In this document: positions 1 to 42,880 of the stretch, in pieces
Layout of the letters: each line of letters starts with the position of its first letter
How positions within the stretch are numbered: position 1 is the first letter of the stretch
Source of the DNA: a virus
Reading direction: 5' to 3' (one strand)
DNA: 42,880 nucleotides
IMG/VR virus record: IMGVR_UViG_3300050014_000111
Location: 1-42,880 of that record
Notes under the pieces: generated by a model
What the model was told of the DNA's origin: nothing
The model's input: only the letters and a program-made list of their open reading frames with translations
Databases searched by the model: none
Translations under genes and position numbers: made by a program

Positions 1-239
1 CCACAGGGAACCCCACCAGAAGCGGCAGGATGCCCCAGGTTGGACGGACGGTCGCAGTGGACAAGAGTATCATCCCGCTAGGTTCCATTATCGTGGTAGA
101 CGGCCACAGGTACGTGGCAGAGGATACCGGCGGGGCGATCCAGGGGAACAGGTTGGACCTGTTCGTCGCATCCAGGGGCGAGGCGATCTCGTTCGGACGG
201 CAACAGGTGAAGGTGGTTGTTGAGAATGAAGGTAGGTAG
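1..239 (+). CDS. 3D-domain cell-wall protein, 5' end missing
   Basis: The frame is open from base 3 and stops at TAG 237-239; the start lies left of the window. About 78 residues are visible and match the 3D domain, named for three conserved Asp residues, of Gram-positive cell-wall proteins and MltA-like lytic transglycosylases. All three Asp are visible, in TVAVDKSIIPLG, EDTGGAIQGNR and LDLF, followed by a closing GRQQVKVVV strand. Family knowledge suggests a peptidoglycan-active double-psi barrel. Its place beside early genes rather than the lysis genes is unusual but not unique for Firmicute phages. The last bases overlap the methyltransferase start at 226, implying coupled translation. 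Confidence 0.8.
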   Translation, partial: TGNPTRSGRMPQVGRTVAVDKSIIPLGSIIVVDGHRYVAEDTGGAIQGNRLDLFVASRGEAISFGRQQVKVVVENEGR

Positions 240-1179
240 TCTCTTCTCAGGTATCGGTGGCTTCGATCTTGGCCTCGAACGTGCCGGGATGCAGATAGCA
301 TGGCAGGTAGAGATAGACCCCTTCTGTTGCAAGATATTGGAGAAACATTGGCCGGGAGTGAAAAGGTATGGCGACATCAAAGAAGTCAAAGGAACCGAAC
401 TTGAACCAGTTGACCTTATTTGCGGCGGACCACCCTGTCAGCCGGTATCCTGTGCAGGGAAGCGAAGAGGCGATAAGGATGACCGTTGGCTCTGGCCTGA
501 AGCTCTGCGCCTTGTTGAAGAAATCCACCCCACTTGGTGTCTTTTCGAGAATCCTCCTGGGTTCCTCAGTATGGGCTTCGACGAAACGGTATCTCACCTG
601 GAAGTTGAAGGCTACGAAGTCGGGGCGTTCAATATTCCAGCTTGCGGTGTCGATGCCCCGCAACTGCGATACCGAATCTGGATTGTGGCCTACTCCGAGA
701 GCAGGCAAGACAACGGACGAGAACAAGGATACTTGGCTAAAACGGCAGCGAGAAGGGAAGGTATCAACCCCGCCGTTAACATTGGCCGTGAAATTATGGC
801 CGACACCACGGGCAGGGGATGGAATGACACACCCCCTCAGGAACCCGGAGAACATCAAGGGGAATGGCAGAGGCCGACTGGAGGACGTGGTAGCTTTGTG
901 GCCGACTCCGAGAGTGTGTGCCGGCAAAGGGAACCGGGGCGGTCTCAATCGATCAGATTATTACCGGATAATGAAACGTCCGAAAACAGGCGGTCAGAGG
1001 GGAAAGAGAGATCGGGAGATTGTCGATGCTGGAGTCCTGAACCCGCAATTTGTAGAGTGGCTCCAAGGCTATCCAATCATGTGGACAGACTTAGAGCCCT
1101 CGGAAACGCCGTAGTACCGCAGATACCGGAGATACTAGGACGGATGATCATGGAAGAGGAGGCGCAAGGATGTTCATAG
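226..1179 (+). CDS. DNA (cytosine-5) methyltransferase
   Basis: A 317-residue protein that transfers a methyl group from SAM to cytosine C5 in DNA. Motif I is LFSGIGGFDLGLERAG (residues 6-21), motif IV is GGPPCQP with nucleophile Cys71, motif VI is ENPPG (108-112, where ENV is commoner), motif VIII is QLRYR (146-150), and motif X is RALGNAVVPQ near the C-terminus. Residues of about 155-285 form a low-complexity, target-recognition-like region with VAYSESR, MADTTGR and VADSESV. ATG 226 is chosen because motif I begins five residues later; an upstream TTG at 217 is less likely. It probably protects phage DNA from host restriction. A second long frame is nested inside it (368-1114). Confidence 0.93.
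   Translation: MKVGSLFSGIGGFDLGLERAGMQIAWQVEIDPFCCKILEKHWPGVKRYGDIKEVKGTELEPVDLICGGPPCQPVSCAGKRRGDKDDRWLWPEALRLVEEIHPTWCLFENPPGFLSMGFDETVSHLEVEGYEVGAFNIPACGVDAPQLRYRIWIVAYSESRQDNGREQGYLAKTAARREGINPAVNIGREIMADTTGRGWNDTPPQEPGEHQGEWQRPTGGRGSFVADSESVCRQREPGRSQSIRLLPDNETSENRRSEGKERSGDCRCWSPEPAICRVAPRLSNHVDRLRALGNAVVPQIPEILGRMIMEEEAQGCS
368..1114 (+). CDS. LWPTP-type protein overprinted inside the methyltransferase gene
   Basis: A 248-codon frame lies wholly inside the C5-methyltransferase gene in another forward frame. It starts at ATG 368, just after GAAAAGG. The translation is not random-looking: it carries three LWPTPR motifs (683-700, 794-811, 896-913) and ends with LNPQFVEWLQGYPIMWTD. I recognise this pattern (LWPTP repeats, then LNPxWVEWLMGFPxGWT) from proteins annotated beside phage and bacterial cytosine methyltransferases; their function is unknown to me. 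Each LWPTPR lies exactly over a VAYSES, MADTTG or VADSES motif of the other frame. Against it: the antisense strand is also open over 247-948, so openness alone proves little. Confidence 0.55.
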   Translation: MATSKKSKEPNLNQLTLFAADHPVSRYPVQGSEEAIRMTVGSGLKLCALLKKSTPLGVFSRILLGSSVWASTKRYLTWKLKATKSGRSIFQLAVSMPRNCDTESGLWPTPRAGKTTDENKDTWLKRQREGKVSTPPLTLAVKLWPTPRAGDGMTHPLRNPENIKGNGRGRLEDVVALWPTPRVCAGKGNRGGLNRSDYYRIMKRPKTGGQRGKRDREIVDAGVLNPQFVEWLQGYPIMWTDLEPSETP

Positions 1180-1361
1180 TGATGGTAGTCAAGCCCTGGA
1201 GCTCCATTGAATTGCCTTCTCTCGGTGGTATTAAGTGCTCCATGTCCGACAATGCCGAGGATGGCATGATCGGCTTCGTCCCCGTATTTGAGACGCGGGC
1301 GCAGGCCGAGAAGTGGGCGGACGGGCATGAAGTAGTCGAGATAAGAGAGTGTGAAAGATGA
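1170..1361 (+). CDS. Small hypothetical phage protein (63 aa)
   Basis: ATG 1170 follows a GGAGGCGCAAGG ribosome site and overlaps the end of the methyltransferase by ten bases. I recognise no family. The protein is mixed alpha/beta with a GFVPVFETRAQAEKWADG stretch typical of small soluble phage proteins that describe an aligned helix after a beta strand. It ends in an ATGA overlap with the next small gene, so the two are probably made together. No function is assigned. Confidence 0.7.
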   Translation: MFIVMVVKPWSSIELPSLGGIKCSMSDNAEDGMIGFVPVFETRAQAEKWADGHEVVEIRECER

Positions 1362-1507
1362 AGCTCTACGTCTGCAAGGAGAAGCCTGAGTCGCTGATGA
1401 TCGACGTTGTAGCCGCTCCTGATGCCAAAGAACTGCGAGGCAAATACAGAATCAGTCGCCAGATGGAGCAGATAAACGAAAATTGGCCTGCGCACAGATA
1501 CGACTAA
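1358..1507 (+). CDS. Small hypothetical phage protein (49 aa)
   Basis: ATG 1358 overlaps the preceding TGA (ATGA), and the frame ends at TAA 1505-1507. The 49-residue product begins MKLYVCKEKPES and is charged and soluble, with no signal peptide, membrane segment or motif that I recognise. The tight coupling and the absence of any other good frame here support a real gene; function unknown. Confidence 0.6.
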   Translation: MKLYVCKEKPESLMIDVVAAPDAKELRGKYRISRQMEQINENWPAHRYD

Positions 1508-1522
1508 GAAGGGGGAGAGCGC

Positions 1523-1804
1523 GTGAAACTTTGGGACGTCAATCGCTACGGTTGCAACTGTATTATGGTGGCAAACAAAGAGTTTGAGTGTCGGGAGAAA
1601 ATGGAGAAATGCCGATACTTCCGGAGTTACCAAAAAGGAAGTGGTGGTATCCCGATCCGCTGGTGCAGGATCAAATCTATCACCACCGTCACCGATCACG
1701 ACGGCAACAAGTTCCGTGTCCTGCTGGTCGATGATCGTGCCTGCCAGGGCGGAGGATGCTGCGTGACATGCGGAAAAAAAGGGGGAGAGACAATTGACAG
1801 ATGA
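1523..1804 (+). CDS. Cys-rich small protein, possible zinc binder
   Basis: GTG 1523 follows GGGGGAGAGCG. The 93-residue product has ten cysteines, including NCIM, FECREKMEKC, a CQGGGCC cluster and a closing VTCGKKGG. The spacing suggests one or two zinc-binding knuckles, or a metal-cluster protein, but no named family is recognisable. The end overlaps the TTG start of the regulator at 1794, so the gene sits in the same translationally coupled early operon. Confidence 0.65.
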   Translation: MKLWDVNRYGCNCIMVANKEFECREKMEKCRYFRSYQKGSGGIPIRWCRIKSITTVTDHDGNKFRVLLVDDRACQGGGCCVTCGKKGGETIDR

Positions 1805-2390
1805 CACCCGCAATGGAAGTAGCACAGTAGCGCCATACCAGCGTTGGTTTGATGGGTATGGCAACCCGATAGATCCACCAGATCATACCGCCGAGTGGCT
1901 TGCAGATAACATCCGGCTGCGGCAGGAGAACGCCGAACTGCAGGATCGCATAATGCAAACTGCGATGGAAAATGCGCGGGCGATCATGGAGTCCGAGACC
2001 GTCAAGATGCTGCAGGGGGAGATTGATCGGCTGCGATCAACGTCCCTGTCAGGCATTGAATTGGCGGAAATCGCTGTAACACTTCAGAACTATAAGCAGT
2101 TGCAGCTAGACCTCACCGCCAGCCAGCAGGAGATCCGATCCCTGCGCCAGAGTAACGAGGCTCTCAAGAGTAACGACGCGATTCATATGCTAGATCGAGT
2201 TGTCGCAGAGCGTCAAAAACTAGGATTGTCACAGGCAGGTCTCGGCAGGAAGGCCGGTATCAACCAAAGTACGATGAACCTCCTGGAGCGTGGCCGCAGA
2301 CCGCTTTACCCTGGCTATCGCAAGAAGATCGCTGAGGCGTTAGGGTTGCCGGAAGAGATCCTGTTCGACAGTGGGAATACTACTGTCTAG
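1794..2390 (+). CDS. XRE-family DNA-binding protein with N-terminal coiled coil
   Basis: TTG 1794 follows GGGGGAGAG. The 198-residue protein has a long helical, Gln/Glu-rich middle section (about residues 30-125) predicted by eye to form a coiled coil. A C-terminal helix-turn-helix of the XRE/Cro type (about 134-190) reads VVAERQKLGLSQAGLGRKAG, then STMNLLERGRRPL and AEALGLPEEILF. This is the reverse of the usual repressor order, where the HTH is N-terminal. A role in controlling early transcription is plausible; no operator was found next to it. Whether it is a lysogeny repressor cannot be told from sequence. Confidence 0.75.
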   Translation: MTDDTRNGSSTVAPYQRWFDGYGNPIDPPDHTAEWLADNIRLRQENAELQDRIMQTAMENARAIMESETVKMLQGEIDRLRSTSLSGIELAEIAVTLQNYKQLQLDLTASQQEIRSLRQSNEALKSNDAIHMLDRVVAERQKLGLSQAGLGRKAGINQSTMNLLERGRRPLYPGYRKKIAEALGLPEEILFDSGNTTV

Positions 2391-2442
2391 TTTTTTTTAC
2401 CCGTATGTTGGAAAAATGTTCCTACGTTGGAGGGTTGCTGGA

Positions 2443-3249
2443 ATGGACTGGTTCAGGTGCTACACCGAGCTGCCGGATGAGCCAAAATTAGAGGATATGC
2501 CTCCTATCGCTTCCTGGTTTTGGGTAGTCATAATGTGCCTTGCAAACAAATCACCCCGGCGCGGTTATTTACTCATGGGCGAAGGAGTTCCATACACACT
2601 TAAGAGCGTAGCAAGAAAGGCTAGGATTCGTTACGATCACGCTAGGAATTTTTACGAACGGTTTACGATTCTTTTGATGATCGAAGTGGTTGATCTTGAT
2701 GGGCAACCTACGATGCACCTAACCAACCATAATAAAAGGCAATATATTAGCGATGACAGTACTCCCAGGGTTCAGAAACATAGAGCAGGAAACGTTTCAG
2801 AAACGTTACTGAAACAGAAGTGTAACGACTATGTAACACCCCCAGATACAGATACAGATACAGATACAGATACAGAAGATCTAAAGCCTAATACGTCCGG
2901 CGACAGCGATGAACCAAATCTTGCAATATTGGCCGTGTTAAAAAACATCAACGGCTATCCCTTTGACCCTGCAGCAGACATTAAATACCTTGTCACCATT
3001 GCCGGTGAATTTCAAACATTAGACTTATTGGCTACGGCTAAAGCATGGGCCGTCTACAAACTTGATAAACCCCTGGAGAAGAAATCGAATCCCCGATCAC
3101 AATTTCGGCGCTGGTGTCAGTTTGAGCTTGAAAAATTAAAGAAAGGTGGCAATGGCAATGGGAGAGGTAAGGCAAATATCGGATCTGGTACAGGGAGCGC
3201 AACAGGCTGCGGAGAAATGGAAGAATGGGAGAAGCGAATCTATTCCTGA
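2443..3249 (+). CDS. Phage replisome organiser-like replication protein
   Basis: ATG 2443 is preferred over earlier GTG/ATG codons because GGAGGG at 2429-2434 lies eight bases upstream. The 268-residue product starts MDWFRCYTELPDEPKLEDMP, resembling the N-terminal winged-helix domain of Firmicute replisome organisers, in which the protein binds origin DNA and brings in the helicase loader. A hydrophilic linker with a DT-dipeptide repeat (bases 2845-2874) joins it to a C-terminal helical region with QFRRWCQFELEKLKK. The helicase loader follows directly and overlaps it, as expected for an initiator-loader pair. I assign it by architecture and neighbour rather than by an exact family match. Confidence 0.65.
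   Translation: MDWFRCYTELPDEPKLEDMPPIASWFWVVIMCLANKSPRRGYLLMGEGVPYTLKSVARKARIRYDHARNFYERFTILLMIEVVDLDGQPTMHLTNHNKRQYISDDSTPRVQKHRAGNVSETLLKQKCNDYVTPPDTDTDTDTDTEDLKPNTSGDSDEPNLAILAVLKNINGYPFDPAADIKYLVTIAGEFQTLDLLATAKAWAVYKLDKPLEKKSNPRSQFRRWCQFELEKLKKGGNGNGRGKANIGSGTGSATGCGEMEEWEKRIYS
2845..2874 (+). repeat. Hexanucleotide microsatellite (GATACA)5
   Basis: Five perfect tandem GATACA copies, flanked by partial units, inside the replication-protein gene. They encode alternating Asp-Thr residues in the linker between domains. The unit is a multiple of three, so copy-number change would lengthen the linker without a frameshift. Confidence 0.95.
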
Positions 3250-3946
3250 GTGTGAGTTCTGCCATAGACCCTACTATGAAGAGTGCAGCTGTCCAGGAGC
3301 TAGAGCAAAAACAATGCTCGGCTATGCCCTGGAAAGGTCGCGGCTCCCTGCCCGCTACCATGAGGCAACCTTTGAGAATGCCAAAAGAACCAGCCACAAC
3401 CGGGAGGCCTACGACAAAGCCTTTGCCTATTGTGATCTATTCACCTTCATTCCGAATCCAACCGGAGCCTACATGCTGCCAGACAAGAGACATGGCAACA
3501 AAGCGACAGTCCCGGAGAAGTCTTTATTCATCACAGGCGAGGCCGGTGAAGGGAAAACCTATTTAGCGGGGGCTTGCTGTAACTTACTGCTGCAAAAAAA
3601 GATCGGAGTAACCTTCGGTAATGTCATCTCGTTGCTTGGAAGGATCAAGGACACCTATAAAAACGACAGCGGCGAATCGGAAGAGCAGGCCATAGACAAA
3701 CTGACCGATGTTGACCTTTTGATCCTCGACGATCTCGGCAAAGAGAAGGTCACACAGTGGACGGAGCAGATGCTCTACTACGTGATCAACAACCGCTATG
3801 AGAATCTGAAACCGATGATTATAACCAGCAACTTCAGCTTGACGGATCTCAAGAAGCGTTATGAAGTCGGCCCATATATTGTCTCTCGCCTGGTGGAGAT
3901 ATGCGACGGCCTGAGAATGGTCGGCGACAATTGGCGGAAGAGGTGA
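3152..3946 (+). CDS. dnaC: DnaC-like replicative helicase loader (AAA+ ATPase)
   Basis: ATG 3152 follows GAAAGG; GTG 3146 and ATG 3158 are alternatives. The product is about 264 residues. An N-terminal Cys/His cluster (CEFCHRPYYEECSC) is zinc-finger-like, as in DnaC/DnaI proteins. The ATPase core has Walker A GEAGEGKTYLA, Walker B LLILDDLGKE, sensor I ITSNFS and an SRL arginine-finger region near the C-terminus. The protein loads the replicative helicase onto single-stranded DNA at the phage origin. It overlaps the initiator-like gene upstream and the small Zn-ribbon gene downstream. No phage helicase gene is visible, so it probably recruits the host DnaB-type helicase. Confidence 0.9.
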   Translation: MAMGEVRQISDLVQGAQQAAEKWKNGRSESIPECEFCHRPYYEECSCPGARAKTMLGYALERSRLPARYHEATFENAKRTSHNREAYDKAFAYCDLFTFIPNPTGAYMLPDKRHGNKATVPEKSLFITGEAGEGKTYLAGACCNLLLQKKIGVTFGNVISLLGRIKDTYKNDSGESEEQAIDKLTDVDLLILDDLGKEKVTQWTEQMLYYVINNRYENLKPMIITSNFSLTDLKKRYEVGPYIVSRLVEICDGLRMVGDNWRKR

Positions 3947-4101
3947 TTAAAACGATTTGCCCCTGCGGTTCATCGACGATCACAGTCCGTCACTGCGGCC
4001 AGCCTGTCAAGCTCTGTACGCATTGCGGCAGATTACTCCAGATCGACTACACGCGCGGCACGGCCCGCGTTCTCTGGCAGCCGAGAAGGAGGACCGGATG
4101 A
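3943..4101 (+). CDS. Small zinc-ribbon protein
   Basis: GTG 3943 overlaps the TGA of the helicase loader; an alternative TTG is at 3931. The roughly 52-residue product has CPC and CTHC knuckles (ICPCGSS ... LCTHCGRLLQ), a simple zinc ribbon. It ends in an ATGA overlap with the adenine/N4 methyltransferase. Small zinc ribbons of this kind are common in phage replication operons; function unknown. Confidence 0.6.
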   Translation: MIKTICPCGSSTITVRHCGQPVKLCTHCGRLLQIDYTRGTARVLWQPRRRTG

Positions 4102-4859
4102 TGGATCGCTGGCTGAACAAAGTAATATGCGGAGACGCGCTGGAGCTTTTACCACAACTGCCGGATAAGTGTGTCGATCTGGTGCTGACTGATCCGCCGT
4201 TCGGCCACAAAAACAACGATGGCGATCTTATTTCGATGCGGGAGAAGGCTTTAGGGCATGGTGAACCCGGCGAAGCGCGGCCAATAGCCAACGACGGCCC
4301 CGAAGCAAATGACATCTTCAAGGCGTGTCTGCCCGAATGGAATAGACTACTCAGACACGGAGGCTGCTGCTGCTGCTGCTGCTGCGGCGGCGGACCAGAT
4401 CCGATGTTTGCCCGCTGGAGCCTCTGGATGGATGAGGTATTTGACTTCAAGCAGATGGTTGTCTGGGATAAGGGGCCAATGGGTATGGGCTGGCATTACC
4501 GCAGGAGCTACGAAACTATTCTGGTCGCCCAGAAACGTGGCGATTCCTGCAATTGGTATGATGAGACGAACAAAATCGAGAACATCATCCGGCCTACCCA
4601 CAAGATGATCCGCAAAATTATTCCTCAAGCGAACCAGCACCCTACAGTCAAGCCTGTCCAACTCATGGAGCATTTTATCAAACTGCATACGAAGCCAGGG
4701 GATACCGTACTCGACCCGTTTTTAGGATCAGGCACCACAGCGGTTGCAGCGATCAATACAGGCAGGAATTACATCGGTTTTGAAATTGACCAATATTGGG
4801 TTGATTATGCCACCAAGCGCATCGCGCAGGAGACAGCCCAAGAGAGGATGTTCGTATGA
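4098..4859 (+). CDS. DNA adenine-N6 / cytosine-N4 methyltransferase (beta class)
   Basis: ATG 4098 follows AAGGAGGACC. The 253-residue enzyme has the catalytic motif IV TDPPFG early (about residues 31-36) and the SAM-binding motif I LDPFLGSGTT late, followed by GRNYIGFEIDQYWVDYA. This order marks the beta class of amino-methyltransferases. HPTVKPVQLMEHF before motif I is also typical. It modifies an exocyclic amino group in phage DNA, probably against host restriction. A run of seven Cys residues (TGC repeat, 4365-4385) followed by Gly residues lies in the middle. It is coupled by ATGA to the VRR-NUC gene. Confidence 0.92.
   Translation: MMDRWLNKVICGDALELLPQLPDKCVDLVLTDPPFGHKNNDGDLISMREKALGHGEPGEARPIANDGPEANDIFKACLPEWNRLLRHGGCCCCCCCGGGPDPMFARWSLWMDEVFDFKQMVVWDKGPMGMGWHYRRSYETILVAQKRGDSCNWYDETNKIENIIRPTHKMIRKIIPQANQHPTVKPVQLMEHFIKLHTKPGDTVLDPFLGSGTTAVAAINTGRNYIGFEIDQYWVDYATKRIAQETAQERMFV
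4365..4385 (+). repeat. Trinucleotide repeat (TGC)7 encoding seven cysteines
   Basis: Seven perfect TGC codons between GGA-GGC and GGC-GGC-GGA in the adenine/N4 methyltransferase. They give a GG-Cys7-GGG loop. Expansion or loss of units would stay in frame. Confidence 0.95.
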
Positions 4860-5182
4860 GCAAATTGCCGATGCTAGAATCAGACATCAAGGGTGCCGCT
4901 CGCGATTATCTCCGCTTAACAGGGTGGTTTACATTCCCGATCATGCAGGGCATGGGCAGTTATCATGGTATCCCTGACAGGTACGCGATCAAGAACGGGA
5001 TCGAGGTATGGATCGAGTTCAAAAGACCCGGCGGCAAACAGTCGGAGAAGCAGAAAATATTCCAAAGTGAGATTGAGAGACACGGCGGCCACTATATTCT
5101 GGCCGAGAGCATCGACGAGCTAATCGAGAAACTGAAAGAGAGGGGTAATAATGCCACAGTCAGTGCAGGACAAAAGAGATGA
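4856..5182 (+). CDS. VRR-NUC domain nuclease
   Basis: A 108-residue stand-alone VRR-NUC protein of the PD-(D/E)xK superfamily. The core reads GMGSYHGIPDR, then EVWIEFKRPGGKQSEKQ with the E-x-K active-site pair, and a closing ILAESIDELIEKL helix. Stand-alone phage forms of this family are thought to act as structure-selective nucleases in replication or recombination. It starts in an ATGA overlap with the methyltransferase, so it belongs to the same early operon. Confidence 0.88.
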   Translation: MSKLPMLESDIKGAARDYLRLTGWFTFPIMQGMGSYHGIPDRYAIKNGIEVWIEFKRPGGKQSEKQKIFQSEIERHGGHYILAESIDELIEKLKERGNNATVSAGQKR

Positions 5183-5429
5183 CAGGGCTTTCGTTCAGGA
5201 GACGATCTACGAGATGTGCCATGGGTGTTGCCGCGATGGAGTGAGCACCTGCCGCGTCTACACCGACCCCGGACATCTCTACGCGACCTATGGCAAATGT
5301 TTCGCCAAGATGAACAGGGCGCAGGCCGAGAAGATCGAGCAGACGTTGAAGTTCTACACACCTGATCCGCTGCGATGGCTTGCGAAAATCAATAGGCTGA
5401 GGAAAGAGGCATGTCAATGTTCCCGGTGA
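5151..5429 (+). CDS. Cys-containing small phage protein (92 aa)
   Basis: ATG 5151 follows GAGAGGGG and overlaps the nuclease end by 32 bases. The protein has cysteines in MCHGCCRDGVSTC and KCFAKM and a basic helical C-terminus ending in CQCSR. No family recognised. The long overlap on both sides is unusual, but the alternative starts further in would remove the Cys cluster. Confidence 0.6.
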   Translation: MPQSVQDKRDDRAFVQETIYEMCHGCCRDGVSTCRVYTDPGHLYATYGKCFAKMNRAQAEKIEQTLKFYTPDPLRWLAKINRLRKEACQCSR

Positions 5430-5656
5430 TCTGCCCGGCATGCGGCGAGATGGGACCGGATGGAGAGGTGTGGCAATGCGGATGCGGACTGTATACTCAC
5501 TACCCCGAGGATCTAAAGGTTACGGCGCGCTGGCGGAAGACTCTCGATATGATGCATTACCACATCACGAGCTTTGGAGGACAGAGCCAGAAGTCCAAGA
5601 GATACGGAGGGAAGAAAGTAAAAGCTGACTACGACTGGAGGTATCGGATAGAATGA
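5411..5656 (+). CDS. Zinc-finger small protein (81 aa)
   Basis: ATG 5411 follows GAGGAAAGAGGC. The N-terminus carries a CPACGEMGP knuckle and a WQCGCG knuckle, consistent with one zinc site; the rest is basic (KRYGGKKVK). It is the last gene of the early block before the late promoter at 5677. DNA or RNA binding is plausible but not shown. Confidence 0.65.
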   Translation: MSMFPVICPACGEMGPDGEVWQCGCGLYTHYPEDLKVTARWRKTLDMMHYHITSFGGQSQKSKRYGGKKVKADYDWRYRIE

Positions 5657-5676
5657 AAAATATTTCAGGAAAAGTA

Positions 5677-5705
5677 TTGACAAACACTCCGAAATTTTTT
5701 ATACT
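5677..5705 (+). promoter_or_regulatory. Probable late promoter (sigma-70/A type)
   Basis: TTGACA (5677-5682), a 17-base spacer and TATACT (5700-5705). The spacer contains CTCCGAAATT, also present in the spacer of the promoter at 39046. It lies in the only gap between the early block and the terminase genes. Confidence 0.8.
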
Positions 5706-5746
5706 GAACTTGAGATCTTTATGCATTTTTCTGGTTTGCCAATAAT

Positions 5747-5775
5747 TACCGTCCATTGAGGCGGTATTTTTGTTT
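5747..5775 (+). terminator. Leader intrinsic terminator upstream of terminase genes
   Basis: TACCGTC (5747-5753) pairs with GGCGGTA (5760-5766), including one G-T pair, and is followed by TTTTTGTTT. It lies about 40 bases downstream of the -10 box and just before the small terminase start, so it looks like an attenuator or antitermination target rather than an operon end. Confidence 0.6.
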
Positions 5776-5787
5776 GGGGTGGTGACG

Positions 5788-6261
5788 ATGGCGAAGCGAG
5801 GCAGGCCGAGCAAATACGAAGATGAATACGCAGAGCAGGCTTACAAGTTATGTTTGCTTGGTGCTATAGATACTGAGCTGGCAGATTTTTTTGGGGTTGC
5901 CGAGTCGAATTTAAACCAATGGAAAAAGGTCTATCCTGGATTTCAGGAGGCCTTAAAAAAAGGGAAGTTTCAAGCGGATGCAAATGTGGCCGATCGAACG
6001 TACCAAAGAGCAATGGGATATGAACATGATGACATAGAGCTAAAAGTGGTCTCTTTGCCCGGTATAAATTCGGGATCAGAAGTCCAGCAGGTAGGTATTC
6101 GAAAGTATTATCCGCCTGACACCACAGCCGCAATATTCTGGCTCTGTAATCGGCAACGGGGACGATGGCAGAACGTGAACAAGGTTGATCACACCGGGGA
6201 TCTAAACGTGATTGTGAAGTTGCCCGATAATCTGAGAGAAAGCGGCAATAGTGCCACGTAG
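5788..6261 (+). CDS. terS: Terminase small subunit
   Basis: ATG 5788 is chosen because MAKRGRPSKYEDEYAEQAY is a common N-terminus of this family; an upstream start at 5770 would add six unconserved residues. The 157-residue protein has a helix-turn-helix (CLLGAIDTELADFFGVAESN, then LNQWKKVYPGF) that binds the packaging site, followed by an oligomerisation region. It recognises viral DNA and hands it to the large subunit, whose gene follows 56 bases later. The gene ends in TAG, showing that TAG is read as a stop here. Confidence 0.85.
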   Translation: MAKRGRPSKYEDEYAEQAYKLCLLGAIDTELADFFGVAESNLNQWKKVYPGFQEALKKGKFQADANVADRTYQRAMGYEHDDIELKVVSLPGINSGSEVQQVGIRKYYPPDTTAAIFWLCNRQRGRWQNVNKVDHTGDLNVIVKLPDNLRESGNSAT

Positions 6262-6317
6262 TTTCATACCACCGCCCCTATTATCGCGTGTCCTGAGGCA
6301 TCCTGAAGCGAGGTTTT

Positions 6318-7805
6318 ATGCCGACTATAGACCTGACATCCTTACCGACGCTTACCAACGATGTTTTCTACCCGCTCTACACAAACAAGTCCCGCTACCT
6401 GATTTTATGGGGCGGCGCCGGAAGTGGCAAGAGTGTATTCGCCTCGCAAAAGATCGTCGTTAGAACTCTGGCTGAGAAAGGTCATCGGTTCCTCGTTGTT
6501 CGCAAAGTCGCCAAGACGATCCGTCAATCGTGCTTCGCTGAGATCCTTAATATTATATCGACCTGGGATTTATCCGCCTTCTTCACCGTCAACAAAACAG
6601 ACATGGAGATCCGTTGCGCCAACGGCAACACGATCATCTTCGCCGGCTGCGATGACGTCGAGAAGCTGAAATCGATTCACGGCATCACGGGAGTCTGGGA
6701 AGAGGAGGCCAGCGAATTAGATGACACAGATCACAAGCAGCTCGACCTACGGCTCCGAGGCCAAAGCAAGCACTACAAGCAGATTATTCAAAGCTTCAAT
6801 CCGGTCTCCGTTACCCATTGGCTCAAGGCTCTGGTTGATAAGCAGGGTCAAGATACAACCGCCCATCACTCTACGTATAAAGACAATCGTTTTATCGACG
6901 CCGAATATACCAGGCTCATTGAATCCTTTAAAGGCGTAGATGATTATTACTACAGCGTCTATGGCCTGGGCGAATGGGGAGTCACCGGAAAAACGATCTT
7001 CCCCGCCGCCATAGTCTCAGCCAGGATAGCAGCGCTCAGGCTTCTTCCGCCTCCACGAAGGGGTTTATTCATATACGGCTGGGACAACGACTGGTTCACC
7101 GAGGCGCAGAAATGGCAGAGCGAGGACGATGGCTACATACGGCTCTACAGCGAGCCACGGAAAGGAGTACCGTATGTCATCGGAGCAGACACAGCCGGAG
7201 AAGGATCAGACTGGTTTGCGGCGCAGGTGCTGGATAATACTACGGGATCACAGGTGGCTGTCCTGCATCACCAGTTTGACGAGGACCTGTTTTCCCGGCA
7301 AATCTTTTGTTTGGGGATGCACTACAATCAATCCCTCGTTGGCATTGAGGCGAACTTCAGCACTTACCCTGTCAAAGAATTGGAGCGTCTGTCTTACCCT
7401 CGCCAATACGTCAGGGAACAGACACCAGACGCCTTCACTGGGAAACTTAGCAATCGTTACGGATTCCACACCGATAAACTTACCAGGCCAGCAGCAATCA
7501 GCCATCTGGTAAAAGTGGTTCGGGAACACATAGAGACGATCAACGACATCCCCACGCTAGAGGAAATGTTGACGTTCGTTCGCAACGAGAAAGGGAAGGC
7601 CGAGGCTCAGGGCGGCAAGAACGACGATCTGATCATGTCTCTAGCAATAGCTCACTACATCCGGGATCAGGCCTCCTTCGACCTACCGAAGGAAGAGGGC
7701 GGCAAACGATTGGACGAGCTGGATCAGGACTTGCAGGAAGATTATTGGAGCGCGAGCGCAGAGACCAGACAAGAGTTGTTAAAGCGATGGAGGGTGAGAG
7801 TGTAA
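6318..7805 (+). CDS. terL: Terminase large subunit (packaging ATPase/nuclease)
   Basis: A 495-residue motor protein. The ATPase domain has Walker A GGAGSGKS (residues 32-39) and Walker B with catalytic Glu in GVWEEEASEL. The C-terminal RNase H-like nuclease has VIGADTAGEGSDWFAAQVL and the closing acidic NDDLIMSLAIAH motif. It cuts concatemers and pumps DNA into the prohead through the portal. ATG 6318 follows GCGAGG. The stop overlaps a tiny membrane-protein gene (TAATG). The portal gene is displaced about 7.3 kb downstream by the sugar cassette. Confidence 0.95.
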   Translation: MPTIDLTSLPTLTNDVFYPLYTNKSRYLILWGGAGSGKSVFASQKIVVRTLAEKGHRFLVVRKVAKTIRQSCFAEILNIISTWDLSAFFTVNKTDMEIRCANGNTIIFAGCDDVEKLKSIHGITGVWEEEASELDDTDHKQLDLRLRGQSKHYKQIIQSFNPVSVTHWLKALVDKQGQDTTAHHSTYKDNRFIDAEYTRLIESFKGVDDYYYSVYGLGEWGVTGKTIFPAAIVSARIAALRLLPPPRRGLFIYGWDNDWFTEAQKWQSEDDGYIRLYSEPRKGVPYVIGADTAGEGSDWFAAQVLDNTTGSQVAVLHHQFDEDLFSRQIFCLGMHYNQSLVGIEANFSTYPVKELERLSYPRQYVREQTPDAFTGKLSNRYGFHTDKLTRPAAISHLVKVVREHIETINDIPTLEEMLTFVRNEKGKAEAQGGKNDDLIMSLAIAHYIRDQASFDLPKEEGGKRLDELDQDLQEDYWSASAETRQELLKRWRVRV

Positions 7806-7894
7806 TGTTTGGGGGCATCCTCATGGGCATGTTGATCGGTTTCGTGCTGGGGGCGTGGTATGGGTCAACCGAAGGGAGGAGGAGCAGACAATAG
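7805..7894 (+). CDS. Tiny membrane peptide (29 aa)
   Basis: ATG 7805 overlaps the TAA of terL (TAATG). The 29-residue product is one Gly-rich membrane helix (GGILMGMLIGFVLGAWYG) with a basic tail, STEGRRSRQ. Phages often carry such peptides, but none is identified here. Its 3' end contains the AGGGAGGAGGAG ribosome site of the next gene and its TAG lies in ATAG, overlapping the likely start of the acetyltransferase. Confidence 0.5.
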   Translation: MFGGILMGMLIGFVLGAWYGSTEGRRSRQ

Positions 7895-8385
7895 AACTTC
7901 GAGCCTTGGATTTATCGGACATGGAATTAATACGCCAGTGGAGGAACGGCTGCCTGGAGACTTTACGGACGCCGTATCCGTTGACGAGGGAGATGCAGGA
8001 ATCATTTTACAAAGACGTCTGCAACCGCCCCGATGCCCGCTATTGGGCCCTGGTGGAGAACGGCAAGACTATCGGCATGGGCGGTTTGACTAGCATCCAG
8101 TGGGAGAATCGTATAGCGGAGATCAGCCTAATCCTCGCTCCCGGCGAGAGATACAAGAACATCGGATCATCCGCCGCTGATCTCATTCTCAACGAGGGAT
8201 TTCGCAGCATGGGTTTGAAGACGGTTTACGGCGAGTGCTATTACTGCAACGCCGCAGGGATCAATTTCTGGAAGAAGTACATCGAGACGAGTGACATTTG
8301 CATTTATTCGACGAAACTGCCAAACAGGAAATTCCGCAACGGCCTATTCTATGATAGCCTGTATGTTTCCATTGATGCGCCATGA
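7855..8385 (+). CDS. GNAT acetyltransferase, PseH-like
   Basis: A GNAT-fold enzyme of about 165-176 residues, closest by eye to PseH/RimJ-type acetyltransferases that N-acetylate the amino sugar in pseudaminic acid synthesis. IELRALDLSDMELIRQWRNG is the first strand and helix; IAEISLILAPGERYKNIGSS holds the acetyl-CoA pyrophosphate loop; the YCNAAGINFWKKY helix is typical. GTG 7855 is the longest start. The AGGGAGGAGGAG site (7873-7884) instead points to ATA 7891, exactly at the first family residue. First gene of the sugar cassette; ends in an ATGA overlap with the NeuB-like gene. Confidence 0.82.
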   Translation: MVWVNRREEEQTIELRALDLSDMELIRQWRNGCLETLRTPYPLTREMQESFYKDVCNRPDARYWALVENGKTIGMGGLTSIQWENRIAEISLILAPGERYKNIGSSAADLILNEGFRSMGLKTVYGECYYCNAAGINFWKKYIETSDICIYSTKLPNRKFRNGLFYDSLYVSIDAP

Positions 8386-8963
8386 TCATACTGGACTTCG
8401 GCTCAGGCAACACCTGCCAGAACGACGTCGACATCGTTAAGCGAATGATCGACGAGCTCAAGGCCGTGGACACCGGCTACCGTGAGGTCGTAATCAAATG
8501 GCAGCTATTCATCGCGGCAGGGGAGAACCTTCTGCTGAACCACACCATCTTCGACATAGCTTATGAGCACGCCGCGAAACTTGGTTACAGAACGACGGCG
8601 AGCGTGTTTGATCAGTCCTCTTTACATTTCCTGCTCAAGTATGACGTGCCATTTGTAAAAATCGCCAACCGTCGGGATATATATTGGCTGTATGATGAAA
8701 TACCCGTAGGGATGGCATTGGTCAGCGGGGACAACCGGGACATGTGTTGCATATCTAAGTATCCGGCGACTATTGAAGATTACGAGGCGAACTATTCAGC
8801 AGATAGTTTGAGGCATGGCATCAGCGACCATACGACCAATTTTACCTTGTTTCACAAATATAATCCGGAGATTTATGAGTGTCACTACAAACTTGAGGAT
8901 TCAATTGGTCTGGACGCGGGAGACTTCAGTCGCACTCCTGAAATGCTCAAGGAGATTTTATGA
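8382..8963 (+). CDS. Compact NeuB/PseI-like nonulosonic acid synthase, no SAF domain
   Basis: A 193-residue relative of N-acetylneuraminate/pseudaminate/legionaminate synthases, which condense phosphoenolpyruvate with a six-carbon amino sugar. Matching elements are VVIKWQLF (Lys39), TTASVFDQSSLHFL, PFVKIANR (Lys93), SKYPATIEDY, the metal-binding HGISDHT (His150), and YECHYKLED (His168) with a closing LDAGDFSRTPEML. Full-length enzymes have about 340 residues and a C-terminal SAF (antifreeze-like) domain whose Arg reaches into the partner subunit; that domain is absent here and the barrel is shortened. It could be a reduced synthase or have changed substrate. It is coupled to its neighbours on both sides by ATGA. 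Confidence 0.75.
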   Translation: MIILDFGSGNTCQNDVDIVKRMIDELKAVDTGYREVVIKWQLFIAAGENLLLNHTIFDIAYEHAAKLGYRTTASVFDQSSLHFLLKYDVPFVKIANRRDIYWLYDEIPVGMALVSGDNRDMCCISKYPATIEDYEANYSADSLRHGISDHTTNFTLFHKYNPEIYECHYKLEDSIGLDAGDFSRTPEMLKEIL

Positions 8964-9322
8964 AAAAACGATGCGACCTATGCAAACATATCGGAATCGA
9001 TTGTGGCCCAACAATATGCAATGACGATGGAACAGTAAACAAAAGACGCTACCGAGAATGTGAGAACCATAGCGCGTGGGAACCTATGAGCAATATTAAG
9101 CGCATCTGCCCAGACAATAAGACCGCTTTGATTAAGTGGATCGAAGATAACTTCCACAACATCGATCAGTTTGTTTTTGTCGCCCGCATGAGTAATAGCG
9201 TCACCACGACGATCTATGACTGCTTTACCTATTATGACTCAGTTGCCATGACTGGGATCGCCCAGAACGTCATGCACGAGTTGGAGTACGATGATGCGTT
9301 TATCTGCAAGGAGAGAGAATGA
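8960..9322 (+). CDS. Unknown protein within the sugar cassette (120 aa)
   Basis: ATG 8960 overlaps the preceding TGA, and the stop overlaps the PseB-like start. The N-terminus has CDLCKHIGIDCGPTIC and a later CENH, suggesting a zinc-binding or disulfide-rich module; the remainder is alpha/beta with no motif that I know. The strict coupling implies production together with the glycan enzymes, but it may be a passenger gene. Confidence 0.65.
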   Translation: MKKRCDLCKHIGIDCGPTICNDDGTVNKRRYRECENHSAWEPMSNIKRICPDNKTALIKWIEDNFHNIDQFVFVARMSNSVTTTIYDCFTYYDSVAMTGIAQNVMHELEYDDAFICKERE

Positions 9323-10248
9323 ACATACTCATCACCGGGGGAACGGGATCATTTGGCAGATTTTTCACCAAATACATACTGACGCAGAATCCGGCCCGCG
9401 TGGTCGTGTTCTCCCGGGACGAATTAAAACAGTACGAGATGCAGCAGGAGATCCAGGACGAGCGGCTGAGATTCTTCATCGGCGACATAAGAGACAAGGA
9501 AAGACTGCTCGCTGCGTTCAGGGGTGTCGATTACGTCATCCACGCGGCCGCCATGAAGCAAGTAGAGTCTTGCGAGTACAATCCCTTCGAAGCCGTAAAG
9601 ACAAACGTCCTGGGAGCGCAGAACATCATAGAGGCGGCGATAGAATGCAAAGTCAAGAAAGTGATCGCGTTGAGCACGGACAAAGCCTGCGCCCCTGTGA
9701 ATACATACGGCAAGTCAAAAGCCCTAATGGAATCTCTTTTCGTTGCCGGGAACAATTATGCTGGTTCGATGCAGACCCGTTTTGCTGTTGCACGCTATGG
9801 CAACGTAGTCTCTTCGCGGGGGTCTGTAATTCCCTTGTTCTTGAAGCAGCGGGAGACCGGAACGATCACCTTGACGTCGGAAAGAATGACGCGGTTCTGG
9901 ATCGCACTGGATGAGGCTGTAAGATTTGTCCACGCCTCTCTTCTCCGTATGCACGGCGGGGAGATCTTTGTCCCGAAGATACCGAGCATGAAGATAACGG
10001 ATCTCGCTAAAGCAATCGCTCCTGGATGCAAAGTAAAAGTGACAGGCATTCGACCGGGCGAGAAGCTCCACGAGACCCTGATCACCGAGGACGAGGCAAG
10101 ACACACCATCGAGGACGAAGGGTACATCATCCTTCCTGAATACCCCGAATGGGGCAGGCACTACGATAAACCGATGGGAGGCTATGAACTGTCGAGCGAT
10201 AAAAATAAAGAATGGCTGACAGTGAAAGACATGGAGGGAAAATGTTAG
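9319..10248 (+). CDS. pseB: PseB-like UDP-N-acetylglucosamine 4,6-dehydratase
   Basis: A 309-residue short-chain dehydrogenase/reductase of the FlaA1/PseB type. NAD(P)-binding TGGTGSFG is at residues 6-13 and FIGDIRD follows the second strand. Catalytic STDKA (Asp121, Lys122) and the Tyr130-Lys134 pair in NTYGKSK match inverting 4,6-dehydratases, which make the UDP-4-keto-6-deoxy sugar that starts pseudaminic acid synthesis. IRPGEKLHE near residue 250 is a further family signature. It is embedded in a coupled operon with an acetyltransferase, a synthase and a cytidylyltransferase. Confidence 0.9.
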   Translation: MNILITGGTGSFGRFFTKYILTQNPARVVVFSRDELKQYEMQQEIQDERLRFFIGDIRDKERLLAAFRGVDYVIHAAAMKQVESCEYNPFEAVKTNVLGAQNIIEAAIECKVKKVIALSTDKACAPVNTYGKSKALMESLFVAGNNYAGSMQTRFAVARYGNVVSSRGSVIPLFLKQRETGTITLTSERMTRFWIALDEAVRFVHASLLRMHGGEIFVPKIPSMKITDLAKAIAPGCKVKVTGIRPGEKLHETLITEDEARHTIEDEGYIILPEYPEWGRHYDKPMGGYELSSDKNKEWLTVKDMEGKC

Positions 10249-11042
10249 TTTTAGGTACGGTCCAGCTCGGTATGCCCTATGGTTGCAACAACAAGACCGG
10301 CCAGCCCTCGCGCAAGGAAGCACTTGAAATGCTGGCCTACGCCAAAGAAAGGATTGACTGGTTCGACACCGCCGAGGCATACGGCAGCGAAGAGATCCTT
10401 GGCGAGTCCGGTATGCAGGGGAAGAAGGTCATCACGAAGCTATTGTCCAATTGTCTGGATGGAGTCAGCGACGTAAAAACGGCTGTCAGGGAACATCTCG
10501 AAGGCTCGCTCAAGAGGTTGAAGCTGGATCAGGTCGAGGGGTATCTGTTGCACACTCCGAGATATGCAAGTGACCATGAAATATACGAAGCGATGTTTAC
10601 TGCCAGAGAAGCAGGACTGACTAAAAATATAGGTGTAAGCGTTTACGGTACAGACGAAGCACTACACACAATGAGGATGGCTTATAATTTTGTTCAATTC
10701 CCGTTTGGTGTTTTAGATCAGCGAATGAAAGAAATACCCGATTGGTACAAAGGTGATATTAAGGAATTTGCTCGCGCTCCCTTTACTCAGGGCGCAGTGT
10801 TCACACAGTTTCCGCCGGCTGTTCAGTTTAGAGAACTCTGCCGGCAGTACGGAGCAACGCCCGTCCAAGGCGCTCTAGGCTATGCTTTGTCAAACTACGA
10901 CAACGTGGTATTTGGCTGCGAGACAATGAAACAACTTGAAGAGGACCTGGCAGAGATACCGAAGAACCCGAAGCTCTACAAACGGATCAGGAAGGAGCTA
11001 GGACACTGCGATCTAATGTTCAATTCACTATGGGCAAAGTAG
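10242..11042 (+). CDS. Aldo/keto reductase of glycan cassette
   Basis: A 266-residue TIM-barrel reductase. The catalytic tetrad of aldo/keto reductases is complete: Asp42 and Tyr47 in FDTAEAYGSEE, Lys66 in VITKLL and His104 in YLLHTP. Relatives are often found in clostridial and bacillar flagellar glycosylation and spore-coat polysaccharide clusters next to SpsF-like and class III aminotransferase genes; the exact reaction there is not known to me. Start ATG 10242 follows GGAGGG and overlaps the PseB stop by seven bases. Confidence 0.87.
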   Translation: MLVLGTVQLGMPYGCNNKTGQPSRKEALEMLAYAKERIDWFDTAEAYGSEEILGESGMQGKKVITKLLSNCLDGVSDVKTAVREHLEGSLKRLKLDQVEGYLLHTPRYASDHEIYEAMFTAREAGLTKNIGVSVYGTDEALHTMRMAYNFVQFPFGVLDQRMKEIPDWYKGDIKEFARAPFTQGAVFTQFPPAVQFRELCRQYGATPVQGALGYALSNYDNVVFGCETMKQLEEDLAEIPKNPKLYKRIRKELGHCDLMFNSLWAK

Positions 11043-11752
11043 TAGCGATTATACAGGCGCGCATGGGTTCGACGAGATTACCCGGCAAGGTTCTTCTCCC
11101 GCTCGGTGGCAAGCCGATGATCGTCCAGATGGTGGAGCGAGTGAAGAGAAGCGCGCTGGTGGATGAAGTGTGGGTGGCGATACCGATACCCGACAGGCCG
11201 ACAGAACTTTGCGACGTGTTGGTTGACAACGGTATTGCCTGTATGTGTGGCAGCGAGGAAGATGTCTTGGATAGATATTATCATGTTGCAAATCTTGTTG
11301 GAGCCGATCATATCGTCCGCCTTACCGCCGACTGCCCGTTGATTGACCCGGCGATAATTGATATGGTCGTTTGGGCTCATATCCATGGAGGGTATAGCTA
11401 TACAAGCAATGTTCATCCTCCAATGTTTCCTGATGGCATGGACGTAGAAGTTATGGACATGAACGCTTTAGACCTCGCTCAACACAATGCTGCATCATCG
11501 CTTGACCGCGAACACGTCACGAGATGGATTCATCGAGAACTGAAACGGCAGGTTAATGTTCCGGGAATTGATGACCACTCCGACATCCGTCTCACTGTTG
11601 ATTACATCGAAGATTATCAGGCAGTAAGAACAATATGGGATGCCATGCCGGAGAACTTTACCCTGTTTCATATTCTTCGCTATCTGAGAGAGCATCCTGA
11701 AGTGAGGGCAATTAACCAGAAATACAAAAGAAATACCAAGGAGGGCGCATGA
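11030..11752 (+). CDS. spsF: SpsF-like CMP-sugar cytidylyltransferase
   Basis: A 240-residue nucleotidyltransferase of the CMP-KDO/CMP-NeuAc synthetase superfamily, SpsF branch. The N-terminal nucleotide loop reads IIQARMGSTRLPGK (about residues 7-20), followed by LGGKPMI, and the metal-binding LTADCPLID. LDREHVTRWIH matches the SpsF/PseF substrate region. It should activate the nonulosonic acid as a CMP-sugar for transfer. The start overlaps the reductase end by 13 bases, and the stop overlaps the aminotransferase start (ATGA). Confidence 0.9.
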   Translation: MGKVVAIIQARMGSTRLPGKVLLPLGGKPMIVQMVERVKRSALVDEVWVAIPIPDRPTELCDVLVDNGIACMCGSEEDVLDRYYHVANLVGADHIVRLTADCPLIDPAIIDMVVWAHIHGGYSYTSNVHPPMFPDGMDVEVMDMNALDLAQHNAASSLDREHVTRWIHRELKRQVNVPGIDDHSDIRLTVDYIEDYQAVRTIWDAMPENFTLFHILRYLREHPEVRAINQKYKRNTKEGA

Positions 11753-12903
11753 GGATACCTGGAACAACCGGGACGTTCAGCAAGGGACCCACTCAGTGGC
11801 CGGGAGTCGGCAAAGCAGAGAGAGGTAAAGGTTGCAAACTATGGATTGACGGCAAGGAATACATCGATCTCGTCATGGGCTTGACGCCTGTCATATTGGG
11901 CTACTGCAACGAAGAGGTTGACGACGCGGTGAAGAGGCAGATCGACAAGGGTTCAATCTTCACCCTGCCGTCAGAGCTTGAAGAGATCGTCGCTGAAAGA
12001 ATTTGTCAGATGGTGCCCAACGCGGAGATGGTCCGCTTCGGCAAGAACGGTTCGGACGCAACCAGCGGCGCGGTGAGACTGGCGAGAGCGATCACGGGAA
12101 GGGACCACATCGCCCAGTGTGGCTACCACGGCTGGCAGGACTGGAGCATAGGCGTAGCGGGGCGAAATCTCGGCGTACCGTCCAGAGTATCAGAATTGAC
12201 GCACCCCTTCAAATACAACAACCTCGCAAGCCTGGAGGCCATCTTCGATCTATACCCTAACCAGATCGCTTGCGTGATCATGGAGCCTGTCAATAAAGAG
12301 GAACCGAAGGACGATTTCCTGAACGCCGTCAAGAATCTCTGCCACAAGAACAACGCCCTGTTCATCCTTGATGAAGTAGTTACCGGTTTCCGCATCGCCA
12401 AGGGGGGCGCGCAGGAGTGCTATGGAGTGGACGCCGACCTCGTGTGTCTCGGTAAAGCTTTGGCCAACGGCTATCCTCTGTCTGCTATCGCTGGCCGTAA
12501 AGAGTATATGGAGTATATGACCAGGGTTCATTACTCATTCACCTTCTCAGGGGACTGCATCGCGCTTGCGGCTGCGGAAAAGACGTTGGAGATAATCGAA
12601 AGAGATAACGTGCCTGGTATGCTCAAAAATATAGGCCATGAAATTATGAGAGATGTTGATCTTAGATTTGGTGGTAACGAAGCGTGGCCACATATTATCT
12701 TCGATACCCCGCAAGAAAGGCAGTTGTTCCGGCAATCATGTTACGAAACGCATCTTTTGGTGATGGATACTATAAACCTTTGTTATGCAACTCGGTGCGT
12801 AAATACTTTAGCTATGCTTGGCCGTGCAATTACGCATATGTCTGCCATTGAAGAACGGCCTGATAAGCCGTGGCCGGTTCCCTCGTTCCAGGTGAGAGCA
12901 TGA
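11749..12903 (+). CDS. Class III PLP aminotransferase, HemL-like
   Basis: A 384-residue fold-type I enzyme resembling glutamate-1-semialdehyde aminomutase. Key elements are GSDATSGAVRLARA (phosphate loop), GYHGWQDW, FILDEVVTGFR (Asp to the pyridine nitrogen) and LGKALANGYPLSAIAG with the PLP Lys. It is somewhat shorter than HemL (about 430). In NulO-type glycan islands such HemL-like enzymes accompany SpsF and an aldo/keto reductase and probably aminate a keto-sugar or its side chain. No separate PseC-type aminotransferase is present, so it may take that role. Coupled on both sides by ATGA. Confidence 0.9.
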   Translation: MRIPGTTGTFSKGPTQWPGVGKAERGKGCKLWIDGKEYIDLVMGLTPVILGYCNEEVDDAVKRQIDKGSIFTLPSELEEIVAERICQMVPNAEMVRFGKNGSDATSGAVRLARAITGRDHIAQCGYHGWQDWSIGVAGRNLGVPSRVSELTHPFKYNNLASLEAIFDLYPNQIACVIMEPVNKEEPKDDFLNAVKNLCHKNNALFILDEVVTGFRIAKGGAQECYGVDADLVCLGKALANGYPLSAIAGRKEYMEYMTRVHYSFTFSGDCIALAAAEKTLEIIERDNVPGMLKNIGHEIMRDVDLRFGGNEAWPHIIFDTPQERQLFRQSCYETHLLVMDTINLCYATRCVNTLAMLGRAITHMSAIEERPDKPWPVPSFQVRA

Positions 12904-14255
12904 TGGACGAGGCGGTTAAGAACGCGTTATTAGTCTCAGCGGGAACGGAAAACCGTTTCTTCACTCAATGGGCAGACCATCAACTGATCAATCTATTGAG
13001 CAAGGAAAGATGGGTCAGCGAGCTTTACGGCAAATATACCTGCCCGGCGATCATCGTAGCAGGAGGACCGAGTTTAGAGAAGCAGATCGACACGTTGAGA
13101 GAGTGTCAGGGCAAGGCAGTGATCATCGCGTGCGGGACAGCGGCTTTATCGCTACACGTCAAAGGGATCACGCCAACCTATATCATGTGCGTCGATCCTA
13201 TCTACGAGAATATCAACTACTGCAAGCCCTGGATCAATAAAGTACCCATGATAACGAACCTGAGAACGCACCCGGACATATTAACTCTTTTCAAGGGCAA
13301 TCAGTATCGTTTCCTCGGAGAGGGAGAATTTCTTTCCAAGCGTTTTTACAAGGATGCTCCCTGCATGGGCGATACAGTGACGGTGACAGGCCAGGCTATC
13401 CAGATCGCTTTCAATCTAGGGTGCGCGCCTGTGATTCTGATCGGTCAGGATTTATGTTATTACGGCGACAAGTCTCACGCCTTCGGAGTGTTCAAGCAAA
13501 AGTATAATTCTCATCCTATACCAATTAAGGACATCAACGGGGAAGATGTGAACACGGATGAAGTCTTTCAGGCGATGAAATACTGTCTGAACAATATCGC
13601 CTCGCAGTCTTACGGCGTGGTTGTCAACTGCACTGAAGGCGGCTTGGGAATAGAGGGAGCGGAGAACAGACCGTTCAAAGAGGTATGCCAAGAATGGATG
13701 ACGGATGATGTCGATTTCGTTCATCATGAAATTATCGAACCTGAGAGAATCGACCAGTCCGAGTTCTTCGGTCAACTATTGGATGACGCACGTTGGATCA
13801 AAGAGAAGATCGGGTATAAGCGATCTCTTCTTCGTATCTGCGAGAACAATGAACATTTCATCCCGGAGATCAAACGTGTCGAAGAGGAACTGTATTCCAA
13901 CAAGTTATACTTCGATGCGATCTACCCCTCGATTCAGAATATGGTCTTGGTGCAAGTTGTGGAGGACGAGAAGAAACAGAGATTCAGGATACAGGAAAAG
14001 ATATGTTCTTATTGTCTCGCGGCTCTGGACAACCTCATATTCCTAGTTGAGAAGAGGCTGAAGGCGAAGAACGACGTCGATCTGTATTCCCTGGTTGATT
14101 TCTCGAAGCTGAACAAGGAAGGATTCGATCAGATCCTTCTCTACGCCTACAATACGGAAACCGATGTCTGGTCAGTAGCAGTAAACGCGGGGATAGATCA
14201 GATCAACAAACTGATCGTTTACCTGCAACAATCAGTGGGGGAGATAAGGGGATGA
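12900..14255 (+). CDS. Maf/DUF115 family glycosyltransferase (motility accessory factor)
   Basis: A 451-residue protein with the DUF115 (MAF_flag10, 6-hydroxymethylpterin pyrophosphokinase MptE-like) core: CPAIIVAGGPSLEKQ, VIIACGTAALSLHVKGI, IMCVDPIYEN and later VILIGQDLCYY. Maf proteins transfer pseudaminic or legionaminic acid onto Ser/Thr of flagellin in flagellated bacteria. No flagellin gene lies nearby, so the acceptor could be a phage virion protein or host flagellin. ATG 12900 overlaps the aminotransferase stop. The C-terminal 170 residues are helical. This is the last gene of the cassette. Confidence 0.88.
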   Translation: MMDEAVKNALLVSAGTENRFFTQWADHQLINLLSKERWVSELYGKYTCPAIIVAGGPSLEKQIDTLRECQGKAVIIACGTAALSLHVKGITPTYIMCVDPIYENINYCKPWINKVPMITNLRTHPDILTLFKGNQYRFLGEGEFLSKRFYKDAPCMGDTVTVTGQAIQIAFNLGCAPVILIGQDLCYYGDKSHAFGVFKQKYNSHPIPIKDINGEDVNTDEVFQAMKYCLNNIASQSYGVVVNCTEGGLGIEGAENRPFKEVCQEWMTDDVDFVHHEIIEPERIDQSEFFGQLLDDARWIKEKIGYKRSLLRICENNEHFIPEIKRVEEELYSNKLYFDAIYPSIQNMVLVQVVEDEKKQRFRIQEKICSYCLAALDNLIFLVEKRLKAKNDVDLYSLVDFSKLNKEGFDQILLYAYNTETDVWSVAVNAGIDQINKLIVYLQQSVGEIRG

Positions 14256-14262
14256 CTGGAAA

Positions 14263-14412
14263 ATGAGAATACTACTTACAGTCCTGACATTAGTTCTGAT
14301 ATATTTAACAATCAGGACAACGCCTCCTTATGGTTGGTGCTGGTTGATAGATGGAATAATATTTACTTTGGTAACTATCGCAATCTTTATCTCTCTAGAA
14401 ATAGGTGATTAA
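14263..14412 (+). CDS. Small two-helix membrane protein (49 aa)
   Basis: ATG 14263 follows GATAAGGGGATG. The product has two hydrophobic stretches, LLTVLTLVLIYLTI and IIFTLVTIAIFISL, separated by a short TTPPYGW loop, and so should sit in the host membrane. Its base composition is noticeably more AT-rich than its neighbours, hinting at separate origin. Function unknown; it may be cassette-linked or independent. Confidence 0.6.
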   Translation: MRILLTVLTLVLIYLTIRTTPPYGWCWLIDGIIFTLVTIAIFISLEIGD

Positions 14413-14413
14413 C

Positions 14414-14869
14414 ATGATCGAAGTTTATCCCAATCTTTATGTCGGCAGCCAGGATGACATCGCTGAAGGTTTTTACCTCGTCCAGTGTGCCAAGTACCCC
14501 TTCCATCGCAATGCCGTGGGCTACGCTAAGCAATGCGCCAAGGATCACCCTGAGTATCTAGTCGCTTACCGGCCAACCAGGATCATCCTGAACATGGTGG
14601 ATGCCCCTGCTGAGTTCTTTTCGATGCGCCTGATTCAGCCGGCATTAGACGCTATCAAACAAGCCTTGAAGTGCGGCGTGAAGGTCTTAGTGCACTGCAA
14701 TCGAGGCGAGTCACGCGGGCCAGGAGTGGCGATGCTGGCGATGCGAAACTCCCTGCCGGATGATTACGACGAGGCCAAAGCGAAGTTCAAACAATTATAC
14801 CCGCCGTTGAACATGGCAGCAGGCATTGATCAATTCTTAGCGGAGGTGTGGAATGAACAAGTGCGTTGA
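14414..14869 (+). CDS. Dual-specificity protein phosphatase-like
   Basis: A 151-residue protein with the Cys-based phosphatase loop VLVHCNRGESRGPGVAM (HCx5R with nucleophile Cys and catalytic Arg) and an upstream ILNMVDAP general-acid region holding an Asp. It starts MIEVYPNLYVGSQDD, as DSP-type phosphatases do. It lies just before the portal gene, a position where I know of similar phosphatases in some phages, with unknown targets. ATG 14414 is chosen; an in-frame GTG at 14405 would add three residues. Confidence 0.85.
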   Translation: MIEVYPNLYVGSQDDIAEGFYLVQCAKYPFHRNAVGYAKQCAKDHPEYLVAYRPTRIILNMVDAPAEFFSMRLIQPALDAIKQALKCGVKVLVHCNRGESRGPGVAMLAMRNSLPDDYDEAKAKFKQLYPPLNMAAGIDQFLAEVWNEQVR

Positions 14870-15050
14870 TTGCGATCATAAAGAGGTTTGCAGACACATG
14901 AGGGACAGAGAAAAATTTGAGAGTACGTTGCCTGATAACGTAACGCTGTTCAGTGCGGAAGCGTTGTGCTCTAAGTTTAGCAACTGCCAAAGGTATCAAT
15001 ATCAACATACGCAGCAGGCAGGAAGCGCTACATCCGCGATGCCTATCTAG
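14853..15050 (+). CDS. Cys-rich small protein (65 aa)
   Basis: ATG 14853 follows GCGGAGGTGG within the phosphatase end. Four cysteines near the N-terminus and middle (CVDCDHKEVC, LCSKFSNC) suggest a zinc knuckle. It is directly before the portal gene and probably co-translated with the phosphatase; no family recognised. Confidence 0.6.
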   Translation: MNKCVDCDHKEVCRHMRDREKFESTLPDNVTLFSAEALCSKFSNCQRYQYQHTQQAGSATSAMPI

Positions 15051-15067
15051 CAGGCTGAGGTGATTAA

Positions 15068-17248
15068 ATGGACTTATTGAAACCGTTCCGGAAGGTGATT
15101 AAAAAAGTGGCAGATACTTTAGCAGACCGCCAATCAGATCAGGAACTCATGGCAAAGTTGAAATACTGGGATGAGAAGTTGAAGAGCGCGCTTTCCAAGG
15201 CGAACAACTATCCCGAGACTCTTTTCAACGACCGTGAGATGATCTACAACGGGACAATCGATGTGGACTACGATCCCGACACCAGATCCAAGTCGGGGAA
15301 GCTCTCAAAGAACGTGGTCAACATCGTCTATGAGTTTCTGGAGTCCGAAGTGGACAATACGGTCCCCGCCCCTGCTGTAAAATCTCGACACAGGGGATTT
15401 GACTATCTCGCTCAGATGATCGAGGACTCTGCTAAAGACGATCTGAAGGTGATCGAGGACTTCGATGAGATGTACGATGAGAACCTGCGAACTACGAATA
15501 TACAGGGGTTCTCTCTCTTTGAGGTCATGTGGAACCCGGACAAGAAGCATCATCTATGGCGCGGAGAATTGCAAGTGAAGAACCCGCATCCCAAGGCTTT
15601 CATCCCGCAGCCAGGAGTCTACCGCATCAAAGATATGGATTATTTCTTCGTCTCGTTCTCTGTCACCAAGAGATACGTCGAGCGGCGGTACAACGTCGAT
15701 ATAGGCCCCGGTGACTCAGACGAATATCCGCAGATGAATGCCTTCCATGGAACGCAGAACTATTCGGGTAAGGTTACTCTGTTCGAGTGCTGGTACAAGG
15801 ACACCGACGGAGACATAAACAAGTTTGTCTGGACAAGGAACGTCCCGCTGGAGAATGTCGAGAAGTTCTATCATCGGCGTCTGGACGTCTGCAAGGAGTG
15901 CGGACTCACGCAAGGCCCATCTGATGAGTGCGAGTGCGGCTCCAAACGATTCAAAGAGGTGATCAGGGACAAGGAGATCATAGAGGAGGATATGATCCTC
16001 GCCAATGGAACCGTGATCAAAAAGGGAACGAAAGTGCCTTACTTCCAGCCAACTAAATCCCCTCTGATCCGGTGGAGGAACGTCCCGGTCAACTTCCAAT
16101 TCGGCGGACAAAGCGATGTCGATGTGATCCGCGATCAGCAGGACGCCCTGAAGAAGATCGTCTCCACCATCGAAGATAAACTACTGACTGGCGGCGTGAT
16201 CATAAAGACTTTAGACACGATGAGGCTCAATCTCAAGAATGAGCTTTATGAAGTGGTGAGAGGAAACGCTGCCGAGCTTCAGGCTTTCGGTGTGGAGGAT
16301 TTGCAGGCCGACGTATCGCAGGATCTGGAGTTTGCCCATGAGCTATATGCCTTGGCGCAAAGTGAACTGGGAATTACCAACGCTTTCCTTGGCAAGGAAG
16401 ATACCACAGCGAAAAGCGCTGTAGCCAAGCAGCAGCAGATTAACCAGAGCTCAGGACGGATGCAATCTAAGGCAACGAACAAGAACACTGCTTTTAAGGA
16501 ATTATACCAACTGATGTTCGAGTTCAAGTTGGCCTATTACGATGAGTTGAGACCCTACATCTCTAAAAATGAGAAGAACCAGGACGATTGGGGCCAGTTC
16601 AACAAGTACGAATTTCTGAGACAGGATGCTTCAGGCGAGTGGTTCTATAACACAGACTTTACTTTCGAGGTCAATACCAAGGACGCCTTACCGAAGGATA
16701 AGGTATGGTTAACGAACACTCTGATCAACATCAGCAAAGGCAAGTTGATTGATCCGGTTGCTTTCTGGACGTGCATGGAGGCGATTGATTTTCCACAGGC
16801 GACAATGGTCAAAGAGTTCTTCATCGAGCAGCAGAAACAGGCTAAGGAAGCCCAGGATGCTCAGGATGCACAGCAGCAAGCACAGCAGCAACAGCAATCA
16901 CAACCTGCGCCAGGCGGAGCGCTGTCTATGTCTCAACCTACTACACAACCTACTATGCAACAACCCGGCCAACCGCCGGCCGGGACTACTCAGCCAGGAC
17001 AGCAAGGACAGCCGCAGCCCGGACAACAGGGAATGCCGAACCAGGGAGACATCCAACAATTTATCACCTCTCTGCCGCAGGCCGTGAGGCAGAAGCTCGC
17101 CACGCTTCCCCAGGATGAGCAGATGAAGATCGTGACATCCATGATGAAGCAGTCTCCCGAAGCTCTACAACAGATCTTCGCTGAGTTCGAAGGAGGTGGT
17201 GATCAGGGTGCCGCTCCTCAAGGGCAAGTCCAACAAGGTCCGGGGTAA
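15068..17248 (+). CDS. Portal protein
   Basis: A 726-residue protein in the expected place between terminase and scaffold. The stem and wing regions include QQDALKKIVSTIEDKL, LGITNAFLGKEDTTAKSA and a helical segment ending in NTAFKELYQLMFEFKLAYYD, all typical of phage portals (SPP1/HK97-like superfamily). The dodecamer forms the DNA entry ring at one capsid vertex. Two oddities: a CKECGLTQGPSDECECG zinc-ribbon-like insertion (about residues 277-295), and a roughly 110-residue Gln/Pro-rich C-terminus after the wing. The extreme C-terminus is again helical (LPQAVRQKLATLPQDEQMK). ATG 15068 follows GAGGTGATT. Confidence 0.85.
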   Translation: MDLLKPFRKVIKKVADTLADRQSDQELMAKLKYWDEKLKSALSKANNYPETLFNDREMIYNGTIDVDYDPDTRSKSGKLSKNVVNIVYEFLESEVDNTVPAPAVKSRHRGFDYLAQMIEDSAKDDLKVIEDFDEMYDENLRTTNIQGFSLFEVMWNPDKKHHLWRGELQVKNPHPKAFIPQPGVYRIKDMDYFFVSFSVTKRYVERRYNVDIGPGDSDEYPQMNAFHGTQNYSGKVTLFECWYKDTDGDINKFVWTRNVPLENVEKFYHRRLDVCKECGLTQGPSDECECGSKRFKEVIRDKEIIEEDMILANGTVIKKGTKVPYFQPTKSPLIRWRNVPVNFQFGGQSDVDVIRDQQDALKKIVSTIEDKLLTGGVIIKTLDTMRLNLKNELYEVVRGNAAELQAFGVEDLQADVSQDLEFAHELYALAQSELGITNAFLGKEDTTAKSAVAKQQQINQSSGRMQSKATNKNTAFKELYQLMFEFKLAYYDELRPYISKNEKNQDDWGQFNKYEFLRQDASGEWFYNTDFTFEVNTKDALPKDKVWLTNTLINISKGKLIDPVAFWTCMEAIDFPQATMVKEFFIEQQKQAKEAQDAQDAQQQAQQQQQSQPAPGGALSMSQPTTQPTMQQPGQPPAGTTQPGQQGQPQPGQQGMPNQGDIQQFITSLPQAVRQKLATLPQDEQMKIVTSMMKQSPEALQQIFAEFEGGGDQGAAPQGQVQQGPG

Positions 17249-17381
17249 GAATGTTAAAGAACTTGTTGATACCTACAAGAAGAAAGGCAAGATCGGTACA
17301 TCGAAGCCGAAGTCAAAGAAGGCGGCAATTAAACAGGCGGTCGCTATAAGTTATCGCAAAGCTGGCGAAAAGAAAGGATGA
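17208..17381 (+). CDS. Small basic phage protein (57 aa)
   Basis: GTG 17208 lies 11 bases after AGGAGG; an earlier GTG at 17196 is too close to that site. The product starts MPLLKGKSNKVRGKNVKELV and ends KQAVAISYRKAGEKKG, a pattern I know from a widespread small phage protein family with an N-terminal MPLxKGxS and KQAVAIAxxKA near the end. Function not established. It overlaps the portal end and couples by ATGA to the next Lys-rich peptide. Confidence 0.7.
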   Translation: MPLLKGKSNKVRGKNVKELVDTYKKKGKIGTSKPKSKKAAIKQAVAISYRKAGEKKG

Positions 17382-17551
17382 CCAAAAAGATGCTCAAGCA
17401 AAGCGCGGTTGTTTCTAAGACCAAGAAGAAGATGCCCAAGGCGGTAAAGAAGGTTGTCTCCAAAGCGAAGGCCAAGATGAAGAAGCCGATGATGCCGCCC
17501 AAGAAGGCGGCTGGCCCCTCGCTGAACAATCCCAAAATGCCCTTCGCGTAG
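17378..17551 (+). CDS. Lys/Ala/Pro-rich peptide (57 aa)
   Basis: ATG 17378 follows GAAAGG. About one third of the residues are Lys (TKKKMPKAVKKVVSKAKAKM, then KKPMMPPKKAAG), like the tails of histone H1 or phage DNA-condensing peptides. It has no acidic residues. A DNA-binding or packaging-aid role is inferred only from charge. It is the second of three basic genes in a row. Confidence 0.6.
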   Translation: MTKKMLKQSAVVSKTKKKMPKAVKKVVSKAKAKMKKPMMPPKKAAGPSLNNPKMPFA

Positions 17552-17572
17552 AGAAAATTAAGGAGTGGTGAG

Positions 17573-17815
17573 ATGGCTAAGAAGAAGAAGCTTGAGAAAG
17601 GCCCCATGCCCAACGCGAGTAAAAAGCAGTATGACGGAGTTCAAAGTCTCGACAAGCCAAAAATACTAGGAGGTAGAAAAAGCGAGATGGCAACCAAGCA
17701 GAGCATGGTAAAGAAACCGGCAGTCGGCCCGCGCAAGGGCGGCAACCTGGATCACCTGGTGGAGCCGCCGAAGCCGAAGAAGCGCAAGACCATCATCAAC
17801 CCGCATACCAAGTAG
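17573..17815 (+). CDS. Lys-rich basic protein (80 aa)
   Basis: ATG 17573 follows AGGAGTGG. The product begins MAKKKKLEKGPMPNASKKQY and ends PPKPKKRKTIINPHTK: very basic, probably disordered, and Pro-rich. It is the third Lys-rich product between portal and scaffold. It ends in TAG, with the next start (GTG) overlapping by one base. A virion or DNA-binding role is plausible only. Confidence 0.65.
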   Translation: MAKKKKLEKGPMPNASKKQYDGVQSLDKPKILGGRKSEMATKQSMVKKPAVGPRKGGNLDHLVEPPKPKKRKTIINPHTK

Positions 17816-17955
17816 TGCAAGCGTCGCTGTTATTTACCGACGAGCGGATTATCAACGCCCTGAAAGAGATCCAGTGGGGGAAGATTACGATCACCATCCA
17901 GGACAGTCTTATCGTGCTCGTAGAAAAGCTGGAAACGATCAAACTGAATAAGTAA
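17815..17955 (+). CDS. YezD-like (DUF2292) small protein
   Basis: GTG 17815 overlaps the preceding TAG. The 46-residue product contains IINALKEIQWGKITITIQDS, then LIVLVEKLETIKL, matching the DUF2292 pattern (IxxALxxIxYGSVxIxxQDG, then a strand and a charged end) seen in Bacillus YezD and many clostridial genomes and phages. Function unknown. It is followed by an intrinsic terminator. Confidence 0.75.
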   Translation: MQASLLFTDERIINALKEIQWGKITITIQDSLIVLVEKLETIKLNK

Positions 17956-17978
17956 ACTCCGATCAGGAACAACCAGAC

Positions 17979-18013
17979 GGGGGGCTAGTGGGAAACCACA
18001 GGCTCCCCTTTTT
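17979..18013 (+). terminator. Intrinsic terminator before scaffold region
   Basis: Bases 17979-17991 pair with 17996-18008 around a GAAA tetraloop (GTGG-GAAA-CCAC inside, GGGG/CCCC outside, one mismatch), followed by TTTTT. Capsid genes start just downstream, so it may set relative expression levels. Confidence 0.75.
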
Positions 18014-18034
18014 CACGTTAAGGAGGTGACAAAC

Positions 18035-18208
18035 GTGCAGGACGGCAAGCAACGCGGCAAGAGCGGAACACAGACCCGTAAGCAGAATGAAGGCTTCCCG
18101 AACAAATCTTCAGTAAATCGCATAGGTGCGAAGATCGAGCGGGATTCAGTAGGACCCAAGTACATCATGGGCGAGGATCTGCGCTACGGAGATTCCAGCA
18201 AGAAATAA
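18035..18208 (+). CDS. Small hydrophilic protein (57 aa)
   Basis: GTG 18035 lies eight bases after AGGAGG (18021-18026). The product is charged, Gly/Lys/Arg-rich (GKQRGKSGTQTRKQ) and ends with MGEDLRYGDSSKK. No family recognised; probably a minor morphogenesis protein given its position directly before the scaffold. Confidence 0.6.
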   Translation: MQDGKQRGKSGTQTRKQNEGFPNKSSVNRIGAKIERDSVGPKYIMGEDLRYGDSSKK

Positions 18209-18259
18209 CGCCTTCGGGTGATTTCCCGATGCGGAGGGTAAACCGCAAGGAGCAAAGAT

Positions 18260-19117
18260 ATGCCAGATCCGATTAGCGGCGCAATAGAGGAGCCCGCCGT
18301 CCTCTTCCCCGGCGAACCTGCCGAGGATGAATTTGAAAACGAAAACGGAGGCGAAACCGTCGCTGAAACTAGCGAGTCCGAAGCCGCCGAACGGACCAGC
18401 AAGCAGAGTCCTGATCTGGACGCCGCCTTCGCCAAGGCAAGAAGGGCTGAAGAAGAGACGGCAAGGTTAAAGGCAGAGCTGGATCAGTGGAAAGAGGCCG
18501 CCAATGCTCAGAAAACAATTGAGCAGCAGGCCGAGATGGAAAAGAAACTTCAGGAATACAAGGACGCCGGTTGGGATCCCCAGACGATCAGGGACATCAT
18601 CAGGACCGATCCTGAGTTCCAATCCATAAAGCGGGCGCTGGAAGAAACCAAGAAGGCAGAGTCAGAGCGCGCCCACGTAACCGATTTCAACGCCGAGCTC
18701 TCCGCGTTGGGAGAAGAATGGCCTGAGTTTACCAGCTTGCAGGTGAAATCGTCTACCGACCAGGCTGCCGACCAGAAAATCAAGGGGATCGTCGGGGATG
18801 AAGTTTATTCCAAGATGCTCTCCTTGAAGCAGAAAGGCTATTCGATACTCGACGCCTACGAGAGCGCGAACCGTACTGCCCTCGCTTCAAAGAGAGCCGA
18901 GAAAGCGAAGCAGGCTACCTTAAACTCAATCCAGGGCAGGTCCTCCGTCAAATCGGAGGGAGCCGCGACGACCAACGATCTCGAGCATATTCAGATCGAC
19001 GCGGATGAATTTGCCCGCTTCAAGGCAATGAACCCGACCTGGACGGATGAAAAGATCATGGAGTTCAAGGCAAAATGTATCGCTGAAGACAGGAAAAACA
19101 ATCCAAGAACTCGTTAA
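18260..19117 (+). CDS. Capsid scaffolding protein
   Basis: A 285-residue, highly charged protein with an acidic N-terminus (GEPAEDEFENENGGETVAET), a long coiled-coil centre (residues about 50-110; EEETARLKAELDQWKEA) and a basic C-terminal tail (ECIAEDRKNN-like end). Scaffolds of tailed phages have this architecture, and it lies just before the decoration-like and capsid genes. It would guide prohead assembly and be lost before DNA packaging. Sequence similarity to a named family is not visible, so the call rests on architecture and place. Confidence 0.75.
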   Translation: MPDPISGAIEEPAVLFPGEPAEDEFENENGGETVAETSESEAAERTSKQSPDLDAAFAKARRAEEETARLKAELDQWKEAANAQKTIEQQAEMEKKLQEYKDAGWDPQTIRDIIRTDPEFQSIKRALEETKKAESERAHVTDFNAELSALGEEWPEFTSLQVKSSTDQAADQKIKGIVGDEVYSKMLSLKQKGYSILDAYESANRTALASKRAEKAKQATLNSIQGRSSVKSEGAATTNDLEHIQIDADEFARFKAMNPTWTDEKIMEFKAKCIAEDRKNNPRTR

Positions 19118-19132
19118 GAAGGAGTGAGACAA

Positions 19133-19582
19133 GTGGCTTTTAAGCTGATTCAATCTTTGAGTGGCGCGAGCGCGCCGCTTAACTACAACTACTCCGTAGC
19201 ATCCAATACCGGCCTTGCCATCGATAGCGTCGTGTACGTCAACGCTTCCGGCTGCCTGGCTCCGGCGACTTCTCTGCTTGGCCCCATCCTGGGAGTATGC
19301 CAGGCGGCGATAGCGACGGTGGCTGCGGTTGCCTCTGCTGCGCAGGTGCCCATTGTCCTCGTAGACCCGACGCAGATCTGGCAGACTGCCTGCTCCGCGG
19401 CGATCACGAACGCTTCCCTGGCCTTCCCGTTCTACGCCATCGACGCCACCAACGCCGTCTACGTTGACGCGGGTGTGGCGACCGTGGCCGCGACTGTCGG
19501 CCTGTATTTCCACGTCCTTACAACGACCAGCCTTACTGCGACTCTCGGTGGTGTAGTGACCGGACGCTTCGACGTACTGTAA
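19133..19582 (+). CDS. Probable capsid decoration or head-stabilising protein
   Basis: GTG 19133 follows AAGGAGTGAG. The 149-residue product is Ala/Val/Thr-rich, beta-structured and lacks charged stretches (ASNTGLAIDSVVYVNASG; ATVAAVASAAQVPIVLVD). Small proteins of this composition between scaffold and capsid genes usually decorate the outside of the capsid. No exact family is recognised. An aminoacyl pattern of a signal peptide is absent. Confidence 0.6.
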   Translation: MAFKLIQSLSGASAPLNYNYSVASNTGLAIDSVVYVNASGCLAPATSLLGPILGVCQAAIATVAAVASAAQVPIVLVDPTQIWQTACSAAITNASLAFPFYAIDATNAVYVDAGVATVAATVGLYFHVLTTTSLTATLGGVVTGRFDVL

Positions 19583-19606
19583 AAACTGATAAAGGAGTGA
19601 AACTGA

Positions 19607-19657
19607 ATGCCGTTAGTATTTAGTAAAACCAGTGGACTGAACAACAGTATTTTCGGT
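19607..19657 (+). CDS. Major capsid protein, exon 1
   Basis: ATG 19607 follows AAAGGAG. Seventeen codons (MPLVFSKTSGLNNSIFG) precede the group I intron. Unspliced translation would add EWLAV and stop at TAG. Joining GGT (19655-19657) to AAG (20561) gives NNSIFGKSQDPIRAFLQ, matching the N-terminus of a known phage capsid family (pattern GLNxSxFGKxxxPIxxFI). Confidence 0.85.
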
Positions 19658-20560
19658 GAATGGCTTGCCGTGTAGCAGGGAAACCTGTTATATTATAACT
19701 GCGGAAGAAATCTGGAAGGCTGTGAAGTTTTGAAACAATGCAACAAATGTAAGAGAACTTTAGATGAGGCAAAATTCTACAAGGACAAGACAAAGAGAGA
19801 TGGTTACACAACTATCTGTGGAGAATGTATCTGCCAGTGGAAGAGAGATAACAGGGAGCATGTAAAAGAGTACAACCACAAATATGCACAGGAGCACAAA
19901 GCAAGGGGCGCTGAAAGGCAATATAACCGAAGGCACAAGAGCGAAGAGGCAATGGAACGTGCCAGGGAAAATCACCGCAAATGGGTTGCCGAGCACCCCG
20001 AGAGGCATAAAGAGCATAAGGATAGAGACTACAAGAAAAACACGGAAGCCTATATCCAGCGTGCCTGCCTTCGCAGGGTAAGAGTGAAAGGCCTCAGGGC
20101 AGACTTTACCTGCGAACAGTGGAAACAAGTCAAGAAGCTCTTTCATTACAGATGTGCATACTGTGGTGAGAAGCCAAAGAAACTGACGCAAGAACACATC
20201 ATCCCTGTTAGCGAATATGGCGAATACACACTTGGAAATATCATCCCTGCTTGCCCTGGGTGCAATGCTAGCAAGCACCACAAAGACCTTGTAGAATGGT
20301 ATCCTCAACAGGTTTTCTTCGATGTCGAGAGATTGAAAGCAATCTCTGCATATGTTTCAGAACATGCCAATCAGAGTGGAAGGCTAGACGTAACAGCCTA
20401 GTCACACGCAACGCATAGAGGGTGAAACTCGAAAGAGAATATAATCCCTCCACGAGTCCGCAGCACCCTAACGTAAAGTCGAGGGCGAAAAGATATGCTG
20501 AACTTACGGGAACAGAACCGTAAGAAGTAGGGGATAAAAAGCCTCTACGATAACAAATTG
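19658..20560 (+). ncRNA. Group I self-splicing intron in the capsid gene
   Basis: A 903-base intron. Exon 1 ends in U; CGGU (19654-19657) pairs with GCCG just inside the intron, giving the U-G pair of P1. A CAGG-GAAA-CCTG hairpin follows (P2-like). After the HNH gene come P3-like AGGGTG/CACCCT (20419-20424, 20464-20469), ACTCG/CGAGT (20427-20431, 20453-20457), P7-like CAGCA/TGCTG (20461-20465, 20496-20500) with the family-typical AAGATAT before it, and a perfect P9 hairpin CTTACGG/CCGTAAG (20503-20509, 20518-20524). A last hairpin GTAGGGG/CCTCTAC precedes terminal G 20560. Precise P3/P7 boundaries are approximate. Confidence 0.88.
19730..20401 (+). CDS. Intron-encoded HNH homing endonuclease
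   Basis: TTG 19730 follows GGAAGG. The 223-residue protein has an N-terminal zinc finger (CNKCKRTLDEAKFY, CGECIC), a basic helical linker rich in Lys/Arg/Glu, and a C-terminal HNH domain with zinc knuckles: CAYCGEKPKKLTQEHIIPVS, then LGNIIPACPGCNASKHHKD. It should cut intron-less capsid alleles and drive copying of the intron. It lies inside the intron upstream of the catalytic core. Confidence 0.92.
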   Translation: MKQCNKCKRTLDEAKFYKDKTKRDGYTTICGECICQWKRDNREHVKEYNHKYAQEHKARGAERQYNRRHKSEEAMERARENHRKWVAEHPERHKEHKDRDYKKNTEAYIQRACLRRVRVKGLRADFTCEQWKQVKKLFHYRCAYCGEKPKKLTQEHIIPVSEYGEYTLGNIIPACPGCNASKHHKDLVEWYPQQVFFDVERLKAISAYVSEHANQSGRLDVTA

Positions 20561-21520
20561 AAGTCCCAAGATCCAATTCGTGCCTTTTTGCAGGAAGAGG
20601 AAGAGGGGTATAAATCACCTCTGAACCTGATCTTCAACGTCATGGACTCTGATAAGTACGCTGAGAAATTCTCTGAACTTACCAGCAAGGGAAACTTCCA
20701 GAATGTGGGAGAAGGCGGCAACTATCCCCGCACCTCCCAGCAGGTCGGCTACGAACAGGTTGTGACGCCGTCCGAATGGAAGCTCTCGTTTGAAGTCACC
20801 GAGACGATGATCGAGGATGCCAAGATGTTCAACATCAAGTCCGAGGCAGCCGACTTCATCCAGTCATACTACAGGACGAGGGATCAATTCGGGGCGCAGT
20901 TCCTGATCAATGGCAACGCAACGTCGTTCGTGTGGAACGGCCAGACCTATGCCTTTACCGCAAACGACACTGTCGCGCTGTTCTCCGCGGCTCACACGAG
21001 CGCTACGGGCAACTCGAATTTCTCGGCGGCAGTCAACACCAACTACCTGACCGGGTCTTCCTATGTGTTCTCATATGACAATTTAGCGTCAATCGAGAAC
21101 AAGATGCAGAAGTTCACCGATCACGACGGCAACATCCTGAACATCCAGCCCGACACGATCATCATCCCCAACGACCCCGTCATAAAGAAGGCTGTCGCTG
21201 ACGCTGTGTTTACCGATGGCGATGGGAAGAAGCCCGGCACTACCGACGCCGGTTTCAACTACCACGCGGAAAGATGGAACGTGGTCGTATGGAACCAGTT
21301 GACCGTGCCCACGGGTGGAACATCCGCCAACGGCATGCCCTGGTGGGTCATGGACTCCAAGAGGTGCCAGCGAGACGGCCTGATCTGGATCGACCGCGTC
21401 GGTCTCAGGGTAAGGTCATGGATCGATGAGAACACTGGCAACAACGTATTCGGTGGCCGTGCAAGATTCGGAGCCGGGGCAGTAAAACCTGTGAGTTTAT
21501 TTATGGTGTATCCGACGTAA
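20561..21520 (+). CDS. Major capsid protein, exon 2
   Basis: The remaining 319 residues; the spliced protein has 336. It begins KSQDPIRAFLQEEEEGY and contains VTPSEWKLSFEVTETMIED, LFSAAHTSATGNSNFS, IQPDTIIIPNDPVIKKAV and GRARFGAGAVKP near the end. Position after scaffold and decoration genes, and the LFSAAHT and P-D-I/IP-N signatures of HK97-fold coat proteins, support the call. A TTG at 20558 is the last intron codon, not a start. The end is followed by a 9-bp inverted repeat at 21542. Confidence 0.88.
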   Translation, partial: KSQDPIRAFLQEEEEGYKSPLNLIFNVMDSDKYAEKFSELTSKGNFQNVGEGGNYPRTSQQVGYEQVVTPSEWKLSFEVTETMIEDAKMFNIKSEAADFIQSYYRTRDQFGAQFLINGNATSFVWNGQTYAFTANDTVALFSAAHTSATGNSNFSAAVNTNYLTGSSYVFSYDNLASIENKMQKFTDHDGNILNIQPDTIIIPNDPVIKKAVADAVFTDGDGKKPGTTDAGFNYHAERWNVVVWNQLTVPTGGTSANGMPWWVMDSKRCQRDGLIWIDRVGLRVRSWIDENTGNNVFGGRARFGAGAVKPVSLFMVYPT

Positions 21521-21541
21521 TAGGTATTCTATGTACATACT

Positions 21542-21577
21542 CCCCTAGATGTATTATGATATAAGAAAATCTAGGGG
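21542..21577. repeat. Perfect 9-bp inverted repeat after the capsid gene
   Basis: CCCCTAGAT (21542-21550) and ATCTAGGGG (21569-21577) are perfect complements separated by 18 bases. No T-run follows, so it is not a standard terminator on the + strand; it could be an mRNA 3'-end stabiliser, a processing site or a mobile-element relic. Confidence 0.85.
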
Positions 21578-21584
21578 GGTATGT

Positions 21585-21701
21585 ATGATGTTGATGATTT
21601 GCCTTGTTTGCGGCAAGCAGTTTGAGAAGCCTCAATATCGACTTGGACGAACTAAGTATTGTAGCCGCAAATGCAAGGACAAGTCGCAAGAAAGGAGATA
21701 A
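21585..21701 (+). CDS. Orphan zinc-finger peptide, possible HNH endonuclease remnant
   Basis: ATG 21585 opens a 38-residue frame with CLVCGK and YCSRKCKDK, a four-Cys zinc finger. This arrangement (CxxCGKxF, then a basic RLGRTKYCSRKC) is common at the N-terminus of HNH and GIY-type free-standing endonucleases in phages, where it is followed by a nuclease domain. Here only the finger remains. Its AGAAAGGAGATAAG tail contains the ribosome site for the next gene. It may be a leftover of a deleted endonuclease or an independent peptide. Confidence 0.5.
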   Translation: MMLMICLVCGKQFEKPQYRLGRTKYCSRKCKDKSQERR

Positions 21702-21703
21702 GT

Positions 21704-22102
21704 ATGTCAACTTACGATCACGTTACTTTGGAAGATCATCTGACCCAGGACACCATCGCCACCCCTAAGAGCGCGGACACGCTGATCAACAAGGCCGACG
21801 GCAACGTGACGCCGATTAGCACGGCTGTGGCGCTTTCAGGTTATACTGCCCTGACATCCGATTACCTGATCCGGGTTATCGGAGCAGGCACTACCACCAT
21901 TACTTTACCGACCTCCGCGTCGTTTGCGGCGTCCGGCGGCTGCGAGACATTGCTCGTCTACTCCAGCGGCCTCACCGCGACCCTAACCTTTGGCGGGTCC
22001 GCGATTCAAGGATTCTCCGCGGGGACTCAGGGGACGACCGGTCCGCATCTGACCATGCTGCAATGCGACGGAGTGAACTGGTTCATGGTCGCCAACTGGT
22101 AA
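21704..22102 (+). CDS. Beta-rich virion protein (132 aa)
   Basis: ATG 21704 follows AAAGGAG. After a short polar N-terminus (about 35 residues, YDHVTLEDHLTQDTI), the protein is Thr/Gly/Ser-rich and beta-structured: TTTITLPTSASFAASGG, AIQGFSAGTQG, WFMVANW. Similar folds are seen in head-fibre or appendage modules. No named family is recognised. A strong intrinsic terminator follows directly. Confidence 0.6.
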   Translation: MSTYDHVTLEDHLTQDTIATPKSADTLINKADGNVTPISTAVALSGYTALTSDYLIRVIGAGTTTITLPTSASFAASGGCETLLVYSSGLTATLTFGGSAIQGFSAGTQGTTGPHLTMLQCDGVNWFMVANW

Positions 22103-22107
22103 AAAGA

Positions 22108-22137
22108 GGGGAGGGTTCGCAGCCCTCCCTAATTTTT
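22108..22137 (+). terminator. Intrinsic terminator in structural region
   Basis: GGGAGGG (22109-22115) pairs with CCCTCCC (22123-22129) around TTCGCAG, followed by TAATTTTT. The next gene starts at 22149, so transcription of the appendage genes would have to read through or restart. Confidence 0.8.
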
Positions 22138-22148
22138 CAAGGAGGACA

Positions 22149-22352
22149 ATGAAAATATTAAACGAAGAGGAAATCAAATCAAGACTTGACTCGGGGGTTC
22201 CCGATCTGGATCGCAGCATCCAATGGCTGATTTACCAGGAATTGAAAGAGATCCGCGATGGCATGACCATTGTCAATCCATTGGAACCGAAGAAAGAACC
22301 GAAGAAGGAACCGAAGAAGGCATTACCTAAGCGCAAAAGGAAGGTGAAATAA
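22149..22352 (+). CDS. Small helical virion-region protein A (67 aa)
   Basis: ATG 22149 follows AAGGAGG. LNEEEIKSRLDSGVPDLDRS and IQWLIYQELKEI form helices; the tail is basic with three PKKE units. It appears paralogous to the protein at 22653 (both share an EEQI-like start, a D-x-S then WLxxQxLK core). It pairs with the beta-rich gene directly after it. Function unknown. Confidence 0.6.
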   Translation: MKILNEEEIKSRLDSGVPDLDRSIQWLIYQELKEIRDGMTIVNPLEPKKEPKKEPKKALPKRKRKVK

Positions 22353-22649
22353 TTGGCAATTTTTAACCGGTGGATTTACACGCATATAACCACCAACGCA
22401 ACGACCAATGTGAAGCTCGTTCCGGGGCTTCTGCACACGGTGGCTATAAACACCCGCGGAACGACCACCTCGCAGATCGGGATCTATGACAACTCCAACG
22501 GATCGACTAACGCGGGGACGATGGCAATAATCGACGCTACCGCGAGTGGTATCGGTCAGATTATATACGATGCGCAGATGAAGAACGGGATCACCATCGT
22601 AACATCAGGAACGGGTACGCCTCCCGACATCACTGTTTTATGGGGGTAA
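22353..22649 (+). CDS. Beta-rich virion protein (98 aa)
   Basis: TTG 22353 starts directly after the preceding TAA; GGAAGGTG lies upstream. The product is Thr/Asn/Gly-rich, with alternating strands (NVKLVPGLLHTVAINTRG, IGIYDNSNGS, GITIVTSGTG). This is typical of small phage head or tail surface proteins. No enzyme motif; family not recognised. Confidence 0.6.
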   Translation: MAIFNRWIYTHITTNATTNVKLVPGLLHTVAINTRGTTTSQIGIYDNSNGSTNAGTMAIIDATASGIGQIIYDAQMKNGITIVTSGTGTPPDITVLWG

Positions 22650-22652
22650 ATT

Positions 22653-22865
22653 ATGTCTTGTCTAACTGAAGAGCAGATTGAACAGCAGATGAAAGGCACC
22701 GTCGATCAGAGCCTTGCTTGGCTTACCTTGCAGCAGTTGAAACAACTCAATGAGAAATCACCGATCATCGAATTAAAACCGATCATCGAAGTCAATCCGA
22801 TCATCAATATACCAGAGCCGAAATGTATCTTCTGCCGATTCTTTGCTTGGCTGAGGGGGAAATAG
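22653..22865 (+). CDS. Small helical virion-region protein B (70 aa)
   Basis: ATG 22653 lies just after the previous stop. TEEQIEQQMKG and QSLAWLTLQQLKQL match the helical core of the gene at 22149. The C-terminus differs: a short Pro/Ile repeat (PIIELKPIIEVNPIINIP) and a CIFCRFFAWLRGK tail. Probably a duplicate that diverged after the core. Confidence 0.6.
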   Translation: MSCLTEEQIEQQMKGTVDQSLAWLTLQQLKQLNEKSPIIELKPIIEVNPIINIPEPKCIFCRFFAWLRGK

Positions 22866-22866
22866 A

Positions 22867-23202
22867 ATGGGAGAAAGTTCAAGAATCACCCATCAAGGTA
22901 TCTTAATTGACCGGAGCGGTACGATCTCTTCGGGGGGAAACGCGCAACAACTTGCCGCCGCCAATCCTAACCGACGTTATTTCCTTATACAGAATGCCAG
23001 CGCAACGACACTCGCATTAGCAGGAATATCATCGACTGAATCTCTATTCTTCAACTTCGCAGCAAACGCAAATACAGGAGAGCCGTCCATCGAGCTTGTT
23101 CCGAACCAGGGGTTCGTCATGGAGACAGGCTTCATCAATATAGCCCTGGTTTCTGTGATTGCGGCAACGACCGGGCATCCCTTTACTGCAAAGGAGTTAT
23201 AA
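22867..23202 (+). CDS. Beta-rich virion protein (111 aa)
   Basis: ATG 22867 follows GAGGGGGAAATAG. Polar and beta-rich, with NPNRRYFLIQNASATTLAL and LFFNFAANANTGEPSIELVP, then GFVMETGFINIALVSVIAAT. I know this pattern (RRxxLIQN...STxLyxnF) from small phage proteins of uncertain role near fibres. It lies immediately before the repeat-rich LRR protein. Confidence 0.6.
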   Translation: MGESSRITHQGILIDRSGTISSGGNAQQLAAANPNRRYFLIQNASATTLALAGISSTESLFFNFAANANTGEPSIELVPNQGFVMETGFINIALVSVIAATTGHPFTAKEL

Positions 23203-23203
23203 C

Positions 23204-25186
23204 ATGGGCTTCTTTGGTGGAAATACTAGCGTAGCTACAGGTTGGCAAGCTCCCACTGATTGGCCTTCGCTCAATGACTGCGCCCTCGGCAACATTGAGA
23301 TGATCGTCAATGATCAGACGATGGCCACATACGCGTTTGTCTGTACCACATCCGCCGCGGCCAACTACCAGATCAACTGGGGCGACGGCAACACGATTCA
23401 ATATGCCTCAGGCGCAACGGCGCAGCATACCTACACTGTCGGATCAGGTACTCCGTGTTCTCTCGGTTATACAACATTCAAGATTACCATCTCGCCTGTC
23501 TCTGGCAACCTGACCGCGTTTGCCGTAGCTCCGCACAGTTTGGCGGTGAATATTCAATATCACGCCATCCTGTCCGCGTATATCAGGGCGACATCCCTGG
23601 CATCGTTGGCTAGCGCGTTCTACTGCGCGACCGGGGCAAAAGTGTATTGCCGACAGTTGGAAAACTGCGTCGTGCAAGACGCGATGCCCAGTTGTCTCTC
23701 CGCAACGAGTATGTTCACCACTTGCTACTCGCTTCAGTCTGTCAACGTTAGCGGCATGACGGCAGTGACCACCGCAACGAGTATGTTCACCACTTGCTAC
23801 TCGCTTCAGTCTGTCAACGTTAGCGGCATGACGGCAGTGACCACCGCAACGAGTATGTTTAATGCTTGCACCTCGCTCCAGTCCGTCAACGTCTCAGGCA
23901 TGACGGCAGTGACCACCGCAACGAGTATGTTTAATAATTGCTACTCGCTTCAGTCTGTCAACGTTAGCGGCATGACGGCAGTGACCACCGCAACGAGTAT
24001 GTTTAATAGTTGCTACTCGCTTCAGTCTGTCAACGTTAGCGGCATGACGGCAGTGACCACCGCAGCGAGTATGTTTAATAGTTGCTACTCGCTTCAGTCT
24101 GTCAACGTTAGCGGCATGACGGCAGTGACCACCGCAGCGAGTATGTTTAATGCTTGCACCTCGCTCCAGTCTGTCAACGTTAGCGGCATGACGGCAGTGA
24201 CCACCGCAACGAGTATGTTTAATGCTTGCACCTCGCTCCAGTCCGTCAACGTCTCAGGCATGACGGCAGTGACCACCGCAACGAACATGTTCACCAGTTG
24301 CTACTCGCTTCAGTCTGTCAACGTTAGCGGCATGACGGCAGTGACCACCGCAACGAGTATGTTCACCAGTTGCTACTCGCTCTCTACGGTGACAATGACT
24401 AGCTTCGCATCCGCAGCGGCTTCGCTGTTAGCTGATACAATGTTCTCAGGCTGTGAGCAGATGATCAACATTCTGCTGCCCACCGCTAAGGTGACGAAGT
24501 TGGGCATGGCGGGTGCAACAGGGTTACTCGACAAACTCGCTACCATCTCGTTCAACGCGGCCAGTACCTTCAGCGGCACGTCTCCACAGCTGGACGTTTC
24601 TTACTGCACCCTGACAGCAGCGCAACTCAATACCATATTCGGGCAATTGCCGAACAACTTGGCCAAGACAGTCAATATCACGGGTTGCACAGGGGAGACG
24701 CTGGTTACTCTTTCAGGGACGACGGTATTAGGATCAACCACAGTGACTATGGCAAGCACCGCAGGACTATCTACGGGGATGGAGATGACAGGCACGGGAA
24801 TCAACACCGCTCAGGCTGTCACCACCACAGTCAGCACGTCCGTGGTCAACCTGACGGCTCATGGCATACCGAACGGCACTCTCGTTTATTTCCCGACGCT
24901 TAACAACACGACAGGGATCACGGTCAACACGCCGTACTTCGTGGTCAACGCTGCCACCAACACTTTCCAGGTATCACTGACATCGGGAGGCGCGGCGATC
25001 ACATTCGGCGGCACCAACGCCACGTCAGCCACCGTATTCTACGGCAACACGATCCAGGCAATCAGCCCGAACGTTTCTGTGACGCTACTTATACCAGCAT
25101 CCTCAGCCAATGTGGGGGAGAGCACGGTATCCAGCGTATGCTTACATTCACTGGCGGCAGGTAAAGGCTGGACGATCACCGGTTAG
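23204..25186 (+). CDS. Leucine-rich-repeat (BspA/DUF285-like) phage appendage protein
   Basis: ATG 23204 follows AAGGAG. The 660-residue product has an N-terminal PKD-like segment (YQINWGDGNTIQYASG ... HTY, residues about 55-85), then ten BspA/DUF285-type repeats of 24 residues (SMFxxCxSLQSVNVSGM; residues about 167-390), a less regular LRR cap and a C-terminal beta-sandwich-like region with GSTTVTMASTAGLSTGM. BspA-like LRRs bind host surfaces or carbohydrate in bacteria and eukaryotes, so a receptor-binding or surface-display role is reasonable. No signal peptide, consistent with a virion protein. Copies are almost identical at DNA level. Confidence 0.78.
   Translation: MGFFGGNTSVATGWQAPTDWPSLNDCALGNIEMIVNDQTMATYAFVCTTSAAANYQINWGDGNTIQYASGATAQHTYTVGSGTPCSLGYTTFKITISPVSGNLTAFAVAPHSLAVNIQYHAILSAYIRATSLASLASAFYCATGAKVYCRQLENCVVQDAMPSCLSATSMFTTCYSLQSVNVSGMTAVTTATSMFTTCYSLQSVNVSGMTAVTTATSMFNACTSLQSVNVSGMTAVTTATSMFNNCYSLQSVNVSGMTAVTTATSMFNSCYSLQSVNVSGMTAVTTAASMFNSCYSLQSVNVSGMTAVTTAASMFNACTSLQSVNVSGMTAVTTATSMFNACTSLQSVNVSGMTAVTTATNMFTSCYSLQSVNVSGMTAVTTATSMFTSCYSLSTVTMTSFASAAASLLADTMFSGCEQMINILLPTAKVTKLGMAGATGLLDKLATISFNAASTFSGTSPQLDVSYCTLTAAQLNTIFGQLPNNLAKTVNITGCTGETLVTLSGTTVLGSTTVTMASTAGLSTGMEMTGTGINTAQAVTTTVSTSVVNLTAHGIPNGTLVYFPTLNNTTGITVNTPYFVVNAATNTFQVSLTSGGAAITFGGTNATSATVFYGNTIQAISPNVSVTLLIPASSANVGESTVSSVCLHSLAAGKGWTITG
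23702..24381 (+). repeat. 72-bp tandem repeats, nine full copies plus a partial
   Basis: Full units start at 23702, 23774, 23846, 23918, 23990, 24062, 24134, 24206 and 24278; a partial begins at 24350. Copies differ mainly in the codons after SMF (TTCY, NACT, NNCY, NSCY, TSCY), in one Ala/Thr position and in a GTTAGC/GTCTCA synonymous block. Confidence 0.96.
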
Positions 25187-25196
25187 GAGGATCGAT

Positions 25197-25430
25197 ATGT
25201 ACAAGATAGCAGCAACAGGCCATAACTTGTATCAGATGGTGGCGAATCCTACCGGGGACTACATCAACACAGCGCAGGTTCGCTACAGTTTGAACGTGAT
25301 AAACTGGGTTGATACTCCGGTGGGGCCGAACGCGATCAGTATATTGGGCGGCTACATTGATTACGCAACGGCTGCCGCAGCTATAGCCGCGCTGGGATTG
25401 ACGTATGCGCCGATAGCAACGACAGCCTAA
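25197..25430 (+). CDS. Small virion-region protein (77 aa)
   Basis: ATG 25197 follows GGAGGATCG. The product starts MYKIAATGHNLYQMVANPTG and has an Ala-rich C-terminal helix (YATAAAAIAALGLTYAPIA). No family recognised; it sits between the LRR protein and the connector gene. Confidence 0.55.
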   Translation: MYKIAATGHNLYQMVANPTGDYINTAQVRYSLNVINWVDTPVGPNAISILGGYIDYATAAAAIAALGLTYAPIATTA

Positions 25431-25446
25431 ATAGGGGGTCTTATCT

Positions 25447-26346
25447 TTGAACCTATCAACGATTCTTTCCCTGGCAGCCCTACAGTATCCCAATAGTGTT
25501 TCACAGCCGAACTCGTTGATTTTCCTCAACGAGTGCCAGAACACTATCTACCGGAGATTCGACTTCCCCGAAGAGACGGAAATGGTCAACCTGATCAACA
25601 ACATGGCTCTGTATACTCTTCCGTCATACATCAAGCCGGAGAGGATCAGGAACGTCGCGATAATTGAACCGTCCCAACAGATCCTGATCGAGGATGATGA
25701 AGATGATCAGGAAGACCAGGAGTTTCCAAGCGAGTACGACCTGGAAGGATCTCTGGGGGAGTATGAATACTGCGGCGAACAGGAAGAACTAAGCGGGAAC
25801 AATTACGGGATCATCAACGGCCCGGTATCGATGCTCTCCCTGTTTCCTATGCCTTCCATCCCCGGAATGACCGTCGGACAGATCAACGTAGCACAGGGGG
25901 GGACGGGTTATACTTCCGCGCCTTCCGTGACTCTGACGGGGGGAGGCTATTCGACAATCGCCACCGCGACAGCGACAGTCGGCAACGGCGCGGTGACAGG
26001 GGTCACGATAACCAATGCGGGCGCAGGCTATTTGTTCCCGCCCCAGATCTCTTTTGCGGGAGTGGGAACGGGAGCGACCGCCGTAGCGTTCCTCACAGGA
26101 CTTCAAATGATGATCACTTTCAAGGACGGCCCGAACGATCTCACTTCGGGGACTTTGACTATTGTCCCGAGGTTGAACCAGGACTACCATCTGTATTTAG
26201 TCCACAAATTAACCGCCTGGTTCGCGAAGCTGGCGAGGGACATTGATGTTGCGAACAACTTTGAGGCCGACGCTGACGACATTTATCAGAGAATGGCAAG
26301 CGACCTCCATTACGGCCTGGAAGAGAAACTAATACCACGGTGGTGA
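25447..26346 (+). CDS. Head-tail connector / tail adaptor protein with repeat insertion
   Basis: TTG 25447 follows AGGGGG. The 299-residue product has an adaptor-like helical start ([18 protein letters not shown], then [18 protein letters not shown]) and a matching helical end ([20 protein letters not shown] ... [18 protein letters not shown]). This is the two-ended helical fold of podoviral adaptor proteins that sit beneath the portal. Between them (about residues 145-220) lies a Gly/Thr repeat module ([20 protein letters not shown] ... [16 protein letters not shown]), a beta module that I know from many phage structural proteins. The call rests on architecture and place. Confidence 0.6.
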
Positions 26347-26350
26347 TGAA

Positions 26351-26635
26351 ATGAAACAGAGTGTCTGGAAGGCTCAACTACTGGCTCAGTACAGCCAGCA
26401 AACAACGATCACGGCTAACGGGGGGACTACCGCCTTCTCGATCAGCGGCATCACCCCGTATTTTACGAACGTCTCCAACATGTCGGTTGTCTCAGATGAC
26501 AATACCGGGATCAACCATTCGATCACCTCTTTGACATGCGGGGCGAGCGGATCGGTCGCCTTTACTCTGAATTACGACACCTCTCTTGTCGCGGGGAATT
26601 ACAACGTCAATTTCTGGACGGTGGGACAGGGATAA
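26351..26635 (+). CDS. Beta-rich virion protein (94 aa)
   Basis: ATG 26351 lies five bases after the connector stop. The product starts MKQSVWKAQLLAQYSQQ and continues as an Ig-like beta sandwich (GGTTAFSISGITPYF ... LVAGNYNVNFWTVG). It may be a small tail or neck protein. Its TAA overlaps the next ATG (TAATG). Confidence 0.6.
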   Translation: MKQSVWKAQLLAQYSQQTTITANGGTTAFSISGITPYFTNVSNMSVVSDDNTGINHSITSLTCGASGSVAFTLNYDTSLVAGNYNVNFWTVGQG

Positions 26636-28101
26636 TGGCTCTCTGGAAAAAGATTTCAGGGATCATGAAAGAGATACCCGTCAATAAATTTACGGGAATA
26701 GACAGGCAGAACGCTCCCGGTCTGATGATCGACGAGGGGGCTTCGACATATTGTAAAAACCTCTGCGCGTCTCTTTACCCGGCCATGACCGTCAGGGGGG
26801 GATTTACCAAGCTCGGCACTTCACCGCAGGCAAACCCTATTGTCGGTCTGGGGATCTACCAGGGGTCTCAGTTGCATGCGATCAATAAATCCGGCTCCTG
26901 GTACTGGTGGACAGGCACGGCTTGGGCGCAGATTAGCGGGGCTTGGGATTATTCCGCTCCGTATTGCTTCTGCAATTTTAGAGGATCACCGTCGAACCCC
27001 AATTTAATGCTCGTCTCAAACGGTGTCACTCAGTATTGGGTAACTAGCACGGGAGGCGCGGTTTCGGCTATTCCTTATCTTCCCCCCGGGAATCCTTGCT
27101 TAGACACGCAGGATGATCGAGTGTTCGCGGCAGGCGGGAATAACGGATTAACCTATGGTAACGTGGTCTCCTGGTGCAACTATGGCGCTCCGCAATATTG
27201 GACGCCCGGTGTCCCCTCTTCTGCTCCCGGAGATGCGGGATCGCAGAACTTAGAAACGGGAAGAGGGAATATCGTTACTTGTCTGAAAGCCGGTCCTTCT
27301 CATCTTACGATCTTCACCGCGTACGATCTCGTGGAGATGTGGGGGCAGGCTGACAATCCTTCGACGTTCCAGCTTCAGACCGTGTCAAACCAGGTCGGCT
27401 GTGTGGCGCAAAATGCCTGCACGATAGGACCTGACGGAAACGAATACTTCATCTCCTATTCGGGGATCTATAAATATTCCGGCGGCGTGGCTCCCGACAA
27501 AGCCTTCTCTCTGCCGGTTCAATATTACATCGACAATATGAACCAAACATCGGCGTACTCTATGGCGCAAAACGATGGCTCCAATCTGTACTTCGCCATT
27601 CCTCAGGGGTCTAACACCTATGCCACAAACGTACTCGTTTACTCGACCCGTTACGGGATATGGTACTCCTATGAACTGGGTATCTCCATAACCGCGATGA
27701 CTGTGATGAACAATATTCTCTACATCGGAGATTCTTCGGGGAACGTCTATTCTCTTACAGGAACTACAGACAGCGGGTCTGCTACGGCATCGACATGGAC
27801 ATCCAAACCCTTTGGATCAGGGTCTCTGGCTCAGAAGCAGGAATGGTACAACCTCTACATCGTTGCGACATTGCCTTCGGGATCGACGCTCAATGTCTAC
27901 CTGTCTCCCTCGGCTGACAGCGCGAGCGATTTTGTTCTAGCAGGTACTCTGACAGCCTCGTCCTTAACGCAGGAGGCGAGGATCATCATTCCTGTCGCTA
28001 CCGTGGCTAACTCCAATTGGGTACGGGTTAAACTGACCGGAACAGGGCCATACACGATCCACGAGATAACTAGACAGGTGAGGGAGATGCCTTTCAGATG
28101 A
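26635..28101 (+). CDS. Probable tail tube / nozzle protein
   Basis: ATG 26635 (TAATG overlap) gives a 488-residue protein starting MALWKKISGIMKEIPV; longer in-frame starts upstream would overlap the previous gene. GVNxxxAPxLxxxEA-like INKFTGIDRQNAP and successive blade-like strands (LMLVSNGVTQYWVTS, HLTIFTAYDLVEMWG, GIYKYSGGVAPDK, ILYIGDSSGNVYSLTG) indicate a beta-propeller, as in P22 gp10 or T7 gp12 nozzle proteins. It closes the tail tube below the adaptor and would carry fibres. Moderate certainty: the blades are visible, the exact family is not. Confidence 0.65.
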   Translation: MALWKKISGIMKEIPVNKFTGIDRQNAPGLMIDEGASTYCKNLCASLYPAMTVRGGFTKLGTSPQANPIVGLGIYQGSQLHAINKSGSWYWWTGTAWAQISGAWDYSAPYCFCNFRGSPSNPNLMLVSNGVTQYWVTSTGGAVSAIPYLPPGNPCLDTQDDRVFAAGGNNGLTYGNVVSWCNYGAPQYWTPGVPSSAPGDAGSQNLETGRGNIVTCLKAGPSHLTIFTAYDLVEMWGQADNPSTFQLQTVSNQVGCVAQNACTIGPDGNEYFISYSGIYKYSGGVAPDKAFSLPVQYYIDNMNQTSAYSMAQNDGSNLYFAIPQGSNTYATNVLVYSTRYGIWYSYELGISITAMTVMNNILYIGDSSGNVYSLTGTTDSGSATASTWTSKPFGSGSLAQKQEWYNLYIVATLPSGSTLNVYLSPSADSASDFVLAGTLTASSLTQEARIIIPVATVANSNWVRVKLTGTGPYTIHEITRQVREMPFR

Positions 28102-28781
28102 GCACGAGACTCCCGGCTTTCACGCGTGGCATGACCCTGGCTGAAGTAACGGATATCGCGGAGCAGAATAGGAAAGCCATCATTCAATCTCTGGCGAGCG
28201 CGTCAACGTCCTCTTCTTCCGCTCCGACTTTGATCCAGGCTCTGACTTCCGTTGACGGGTCGCAGGTGCTTTTATACTTCAACACGCCGATGTCCTCCGT
28301 GTTCCCTGCGGCTCCGGCCGGCTTCACCGTAACGCTGAATAGTTCTGCCGATGTTGTTACTGCTGTCGCCCTGGGAAGCAACACAACCTGCATTGCCCTG
28401 ACGCTGACCACACCCTCTACAGACCCCGGCGATATCCTGACGGTGGCATACGCGGCGGGAACGGTGGCCAGCGCAGCAGGGCAAGCATTAGCGAGCTTCA
28501 CGGCGACGAGCGTGACCAATGCCCTAGCTCCCTGGGTGGAGGACGGATCGGCAGCATGGGCAAACCCTACCACGTTCACTCTGCAATATGGATATATTAA
28601 CAGGCCAACAGGCTTTGCCTATGGTGAGGACGGCGGGCAGTATTCTTTAGCCTGGACACAGGCGACGGTCGGGGGAATAGCAAACTGCTATTCGTCAGTA
28701 ACAATTACTCCTTTAGGATCTGAGGTTGGCACTCCATATATTAACTTTATGGCAGTCTGCCGAGGGATGGTGCATCGATGA
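28098..28781 (+). CDS. Appendage protein with SwmB-like Ig domain
   Basis: ATG 28098 overlaps the previous stop. After an N-terminal helical segment (TRGMTLAEVTDIAEQNRKAI), a beta sandwich of the SwmB/flagellar-repeat type spans about residues 50-140: LYFNTPMSSVF, then FTVTLNSSADVVTAVAL, ILTVAYAAGTVASAAGQALASF. The last 80 residues (WANPTTFTLQYGYINRPTGF) are again beta. It probably belongs to the adsorption apparatus. Coupled by ATGA to the next gene. Confidence 0.7.
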   Translation: MSTRLPAFTRGMTLAEVTDIAEQNRKAIIQSLASASTSSSSAPTLIQALTSVDGSQVLLYFNTPMSSVFPAAPAGFTVTLNSSADVVTAVALGSNTTCIALTLTTPSTDPGDILTVAYAAGTVASAAGQALASFTATSVTNALAPWVEDGSAAWANPTTFTLQYGYINRPTGFAYGEDGGQYSLAWTQATVGGIANCYSSVTITPLGSEVGTPYINFMAVCRGMVHR

Positions 28782-29707
28782 GCGCACCAATTTACACTGC
28801 CGCCGATCTTGGTAACATTGCCAGCAATCTCGCTGGTGACTATATCCAGATGGCTGACATCGATCTTACGGGTATGGATTGGATTCCGTTAGGGAACGGC
28901 TACCCAGATACTTTTACAGGTAGTTACGATGGCAACGGATTTACAATATCAAATATGACAGTAGGCAGTGCATTTTTGCCTGACTACAGTTATGGCGGCC
29001 TTTTTGGGTCAGTCGGAGGAAATGGCTATAGTCCGTCTCTGATGAAGATCGTCCTATTGAACTGCAATGTGGTTGGTAACAATCTAATTTTTGGTGGCTG
29101 TCTTTGCGGAGCATTATATAGTGGCTCCGTGACAGAGTGCTATGGAGAAGGTCTGGTTAATGTAGCGGGTGCTGCTGGTGGTTTAATCGGTGATGCGGAA
29201 GCAACATATTCTGATATTACAATAGATAATTGCGCTTTTGCGCCTTTCAAGAACTCCTGCAGCGTTGAGACTGAGCCTGGGAATACCGGCGTGGCTATAG
29301 GCGGCCTCATAGGAGTGACATATACATACAGGCTTCGCACGTTTACAATAACTGACTGCTACGCAGCATCACCAGTGATACCTGGCAGCAGCGACCCTTC
29401 AAACGTGATGGGCGGTATGACCGGATATAATTATGGTGCAACATATACATCGTGTTACTACGATGAGACTGTCTCCGGTCAGAGTGATACAGGAAATGGC
29501 ACTCCTGAACTTACTGCCTTAATGCAGGAGCAATCAACTTATTCAGGTTGGGACTTCACTGATATATGGCAGATTTCACCACTAGCAGGCGGGGATTTTG
29601 GATACCCGTATTTCAAATGGATGGCAGTGTCAGGGCCACAATGCAAAGCATCGCAGGTATTGATCGATGCTCGAAGCGGGAAACCTGTCAACTTCGCAAG
29701 GCACTAA
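28778..29707 (+). CDS. GLUG-motif beta-helix appendage protein
   Basis: ATG 28778 is in an ATGA overlap. The 309-residue protein begins IYTAADLGNIASNLAGDYIQ, then MADIDLTGMDWIPLG and FTGSYDGNGFTISNMTVG, the characteristic lead-in to GLUG repeats; GGLFGSVGGNG, GGLIGDAEAT, GGLIGVTYTY and GGMTGYNYG are the repeat turns. GLUG proteins are beta-helical adhesins or IgA-peptidase-associated proteins in bacteria. A short C-terminal tail (VLIDARSGKPVNFARH) resembles a second copy encoded just past the stop. Confidence 0.8.
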   Translation: MSAPIYTAADLGNIASNLAGDYIQMADIDLTGMDWIPLGNGYPDTFTGSYDGNGFTISNMTVGSAFLPDYSYGGLFGSVGGNGYSPSLMKIVLLNCNVVGNNLIFGGCLCGALYSGSVTECYGEGLVNVAGAAGGLIGDAEATYSDITIDNCAFAPFKNSCSVETEPGNTGVAIGGLIGVTYTYRLRTFTITDCYAASPVIPGSSDPSNVMGGMTGYNYGATYTSCYYDETVSGQSDTGNGTPELTALMQEQSTYSGWDFTDIWQISPLAGGDFGYPYFKWMAVSGPQCKASQVLIDARSGKPVNFARH

Positions 29708-29811
29708 GTCAACTACCCAGTAACTCAGGTTCAATGCAAGGCAACTCAAGTTTTGCTTGGCGCACGAACAACATAGACGCCCGTTCGGGGCAGCCGGTGA
29801 TAATTCTCTAA
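29708..29811 (+). other. Remnant of a duplicated fibre C-terminal tail
   Basis: Between the GLUG gene and the next ribosome site is a stretch whose in-frame reading before TAA 29809-29811 ends NNIDARSGQPVIIL. It mirrors the last residues of the upstream protein (LIDARSGKPVNFARH). There is no start of its own with a ribosome site. It looks like the 3' end of an earlier fibre gene left after a module swap. Confidence 0.5.
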
Positions 29812-29824
29812 AGGAGTGATCTTC

Positions 29825-31279
29825 GTGTCCGTCAATCTCAACGCTAAAGGTGGCGCAGCACCGTTCACCGGAGCAGGGCCAGTACCCAAGTATCCGGGGC
29901 AGAATATGCAGAATCAGGCCAACATGACTGCCAACCCGGGGTATCAGGGCGCGACATACGGGGGATCACAGAACGCGCCCCAAGGGATGGTGGGAATCCG
30001 ATCCTACCTCAATCAGATGGGATATAAGGGGCCTATCAACTGGAACCCTGTAACGGGTAATCCCGCCGGGGGTCTGGTCGGTATCGGCAATGGATCTACC
30101 GCGGCCAATATTCAGCCCGGGGCGAATGTCGGCGGAACGACTTACGCCACGCCTCAAGATATAATCGCCGCCCTCAATGGAACAGGATATCAGAGCCAGG
30201 ATCAGCAATCTATAGATCAGGCGAAGGCAGGTTATCTGAACTCGATCAACACTCCCAACCAGGCCGTGAATACAGATATGATGAACCTGACCAATGCGAC
30301 GAACGCCCCTCCTCCTTCGCTGACGAACCCCAATGCGAATTATATGCAGGCGGCGAACGCGGCCGCGCAGACAGGGATGAACGCCGTAGATAACACCACG
30401 CTTCAGAAACTAGGTACTTTGGGAATGTCTTCAGTGGGGGCGCAGGCTCTTCAGGGCGCGAACCAGGACATCTATAACCAGGATGTCTTACAAGCCCTGC
30501 CTAATATGTATAACGAGCAGTATCAGCAGTACCAGGGGAACATCAACAACCAGGCGAATCTATTAAATACGCAGAATACTTTAGGCCAGCAGAACGTTGG
30601 GAATCAGCAGGGCGCGCTGAACACCCTCGGAGGCTTGCAGAACACAGAAATCAACCAGCAGATCGCCCAACAGAACGCCGCCGCGACTCAAGCCCAGAAG
30701 TATGCCGAGGCGAACAACTACCAGTATACTGCCGCGATCAACTCAGTGAAGGCGCTTGGATATACTGACGACCAGGCGGCTCAGATGCTCGGTATTCCTG
30801 CGGGGACTCAATCACAACAGGGAACATACCAGGATCAGCAATTACAAGATGATCTGGCGAAGCTGGCAATCTCTCAGCAAAACGCCAATACAACGCAAAC
30901 AAGGGCTTCGGATACCGCTTCTCTTAACGCGGCGAAGCTGGGTGATACCACCGACCTTAATAAATTGAAAGAACAGCAGATGCAACTACAGATCCAGAAT
31001 ATGCAGAATCAGCTAAACAGCCCGGCGCAATCTTCAGCCCAAACGCAGGCGAAGGCGACTAACACGGCAAATAAACTCTTGACAAGCGGCGCGCCGCTTG
31101 GCGATGGCAAGCCGATGACTATACCGCAGATTCAACAATGGGCATATCAGAACGCTGACTATCTGGCTTCCATAGGTTGCACGCCTGCCGATGTAATGAC
31201 AATAGCTACGCAGATAAACGATGCTACACTAGGTACACAACCCGGTTGGTACAAATTCTTGAAAGCAGGTCAGCTCTAA
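29825..31279 (+). CDS. Gln/Asn-rich virion protein
   Basis: GTG 29825 lies eight bases after AAGGAG. The 484-residue product is rich in Gln and Asn throughout (NLLNTQNTLGQQNVGNQQG; NTTQTRASDTASLNAAKLGD), helical in the middle and C-terminus, with a Gly/Pro-rich first third. In podovirus-type genomes a Gln-rich protein before a giant protein is often ejected with DNA (internal virion protein). No enzymatic motif. Its TAA overlaps the start of the 1236-residue protein. Confidence 0.6.
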   Translation: MSVNLNAKGGAAPFTGAGPVPKYPGQNMQNQANMTANPGYQGATYGGSQNAPQGMVGIRSYLNQMGYKGPINWNPVTGNPAGGLVGIGNGSTAANIQPGANVGGTTYATPQDIIAALNGTGYQSQDQQSIDQAKAGYLNSINTPNQAVNTDMMNLTNATNAPPPSLTNPNANYMQAANAAAQTGMNAVDNTTLQKLGTLGMSSVGAQALQGANQDIYNQDVLQALPNMYNEQYQQYQGNINNQANLLNTQNTLGQQNVGNQQGALNTLGGLQNTEINQQIAQQNAAATQAQKYAEANNYQYTAAINSVKALGYTDDQAAQMLGIPAGTQSQQGTYQDQQLQDDLAKLAISQQNANTTQTRASDTASLNAAKLGDTTDLNKLKEQQMQLQIQNMQNQLNSPAQSSAQTQAKATNTANKLLTSGAPLGDGKPMTIPQIQQWAYQNADYLASIGCTPADVMTIATQINDATLGTQPGWYKFLKAGQL

Positions 31280-34200
31280 TGTCGCTAAACGATCCTTATT
31301 CCGAATATAATAAATACTTTAGCAATACTCCAAGCGGGAATAAAACTCCCGCCAATACCGCGTCCAATGATCCTTATTCTGAATACAATCAATATTTCTT
31401 CGGCAATTCAGGACAACAACCTGCCGCACCTCAGCCTGCGCCTCCGCAACAGGTGCAGAAGACCACGTCGCCTGCTCCTGCTACGCCGCAACCTGAATGG
31501 AGAAAATTGCTTCAGGGGGCTGGCAATGCCCTTGGCAGTGTGTTCAATATACCTGGAACAAAATCGCTCATTCCCGATAATTCAACATTAAACCAACCCT
31601 TTCAGAAGTGGGCGGGTAAGTTGCCGCAAGCGGCAGGCGTTGGCATTGTCAAAGGCGCTGAGGATATAGCGCGCACAGCAGCTACCAGCGTCCCCACATC
31701 GGAGTTCCTGGCTTGGCAACATCGGTGGCAGAAAGTTCACCCCAACGGAGCGTTGCCGCCTTTAACTTCTCCTATGGGGCAGGCCCTATTGAAGAAAGAC
31801 ATCGCGGCGGGGTTGATCGATCCGCCTCCCTCTGACATAACATTGGGGAACACGGTCGAAAACGCCTACAACAAAAACATTGATCAGCCTCTCAAGAAAA
31901 AGCTCGGCATCACCGGAACGCCTGGAGAGAACCTAGCCGGTGGTCTCGGTGAGTTCGTCGTTCCCTCTTTAATTGGAGATCCCATGCTCAAGGGATTAGG
32001 CCTGGCGGGTGATGCCACAGGACTCTCCGGGGCAGAGAAAATCGCGGCAAGAGTTGCGGGAAGTGTCCCTAGGGCATTGCAGCAGTGGGGATTGATGGAG
32101 GCCAGCAAACCGGCAGATCAGCGCGCGCCTCTTCTTCCGTGGCTGGCGCAGTTCGCCGGGATGGACATAGCGATGCAAGATATACTCCCGGCAGTCGTAA
32201 AGGGATTGAAGAGCGGAGAGATCAAGCCTGAAGTTGCCCAGGCGGTCAAAGATGAGGCTAATCGCGCAGGGGTTCCACAATCCCCTCAGACGCCACAGAT
32301 TGCCCCAGGAGCAGAGCAACCCCCCGCGCAGGTAGAGACGCCTACCCAGGCGACGAACGAAGCCCCTTTTAACCCTGCGCTGAAGCCTAGCGATGCGGAG
32401 AAGATCGCCGGAGCCGCGCAACCCGATCAGGCTGCCCCAGGAACACAGGAGACCCCTGCGCTTGATCAGGCAGGCAAACCGACTCAATCCGTCGGCGCTG
32501 ATCTGTACCGCGCCCGCTTCGTGAACGATGAACCGTTTACCGCCAAGATATCCCCTGAGTACGGCAAGACCAAGAGAGCGTTTTCCGATACCACCAAGGA
32601 TATGCAGACCACGTTTACGGGCCGCCTGAACGCCGATCATCAGGAGGGCATCTATCTTAACCGAGATGTCCACAACCTGGCTCCCGATCCAAATGAGCAG
32701 ATCGCCATGACGATATATCAGGATGCTGGCGGAGATAAAGCGTCAATCCAAAAATACATTGACAATCAAAGTCCTCTTTTAGATGAGAAGGCCCCTGGTC
32801 GTGAAGGCTCTACCGTAACCTATCGTCAGGCCGCGCAGATGGCGCTCAACCTGTCTCAGGGAGCAGATGACGCTACTCACGATCAGTTGATGCCTTATTA
32901 TGTCGAGGCCGGAAAGCACGCGATGGAGACCGGTGCAACCCATGATGTCCGTGACAATTATGCTAATAGACGATGGGCAAAGAACGAGGCTGGAGCGGTA
33001 ATTCAACCGCGCTGGATGAACACGGACAAGGGAACTAAAATGGTCAGCGACATATTTGACGTTCTGAGACACAAGGACACCATGACCAAGGCTGACCGCA
33101 ATCAGGTCGAGAATATTTTCAAGGCAAACAAGATTCCCAAGAATGTCTGGACTCAGAGATTTTCAGATATCAGGAGCATGATGTATGAACAGACTGAAGC
33201 TTCTCCTTTGGACTCTACCGCCAAGGTGCGATTGCCTTACGAGCAGAAAACCCAAAGCGCTTATACTTTCCATGCCAAGCCCCGTGTGTTTCCTCAAACC
33301 TTGGACGGGGTTCTGTGGGGCATGAAGCCTGTCACGATGGACGCCGGAGACTTGGCAGGAATGCACGTCGATGAGATGAGCATGGCAAACAACCTCCGTC
33401 AGTTTGGGGATTTCCTGGTCAAGAATAAATTAGGCAAGTCCGAGGGCATGGACTACAAAGAGGCTGATTATAAAACGATCATGGCTTACGGCGGCAAGAA
33501 GATCGTCGCCCCAACAAGATTAGCTGATGCGATGAAGTCAATAACTGAAGTTTCACGTCCGAGTGATTTTGTAAAAGGGATCAATAGATTCCAGGGAACG
33601 ATCAAGACAGGGATCACGTCTTACGGATTATTCCATCCCTACAATGAGGTCAAGTCATTATTGGCAAGCACTCACGGCGGTATCGATCTTTTGATGCACG
33701 GCGGGCAGATTCGGGATATCCTGACGAACCAGGAGAGCATGGATGAACTGACAAGGAAATGGGTTCCGAAAGGATTGGTCGATCCTGCATCCACACATGA
33801 CATCGACGTGGCGTATAACCTGACCAAGAAGGACGGCTTTCTCAGCAAGGTAACGAATTTCCCCGGTGTCAAACAATACTTGCAAGGCGCGGAGAAGATC
33901 AGGGATTGGACATTCGGCAATAATGGAATACCGGGAATGATCAGTTATTTCAAGATGATCGACAGCGAATTGAAGTTAGATTCCTGGTCTAAAGGTCATC
34001 AAAATGCTTCAGCAGAAGATATTGATCAGGCCATGAGGCAGATCGCAAGGTATTCAAACTCGAATTATGGCGGCATGAACTGGGGCGCGCTCGGTGTCTC
34101 TCCTACGGTCAAGAACGCATTGAACGTCGGTTTATTGGCTCCTGACTGGACAGCCTCAAAGTTTATGTTGTTCAAGTCTGCCCTGACAGATTCATCGCTT

Positions 34201-34989
34201 ACTGGAAGTTTGGCGCGCCAGAATATAACCACTGCTCTAATCGGCGGGGCGATCATGACAGAGGCTTTCAACTATATCTGTACTGGGCACTTCACTGATC
34301 AGAACCCTAAAGGACACTGGATGCAGGTCGAGTTCCAGCCTAGCACATACTGGTCTTTCATGCCTGCTGATATCGACGATGGTCTGACTCTCGCCAATGC
34401 TGTTAGACAGAAGGGTTTGGTTTACGGCTCGATGCAGGAGATTTCCAACAAGTTTGCGCCTTTGCCGAGAACCATTGGCGATCTCGTCAGCCAGGGCTAT
34501 GCAAACAAGCAGGGATTCGGCAAAGGTACATTGTCAGGAGGCAAGACAGCCGTAGAAGATATAGCTCCGATCCCTATCGGCGCACAGGGTGACGTGACGC
34601 AATTAGCAAAAGGGAACACTGGGCAATCGTGGCTCTCTCGCCTCGCGGTAGGAACTGGCATGGCGAAGTATCAGGGACCGGCTAAGGGACAGGAGGCCAC
34701 AGGGATCGGTCAGCAAGCTCAGTCTCAATTACAGCAACTAAGGGCAGCGGGGAAGTCCAAGGCGCCCTCTGCTCAGGCCCTGGCCGAAGCGAACCTGAGC
34801 CCTCTGGCGAAGTCATACCTGGGTCTATCCGCGCCGAAGAGAGCGCAGTTTATGGCCTCGCTATCGCCGGATCAGCAATCTCTACTACAGCAGGAACTGT
34901 CTACTTATAAGGCTCCTGCTAAGAAAAGCAAGAGCGGCTTAACTGGATTCAAGGGAATAAGCGGGATGAAGGGACTTAAGAAGATATGA
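31279..34989 (+). CDS. Very large internal/ejected virion protein
   Basis: ATG 31279 (TAATG overlap) gives 1236 residues; an in-frame start at 31177 would read back through the previous gene. The N-terminus carries two copies of NDPYSEYNxYF about 30 residues apart, followed by a Pro/Gln-rich linker (PQPAPPQQVQKTTSPAPATP). Further Pro/Gln linkers occur at about residues 330-395. The C-terminal half is helical and includes a hydrophobic segment (ITTALIGGAIMTEAFNYI) and a Lys/Ser/Gly tail. It is likely ejected with the DNA. No transglycosylase or peptidase motif was found by eye. Confidence 0.65.
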   Translation: MSLNDPYSEYNKYFSNTPSGNKTPANTASNDPYSEYNQYFFGNSGQQPAAPQPAPPQQVQKTTSPAPATPQPEWRKLLQGAGNALGSVFNIPGTKSLIPDNSTLNQPFQKWAGKLPQAAGVGIVKGAEDIARTAATSVPTSEFLAWQHRWQKVHPNGALPPLTSPMGQALLKKDIAAGLIDPPPSDITLGNTVENAYNKNIDQPLKKKLGITGTPGENLAGGLGEFVVPSLIGDPMLKGLGLAGDATGLSGAEKIAARVAGSVPRALQQWGLMEASKPADQRAPLLPWLAQFAGMDIAMQDILPAVVKGLKSGEIKPEVAQAVKDEANRAGVPQSPQTPQIAPGAEQPPAQVETPTQATNEAPFNPALKPSDAEKIAGAAQPDQAAPGTQETPALDQAGKPTQSVGADLYRARFVNDEPFTAKISPEYGKTKRAFSDTTKDMQTTFTGRLNADHQEGIYLNRDVHNLAPDPNEQIAMTIYQDAGGDKASIQKYIDNQSPLLDEKAPGREGSTVTYRQAAQMALNLSQGADDATHDQLMPYYVEAGKHAMETGATHDVRDNYANRRWAKNEAGAVIQPRWMNTDKGTKMVSDIFDVLRHKDTMTKADRNQVENIFKANKIPKNVWTQRFSDIRSMMYEQTEASPLDSTAKVRLPYEQKTQSAYTFHAKPRVFPQTLDGVLWGMKPVTMDAGDLAGMHVDEMSMANNLRQFGDFLVKNKLGKSEGMDYKEADYKTIMAYGGKKIVAPTRLADAMKSITEVSRPSDFVKGINRFQGTIKTGITSYGLFHPYNEVKSLLASTHGGIDLLMHGGQIRDILTNQESMDELTRKWVPKGLVDPASTHDIDVAYNLTKKDGFLSKVTNFPGVKQYLQGAEKIRDWTFGNNGIPGMISYFKMIDSELKLDSWSKGHQNASAEDIDQAMRQIARYSNSNYGGMNWGALGVSPTVKNALNVGLLAPDWTASKFMLFKSALTDSSLTGSLARQNITTALIGGAIMTEAFNYICTGHFTDQNPKGHWMQVEFQPSTYWSFMPADIDDGLTLANAVRQKGLVYGSMQEISNKFAPLPRTIGDLVSQGYANKQGFGKGTLSGGKTAVEDIAPIPIGAQGDVTQLAKGNTGQSWLSRLAVGTGMAKYQGPAKGQEATGIGQQAQSQLQQLRAAGKSKAPSAQALAEANLSPLAKSYLGLSAPKRAQFMASLSPDQQSLLQQELSTYKAPAKKSKSGLTGFKGISGMKGLKKI

Positions 34990-36293
34990 AAGTTCTATTC
35001 GTTTCAGCGTTCGGAGAGTCTTTCCCTCTCGCTCTTCATCTTTTAGATGAGGGCCATGATCCCGCTATGTTCATCCAGTGTAAAGGATACAAGGATGTTG
35101 GCGAGGGATTCAAAGTTAAAAGGATCGGCTCTCTTGATGAGTGCAAGCGGCTGATCTCTTCGGGCAAGGTCGACCTGTCCTATACGGATGAGTGCAAACA
35201 GAAAATAAGTATTCAGGATGGTATCTACGGCGGCGGTGAGTTAGCCGATCAACTACGCAAACTGGGGAAGCCGGTCATCGGCGGGAACGCATACGGCGAC
35301 AAGCTAGAGAATGATCGCTTGTTCGCTCAGTCTGTATTCAAGAAAGCGGGGATGGATGTTGTTCCCGTAGTAGAATTTCACACATGGGACGCGGGCAAGA
35401 AGTTCCTCAAGAAAGAAAAAGGCTCATGGGCGATTAAACATTGTGGACAGACACCAAGGGACTTGAATGGAGCATTCTTCGATCCCGAAGAGATGATGAG
35501 CTTTCTGGAGTGGTCGGAAGAGATATGGGACAAGGAAACACAGCACACCCCGGTACATTTCATCTTTCAGCAGGCCGTGAAAGGAATCGAGATCGCAGTC
35601 ACGGGATTTGTCAGGAACGGAGAAGTTCTCCCCGGGACTGTTTATTTGAACCAGGAAACAAAAAAACTGATGAACGGCGGCTACGGTCCTTCATCTGGTC
35701 AGGTCTCGGAGGTTGGGAGATTTATTGACGGCACGAAGCTGTACGAGCAAACCATAGCGAAGATCGCTCCACTCTTGGGTAAAGATTATCTGTGCTGGAT
35801 GGATATTAACTGCATAATCGCCAAGGACAAGGTCGTTCCGCTTGAAGCAACTTGCAGAAACGGACTCCCTACGGCATTCTCTTTCTTTGAGGGGGTTGGA
35901 AACGTCGGAGATTTCTTCGAGAGCGTATTGAAGGGGAAAGAGATAAAACACAGCAATGATTGGATTACTAACGTGGTTGTCGCAACAGGGACATTCCCCA
36001 ATGAGGACAAAGACGCGAACAAGAAACCGCTTATTCTCGGATTAGAAAACTGCGACCTTTCGCATACTTGGCCTTACGAGATACGAATGGAAGGCGAAAA
36101 GGTGAGGGGCGCAGGAGAGATCGGAAACACGGTCACATTCACCGCCAAAGGGAAAAAAATAGAGGATTCCTTTCAGACCTGCCTGAAGCGAACGGAGCAA
36201 GTGAAAGTTTTGCCGTTCAAAAAGATAAGAACGGACGGCTATGAAAAGGCGGTCAAAGACTTTCCTCAACTTGAAAAGGATGGATGGATATGA
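34986..36293 (+). CDS. ATP-grasp ligase, PurD (GARS)-like
   Basis: ATG 34986 overlaps the preceding TGA. The 435-residue protein has a pre-ATP-grasp N-terminal domain (MKVLFVSAFGESFPLALHLL; GKPVIGGNAYGDKLENDR), an ATP-grasp core with AIKHCGQTPRD as the ATP-lid strand, EIAVTGFVRNGEVLPG, YGPSSGQVSE and LEATCRNGLPTAFSF, the last parallel to the metal/acid region of glycinamide ribonucleotide synthetase. ATP-grasp enzymes join a carboxylate to an amine through an acyl-phosphate. The substrate is unknown; a SAM decarboxylase homologue lies two genes on, so a polyamine or amino-acid conjugate is conceivable. Purine synthesis genes are otherwise absent. Confidence 0.78.
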   Translation: MKVLFVSAFGESFPLALHLLDEGHDPAMFIQCKGYKDVGEGFKVKRIGSLDECKRLISSGKVDLSYTDECKQKISIQDGIYGGGELADQLRKLGKPVIGGNAYGDKLENDRLFAQSVFKKAGMDVVPVVEFHTWDAGKKFLKKEKGSWAIKHCGQTPRDLNGAFFDPEEMMSFLEWSEEIWDKETQHTPVHFIFQQAVKGIEIAVTGFVRNGEVLPGTVYLNQETKKLMNGGYGPSSGQVSEVGRFIDGTKLYEQTIAKIAPLLGKDYLCWMDINCIIAKDKVVPLEATCRNGLPTAFSFFEGVGNVGDFFESVLKGKEIKHSNDWITNVVVATGTFPNEDKDANKKPLILGLENCDLSHTWPYEIRMEGEKVRGAGEIGNTVTFTAKGKKIEDSFQTCLKRTEQVKVLPFKKIRTDGYEKAVKDFPQLEKDGWI

Positions 36294-36685
36294 AAATACT
36301 GCTAGACGTGATACCTCATTCAGAACAAAGATACCCGACACCTGGGGACTATTTTAAAGAAGATGGCATGTGGAAGATAGTCGCTTCAGAACTGCCGAAC
36401 CCCGACCACTCTTTCCTTATACAGCTTCACGAACTGATAGAGCTCTACCTGACGCAGAAGCGTGGAATAGAGGAACCCGACATCATGGCCTTCGATCTTC
36501 AGTATGAGAAGGAAAGAAATGTCGGAGACCATTCAGAGGAAGAAGAGCCCGGAGATGATCCCCGTGCCCCTTATTACCGTGAGCATCAGTACGCGAGTGC
36601 CGTTGAATACCTGATGGCTGTCGCTTTAGATGTTGACCGAAACGATTACGACAATGCGGTATTGGAGTTACTGAATCCTACTTAG
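36290..36685 (+). CDS. Conserved phage protein with HELIE helix
   Basis: ATG 36290 overlaps the ATP-grasp stop; ATG 36284 is an alternative. The product of about 131 residues reads MKILLDVIPHSEQRYPTPGD, then FLIQLHELIELYLTQKRGI, and MAFDLQYEKER. I know this pattern (PHSxQRYPTxGDW ... HELxE) from Firmicute phage hypothetical proteins. HELIE could be a zinc-protease-like HExxE helix, but a third ligand is not obvious. The C-terminal part holds an acidic stretch and AVEYLMAVALDVD. Confidence 0.65.
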   Translation: MKILLDVIPHSEQRYPTPGDYFKEDGMWKIVASELPNPDHSFLIQLHELIELYLTQKRGIEEPDIMAFDLQYEKERNVGDHSEEEEPGDDPRAPYYREHQYASAVEYLMAVALDVDRNDYDNAVLELLNPT

Positions 36686-36699
36686 CGGAGGTGGTTGTA

Positions 36700-37083
36700 T
36701 TGAAAGGATATGTGATCTACGCTGATTTGTTCGGGTGTCAGACGCTGATCGACAAGTCTTTGGAATCCTTCAACACCATAATCGAAGCTGTCACTACGGC
36801 GGGGATGAGGCCGGTTCATTCTGTCTCTGAACTATTCCCGAAGGCGCGCTTTGCATCCAACTCCGGGGTGTCCGTGATGACGCTGATCATACCTTTAACG
36901 GAGAGCCATTGCTGCCTTCATACTTGGCCGGAGTTTGACAATTTGACATGCATCGATCTATTTACCTGCGGCCCTCCTGAGAAGGCGCACAAGGCCGTTG
37001 AACTGCTTATAGAGAAACTGAAGCCGAAGGAAACAAGAGTGGTCGCATTTGAACGCGGCCTCCCGGTGGGAGGTGACAAATAA
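36700..37083 (+). CDS. speD: S-adenosylmethionine decarboxylase-like pyruvoyl enzyme
   Basis: TTG 36700 lies five bases after GGAGGTGG (36687-36694) and gives 127 residues, the usual length of class 1b SpeD. The maturation site is Glu68-Ser69 in LTESHCCLHTWPEF: Ser69 should become the pyruvoyl group. His74 and Cys90 (LFTCG) are the conserved catalytic residues. SpeD makes decarboxylated SAM for spermidine; some homologues, including phage ones, act on ornithine or arginine. No spermidine synthase is nearby. It may adjust polyamines for DNA packaging, use SAM up, or feed the ATP-grasp enzyme. Confidence 0.88.
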   Translation: MKGYVIYADLFGCQTLIDKSLESFNTIIEAVTTAGMRPVHSVSELFPKARFASNSGVSVMTLIIPLTESHCCLHTWPEFDNLTCIDLFTCGPPEKAHKAVELLIEKLKPKETRVVAFERGLPVGGDK

Positions 37084-37121
37084 ATGTCCATCTTAATCGT
37101 GTCTAGTAGGGGGATGGTGCT

Positions 37122-37505
37122 ATGAGTGAAGATCATGACTGTGTGCATGAAGCGGATATAGGCAAGATGAAGGCGGAACTGACCAACCTTGAGCGGTGGC
37201 AGACTGCCCAGAATGGCACACTGGCCAGGATAGAGGATAAGGTTGAGCATAGCCTGACGGATATCAAGAAAGAGTTTATTGCATCGCTGGACAGTACCCA
37301 TAGGGAATTTATTGCTAGCATGGGCAGTAGCCATAAGGAGTTTGCTGAATCCCTCATCAACGTCAATAAGAGATTTAAGGAGAACTGGGACAACCTGAAC
37401 AGGAAATTCGACCGGATCAATGCGTGGATGTACGGGCTGATGGGTAGTCTGATCCTCGCCCTGATCCTGCTGGTTCTCAACCTGGTTTTGGGAGCGAAGA
37501 AATAA
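37122..37505 (+). CDS. XhlA-like membrane protein with hendecad coiled coil
   Basis: ATG 37122. A 127-residue protein with a long N-terminal helix and one C-terminal membrane span (MYGLMGSLILALILLVLNLV) ending GAKK. Five 11-residue units share a [KR]xF start (KEFIASLDSTH, REFIASMGSSH, KEFAESLINVN, KRFKENWDNLN, RKF), a hendecad coiled coil. XhlA/haemolysin-type lysis proteins have this architecture and lie beside holin and endolysin, as here. It probably assists membrane disruption. Confidence 0.75.
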   Translation: MSEDHDCVHEADIGKMKAELTNLERWQTAQNGTLARIEDKVEHSLTDIKKEFIASLDSTHREFIASMGSSHKEFAESLINVNKRFKENWDNLNRKFDRINAWMYGLMGSLILALILLVLNLVLGAKK

Positions 37506-37518
37506 GAGGCGATCCCAT

Positions 37519-37740
37519 GTGGACATTGAAAAACTGATCGGCCAGGCAGAATACGACACCACATTCACGCTCGGCTCCTGTGTCCTGTGTGGAACGGCAA
37601 CGTACTGCGGGGCACGTATTCCCCGGTCGAGCGACTTCTGGACGGGGAAGCGATTCGTTTATTTATGCTTCAGAGAGCATCGCAACGAGGCAGGGCTACG
37701 ACAGGCATTAAATGATGAAGTTAAGGAAGAGAGGTGTTGA
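37519..37740 (+). CDS. Small Cys-containing protein in lysis module (73 aa)
   Basis: GTG 37519 is used because the ATG two bases earlier is out of frame and stops at once; GAGGCG lies upstream. The product has CVLCGTATYCG, a possible zinc knuckle, and a basic C-terminus. No family recognised; its place between the XhlA-like and amidase genes suggests a lysis or accessory role. Confidence 0.55.
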   Translation: MDIEKLIGQAEYDTTFTLGSCVLCGTATYCGARIPRSSDFWTGKRFVYLCFREHRNEAGLRQALNDEVKEERC

Positions 37741-37743
37741 CCA

Positions 37744-38460
37744 GTGTCTAAGATCGCGATTGACCCTGGGCACTAGCACGGCGGATATGATTCCGGGGCT
37801 GTAGGCCCCACCGGTCTTCAGGAGAAGAACGTTACGTTGGCGGTTGCCCTACTTGTAGGCCCCATTCTCACGGCGGCAGGAATTCAGGTGATCTATACCC
37901 GCACAAGCGATCAAGTTCCCTGGCCGGCAAACGTGAACGCTGATTTGCAGATGCGGTGCGACATCGCCAACAACGCCAAGGCCGATGCGTTCCTCAGCAT
38001 CCACTGCAATGCGTCAGATGACCACACTGCTCACGGAAGCGAGAGCTTCTGTTACGCGCTCGGCGGCAAAGGCCAGGTTTTAGCGGGCGATGTGTTGGCT
38101 CCGCTAGTGGCCGCCATCGCCACCGTCAATCGGGGTGTGCAGGCGGCTAATTATGAGGTGCTACGGAATACGTCCATGCCGGCTGCCCTGGTGGAGACAG
38201 CCTTCATTTCTGACCCGGCGGAGGAGGCGATGCTGAGAAGCCCGGCGGCTCAGGCGAAGATTGCCCAGGCTATCGCCCAGGGGATCTGCGCTTACTTCAA
38301 TATTACTACGATCCCAGGTATGACCTATGCCGGGAGCAGAATCACCGGCCAAGTCCTGGCCGACGGTCACCTGTGGGTAAAGGCGACTGACGCGGCAGGG
38401 TTGTTTGGGCACGCGCTTTACAATTGGAACGCCGCAACGGAAACGCTGACGATCAATTAA
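37744..38460 (+). CDS. N-acetylmuramoyl-L-alanine amidase (endolysin) with in-frame TAG
   Basis: GTG 37744 follows GAGAGG. The frame reads SKIAIDPGH, then TAG (37774-37776), then HGGYDSGAVGPTGLQEKNV and continues open to TAA 38458-38460. Amidase_3 features are complete: Zn-His in DPGH, FLSIHCNAS, and Glu in LVETAFISDPAEE. The C-terminal 45 residues (GSRITGQVLADGHLWVKATD) form a small beta domain. The canonical motif is DPGHGG; CAC-TAG-CAC-GGC-GGA would give exactly that if the ribosome hopped from one His codon to the next. Other options are amber suppression, a damaged gene or a sequencing error. No ATG/GTG restart keeps the Zn-His. Confidence 0.85.
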
Positions 38461-38494
38461 CGGCTGACATCCTATCTGTCAGAAGGAGAAAACT

Positions 38495-38755
38495 ATGACT
38501 ACCGTTAACGTAACTGTCACCGTCACTGATTCCCTCGGAGCAATCGTTGCCGAGACCATGACCCTGAACATTAACGACGAGGATCTGAAGTTTGGCACCA
38601 CGACCCTGCCGGATGGTAAAGTAGGAGAAACCTACAGCGAGACGGTCACCGCGGAAGGTGGTACTCCGCCCTATGTTTTCACCGCGGAAGGACTCCCTTT
38701 GGGTCTGACCATCGATTCAGCGGGCGTGATCAGCGGAACCCCTACCCTCAGCTAA
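38495..38755 (+). CDS. Putative Ig (He_PIG)-domain protein
   Basis: ATG 38495 follows AGAAGGAG. The 86-residue product matches the putative-Ig He_PIG pattern: LPDGKVGETYSETVTAEGGT, PPYVFTAEGLPLGLTID, GVISGTPTL. In bacteria and phages it mediates surface attachment or acts as a decoration. It lies between endolysin and holin genes, an odd location, so it may help anchor the lysin or be a late decoration protein. Confidence 0.8.
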   Translation: MTTVNVTVTVTDSLGAIVAETMTLNINDEDLKFGTTTLPDGKVGETYSETVTAEGGTPPYVFTAEGLPLGLTIDSAGVISGTPTLS

Positions 38756-38772
38756 AGAAAGGAGGCAAGATT

Positions 38773-38979
38773 ATGGATACGGTAAAGCAGTCACGCTGGT
38801 CTTCAAAAGTTCTGTGGGCGAGCATTATCGCCCAGGTTCTGGTCATTTTGCAGTTGACCGGCACGTTCGCGAAAATGGGGCTCGACCCCGGATACATCGG
38901 CAACGTTATAGCGGCTATCCTGCAGCTGCTTGTGACCGTTGGTGTACTCAATAATCCATCCGACAGTGCAAATTTCTAA
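38773..38979 (+). CDS. Holin-like small membrane protein
   Basis: ATG 38773 follows AAAGGAGG. The 68-residue product has two hydrophobic stretches (VLWASIIAQVLVILQL and NVIAAILQLLVTVGVL) with a short GLDPGYIG turn and ends NNPSDSANF, like phi-LC3/Firmicute holins that end in V-x-N/D-P-T/S. It would form membrane lesions to release the amidase. It is the last gene of the late operon and is followed by a terminator. Confidence 0.8.
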   Translation: MDTVKQSRWSSKVLWASIIAQVLVILQLTGTFAKMGLDPGYIGNVIAAILQLLVTVGVLNNPSDSANF

Positions 38980-39000
38980 TCTAAATGTTTTCCTCCTCTT

Positions 39001-39030
39001 GGGGCGGCTCTCGGGCTGCCCCTTTTCTGT
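39001..39030 (+). terminator. Terminator of the late operon
   Basis: GGGGCGGC (39001-39008) pairs with GCTGCCCC (39015-39022), with a G-T pair and a six-base loop, followed by TTTTCTGTTT. It closes the late transcription unit just after the holin gene. Confidence 0.85.
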
Positions 39031-39045
39031 TTCACGAATCAAGGG

Positions 39046-39074
39046 TTGACAATTCTCCGAAATTGTCGTAAACT
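39046..39074 (+). promoter_or_regulatory. Early promoter 1
   Basis: TTGACA (39046-39051), 17-base spacer, TAAACT (39069-39074). The spacer holds CTCCGAAATT, the same element as in the late promoter at 5677. An ACAATT...AATTGT inverted repeat overlaps the -35 region. Confidence 0.7.
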
Positions 39075-39090
39075 AAACTTAACTAAGTTT
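39075..39090. promoter_or_regulatory. Operator-like inverted repeat at the start site of promoter 1
   Basis: AAACTTA (39075-39081) and TAAGTTT (39084-39090) form a perfect palindrome with a two-base centre, located exactly where transcription from promoter 1 should begin. A repressor site is likely; the binding protein is unknown. Confidence 0.6.
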
Positions 39091-39108
39091 TCCTCCCCTC
39101 CTCGAAAA

Positions 39109-39136
39109 GGCCCGGGCTGACCACCCGGGTCTTTTT
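39109..39136 (+). terminator. Leader terminator downstream of early promoter 1
   Basis: GGCCCGGG (39109-39116) pairs with CCCGGGTC (39124-39131), with one G-T pair and a CTGACCA loop, then TTTTT. It lies only about 35 bases past the -10 box, and no gene lies between. Confidence 0.85.
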
Positions 39137-39180
39137 ATTCGCGCTTAAAAATAATTAAAAATATATTTTCATTTACCCCC

Positions 39181-39208
39181 TTGACATCCATATACTCTAT
39201 GGTATCAT
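39181..39208 (+). promoter_or_regulatory. Early promoter 2
   Basis: TTGACA (39181-39186), 16-base spacer, TATCAT (39203-39208), ahead of AGAAGGAGG and the first early gene. This promoter lacks the CTCCGAAATT element and lies downstream of the leader terminator, so it would drive the early block independently. Confidence 0.75.
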
Positions 39209-39231
39209 GGCAATAGAAGGAGGCGAGTTGA

Positions 39232-39384
39232 ATGAAAATGATTTCAGTCCAGACGTTTTTAGATGCAGAGGATCACACCCGCTTCAAAATAGTTTGCGCA
39301 AAGAAGAAGGAGAGTATTGAGGCGGCGACTCGAAGACTGATCGTCGAGTACGTGGCGAAGGAAAAGCGCAAGGAGGTGGTTTGA
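39232..39384 (+). CDS. Small ribbon-helix-helix-like protein (50 aa)
   Basis: ATG 39232 follows AGAAGGAGGCG. The 50-residue product reads TFLDAEDHTRFKIVCAKKKE, then SIEAATRRLIVEYV, the strand-helix-helix layout of Arc/MetJ-type DNA-binding proteins. As the first gene after promoter 2, it may autoregulate the early block or bind the nearby palindrome. Assignment is by pattern only. Confidence 0.6.
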   Translation: MKMISVQTFLDAEDHTRFKIVCAKKKESIEAATRRLIVEYVAKEKRKEVV

Positions 39385-39512
39385 TGGTTTGGACGCATCT
39401 AAACCTTTTTGGAATCGGATTTTGCGGTGCCATCGTTCTAGCCATCATGCTAGGTCCGCTGCTCCTGCCGGATGACGAGGTAGACATAATGAGGAGGGGA
39501 AAAAAGAAATGA
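39384..39512 (+). CDS. Single-span membrane peptide (42 aa)
   Basis: ATG 39384 overlaps the preceding TGA. One hydrophobic segment (LFGIGFCGAIVLAIMLGPLL) is followed by an acidic then basic tail (PDDEVDIMRRGKKK). It is coupled by ATGA to the next gene. Function unknown. Confidence 0.55.
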   Translation: MVWTHLNLFGIGFCGAIVLAIMLGPLLLPDDEVDIMRRGKKK

Positions 39513-39700
39513 GCGAGTTCAAACTGATGTGCGCGGCGCTGGATGCGGTTGATCGGGCGCTGGAGAACCAGGAGCCGCCGTTGAAATGCCGTGAGTGCCC
39601 GGATCTCCAGGACGTAGTGGATTACCCGGCAGGGCAGGAATACGGCAGCGTGACTTACTACGATCAGTGTGTGCGAAGGGGAGGTTGCGACCGTGGTTGA
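39509..39700 (+). CDS. Small Cys-containing early protein (63 aa)
   Basis: ATG 39509 follows GAGGAGGGG. Contains CRECPD and a later QCVRRGGC; a zinc knuckle is possible. The rest is acidic and helical (CAALDAVDRALEN). No family recognised. The next gene starts inside its end. Confidence 0.55.
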   Translation: MSEFKLMCAALDAVDRALENQEPPLKCRECPDLQDVVDYPAGQEYGSVTYYDQCVRRGGCDRG

Positions 39701-40043
39701 GCTAGTAGAGTGCAAGACCTGTGTATCCAACAAATATCAAGAGGAACGCCATCCCGACTATGACGTTTCTGTCCCCTGCGATACCTGCTCCACGATCAAA
39801 TATTCTCGGTGGCAGAGCGCGAAGCAAGCCGCCTTGGTCGAGGCCGCCAAGAATCTGCTGGCGTTCCTCGAGGACCACGGCGAGTGCGAGATTTGCACTC
39901 AGGGAGGCCGTGGCGACGAAGGCGGAGTGTTTTTTGAGCTTGGCCGCTATGATCGAGTGGCACTCCCAGACAGAGAATTAGAGAAGCTACAAAATGCCTT
40001 GCAAGATGCGATTAACGAAATGGAAGGGAGCGATACGAAATAA
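39693..40043 (+). CDS. Cys-rich early protein (116 aa)
   Basis: GTG 39693 is preferred because GGGGAGG lies about ten bases upstream. Four Cys in CKTC and PCDTC near the N-terminus and CEICTQGGRG later suggest zinc binding. The C-terminal helix LEKLQNALQDAINEME precedes the Gam-like gene, whose start abuts its stop. Confidence 0.6.
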   Translation: MVELVECKTCVSNKYQEERHPDYDVSVPCDTCSTIKYSRWQSAKQAALVEAAKNLLAFLEDHGECEICTQGGRGDEGGVFFELGRYDRVALPDRELEKLQNALQDAINEMEGSDTK

Positions 40044-40600
40044 TGGAAGCGCAAGAAGTAAGCCTCATTGAAGCGTTTGAAGATTTTGAGGCAGCCGGTA
40101 TCTGGGCTGATGCGGAAACGATAACCGCTATCCCTGGTCACGAGCGGTTCGAGATCAAGACCAAGGATCAGGCTGCGTGGGCCCTACGCAAGATGAGCAA
40201 AATCAAGGCTGAGAAGGAAGAGAATGTCCGCACCGCCCAGGCCGAGATCAAGCGGATCGACGACTGGTGCCAGAGCGAGAACGACAAGGTGCAGGGAAGT
40301 CTCGACTTCTTCGAGTACCTGCTTATGGGCTACATGCAGCAGGAGCGCCAGGCTGATCCCGCCGTCAAGACAATCAAGCTTCCCCATGGTTCCCTCAAGA
40401 TGCGGGCGCAACAGCCGGAATTTGTCTACGACGAAGAGGCGCTACTGGAATGGGCGCGCAAGGTTATGCCCAGCTCAATCATCGTCAAAGAGTCGTTCCC
40501 GAAACAAATCGCCAAGGATTGGCTCAAGACCACTGGGGAACTGCCGGACGGCGTGACCATTACCGAGAGACCAGAGAAATTTTCCGTGGAGGTGATCTGA
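40043..40600 (+). CDS. gam: Gam-like host-nuclease inhibitor
   Basis: A 185-residue protein of the Mu Gam-like family. The coiled-coil half reads AAWALRKMSKIKAEKEE, then IKRIDDWCQSENDKVQGSLD; the second half has VKTIKLPHGSLKMRAQQPEF, then ALLEWARK and ITERPEKFSVEVI. Gam proteins bind DNA ends and protect them from RecBCD/AddAB-type exonucleases. It is paired with a probable recombination protein gene directly after it, as in many Firmicute phages. Confidence 0.88.
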   Translation: MEAQEVSLIEAFEDFEAAGIWADAETITAIPGHERFEIKTKDQAAWALRKMSKIKAEKEENVRTAQAEIKRIDDWCQSENDKVQGSLDFFEYLLMGYMQQERQADPAVKTIKLPHGSLKMRAQQPEFVYDEEALLEWARKVMPSSIIVKESFPKQIAKDWLKTTGELPDGVTITERPEKFSVEVI

Positions 40601-40601
40601 G

Positions 40602-41570
40602 ATGGCAATCGAACAGCGTGAAATCACAGCATTGAGCATAGTGGACGGCCTGAACGTCAATCTGGTCGCTCAGACCATGCAGAAGATCGTCCAGTTTCAG
40701 AGCATTGTGCATCAGGCGCTCAAGGACGGTCACGACTTCGGCGTCATCCCCGGGACTGGCGACAAACCGACCCTCCTGAAGCCCGGGGCGGAGAAGATCC
40801 TCATGCTCATGGGATTGACGAGCGAGTATGAAATCATCGAGAAGATCCAGAATTACGAGACCGGCTTTTTCGCCTTCACCGTGAAATGCACCCTCTCCAA
40901 GGGCATGGCCAAGGTCACTGAGGGATTCGGCCACGCCAACACCAAGGAGGCCCGCTATACCAACCGGTGGGTGACGGAGAAGAAGATCCCGGAGGGCATC
41001 GACAAGGCCAACCTCAAGACCCGGGAAAAAGAATCCAAGTTCAAGGAAGGCGACTTCTACATGGAGTACTTGATCGAGAATTCCGATGGCTTCACCCTGG
41101 CTAACACCGTTCTGAAGATGGCAAAGAAGCGCAGCCAGGTGGATGCTACCCTCACGGTGGCCAGCCTATCGGATCTCTTCACTCAAGACCTCGAAGATCT
41201 GACTCCTCCAGGAGAACCGATCAAGTCTACTCAGGCTAAACAAAAGTCATCGAACGAAGTAACTTGGGAAGAGATCCCGCCTATCACCCCAACCGAAACC
41301 ATGTCCACAGCCAAGCAACAGGGGAAGATCCACGGCGAGGCCAAACGGTTGAAGTGGGATGAGAGATACCTGCAATCTGTCCTCTTCAAGAAATATCAGA
41401 CACCGCATACAAAGGAATTGACGATGAAGCAAGCGTCAGAGTGCATCGAGGGTATGGTCAAACTCACACCGAAGGTCGCTCAGGCCGAGCAGGCGTTTGA
41501 CGAGATGGCAGATCAGCAAGTTGAGGAGTTCAAGCAGGAAATGGAGCCGATGCGGGAACCAGGCGAATGA
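40602..41570 (+). CDS. Probable phage recombination-associated protein
   Basis: ATG 40602 follows GGAGGTG. The 322-residue protein starts with a helical segment, then GHDFGVIPGTGDKPTLLKPG, AEKILMLMGLTSEYEI, FFAFTVKCTLSKG and NTVLKMAKKRSQVDATL ... FTQDLEDL. I know this pattern from proteins encoded beside Gam in Firmicute phages; it may be a single-strand-annealing or nucleic-acid-binding protein, but I cannot name the fold. The C-terminal third is a charged helical tail. Confidence 0.6.
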   Translation: MAIEQREITALSIVDGLNVNLVAQTMQKIVQFQSIVHQALKDGHDFGVIPGTGDKPTLLKPGAEKILMLMGLTSEYEIIEKIQNYETGFFAFTVKCTLSKGMAKVTEGFGHANTKEARYTNRWVTEKKIPEGIDKANLKTREKESKFKEGDFYMEYLIENSDGFTLANTVLKMAKKRSQVDATLTVASLSDLFTQDLEDLTPPGEPIKSTQAKQKSSNEVTWEEIPPITPTETMSTAKQQGKIHGEAKRLKWDERYLQSVLFKKYQTPHTKELTMKQASECIEGMVKLTPKVAQAEQAFDEMADQQVEEFKQEMEPMREPGE

Positions 41571-41839
41571 TTATCACCCCGAAGCGCATTGTCAATGAGA
41601 AGCTACTGGCAGAAGTGAGGCAGCAGCCATGTTGCGTGGCAGGGTGCAGGAATAAGGCTCAGGCGGCGCACATCAAAAGCAGAGGGGCGGGGGGATCGGA
41701 TGTCCCGAAGAACCTGGTCCCGATCTGCGAATCCCACCACGAGTTTGAGCAGCACATCATCGGCTGGAGAAGATTTCGGGAGAAGCACCCTGAAGTCGCC
41801 AATTACGCAGAGCTAAAAAGAAGAGGGAGGACAACATGA
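41567..41839 (+). CDS. HNH-like endonuclease / DUF968-type protein
   Basis: ATG 41567 is in an ATGA overlap. The 90-residue product has CCVAGCRNKAQAAHIKSRGA, GGSDVPKNLVPICESHHEFE and a GWRRFREKHPEV tail, matching the treble-clef HNH pattern (AHIKSRG ... NLVPLCxxHHxxxH) of small phage nucleases that process recombination intermediates. It is next to the recombination genes and coupled to the next gene. Confidence 0.8.
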   Translation: MIITPKRIVNEKLLAEVRQQPCCVAGCRNKAQAAHIKSRGAGGSDVPKNLVPICESHHEFEQHIIGWRRFREKHPEVANYAELKRRGRTT

Positions 41840-42132
41840 AAGCATCTGAATTGGTTGGCAAAGTGGCAATCCGCACCGCCCCCTGTGTGTACCCTAACGG
41901 TGCCAAGGATGGTTCATATCAAGACAGCCCGCTGCTGATTGTTGGAGTGACCGACGCGCACATTCTGACCCAGCATGTTGGAAAAGAGAGAAAGATATTC
42001 GGCGACGAGATCCACATTCTCCGCTCTGACTGGTTGGACGACAACTGGACGGATTATAATGCCCTGATCCAGAAGGCACAACCTATCCTCTCCCGTTTTG
42101 CCATGCAAGAAGTTGCATCACGGCTCAAATAA
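41836..42132 (+). CDS. Small hypothetical early protein (98 aa)
   Basis: ATG 41836 overlaps the preceding TGA. Begins MKASELVGKVAIRTAPCVYP, then LLIVGVTDAHILTQHVGKER; I know similar beta-barrel-like small proteins from phages (LVGKxAIRTxP). No enzymatic motif. The C-terminal helix IQKAQPILSRFAMQEVASR closes it. Confidence 0.6.
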   Translation: MKASELVGKVAIRTAPCVYPNGAKDGSYQDSPLLIVGVTDAHILTQHVGKERKIFGDEIHILRSDWLDDNWTDYNALIQKAQPILSRFAMQEVASRLK

Positions 42133-42151
42133 ATTCAGGAGGGCAAATAAC

Positions 42152-42391
42152 ATGGAAGATCAACAAGAATACGGCATGACAGCCCAGGAAAGAGCCGAGA
42201 GAGCACCTGAGGCGATCCAGCGTGAGATCCTCGACATCGAGCGGCAGACGGTCGAACTGATGCCACGGCTTGAAGCGAAGAACAAGGAGTTCCAGCAGGC
42301 CAGAGCAGATTTTGAGGTGGACAAGCTACGCTTAAAACTGCTCAAAGAGCGTAGAAGCGCATTGCAGAGCGTACTCAAGAGCCTGAAATAG
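42152..42391 (+). CDS. Small coiled-coil protein (79 aa)
   Basis: ATG 42152 follows AGGAGGGC. Nearly all helical and charged: ILDIERQTVELMPRLEAKNK, then FEVDKLRLKLLKERR. A coiled coil is likely; no family recognised. Starts upstream would lack a ribosome site. Confidence 0.6.
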   Translation: MEDQQEYGMTAQERAERAPEAIQREILDIERQTVELMPRLEAKNKEFQQARADFEVDKLRLKLLKERRSALQSVLKSLK

Positions 42392-42448
42392 ATGTTGCGG
42401 GGGCGGCCAGCTAGACTGGCACAGCAAATTTGAGAGGAGCAAAAAAGA

Positions 42449-42880
42449 ATGTCTGACATCATTGTTACTTGTCAAGAAGACTGGGACCGTATCCCGGCAG
42501 ATTCGCAGGATTGGATCTATCTCAAATCATCCCCGGAGTCCCGGATCGTGATCGCCCAGCGAAAGGGATTTCGCGTTGTGGCCTGGGGGAACAGCAGCGT
42601 TGTGGCCTGGGGGAACAGCAGCGTTGTGGCCAGGGAGAACGCATCCGTTGAGGCCTGGGGGAACAGCAGCGTTGAGGCCTGGGAGAACGCATCCGTTGTG
42701 GCCAGGGAGAACAGCAGCGTTGAGGCCAGGGAGAACAGCAGCGTTGTGGCCAGGGAGAACGCATCCGTTGAGGCCTGGGGGAACAGCAGCGTTGAGGCCT
42801 GGGAGAACGCATCCGTTGTGGCCAGGGAGAACAGCAGCGTTGAGGCCAGGGAGAACAGCAGCGTTGTGGCCAGGGAGAAC
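42449..42880 (+). CDS. Octapeptide-repeat protein, 3' end missing
   Basis: ATG 42449 follows GAGAGGAGC. After about 42 residues (SDIIVTCQEDWDRIPADSQD ... YLKSSPESRIVIAQRKGFR) the protein becomes tandem eight-residue units V[VE]A[WR][GE]N[SA]S, thirteen of which are visible before the window ends without a stop. Strict alternation of small/hydrophobic and polar residues suggests a beta-helix or solenoid. I have seen similar V-x-A-x-x-N-S-S repeat proteins in gut phages and clostridia, but know no function. The place in the early block is unusual for a structural repeat protein. Confidence 0.75.
   Translation, partial: MSDIIVTCQEDWDRIPADSQDWIYLKSSPESRIVIAQRKGFRVVAWGNSSVVAWGNSSVVARENASVEAWGNSSVEAWENASVVARENSSVEARENSSVVARENASVEAWGNSSVEAWENASVVARENSSVEARENSSVVAREN
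42575..42880 (+). repeat. 24-bp tandem repeats organised in 120-bp higher-order units
   Basis: Each unit of 24 bases encodes eight residues. Units 1 and 2 (42575-42622) are identical. Two identical five-unit blocks follow (42623-42742 and 42743-42862), then 18 bases of a third. The window ends inside the repeat. Confidence 0.97.

Follow-up and report, generated by a model that had tools for sequence, protein, structure and literature searches.

Does the DNA at 226-1179 of the window (the whole stretch analysed, a 42.9 kb virus record of 42,880 nucleotides with the tailed-phage genes terminase, portal, helicase loader and a second DNA methyltransferase) encode one protein or two, and if two, are they parts of one enzyme? 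Frame 0 encodes a C5-cytosine methyltransferase (alpha, for which a TTG at 217 is an alternative start, giving 217-1179), and within it lies a second open frame, shifted by +1, for a protein of 248 residues (beta; Table 1). The initial annotation had observed that LWPTPR occurs three times in the nested frame, exactly over ADSES motifs of the methylase, and that LNPQFVEWLQGYP lies over the conserved stretch before motif X. We confirmed these positions in the +1 frame: LWPTPR occupies 683-700, 794-811 and 896-913, over the frame-0 stretches IVAYSES, IMADTTG and FVADSES, and LNPQFVEWLQGYP overlies the frame-0 PEPAICRVAPRLSN, directly upstream of motif X. While the overlay holds at all three sites, the literal ADSES is found in just one of them; the frame-0 "ADSES repeats" are what TGG-CCG-ACT-CCG-AGx, which encodes WPTPR, gives when read one base off.

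Table 1. Features of the nested gene pair in the window.
Feature	Position	Strand	Basis
Alpha: C5-cytosine methyltransferase, motifs I-VIII and X	226..1179	+	Pfam PF00145, phrog_363, M.HaeIII/M.HhaI sequence and fold
GGGAG, Shine-Dalgarno-like, 9 nt before beta ATG	354..358	+	sequence
Beta: nested +1 gene, 248 aa, ATG start	368..1114	+	phrog_1008, stop depletion, codon positions
Beta N-terminal part, over alpha motifs IV-VIII	368..682	+	consensus LTLF..D..AS..PGSEEAR.MTV.SG...LTWK
Beta WPTP module 1	686..796	+	WPTP pattern; relatives in L308, L319
Beta WPTP module 2	797..898	+	WPTP pattern; weaker relatives in other loci
Beta WPTP module 3	899..1036	+	WPTP pattern; one weak relative, in L284
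Motif-IX-like LNPQFVEWLQGYP of beta	1037..1075	+	consensus; same frame as motif X in the split relatives
Alpha residues 165-283, predicted disordered linker (frame 0)	718..1074	+	AlphaFold2
Alpha motif X (RALGNAVVP)	1093..1119	+	alignment; high-pLDDT helices

Alpha matches Pfam PF00145 over residues 1-163 (2.6e-41) and phrog_363 (1.9e-74), carries motifs I-VIII including the PCQ and ENV signatures, and matches M.HaeIII and M.HhaI by both sequence and fold. AlphaFold2 models most of residues 1-160 and the motif X helices of alpha with confidence; residues 165-283 have pLDDT values mostly below 50 and are without secondary structure. In single-chain enzymes motif IX is located in the small domain together with the recognition region. 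A motif IX resembling RRLTPRECFRLQGFPD is present in all five single-chain phage C5 enzymes compared, the +1 frames of which hold 9-20 stops, and a recognisable motif IX was found in none of 344 frame-0 proteins. Because alpha is without motif IX and residues 165-283 are predicted to be disordered, it does not unite motif IX with an ordered recognition region in one chain, and it appears to be the catalytic subunit of a C5 enzyme, not a complete single-chain enzyme.

Beta matches phrog_1008 (1.1e-31), a family that PHROGs labels "DNA methyltransferase". It has no Pfam match, a profile search against the PDB returned nothing, and a fold search with a low-confidence model of beta alone (pLDDT 62.7) gave no match. 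At the place of motif IX the nested frame carries LNPxWVEWLMGFPxGW, of which LNPxWVEWLMGFP is nearly invariant in 316 sequences; hhalign aligned this stretch to motif IX at the correct place with weak significance. The identity of the motif is better supported by natural splits than by this weak profile match. Four relatives, L113 (= L188), L161, L197 and the mycophage Refuge, have a frame 0 that terminates beyond motif VIII and thereafter contains 4-25 stops. Their nested frame stays open across modules of the WPTP or LPTP kind and across the motif-IX-like stretch, and it includes motif X in frame; the C-terminal stretch in L161 and L197 matches the DNA methyltransferase families phrog_116 and phrog_363. 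Where frame 0 is interrupted, beta is thus retained and is joined to motif X. Going beyond what the initial annotation proposed, the partner would additionally supply the motif IX that is missing from alpha.

It was also conceivable that the nested protein is independent of the enzyme, for example a regulator or an anti-restriction factor that merely shares the locus. A small free-standing ORF of 155 codons with WPTP and LNP..MMGFP motifs, which closely follows a nested pair on a plasmid of Paenibacillus bovis (L013:2453-2917, WP_087071452.1) and is without the usual beta N-terminus, speaks for such independence, although it is perhaps a spare specificity subunit. When LWPTP proteins without an overlapping methylase were sought, as the initial annotation had suggested, this was the only free-standing beta gene found. 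The matches obtained from 19 genomes around a Paenibacillus lay within longer nested-type frames, with one further match that was interrupted. Given that alpha has neither motif IX nor an ordered recognition region, that the split betas carry motif X, and that beta accompanies alpha in 261 of 261 loci, we consider independence unlikely. Nothing was found in support of a separate anti-restriction subunit, the other role initially suggested for the partner, but the whole enzyme may serve anti-restriction.

A single chain produced by ribosomal frameshifting from alpha (motifs I-VIII) into the +1 frame (recognition, motif IX) would fit the split relatives, as a +1 shift there would fuse motifs I-VIII to the recognition part and to motifs IX and X. 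The window has motif X in frame 0, however, so that two shifts would be required, and the nested gene is conserved across its entire N-terminus, which would be needless for a shift near motif VIII. The nested gene also has its own start with a Shine-Dalgarno-like site; such a site precedes the nested start in 197 of 222 homologues (89%) compared with 76 of 222 controls, a count based on the best-scoring candidate start per homologue, which favours real sites somewhat, with controls allowed any of an equal number of candidates. The mRNA structure at the beta start is ordinary. Taken together these observations make frameshifting very unlikely.

That the nested frame is maintained as a gene is most directly seen from its stops. 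Homologues were gathered by the nested protein and, separately, by the frame-0 protein alone, which avoids circularity, and expected stops were obtained from synonymous shuffles that preserve the methylase protein and its codon usage. Shuffling the window methylase in this way gave a mean of 8.6 stops in the +1 frame, and none of 200 shuffles was open. The nested gene was present in the +1 frame at all 77 analysable loci chosen by the frame-0 protein, and in 61 non-redundant, divergent viral loci so chosen (13,558 codons) the interval from motif IV to motif X contained 9 stops in the +1 frame where 321 were expected, with 57 loci fully open against 1.03 expected; stops in the +2 frame of the same interval were at expectation (786 vs 817). 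All nine +1 stops, confined to four of the loci, fall beyond the ..GWT(D) end of the nested gene. Over the nested region itself there were no +1 stops against 385 expected, a zero that is partly by construction since the region was defined as the open nested match, and the other frames were at or near expectation. Homologues of the nested protein occur in phages, prophages and the genomes of many bacterial phyla. The case named at the outset as evidence against two genes, nested stops beside an intact methylase, was looked for and not found, and no homologue examined had lost the nested frame while keeping this type of methylase. The open +1 frame is not due to chance.

Which frame is selected, and where, could be read from codon positions in 219 closer pairs that were not chosen by nested similarity. 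Upstream of the nested gene the change rates at methylase positions 1/2/3 are.15/.11/.43, with change at methylase third positions, and downstream of it this pattern is restored (.23/.18/.46). In the overlap with motifs IV-VIII they are.13/.07/.21, the third-position rate being halved. In the WPTP zone (.38/.26/.31) and at motif IX (.20/.10/.18) changes accumulate at methylase position 1, the third position of the nested codons. Similar modules from different loci, in pairs selected by nested similarity, have an amino acid identity of.65 when read in the nested frame; frame 0 gives.38 and the non-coding +2 frame.37, and changes at nested positions are.30/.24/.52. Both frames are therefore coding and under selection, and from the codon-position rates and module identities together it follows that past motif VIII the nested protein is the main coding sequence, with frame 0 mostly just remaining open until motif X. 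The suggestion that the target-recognition region is constrained in two frames thus holds for the nested frame, but the constraint is unequal, as frame 0 past motif VIII resembles a disordered linker.

The idea that the nested frame is untranslated, being open and conserved only because the overlap spans motifs IV-VIII and X, whose conservation together with codon bias drags the +1 frame along, is hardly credible when synonymous shuffles predict 321-385 stops and 9 or 0 are observed, methylase third positions are slowed and position 1 is the freest, Shine-Dalgarno-like starts precede the nested gene, and natural splits keep the nested frame with frame 0 full of stops. The shuffles and codon positions likewise led us to reject the view that conservation of the methylase yields the nested ORF as a side effect. 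An antisense ORF at 247-948 (233 codons, minus strand) was also considered as a gene and rejected, as the antisense frames of homologues are without comparable stop depletion; it carries LGVGH three times, at the WPTPR sites read in reverse, and is probably incidental.

Between motifs VIII and IX, it is beta and not the catalytic chain that holds several tandem, exchangeable modules. Nested proteins contain 0-6 WPTP-like motifs, mostly 2-4, with a median spacing of 36 residues; module boundaries were set by a simple pattern. Among 1807 pairs of similar modules from different loci, 395 differ in position counted from both ends, and similar modules occur twice within one protein nearly never (1 pair). 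Module 1 of the window, for example, corresponds to module 2 of 2 in L308 (73%) and module 3 of 4 in L319 (62%). Recurrence at different places suggests tandem exchangeable recognition domains. We propose that tandem modules may give several specificities; the two-subunit reading stands independently of this proposal.

Very probably, then, one stretch of DNA encodes both halves of a methylase in overlapping frames, a catalytic half and a sequence-recognising half made of tandem interchangeable modules. We put the probability at roughly 0.85 that the two nested genes specify the subunits of a heterodimeric C5-cytosine DNA methyltransferase from a tailed phage, with beta supplying target recognition and motif IX. 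Alpha would contribute motifs I-VIII, for cofactor binding and catalysis, together with motif X at its C-terminus, and beta, initiated at its internal ATG from its own Shine-Dalgarno-like site, would provide the parts missing from alpha, the WPTP modules for target recognition and motif IX. The two chains would assemble, probably through the N-terminal part of beta encoded over alpha motifs IV-VIII, so that the modules could contact and read DNA, and the likely role of the enzyme would be to shield phage DNA against host restriction. Selection in both frames, the internal starts and the natural splits give strong support to the existence of two proteins and to the action of the partner as a specificity subunit, as initially envisaged. 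We see about an even chance that, in a large family of phage C5 methylases, sequence specificity is carried by an alternative frame in this way. The nested subunit would then be a string of exchangeable recognition modules of ~25-45 residues, and targets would be changed or added through exchange of DNA that is acceptable in frame 0 as disordered linker.

The architecture has precedent. The small chain of M.EcoHK31I is also encoded inside the large one, in another frame. M.EcoHK31I (sequence accession X82231; PMC6174562) is a natural two-polypeptide C5 methyltransferase for YGGCCR (Lee, Kam and Shaw 1995, as cited in PMC3404938), and PMC3404938 assigns motifs I-VIII and X to the large chain and motif IX to the small one, with the recognition domain located in the large chain by prediction, not experiment. 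The window pair resembles it in that alpha has I-VIII and X without IX, and motif IX falls in the smaller second polypeptide, with a weak profile score; this likeness is one of motif layout. It differs in that codon positions, modules and model here point to recognition by the nested chain, through a variable number of tandem exchangeable modules. A search for M.EcoHK31I via N15-like genes in E. coli found only prophage-like copies (three loci). M.AquI, a two-polypeptide C5 methyltransferase for CYCGRG, is described in PMC3404938 as having a small chain of part of the variable region and motifs IX-X. This is the layout of the four splits, with IX and X in the small chain, whereas the window pair has motif X in alpha, with the beta gene entirely inside that of alpha. 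With the window pair like M.EcoHK31I and its split relatives like M.AquI, the two layouts are therefore linked.

In the Bacillus phage C5 methylases SPR, phi3T, SPbeta and H2, tandem recognition domains give several targets (PMC8936443). Those are likewise phage C5 enzymes with tandem recognition domains, as proposed here, but each is a single chain in one frame, whereas here the modules are in a separate nested protein. Homologous nested ORFs of the Paenibacillus larvae phages Shelly and Lily are annotated "g55 internal gene" and "g62 internal gene", and in Xanthomonas phage PhiXhv-5 both frames are annotated. PHROG 1008 and the Shelly and Lily genes are called hypothetical or "DNA methyltransferase", with no motif IX or recognition role given. 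Judged against the open-licence literature searched, the abundance in phages, recognition from a nested frame and the shuffling of modules look new.

Many phage "orphan" C5 methylases may accordingly be half enzymes annotated as single proteins. In E. coli ECCTRSRTH03 an intact overlapping pair (L350:2056-3225) is annotated by RefSeq/PGAP as two incomplete methyltransferase fragments (pseudogene). If the two-subunit reading is correct, alpha expressed alone would have no activity or the wrong specificity, and a second-frame specificity subunit whose modules can be shuffled would account for the diversification of DNA methylation by phages. As a same-strand overlap it would also be unusually widespread, and the reason for it would be readable, a linker being tolerated in one frame and recognition encoded in the other.

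Several individual records are of separate interest. L004:2787-3824 has a stop and a two-codon insertion within the methylase GGFPCQ motif and an open nested frame; this could be a broken alpha, an assembly error or recoding. L012:1299-2312, from a Bacteroides finegoldii plasmid record, has two early in-frame methylase stops, one of them where relatives carry Trp (LAAEW), and an open nested frame, for which stop recoding or decay is possible. In Edwardsiella phage eiAU (L020:1667-3088) the nested frame continues without a stop into the downstream annotated DNA methyltransferase, forming an open frame of 474 codons. In the window itself, the second DNA methyltransferase (4080-4859) belongs to another PHROG family (phrog_67) and has a DPPFG motif, and nucleotide-sugar epimerase-like and aminotransferase-like genes at 9319-12903 are flanked by the terminase and portal genes, an unusual location for sugar-modifying genes.

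Follow-up and report, generated by a model that had tools for sequence, protein, structure and literature searches.

How can a phage make its lysin from a gene in which a stop codon splits the catalytic motif? The question is raised by an IMG/VR virus record of 42,880 bases, analysed at full length and referred to as the window, in which the lysin gene translates as MSKIAIDPGH-UAG-HGGYDSGA, with the DPGH codons at positions 37762–37773. A sequence-only reading of this DNA had reported DPGH-stop-HGGYDSGA within an otherwise intact gene and had suggested that the ribosome hops from the His codon before the stop to the one behind it. The description proved exact in sequence and translation, and the encoded protein, with the TAG taken as a residue, gave a Pfam match to Amidase_3 (PF01520, E 7.9e-50, residues 3–181). 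The frame is likewise intact, with no other in-frame stop, although its length had been put at 228 codons and comes to 227 residues after the stop.

The His encoded by the take-off codon is predicted to be a zinc ligand, as in the Amidase_3 family. DxGH, Glu, SxH and the final Glu are invariant in a 13-sequence alignment (A4); L030, a locus outside this alignment, lacks the last conserved Glu. When solved Amidase_3 chains were aligned with the window lysin, a two-residue gap appeared at the insert. A 38-base pattern combining the motif with the six-base insert matched once in the window and never in 100 shuffles. A six-frame search of the window found no second Amidase_3 gene, the only lysis gene recognized among about 33 other frames scanned against Pfam or PHROGs was a holin, and no Rfam match was obtained for positions 36000–39500. 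The elements of the locus are summarized in Table 1.

Table 1. Features of the lysin locus in the window.
Feature	Position	Strand	Basis
Amidase_3 lysin gene with one in-frame TAG	37744..38460	+	Sequence, translation; PF01520 match
GTG start codon of the lysin	37744-37746	+	Sequence
Take-off codon CAC (His of DPGH)	37771..37773	+	Sequence; invariant in alignment A4
6-nt insert TAG CAC	37774-37776 (stop), 37777-37779 (landing codon)	+	Stop common to 28/28 loci
TAA end of the lysin	38458-38460	+	Sequence
Predicted hairpin 5' arm (CCAGTGTC), start codon within	37741..37748	+	RNA fold
Predicted hairpin 3' arm (GACCCTGG), 1 nt 5' of take-off codon	37762..37769	+	RNA fold; position common to 14/14 lineages
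Likely ribosome binding site AGAGGTG	37730..37736	+	Resembles GGAGGTGGTGCC-ATG before the lysin start of relatives
Holin-like gene, lysin partner	38773..38979	+	PHROG 297 holin, E 2e-6; Pfam Phage_holin_1, E 6e-4, below cut-off

Several further features of the window were recorded. An S-adenosylmethionine decarboxylase gene (36691–37083; PF02675, E 1.2e-19) lies just before the lysis region. A tandem array at 23700–24381, in which a 72-base unit is repeated 9.5 times with 91% matches, falls within a 675-aa frame with leucine-rich-repeat-like matches among the structural genes, so that the product would be a protein with a 24-residue repeat. A 24-base tandem repeat (12.8 copies, 42573–42880) reaches the record end, and the related phage L003 carries a similar array. 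Between terminase and portal, acetyltransferase, nucleotide-sugar epimerase, aminotransferase and MptE-like genes (7855–14255) form a block that perhaps serves surface-sugar modification.

The six-nucleotide insert across lysin lineages

The same 6-nt insert was found at the same site in 28 loci, which group into 22 clusters when protein identity is set at 90% and into 14 when it is set at 60%. Clusters below 60% identity are counted here as lineages, and some pairs among the 28 loci represent one phage in two collections. The set was assembled from pattern scans of viral contigs and a genome collection, in which each match was read and non-amidases were discarded (5 of 13, 4 of 10 and 9 of 22 matches), and from later genome searches. 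Among the first 20 loci, the tails share a median identity of only 35%. Carriers include the isolates Anoxybacillus tepidamans DSM 16325 and Paenibacillus sp. FSL H7-0326 and the plaque-forming Geobacillus phage PK5.1, and DxGH-TAG-NNN-GG amidases were also found in Bacillota MAGs. A sequencing error or private mutation is therefore ruled out, because isolates carry the insert and many lineages share it. The window has no close DNA relatives in the phage collection; a distinct IMG/VR phage with a 98% identical lysin protein keeps TAGCAC. Close relatives without TAGCAC would have refuted the hop according to the sequence-only reading; this phage and the 28 loci show the opposite.

Counted by genome, the insert was present in 1 of 197 Paenibacillaceae genomes and in 2 of 348 genomes of the class of G001, and the UAG form occurred in 8 of 17 genomes of the class of G005. 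As a single ancestral cassette may have given rise to every carrier, the 14 lineages are not fully independent. At one locus (L264), read by eye, the neighbours of the gene are ComF-, IS110- and LacI-like, a holin-like frame is close by, and the stop-bearing amidase may be chromosomal in view of these surroundings. In L268 (5352–7759), such an amidase adjoins a holin-like frame, and the locus appears to be chromosomal. As it recurs in several genomes of one class, the stop-bearing amidase is a possible domesticated lysis module.

In the sequences found, the first codon of the insert is a stop and never a sense codon. All 28 loci have TAG, followed by C in 27 of them, and UAG-C is a weak termination context. 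When any six bases were allowed between DxGH and GGxDxGA in the viral contig collection (viral_contigs), 15 loci were retrieved, of which three were chance matches outside the amidases; each of the 12 real amidases had TAG first, and none had a sense codon there. An earlier scan of this kind likewise gave TAG in every amidase among the matches listed. Across 38 Amidase_3 matches in six host genomes, a stop lay inside only in the six known loci. In the first 20 loci, the third positions of the preceding Gly and His codons are free to vary, while TAG is fixed. In a homologue from another genome (L286), UAA replaces UAG with the hairpin described below retained; it follows that the stop is conserved, rather than the decoding of UAG as a particular residue.

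The codon behind the stop is more variable, with CAC in 13, CAT in 6, CAA in 3, CGC in 3, and CTT, CCC and TAC in one locus each. It encodes His in 19 of 28 loci, and all nine others lie one substitution from CAY, a neighbourhood that holds about 26% of sense codons; shared ancestry weakens the force of this count. Such a spectrum is more readily explained if tRNA-His re-pairs with some tolerance than if the match must be strict, and it suits a codon that is not translated better than a residue that is conserved. The codons around the stop, whose identity was emphasized in the sequence-only reading, need not be identical, since nine loci differ at the landing place; in the other 19, His follows His.

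The main rival of the stop-hop is readthrough, in which a near-cognate tRNA would decode the stop and yield a lysin with two extra residues (DxGH-X-[HQRLPY]-GG) at a low level, perhaps delaying lysis. The UAG-C context, the variation of the landing codon in 9 of 28 loci and a downstream frame that is open and under purifying selection would all suit such a route. An insert tolerated in the protein, however, should drift to sense codons, and not one of the 12 amidases has done so; the UAA form of L286 also speaks against it. In a structure predicted for the read-through protein, confidence is lowest at the insert block (pLDDT 74, compared with 92–95 on either side), a slight indication in the same direction. 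Overall, we consider readthrough unlikely.

The upstream hairpin and the HNH cassette

In the predicted fold of the 45 nt immediately 5' of the take-off codon, the DxG codons form the 3' arm of a hairpin, and its 5' arm is found at the beginning of the lysin head. The hairpin ends 0–3 nt before the take-off codon in all 14 lineages. The mean fold z was −2.47 (n = 14 lineages), compared with +0.10 for 17 insert-free N-terminal lysins (Mann–Whitney p = 2e-5), with the control loci L272 and L273 omitted for want of a motif match. With 25 mixed amidases as the first control set, the picture had been similar (−2.52 for 15 lineages and +0.26 for the controls, p = 1.3e-6). Exchanging the 5' arm between lineages weakened the pairing from −12.6 to −8.3 kcal mol−1 (p = 2e-5); the same swap in the controls left a slight signal in the insert-free N-terminal set (p = 0.017) and p = 0.11 in the first control set. 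The two arms thus covary between lineages at the level of predicted pairing. Within the L262–L266 clade, one pair changed from A-U to G-C, a head codon change being matched by a synonymous Pro change; with five sequences, too few for the purpose, the pair count did not reach significance (55 of 500 shuffles). The hairpin of the window is the weakest of the set (−8.4 kcal mol−1, z about 0), and those of L018 and L046 are modest. Folding of the RNA beyond the stop gave mean z values of −0.15 and −0.56, and no structure was detected there.

A direct comparison is offered by L298, from the same group as the carriers in the class of G005. It is nested among insert-bearing homologues, its sister in the tree (support 0.90) being L289, which carries the insert and with which it shares 78% identity. 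L298 reads DPGHGG without the insert, and its hairpin is absent as well (z +0.12 vs −3.28 in L289). Judged from these two genes, insert and hairpin were lost together while the open frame continued. This insert-free gene and the lack of sense variants suggest that the gap may be absent from the lysin protein. Two observations also count against readthrough: the gene persists in L298 without the insert, and the covarying hairpin lies 5' of the stop, where such a structure is not known to act in readthrough, with none seen 3' of it.

The hairpin could instead be unrelated to the passing of the stop, serving either as initiation control or as a DNA palindrome bound by the endonuclease. Its position would be in keeping with such a role, as it begins at or just past the start codon; against this, the hairpin is absent from insert-free lysins and was lost together with the insert in L298. 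The loop varies in length and sequence, and G-U pairs occur (L042), unlike in a protein-bound palindrome, and the hairpin is retained where no HNH gene is nearby. This explanation is taken to be very unlikely.

In 6 of the 14 lineages, an HNH endonuclease gene ends 8–35 nt before the DxGH codons. The HNH domains were recognized by domain match, with that of L042 below the Pfam cut-off, and the domain of the cassette gave a weak NUMOD3-like match. The boundary of the cassette became visible when PK5.1 was compared with its intact relatives PK3.6, NIIg9.7 and PK3.5: the break lies at GGACATGGTGGA, and the old lysin head of PK5.1, MVRIVLDAGHGGRW-stop, remains upstream of the HNH gene. The inserted unit comprises the HNH gene, a new ribosome site, a new head, the hairpin and TAG-CAC, and the same cassette was found behind three different old heads in three phage backgrounds (L005, L010 and L011).

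In the window, the 1.8 kb upstream of the lysin contain no HNH gene, and the idea that the gene at 37519–37740 is a decayed HNH gene found no support. Scanning viral_contigs with the HNH alignment yielded 69 loci, three of them before an Amidase_3 gene and all three already in the set; among phages and plasmids, only PK5.1 was recovered at high identity. An HNH gene in L166 (2468–3712), 61% identical to the PK5.1 HNH, lies before a different lysin-like frame without a stop. The PK5.1-type nuclease family may thus, as L166 suggests, target lysins more widely.

Function of the split gene and the proposed bypass

The lysin tail after the stop has evolved under purifying selection. The dN/dS was 0.14 between the window and L003 (226 codons after the insert), 0.075 for L005 vs L010, 0.12 for L010 vs L011 and 0.21 for L034 vs L035; dS was saturated for L005 vs L011 and for the window vs L044. 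With regard to phage biology, the authors of the PK5.1 paper report clear-centred plaques (up to 80 °C) and a single endolysin, note that an HNH gene separates it from the holin, and nowhere use the term 'stop codon' in their text (PMC10459684). In PK5.1, too, a six-frame search turned up no further Amidase_3 gene. In the public annotation (OP341628.1, 16656–17264, gp21), the amidase start is placed downstream of DAGH, apparently because of the in-frame TAG.

Two further explanations were weighed. Amber suppression or an altered code, in which UAG would be sense (Gln, Pyl or another residue) in the phages or their hosts, would explain why an essential gene holds a single in-frame UAG. TAG nevertheless serves as the terminator of 9 of the 43 plus-strand frames of the window and of 4 of the 64 PK5.1 genes, no tRNA gene was detected in the window and no suppressor tRNA in 21 loci, no PylS above the cut-off was found in 13 genomes, and the UAA variant exists, so that we regard this route as highly improbable. 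Equally improbable is a broken gene, inactivated by the stop as a scar of homing: homing cassettes are able to damage genes, the ATG of relatives is replaced by ACG in L035, and the last conserved Glu is missing from L030, but the tails show a dN/dS of 0.07–0.21 and no further stops, PK5.1 lyses its host with no other Amidase_3 found, and nearly half of the genomes in the class of G005 keep the UAG form.

The best explanation, as pieced together from sequence comparisons, is probably a natural +6 stop-hop, mobile and assisted by a hairpin, as a form of programmed in-frame translational bypassing. The hop proposed in the sequence-only reading is thereby favoured, on the strength of a stop-only insert, a covarying 5' hairpin and a homing cassette as in T4 gene 60; as that reading also suggested, the hop could delay or limit lysin production. 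A short lysin head would be made first, leaving peptidyl-tRNA-His on CAY in the P site with the stop, usually UAG-C, in the A site. Termination would be slow there, and the hairpin, folding behind the take-off codon, would pull the mRNA forward, because it can close only once the mRNA leaves the ribosome. The tRNA-His would then release, skip six nucleotides and re-pair with the CAY behind the stop, or with a codon close to CAY in that place, before translation restarts at GGN. The product would be a canonical DxGHGGxDxGA amidase without the insert. The homing cassette, bringing the HNH gene, the new head with its hairpin, the stop and the landing codon, would be aimed at the conserved DxGHGG; as the insert splits this target, carriers should be protected from recutting. 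The endonuclease would often be lost later with the hop retained, as probably happened in the lineage of the window.

Comparison with known bypassing systems

No report of this lysin element was found in the open-access literature searched. We think it likely, if with somewhat less assurance than for the hop itself, that this is the first natural in-frame stop-hop: a 6-nt, hairpin-driven element that travels with an HNH gene among phage lysin genes, tolerates near-cognate landing of tRNA-His, outlasts its endonuclease and has settled in a seemingly chromosomal amidase of one bacterial class. Efficient programmed bypassing in bacterial translation has so far mainly meant one well-studied case, T4 gene 60. 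A minimal element in at least 14 lineages reveals which parts are kept, namely the stop, the His-like landing codon and the hairpin behind the take-off codon, and the idea of the hairpin as a motor becomes testable in a small reporter. It also suggests that homing-endonuclease cassettes hid behind ribosome bypassing more than once. On the practical side, gene callers misannotate such lysins, PK5.1 being an example.

Synthetic stop-hops were reportedly obtained in E. coli reporters by Weiss and colleagues in 1987 (reference 54 of PMC5009743). They resemble the lysin element in that the stop is flanked by matched codons, nine nucleotides being translated into one amino acid; the lysin case, in contrast, would be natural and assisted by a hairpin. 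On in-frame stop hopping, a 2016 review states that 'no occurences are known' (PMC5009743). The Magnusiomyces mitochondrial byps, according to the same review, are likewise short inserts that are skipped, sometimes with unmatched take-off and landing codons, but they are mitochondrial, independent of mRNA context, spread over many genes and without a link to a hairpin or homing endonuclease (PMC5009743). Free-standing phage HNH homing endonucleases are similarly inserted at an active-site sequence of a neighbouring gene (PMC2988022). The lysin cassette differs from them by carrying a stop codon and a bypass hairpin into its target gene.

The nearest parallel is T4 gene 60, of which the lysin element would be a small-scale version. 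The mobA and T4 bypass cassette was reportedly the subject of work in 2011; the lysin shares with it an HNH cassette in an essential gene and an insert thought to protect against the nuclease. An endonuclease link of the T4 type exists in the six HNH-bearing lineages, the window being without it. Two points set the lysin apart, as it has no take-off stem-loop in the gap, and its head of about 10–16 residues is too short for the T4 nascent-peptide signal. In T4, UAG follows the take-off codon directly and a 5' stem-loop is thought to pull the mRNA, with landing at a like codon, as proposed for the lysin (PMC5009743, PMC11194080), and the linked homing endonuclease comes with an insert thought to be protective (PMC5009743, PMC11194080, PMC2988022). 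The gap, however, measures 6 nt in the lysin and 50 in T4, the lysin frame is kept, and His takes the place of the T4 Gly. Finally, the lysin landing codon is tolerant, and the lysin element occurs in many lineages, whereas that of T4 occurs in one.
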